Translations under genes and position numbers: made by a program
Part shown: positions 1 to 6,145 of the stretch, in pieces
How positions within the stretch are numbered: the first letter of the stretch is position 1
Layout: each line of letters opens with the position of its first letter
Origin: Eubacteriales Family XIII. Incertae Sedis bacterium
GTDB lineage: Bacteria > Bacillota_A > Clostridia > Peptostreptococcales > Anaerovoracaceae
Assembly: GCA_031280075.1 (NCBI GenBank)
Contig: JAITHG010000251.1
Coordinates: forward strand, 1 to 6,145
Direction: 5' to 3'
DNA length: 6,145 nucleotides
The notes under the pieces: model-generated
Databases searched by the model: none
Told to the model about the DNA's origin: nothing
What the model saw: only the letters and a program-made list of their open reading frames with translations

Positions 1-1
1 C

Positions 2-139
2 AAAGAGGGCATCAACCGCGCGATGGACAGCGCCTCGGAGACAGCCGAAAACATCAAGCAGTCCGTGAAGGACGCGGCACAGGATGCGAAGGACAGCGCC
101 GAAGCAAAGGCGAAGGACGACACGGGGACGAAAGCGTAG
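2..139 (+). CDS. C-terminal fragment of an Ala/Lys/Asp-rich LEA-like helical protein
   Basis: This is the 3' end of a gene cut by the left edge. Reading from base 2 gives 45 residues ending in TAG at 137-139. The peptide is rich in Ala, Lys, Asp and Glu, with no aromatic residues and no predicted fold apart from helix. From about base 35 it can be laid out in 11-residue units (for example VKDAAQDAKDS, followed by a unit starting AEAKAKDD), the rhythm of LEA group 3 or YtxH/apolipoprotein-like amphipathic helices. Proteins of this sort are usually stress-related, membrane- or protein-shielding, and largely disordered until they bind a surface. Here the function is inferred from composition only. 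The stop lies 9 bases before the response regulator start, so co-transcription with the two-component genes is likely. The same 11-residue pattern recurs at the N-terminus of the kinase two genes downstream. The N-terminus, and any signal peptide or membrane segment, are outside the window. Confidence 0.75.
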   Translation, partial: KEGINRAMDSASETAENIKQSVKDAAQDAKDSAEAKAKDDTGTKA

Positions 140-148
140 CGGAAGACC

Positions 149-889
149 ATGCAAGAAAGAATTCTGATAATCGAAGATGACGAGAAGATCGCGCGCATCG
201 TGGATCTCGAGCTCTCCCATGAGGGCTATACGGTCGAAAAGCGCGCGGACGGGCCTGACGGGCTTTCTGCCGCCGAAGGCGAAGACTTCGACCTCATCCT
301 GCTCGACATCATGCTGCCGGGGTTGTCCGGCATCGAGGTGCTGCGCAGGCTGCGAAGATCCAAAGCGACCCCTGTCATCCTCCTGACGGCACGCGACGAG
401 GTGGTGGACAAGGTGCTCGGACTCGACAGCGGGGCAGACGACTACATCACGAAGCCCTTCGCCATCGAAGAGCTGCTGGCTCGCATCCGTGCCTGCCTGC
501 GCAAGCGCGCCTCGGGCGATGCAGGCGCGGCAGACGGTGCCGTCGCGGCGGGGGGTGGGACGGATGCGCTGAGAACTGTTCTGAAAGCAGGCGCGCTGAC
601 GCTCGACACAGGACGGCACGTCGTGCATTATGGGGGCGAGGCTGTCGAGCTGACGCTGAAGGAGTTCGACCTGCTGCGCTGCCTGCTCGAGAACAAGGGC
701 ATGGTCATGACGCGCGACGTGCTGCTCGACCATGTCTGGGGCTATGACTACTACGGTGAATCCAATGCCGTCGACGTATACATCCGATTCCTGCGCAGCA
801 AGATCGACGAGAAGTTTGGCATCCGTCTGATCACGACGGTGCGCGGTGTCGGCTACCGCATAGACGAAGGGGCTGGGGTGGCATCGTGA
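149..889 (+). CDS. OmpR/PhoB-family response regulator (ArlR-like)
   Basis: This is a cytoplasmic DNA-binding regulator of 246 residues, activated by phosphoryl transfer from its partner kinase. The receiver domain spans about residues 3-118. It shows the acidic pair D10/D11, the phospho-acceptor D53 in LLDIMLPG, T80 in LLTAR and K102 in the TKPF motif, so the phosphorylation site is intact. The winged-helix output domain spans about 150-241, with the typical LTLKEFDLL start, the recognition-helix region NAVDVYIRFLRSKID and the wing ending TTVRGVGYRI. Between the domains lies an Ala/Gly-rich linker (about 121-146), longer than usual for the family. The ATG at 149 is preceded by GGAAG at 141-145, a close but usable ribosome site. 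The stop TGA overlaps the kinase start as GTGA, implying translational coupling. Overall it most resembles ArlR/CsrR-type regulators. Target genes cannot be inferred from the window. Confidence 0.95.
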   Translation: MQERILIIEDDEKIARIVDLELSHEGYTVEKRADGPDGLSAAEGEDFDLILLDIMLPGLSGIEVLRRLRRSKATPVILLTARDEVVDKVLGLDSGADDYITKPFAIEELLARIRACLRKRASGDAGAADGAVAAGGGTDALRTVLKAGALTLDTGRHVVHYGGEAVELTLKEFDLLRCLLENKGMVMTRDVLLDHVWGYDYYGESNAVDVYIRFLRSKIDEKFGIRLITTVRGVGYRIDEGAGVAS

Positions 890-2700
890 GCAGGGACTGG
901 GAACGGTATGCGGCGAAGGCTGCTGCCAAAAATACGCGGCACGCGCGGAAGGCGGCAGCGAAAAACGCACGGCATTCCGCAAAATATGCTGCCAAGACGG
1001 AGCGGGATGCGCTGAAGCAGGCATTGCACGATGCGGCAAGGGGTGCCAAACATGCCGCAAAGGAGGCGGCGAAGAGCGCCGAATACGCCGCGAAGGATGC
1101 GGCCAAGAGCGCCAAGTATGCCGCGAGGGAGGCGGCGCGGGAAGCTATGCAGAGCGCCCGCGATGCCGCAGGCGGTTATTGGCGCGCGCAGGACGCAGCG
1201 CAAGCGCAGGGTGATCCCCGGCAGGCGGAGCAGAGCGGTGCCTATGCACAGGGAGCTAGGCAGAACGGTACTTACGCGCAGGGTACGCAGGGTGCAGGGC
1301 AGAACGATGCTTACGCGCAGGGTGCGCAGGGAGCAGGGCAGGACGGTGCCTATGCGCAGGGTGCTGAGCGGAGCGGTGCCTATGCGCAGGGTGCGCAGGG
1401 TGCCAGGCAGGGCGGGGCTTACGCACCCAGAGGCTCGCAGCGCACAGCACAAGGCGATGCTTACGCACAGGGCGCAGGGCACACTGCAAAGACAGCGAAA
1501 AAACTCAATTACACGCGGCTCGCAGCGCGCATCAACGCCCGCGTGCTGCTGCAGCTCGCCCTCGCGTTCATCATAATCGACACGGGGCTGTATGCCCTCT
1601 ATCATTTTGGTTTTCTCTCTTTCGGCGAATTCTGGCTGGGGGACATCCCGTTCGGTCCCTTCGAGACTTTCCTTCTCGTGGCGACCCTGCTCGTCCTCGT
1701 ACAGGTCTTCTTCCTGATCGGGAGCGGGGCATCCGTCGGGGCATCCGTGCGCAGGAACCTCGCCCCTTTGCAAGATTTGCTCTCCGCGACGGAGGCATTC
1801 GCCGATGCGAGCCGTTCGCCCTCGGGGCGCTATTCGCCCGAAGCGCTGAAGGAGCTCTCCCGCGCCTTGGACGCAATCAACGCATCCCATCTGGAAAGCC
1901 GCATCTCCGCCGACGCGATGGCGGAGGAATTGCGCCCGCTCGCCGTCGCAATCAACGAGATGCTCGCGCGCATCGACGAGGCGCACAGCGCACAGAAGCG
2001 TTTTGTGTCCGACGCGTCGCACGAGCTGCGCACGCCCATCGCGGTCATCCAGGGTTATGCGAAGCTGCTGCTTCGTTGGGGCAGCGAAGACCCAGCGACC
2101 CTCCGCGAGTCCCTCGAAGCCATCAAGACGGAAGCGGACGGCATGAAGCAGATGGTCAACCAGCTCCTCTTCCTCGCGCGTGGCGACAATGAGTCGATGC
2201 AGATCGATTGGCAGGCCGTGCAGCTTTCCGGCGTGCTGCGGGAAGTCATGCGGGAGGCACGCGTCATCGCGGAGGAAAACCTCATGCCCGAGGGCAGGGA
2301 AGGGCTCCCGGAACACAGATTCGAGGAGGGGATTGTGGACGGGCTTGTCGTCTATGGCGATGCGGGGCTGCTCAAGCAGCTCGTGCGCATCCTCCTCGAC
2401 AACAGCATCAAGTACTCCGCCGCAGGCGGTGTGATCCGTGTGCGCCTCGCGCCCGACGGCTTCGGCAGGGCGCAGGTCACGGTCAGTGACGAAGGGGCAG
2501 GCATCCCGGAAGACATCCTGCCGCACATCTTCGACCGCTTTGTGCGCGCAGACGAGTCGCGCACGCGGGGTGCAGGCGGCGCGGGGCTCGGGCTCGCCAT
2601 CGCGAAGTGGATCGCCGAGCGCCACGGGGGCTACATCGAGGTGGTCTCATCCGAGGGCATCGGCAGTCGGTTCACAGTCAGCCTCCCACTGATCCAGTAG
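886..2700 (+). CDS. Sensor histidine kinase with N-terminal 11-mer (LEA-like) and YAQG repeat extension
   Basis: This is a membrane sensor kinase of 604 residues, partner of the upstream regulator. In order: 11-residue Ala/Lys helical repeats (11-98), a Tyr-Ala-Gln-Gly repeat region (117-199), TM1 (about 219-241), a very short external loop (about 242-259), TM2 (about 260-281), a HAMP-like segment with an insertion (about 284-368), and HisKA with phospho-acceptor H379 in SHELRTP. The HATPase_c domain follows, with N box N506 (LLDNSIKYS), G1 DEGAGI (535-540), F box FDRFVRAD (549-556) and G2 GAGLGLAI (565-572). All catalytic motifs are present. The start is GTG at 886, overlapping the regulator stop by 4 bases, with GGGGTGG at 875-881 upstream. 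The next in-frame ATG is at codon 88, inside the repeats. ArlS-like kinases normally start just before TM1, so the roughly 215-residue cytoplasmic extension is abnormal. The frame runs unbroken through the repeats into the kinase core, which supports a genuine fusion. The signal sensed is unknown. Confidence 0.93.
   Translation: MSRDWERYAAKAAAKNTRHARKAAAKNARHSAKYAAKTERDALKQALHDAARGAKHAAKEAAKSAEYAAKDAAKSAKYAAREAAREAMQSARDAAGGYWRAQDAAQAQGDPRQAEQSGAYAQGARQNGTYAQGTQGAGQNDAYAQGAQGAGQDGAYAQGAERSGAYAQGAQGARQGGAYAPRGSQRTAQGDAYAQGAGHTAKTAKKLNYTRLAARINARVLLQLALAFIIIDTGLYALYHFGFLSFGEFWLGDIPFGPFETFLLVATLLVLVQVFFLIGSGASVGASVRRNLAPLQDLLSATEAFADASRSPSGRYSPEALKELSRALDAINASHLESRISADAMAEELRPLAVAINEMLARIDEAHSAQKRFVSDASHELRTPIAVIQGYAKLLLRWGSEDPATLRESLEAIKTEADGMKQMVNQLLFLARGDNESMQIDWQAVQLSGVLREVMREARVIAEENLMPEGREGLPEHRFEEGIVDGLVVYGDAGLLKQLVRILLDNSIKYSAAGGVIRVRLAPDGFGRAQVTVSDEGAGIPEDILPHIFDRFVRADESRTRGAGGAGLGLAIAKWIAERHGGYIEVVSSEGIGSRFTVSLPLIQ
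916..1179 (+). repeat. Eight tandem 33-bp units encoding 11-residue Ala/Lys helical repeats
   Basis: Residues 11-98 of the kinase divide exactly into eight 11-residue units with no insertions or deletions between them. The approximate consensus is [K/E]-[Y/H/A]-A-A-[K/R]-[E/D/N]-A-A-[K/R]-S-A. KHAAKEAAKSA (55-65) and KYAAREAAREA (77-87) are the clearest copies; units 1-4 and 8 are more diverged. Ala, Lys and Arg dominate, with an aromatic residue (Tyr/His) at position 2 in most of units 3-7. An 11-residue period fits a helix of three turns per 11 residues, as in LEA group 3 proteins, synucleins and apolipoprotein-like lipid-binding helices. The high positive charge would suit binding to acidic phospholipid or nucleic acid; that role is inferred. 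Confidence 0.88.
1234..1482 (+). repeat. Seven degenerate 30-42 bp units encoding YAQG low-complexity repeats
   Basis: Residues 117-199 of the kinase consist of seven units of 10, 13, 13, 10, 13, 14 and 10 residues, each built on [G/D]-[A/T]-Y-A-Q-G-A plus a Gln/Gly/Ala tail such as QGAGQ. The sixth unit has lost the YAQG core (YAPRG). Several units are nearly identical at DNA level (for example around ggtgcctatgcgcagggtgc), consistent with recent slippage or recombination. The segment is predicted disordered and links the 11-mer helix to TM1. All units keep the reading frame, which supports selection at protein level. Confidence 0.88.
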
Positions 2701-2704
2701 GGAA

Positions 2705-2731
2705 AGCGGCCCCCCCGTCTGGGAGGCCGCT
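2705..2731. terminator. GC-rich hairpin just after the kinase stop
   Basis: AGCGGCC (2705-2711) pairs with GGCCGCT (2725-2731), and the stem may extend by three C-G pairs past one mismatch. The hairpin begins 4 bases after the kinase stop. No run of T follows on the + strand, and on the - strand only TTTCCC follows. It could slow or end transcription from either side of this convergent junction, but it is not a textbook rho-independent terminator. Confidence 0.4.
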
Positions 2732-2751
2732 GAAAGAGGAAGTTATCGTGC

Positions 2752-2785
2752 TGCCGCATTTGCGGCAAGTGGTTTGCAGTTTTGG
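2752..2785 (+). terminator. Second intergenic hairpin with a T-rich tail
   Basis: TGCCGC (2752-2757) and GCGGCA (2762-2767) form a perfect 6-base-pair stem closed by the loop ATTT. On the + strand the stem is followed by a moderately T-rich stretch that includes TTTGCAGTTTT, about 51 bases after the kinase stop. It is the better candidate of the two hairpins for ending the operon on the + strand, although the tail is interrupted. Confidence 0.4.
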
Positions 2786-2855
2786 GCACCGTTCCCGTCA
2801 TGTCAGAACCTTGACGGTCTACCCTCTTCCTCGTATCGGTTGTGTTTCTGTGCGG

Positions 2856-4721
2856 TCAACGCACGCGCTGGGTCATCCTGACAGCGCTCCACGCTCCTAC
2901 GAAGCGCTCGGCACCGACGGTCTTGACGGCGCACACACTCACTTGGTAGCGTTTGCCGCGCGCAAGCCCCTTGACGACCGTAGAGGCAACGTTTCCGGGC
3001 ACTGTCCGGACGAGCCACTTGGATGAGCCCCTTGCACGGATGCGCAGGACATAGTTTGTGATCTGTGCGCCCGGGGAGGCACCACTCCAACGGATCCTCG
3101 CTAGGCGCTTGCCTGCCTTTGCCGCCGTTATGTCTATCTGCGGCGGGAGGATGCGGAAGCCCACGCTCGTGCTGCCCCTGTATGCACCCATGCCACTGAC
3201 GACGACCTTTGCATTGCCAATTTCTGTATTGTTCTCATAGGTCACTTTGTAGTCCTTGGCCTCTACGAGTTCCTTGCCGTCCTTTGCCCTCACGAGAGGC
3301 GCAGGCATGATCGGGCTGCCCGTGTATTCCTCGCTCGAAGAACTGAGCGTGACACTCGCATCCGCAACGGATGGGCCTGTAGCCGTGACGGCAGGCTTTG
3401 TCGTCGATGGGCGGGAACTGCTGCCGCCACCACCACCGCCACCGCCGCCTGGCCTATACGTGGTCACATAGAGTTTGCCGTCCACATGTTTCAGCGTATA
3501 ATTGACGGCCGCCTCGCTCGTGAGCGTCGCCTGCGTCTGGAAGGTGATGTCAAACGTGCCCACCGTTTTCGTATTGGGCGCATTGTGCGTGAGGACTGGT
3601 TTCACGGAGAGCGGCGGGTTTGTGGCATGTGCCCCTACGAACCCGTCATAGCGTACGGTCAGCGCCGGGATGGCTTTGTTCGGATAGACGGTCTTGTCCT
3701 CCACGCGGACGGTCACATCCTTTTTGGTGATGTCAAAGCTGATGGGCGGTGTCGTGCCGACATAGATGCTATTGCTGTCTTTGACCTTGACAGTCAGGGT
3801 GTAGCGCCCGGCATCCGTCGGCGCAGCGGGCAGCACCTTGTCGCCCTGCCGCCAGACGAAATCGACGACGCTCTCCGGATTTGGGATGGGCAGCGCAGAG
3901 CCCTCAGGCTCGATATTCACGCGCCCGGCAGCGGCAACGGGCTTGCCGTCATAGACTTTGCCCTGCACGCTGATGCCGCCGATGGACACCACTGCCTTGG
4001 TATTGTTCAGGATCACGCGTACGGCGGCTCCTGAGATGGTGAAGTTCGGGCTGTCGATCTTGACAGGGATATGCCCCGTCGCAGACACCGCCGCTTTCGA
4101 TGCCACGGAGAAGACCAGCTCATTGCCGACGATCGCCGCTTCGGACACGACCGGGTCGCCTGTAATGTTGCCGACCACGTAGCTCAGCGCGCCGTAGTCC
4201 CTTCCGGTGCCGAGGATGGGCAGCAGGCGCCCCAGACCGACGCGGACACCGATCTGCCCCGAGGTGGCGTATACATCGACTGGCACCGCATCCAGGGTAT
4301 CCTTTTCGATGCGCAGGGTTGCCGTCTTTGTGCCCGTAGCGACGAGCGTCCTCGACGGACGGTTGTTCACGGTCGTGTTCCGGAAGATCTCGAGCTGCAC
4401 CTTCACATCGTAGTTGCCGACCTCCGTGAATCCAAAGCCGTCCGCAGCCGGCTTGACTGCCACGTTGCCCTGCATGTAGGTGTACTTCTTTTCGTACTCC
4501 GCCGCGTTGTATGCGCTCCCTTTCACGAGCCCTGCGACGGGCAGGTATTGCTTCGCCCCGTTGTAGGCCGTTGCCACGTCCCCAAAGGCGATGTCGTTGC
4601 TTGCGTCCACCGACGCCTGCGGCGGGTTTGCCGCCGTCGCCCCCATGGGCAGCAGTCCAAAGACCATCAATGCCGAAAGCAGGACGGCAAGCATCCGTTT
4701 CTTCTTGTATTTGTCTCGCAT
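2856..4721 (-). CDS. Secreted multi-domain Ig-like repeat protein (YDG/MBG/FN3-like)
   Basis: The 621-residue product is probably exported by Sec. A basic start (MRDKYKKKR) precedes a hydrophobic core and an A-T-A-A cleavage region near residue 30. Residues 31 to about 243 form a beta-rich region I do not recognise. About 244-333 resembles a YDG domain (KVYDGKPVAA at 255-264). About 334-423 resembles an MBG domain (VNYTLKHVDGKLYVT at its end). A run of nine glycines (425-433) and a Ser/Thr stretch form a flexible hinge. About 457-525 is an Ig-like domain with the YTG...DYKVTYENN pattern common in clostridial surface proteins, and about 526-618 resembles fibronectin type III. No LPXTG, SLH, cell-wall-binding or C-terminal membrane segment is visible, so it may be released, periplasmic or held by partners. 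ATG at 4721 is preferred to the upstream TTG at 4742 because AAGGGGG lies six bases before it. Adhesion or matrix binding is possible but unproven. Confidence 0.88.
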   Translation of the reverse strand: MRDKYKKKRMLAVLLSALMVFGLLPMGATAANPPQASVDASNDIAFGDVATAYNGAKQYLPVAGLVKGSAYNAAEYEKKYTYMQGNVAVKPAADGFGFTEVGNYDVKVQLEIFRNTTVNNRPSRTLVATGTKTATLRIEKDTLDAVPVDVYATSGQIGVRVGLGRLLPILGTGRDYGALSYVVGNITGDPVVSEAAIVGNELVFSVASKAAVSATGHIPVKIDSPNFTISGAAVRVILNNTKAVVSIGGISVQGKVYDGKPVAAAGRVNIEPEGSALPIPNPESVVDFVWRQGDKVLPAAPTDAGRYTLTVKVKDSNSIYVGTTPPISFDITKKDVTVRVEDKTVYPNKAIPALTVRYDGFVGAHATNPPLSVKPVLTHNAPNTKTVGTFDITFQTQATLTSEAAVNYTLKHVDGKLYVTTYRPGGGGGGGGGSSSRPSTTKPAVTATGPSVADASVTLSSSSEEYTGSPIMPAPLVRAKDGKELVEAKDYKVTYENNTEIGNAKVVVSGMGAYRGSTSVGFRILPPQIDITAAKAGKRLARIRWSGASPGAQITNYVLRIRARGSSKWLVRTVPGNVASTVVKGLARGKRYQVSVCAVKTVGAERFVGAWSAVRMTQRVR

Positions 4722-4727
4722 TTTGTT

Positions 4728-4736
4728 CCCCCTTCT
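4728..4736 (-). promoter_or_regulatory. Ribosome binding site of the Ig-like gene
   Basis: On the - strand AGAAGGGGG ends six bases before ATG at 4721. This strong Shine-Dalgarno match decides the start, because the upstream TTG at 4742 has no comparable site and would put extra residues before the basic part of the signal peptide. Confidence 0.75.
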
Positions 4737-4756
4737 GTGCAACCTTCACGCATATC

Positions 4757-4831
4757 TTAGCTGTGTATTGCACCGATCGCTTTGTAGCAGTTTGTGTGCC
4801 GCACATGTCGTACGCCCACGGCAGCTTTCAT
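4757..4831 (-). CDS. Possible 24-residue leader ORF upstream of the Ig-like gene
   Basis: On the - strand an ATG at 4831 opens 24 codons (beginning MKAAVGVRHV and ending AIGAIHS) and stops at TAA (4757-4759), 35 bases before the Ig-like ATG. It has a good ribosome site, AAAGGAA at 4839-4845, seven bases before the ATG. The peptide has no recognisable domain and no obvious run of one amino acid that would mark a classic attenuator. It could be a small leader peptide controlling translation or transcription of the secreted protein, or simply chance in an untranslated leader. The support is the ribosome site, the position and the orientation only. Confidence 0.3.
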   Translation of the reverse strand: MKAAVGVRHVRHTNCYKAIGAIHS

Positions 4832-4956
4832 GATTCTATTCCTTTCGCGGAGCCGTATCTACTGAATTGATACAAAATAGAAGGCGAGATCTTGTAGAAT
4901 GAAATGAAATCGTGAGAACAGCGTGAACGCAGGGTGTCTGGGATCGGGGGGCACCG

Positions 4957-4986
4957 TGAGAGAAAGGGAGGGCTGCGCCCTCCCTT
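4957..4986 (-). terminator. Rho-independent terminator of tyrS
   Basis: AAGGGAGGGC (4964-4973) and GCCCTCCCTT (4977-4986) form a perfect 10-base-pair stem with a three-base loop. Read on the - strand the stem runs into TTTCTCTC, a pyrimidine-rich tail. It begins about 64 bases after the tyrS stop, in the right orientation. On the + strand there is no T tract. It should isolate tyrS from the Ig-like gene, which implies that the latter has its own promoter. Confidence 0.8.
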
Positions 4987-5050
4987 CGAATGTGTCATGG
5001 TAATATGTTGACAAGCATCATTGTACTTTGTCTGTCAGGTCGTTTGCCTG

Positions 5051-6145
5051 TCACGCAAGTACGATGCGGACATACTTCTTCTTTCCCCTGCGGATCAAGA
5101 TGCCTTCTTCTCCGAAGTCCTCCGCCCGCAGCGTCATCTTGGGATCCGTCACCTTTTCGCCGTCGATGGTCAGACCGCCCTGCTCGATGGCGCGGAAGCC
5201 CTCGCCGTTGCTTGCGACGAGACCTGATTCGCGGATGAGGTTGACGATGCCGATCCCCTCCGGCGGGAGGCTCTCCTGCTTCAGTCCGTAGGTGGGCACG
5301 TCCTCCATGCTGCCTTCGCCGCCCGGGGCGAACAGGGCGCGGGCAGCCTCGAGCGCCTTGCCTGCTTCTGCCTCGCCGTGCACGAGCTTCGTGACCTCAA
5401 AGGCGAGCGTCTCCTTTGCCCGGTTGATTTCGGAGTCCTTCAGCGCGGCGAGCGCCTCGATCTCGTCCATGGGCAGGAAGGTCAACAGGCGCAGGCAGTT
5501 TGCCACGTCCGCATCCGCGACGTTGCGCCAGTACTGGAAGAACTCGTAGGGTGTGGTCTTCGAGGCATCGAGCCACAGCGCGCCCTTCTGCGTCTTGCCC
5601 ATCTTCTTGCCCTCGCTGGTCTCCAGCAGGGTGAAGGTCATGCCGTAGGCGAGCTCGGATAGCTCGCGGCGGATGAGGTCTGCGCCGCCGAGGATGTTCG
5701 ACCACTGGTCGTCCCCGCCGAACTGCATCTTGCAGCCATAGCGCTTTTTCAGTTCGAGGAAGTCGTAGGACTGCAGCAGCATGTAGTTGAATTCGAGGAA
5801 GCTGAGCCCTGCCTCGAGCCTGTTCTTGTAGCACTCCGCGCGCAGCATGTTGTTGACGGAGAAATGCCGCCCGATGTCGCGGATGAACTCGATGTAGTTG
5901 AGCTCCGTCAGCCAGTCGGCGTTGTTGACGAGCAGCGCGGCATCCTCTCCGAACTCGATGAACTCGCCGAAGAGCCGCTCGAACTTCCTGCCGTTCTCGG
6001 CGATGGTCTCCTTTGTCATGAGCTGGCGCATGTCCGTGCGCCCGGAGGGGTCACCGATCATGGCTGTGCCACCGCCGACGAGGGCGATGGGCCTGTGCCC
6101 GAAGTGCTGCATCCACATCATGATGATGATCTGCATGAAGTGCCC
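5051..6145 (-). CDS. tyrS: Tyrosyl-tRNA synthetase, N-terminus beyond the window
   Basis: This is a class I aminoacyl-tRNA synthetase that charges tRNA-Tyr with tyrosine in the cytoplasm. The visible 364 residues start with GHF, the end of the HIGH motif, so roughly 40 N-terminal residues lie past the right edge. Landmarks in visible numbering are [15 protein letters not shown] (22-36), the substrate-binding YMLLQSYDF (about 121-129), [11 protein letters not shown] (141-151) and the KMSKS-loop equivalent KMGKT (181-185). The C-terminal ~60 residues form an S4 RNA-binding domain ([14 protein letters not shown]). The stop is TGA at 5053-5051 on the - strand. No frameshift or missing catalytic motif is seen. 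Its leader, where a T-box would be expected in Firmicutes, is outside the window. It is followed by its own terminator and has no evident functional link to the other genes. Confidence 0.97.

Follow-up and report, generated by a model that had tools for sequence, protein, structure and literature searches.

An eleven-residue repeat array ahead of the first transmembrane helix of a Family XIII sensor histidine kinase

Why should a sensor histidine kinase carry some 200 residues of Ala-rich, largely repetitive protein in front of its first transmembrane helix (TM1)? The question is raised by a 6,145-nucleotide stretch of DNA, hereafter the window, from a bacterium of Eubacteriales Family XIII Incertae Sedis (assembly GCA_031280075.1, contig JAITHG010000251.1). 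A sequence-only reading of the window saw eight 11-residue helical repeats fused in front of the kinase and took them for a cytoplasmic amphipathic sensor or tether. The features on which the argument rests are the following.

2..139, forward strand: C-terminal 45 codons and stop codon of a probable DUF4342-type membrane protein, its 5' part beyond the window edge
149..889, forward strand: OmpR-type response regulator (Pfam Response_reg E 2.1e-29, Trans_reg_C E 1.3e-26)
886..2700, forward strand: sensor histidine kinase extended at its N terminus (GTG start, Pfam domains)
889..1206, forward strand: predicted unbroken helix, residues 2-107 (AlphaFold2)
916..1179, forward strand: eight 11-residue repeats with no gaps, residues 11-98, net charge +12
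1201..1485, forward strand: array rich in Ala, Gly and Gln that contains seven YA[QP] units, residues 106-200, predicted disordered
1519..1605, forward strand: TM1, about residues 212-240 (hydropathy; AlphaFold2 helix 209-240)
1657..1749, forward strand: TM2, about residues 258-288, preceded by a short external loop (hydropathy; AlphaFold2 helix 258-309)
1846..1977, forward strand: HAMP-like stretch (17 bits, under the Pfam cut-off of 25)
1993..2190, forward strand: HisKA with phospho-acceptor H379 (E 4.9e-20; H379 invariant in 38 sequences)
2356..2691, forward strand: HATPase_c (E 1.3e-29; N506, D535, G537, G565, G567 and G569 invariant in 38 sequences)

Elsewhere in the window, positions 2856-4742 (reverse strand, convergent with the kinase gene) encode a probably exported protein that combines MBG and fn3 domains with a Gly-rich linker, and positions 5051-6145 (reverse strand) a tyrosyl-tRNA synthetase that is incomplete at the window edge. 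A plasmid origin and a viral origin of the extended kinase were both rejected: nucleotides 886-1520 had no match in a plasmid collection, and the protein had no relative among viral contigs.

Behind its extension the kinase is of the HisKA type, with the phospho-acceptor His, the HATPase_c motifs and a transmembrane pair. The sequence-only reading had called its HAMP, HisKA and HATPase parts intact, which stands for the latter two, while the HAMP match is weak. Against the NCBIfam equivalogs, ArlS included, none of the best 25 of 85 matching families reached its cut-off. Homologues of the kinase numbered 4,516 at E ≤0.001 among 7,996 candidates scored, and 120 of them, query included, were listed. 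P0002-P0007 share 61-68% identity with the query across 65-67% of its length and, in their database records, begin just ahead of TM1, near query residue 205; the source of P0007 is named as a Clostridiales Family XIII MAG. When TM-like stretches are assigned by a simple rule on hydropathy, 45 residues or fewer precede the first one in 118 of the 120 listed homologues, some of which, such as P0027, also appear truncated; the remaining two are P0118 (74 residues; an apparent fragment without TM1) and P0001 (211 residues). The extension is absent from every listed homologue of the kinase (120 listed of 4,516, query included), and its carriers amount to one contig (one cluster, with two member sequences). 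Short tails ahead of TM1, many of them basic, are already present in the relatives, so the arm can be seen as the enlargement of an existing feature.

Homologues starting near residue 205 were one of the outcomes that the sequence-only reading had named as speaking against it. P0002-P0007 do start there, but the gene in the window has no start codon at that position, and the starts of these relatives thus indicate that the extension marks a single gene and not a kinase family. The notion of a new sensor-kinase architecture is accordingly only partly supported: as judged from sequence, there is one known carrier with a proposed function, and the nearest listed relatives start near TM1. Genome scans with P0003, a 400-residue kinase of the P0002-P0007 type, gave matches that passed the chosen thresholds in 1 of 391 genomes of the class, 26 of 398 of the phylum, 5 of 60 relatives of genome G001 and 5 of 25 of the order, in overlapping samples of which the class and phylum scans scored at most four candidates per genome. 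The best match in these genomes had 60% identity, and none was as close to P0003 as P0002-P0007 are among themselves.

Searches with the extension itself were equally sparse, and the low complexity of the arm reduces the power of all of them. Residues 1-110, run against proteins of 332-1057 residues (7,996 candidates scored), found only the query and P0121 at E ≤0.001; a 105-residue piece run against proteins of about 58-184 residues (3,657 candidates) found no match at that threshold; and no other kinase came from either search. A copy of the arm was found in none of eight relative genomes, a result that carries no weight in a scan lacking a positive control. The six Pfam matches to the arm lie at E 0.33-6.2. 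Three NCBIfam matches (E 0.0061-0.21), of which the best was the Ag473 lipoprotein model (E 0.0061, scoring 17.3 bits where 100 are required), fall far under their cut-offs and were set aside as reflecting composition. Among PDB entries there is no solved structure of the arm; the matches are helical proteins no better than chance, the best being a designed helical repeat protein (E 0.098).

Is the extension made? Codon 1 of the kinase frame is GTG, not ATG, and this codon (886-888) overlaps the stop codon of the response regulator (887-889), an overlap that favors it as the start. Within the first 230 codons, in-frame ATG, GTG or TTG occurs only at codons 1, 47, 88 and 220. Initiation after the repeats was rejected, as codons 89-219 contain none of the three. 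A start at codon 220 would delete the basic NYTRLAARINAR tail ahead of TM1 that P0002-P0007 keep, with changes, and the extension must then be at least partly made. From these features of the reading frame, we consider translation of the extension likely.

The repeat array is as regular as first described. Its units, in order, are KAAAKNTRHAR, KAAAKNARHSA, KYAAKTERDAL, KQALHDAARGA, KHAAKEAAKSA, EYAAKDAAKSA, KYAAREAAREA and MQSARDAAGGY, and residues 11-98 show 38 identities out of 77 at lag 11 where 14.3 are expected (z 8.3, from 20,000 composition-preserving shuffles). Lags 4, 7, 15, 22 and 26 are likewise elevated, as in the 4-4-3 spacing of a hendecad. The 88 residues include 34 Ala, 13 Lys and 8 Arg, and only 7 large hydrophobic residues. 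On a wheel drawn at 98.18 degrees, the positions are for the most part consistent, with Lys or Arg at 1, 5 and 9, Tyr, His, Gln or Ala at 2, an acidic or polar residue at 6, a small one at 10 and Ala at 3, 4, 7, 8 and 11; in this last sector 30 of 40 residues are Ala. The hydrophobic moment at that angle (0.235 on the Fauchere-Pliska scale, 1.299 on the Kyte-Doolittle scale) is larger, on either scale, than in any of 3,000 shuffled sequences. With the angle set to 100 degrees it drops to 0.086 on the first scale, where shuffles average 0.063, and to 0.635 on the second, where they give 0.257 ± 0.132; this second value is raised yet within the shuffled range (maximum 0.840). The face across 88 residues is thus straightest on an 11/3 helix, and the sequence shows the 11-residue period and, near 98 degrees, the single consistent face of an 11-mer amphipathic helix, its lipid binding being putative. 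The helical wheel, proposed as a check by the sequence-only reading, thus does have a consistent face.

AlphaFold2, run on an alignment of 38 sequences (mean pLDDT 74.9, pTM 0.45), predicts a single helix over residues 2-107, with 10-residue means of pLDDT of 79-91 across residues 1-100 and 63 across 101-110. Because the listed homologues lack the extension, this predicted helix effectively rests on one sequence. If fully helical, it would be about 16 nm long (106 residues x 0.15 nm). Residues 109-202 are predicted to be disordered (pLDDT below 50), and the TM1 helix begins at 209. Residues 11-98 carry a net charge of +12 and residues 201-230 one of +6, which fits a topology with the N terminus inside, and a cytoplasmic arm is very likely. 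That the kinase bears a cytoplasmic amphipathic helix of 11-residue period is in this way supported. The further claim that the arm feeds its signal straight to the kinase finds no support: some 94 predicted-disordered residues separate the helix from TM1, so that in this model the helix is unlikely to push or twist the kinase as a rigid rod, and a tether that alters location or local concentration seems more plausible.

The linker, predicted to be disordered, holds a second array, of YA[QP] units, which the earlier reading had not mentioned. It is coded by 30/39-nt DNA repeats (1245-1424), the spacing being 30 or 39 nt for most copies. Seven-residue pieces around the units give pN/pS of 0.42 and 0.33, in a small sample without a shifted-frame control.

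Taken together, these observations lead us to favor, tentatively, the view that the arm is a docking or retention element added in one lineage. An ordinary OmpR-family sensor kinase would have acquired about 200 residues at its N terminus, forming a cytoplasmic arm that consists of a straight, cationic, alanine-faced 11/3 helix and a flexible Ala/Gly/Gln/Tyr linker to TM1. Stripes of Lys and Arg would lay the helix on the anionic inner leaflet, where it may fold upon contact, and the arm would hold or cluster the kinase near its partners; both the binding partner and the effect on signaling are inferred here. The kinase core would function like that of its relatives, its membrane segment still reading the input, possibly with a DUF4342 partner. 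The target of the arm is probably anionic membrane. Docking is disfavored by the weakness of the Ala face, whose moment is 0.235 when all 88 residues are taken and 0.27 when windows of 33 residues are averaged, as well as by the occurrence of the extension in one contig only and by its low third-position GC.

The closest yardstick is perilipin 4, whose moment of 0.257 is, according to the authors, the smallest of any helix known to attach to lipid surfaces, and which is a poor binder of bilayers, as described in the part of PMC5889406 available to us. The moment of the arm is near this value and its charged fraction is larger, so binding, if any, would be electrostatic and cumulative and not a readout of packing defects. 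The suggestion of a lipid-packing sensor, made from the repeats alone, is accordingly not supported by a face in which 30 of 40 residues are Ala and by a moment of 0.27, close to the 0.257 of a poor bilayer binder (PMC5889406, available part). Should docking be true, a standard sensor kinase would have gained a localization or clustering module by simple growth of DNA repeats before TM1, and the compact alanine-faced 11/3 helix would offer a test case for the weakest helix face that can bind a surface.

The first alternative is that the repeats have accreted and do little or nothing for the cell, duplications of 33 nt and 30/39 nt having lengthened a short basic tail in a place, before TM1, where the added residues were harmless and tolerated. 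We judge this unlikely, while giving it considerable weight. The DNA does contain tandem repeats, of 33-nt period within the array (2.8 copies, 1045-1137) and of 30/39 nt in the linker (1245-1424). Third-position GC is 0.67 in the repeats and 0.61 in the linker against 0.79-0.83 in the remaining kinase, which would fit an array that grew recently and is loosely constrained, and the arm is missing from the listed homologues and from the searches with the extension. Against accretion, the 11-residue phase is maintained across all eight units even though the outer ones are well diverged, and the charge and Ala faces are preserved. Moreover, pN/pS between units is 0.47 (adjacent units) and 0.64 (all pairs) in the kinase frame but 1.04 in frame +1 and 1.15 in frame +2 (all pairs), although this comparison draws on no more than eight short units, whose silent differences are almost saturated (pS about 0.7). 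A relative of the kinase at L056 (4305-6119) carries low-complexity Ala/Glu/Gly and Pro/Asp stretches between its tail and HisKA, from which it appears that repeats also grow elsewhere within the kinase family.

A different kind of partner is suggested by the gene upstream of the regulator. The window holds only its last 45 codons, with the DUF4342 domain falling outside; the encoded tail (2-139) is identical at 16 of 33 positions to the C terminus of the DUF4342 protein at L086 (BLASTP, E 5e-7). Of 19 distinct loci examined in relatives (L085-L103), 18 have a DUF4342 gene directly upstream of the regulator, the exception being L093, where the contig edge falls inside the regulator. These loci are those of the best kinase hits in five genomes of the G001-relative and order scans, in G002 and in 13 of the 26 phylum-scan genomes; of the other 13 in that scan, two had been counted with the preceding six genomes and 11 were left out. 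All four of the relatives' proteins that were scanned match DUF4342 in Pfam. When eight genomes were scanned with the Pfam model, seven gave two DUF4342 matches each (1 of the 14 below the cut-off); the model missed DUF4342 in G002, where phmmer found a copy. The second match lies on a separate contig from the regulator-kinase pair in G001, G394, G397, G399, G400, G637 and G529. Between regulator and kinase, L001 has a small open reading frame (3449-3931) with no Pfam match at E ≤0.01.

In the relatives, the neighboring protein begins with three helices, followed by a low-complexity linker, DUF4342, a single TM helix and, at the C terminus, a further helix. A model of the L056 protein, from a two-sequence alignment (mean pLDDT 61), places the start helices at pLDDT 88-95 and the TM and C-terminal helices at low confidence. 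"UBA-like" is our own label for the three-helix start, which matches no UBA family in Pfam at E ≤0.1. Our literature search found no paper on DUF4342. As a membrane protein that accompanies the regulator-kinase pair so regularly, the DUF4342-type protein is a candidate partner of that pair, and the operon is of broader importance and a more general lead than the arm.

Could the Ala face of the arm then pack on another helix, either that of a second kinase protomer or the C-terminal tail of the DUF4342-type neighbor? An alanine stripe is suited to close helix packing, and the usual neighbor brings a tail of opposite charge, with -2 over 45 residues in the window against +12 for the arm. The tail in the window also fits the class profile of the arm better than shuffles do, at p 0.04 as a whole and p 0.007 for residues 10-41, a range picked afterwards. 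We nevertheless find such pairing improbable. Three tails from relatives show no fit to the profile (p 0.15, 0.32 and 0.58), and homology between arm and tail was rejected, BLASTP aligning only 10 residues with an E of 0.024, as expected by chance. Tail length is ordinary, extending 23 residues beyond the conserved part in the window; it varies, being longer in L087 and L088, whose kinases lack arms, and shorter in others. The low-confidence model, with its one TM helix, would moreover put the tail on the opposite side of the membrane from the N-terminal domain. More speculatively, the arm might fold on the membrane or on an acidic, helical DUF4342 tail and, through its tyrosine-bearing low-complexity linker, set the clustering and hence the signaling state of the kinase, a scheme to which we give little credence. 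Our literature searches found no description of sensing by such an arm in histidine kinases, in agreement with the earlier remark that no described kinase family has this architecture; no close precedent emerged from the sequence or literature searches made.

Still less credible is that the extension goes untranslated or arose from a faulty join in the assembly. Its single carrier contig and its absence from the six nearest relatives, as recorded, speak for this, whereas an open frame of 600 nt, the overlap of start and stop, the lack of any start codon between 88 and 220, the excess of silent changes in frame and a gene order, with regulator upstream and kinase downstream, that matches that of relatives all argue against it. 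Least probable of all is a nucleoid tether, in which the Ala/Lys helix (34 Ala, 13 Lys and 8 Arg among 88 residues, net +12) would bind DNA as linker-histone-like tails do and keep the kinase close to its regulator or to DNA, since DNA binding calls neither for acidic residues recurring at position 6 nor for an ordered Ala face, and no histone-like Pfam family matched up to E 10.

How does the arm that we tentatively regard as a docking element compare with known systems? Among Clostridia HisKA kinases, the nearest, P0002-P0007, have a similar tail motif just before TM1 and no arm; the order DUF4342, regulator, kinase was seen in relatives more distant than these (18 of 19 loci). P0094, a more distant listed homologue, is named ArlS in its source. 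Group 3 LEA proteins are built of Ala/Lys 11-mers, and in this the arm resembles them; a kinship, which the comparison in the sequence-only reading might suggest, finds no backing, as neither LEA_4 nor YtxH matched the arm up to a Pfam E of 10, and the arm has a net charge of +12 over 88 residues. Another fusion of a long Ala-rich 11-mer array to a different domain is found in the PDZ protein P0121, which matches residues 1-110 at E 4.1e-9 and whose long phasin-like array lies near its N terminus. It differs from the arm in its units, which are phasin-like with Thr, Asp and Arg, in an N-terminal hydrophobic segment that suggests export and in having no kinase domain.

The most instructive likeness is to perilipin 4 and alpha-synuclein, which, in the available part of PMC5889406, similarly form an 11/3 helix from 11-residue repeats with few large hydrophobic residues. 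Alpha-synuclein has a moment of 0.30 and a charged fraction of 0.24, against 0.15 for perilipin 4 (PMC5889406). The arm, with a lower moment (0.27) and a larger charged fraction (0.34) than alpha-synuclein, comes near perilipin 4 in its positive charge and in its moment (0.27 against 0.257), the averaging of moments in that part of PMC5889406 differing in detail from ours. It departs from perilipin 4 as described there in its predominantly Ala face, in a charged fraction roughly double that of perilipin 4 (0.34 and 0.15, respectively) and in being fused to a bacterial kinase.
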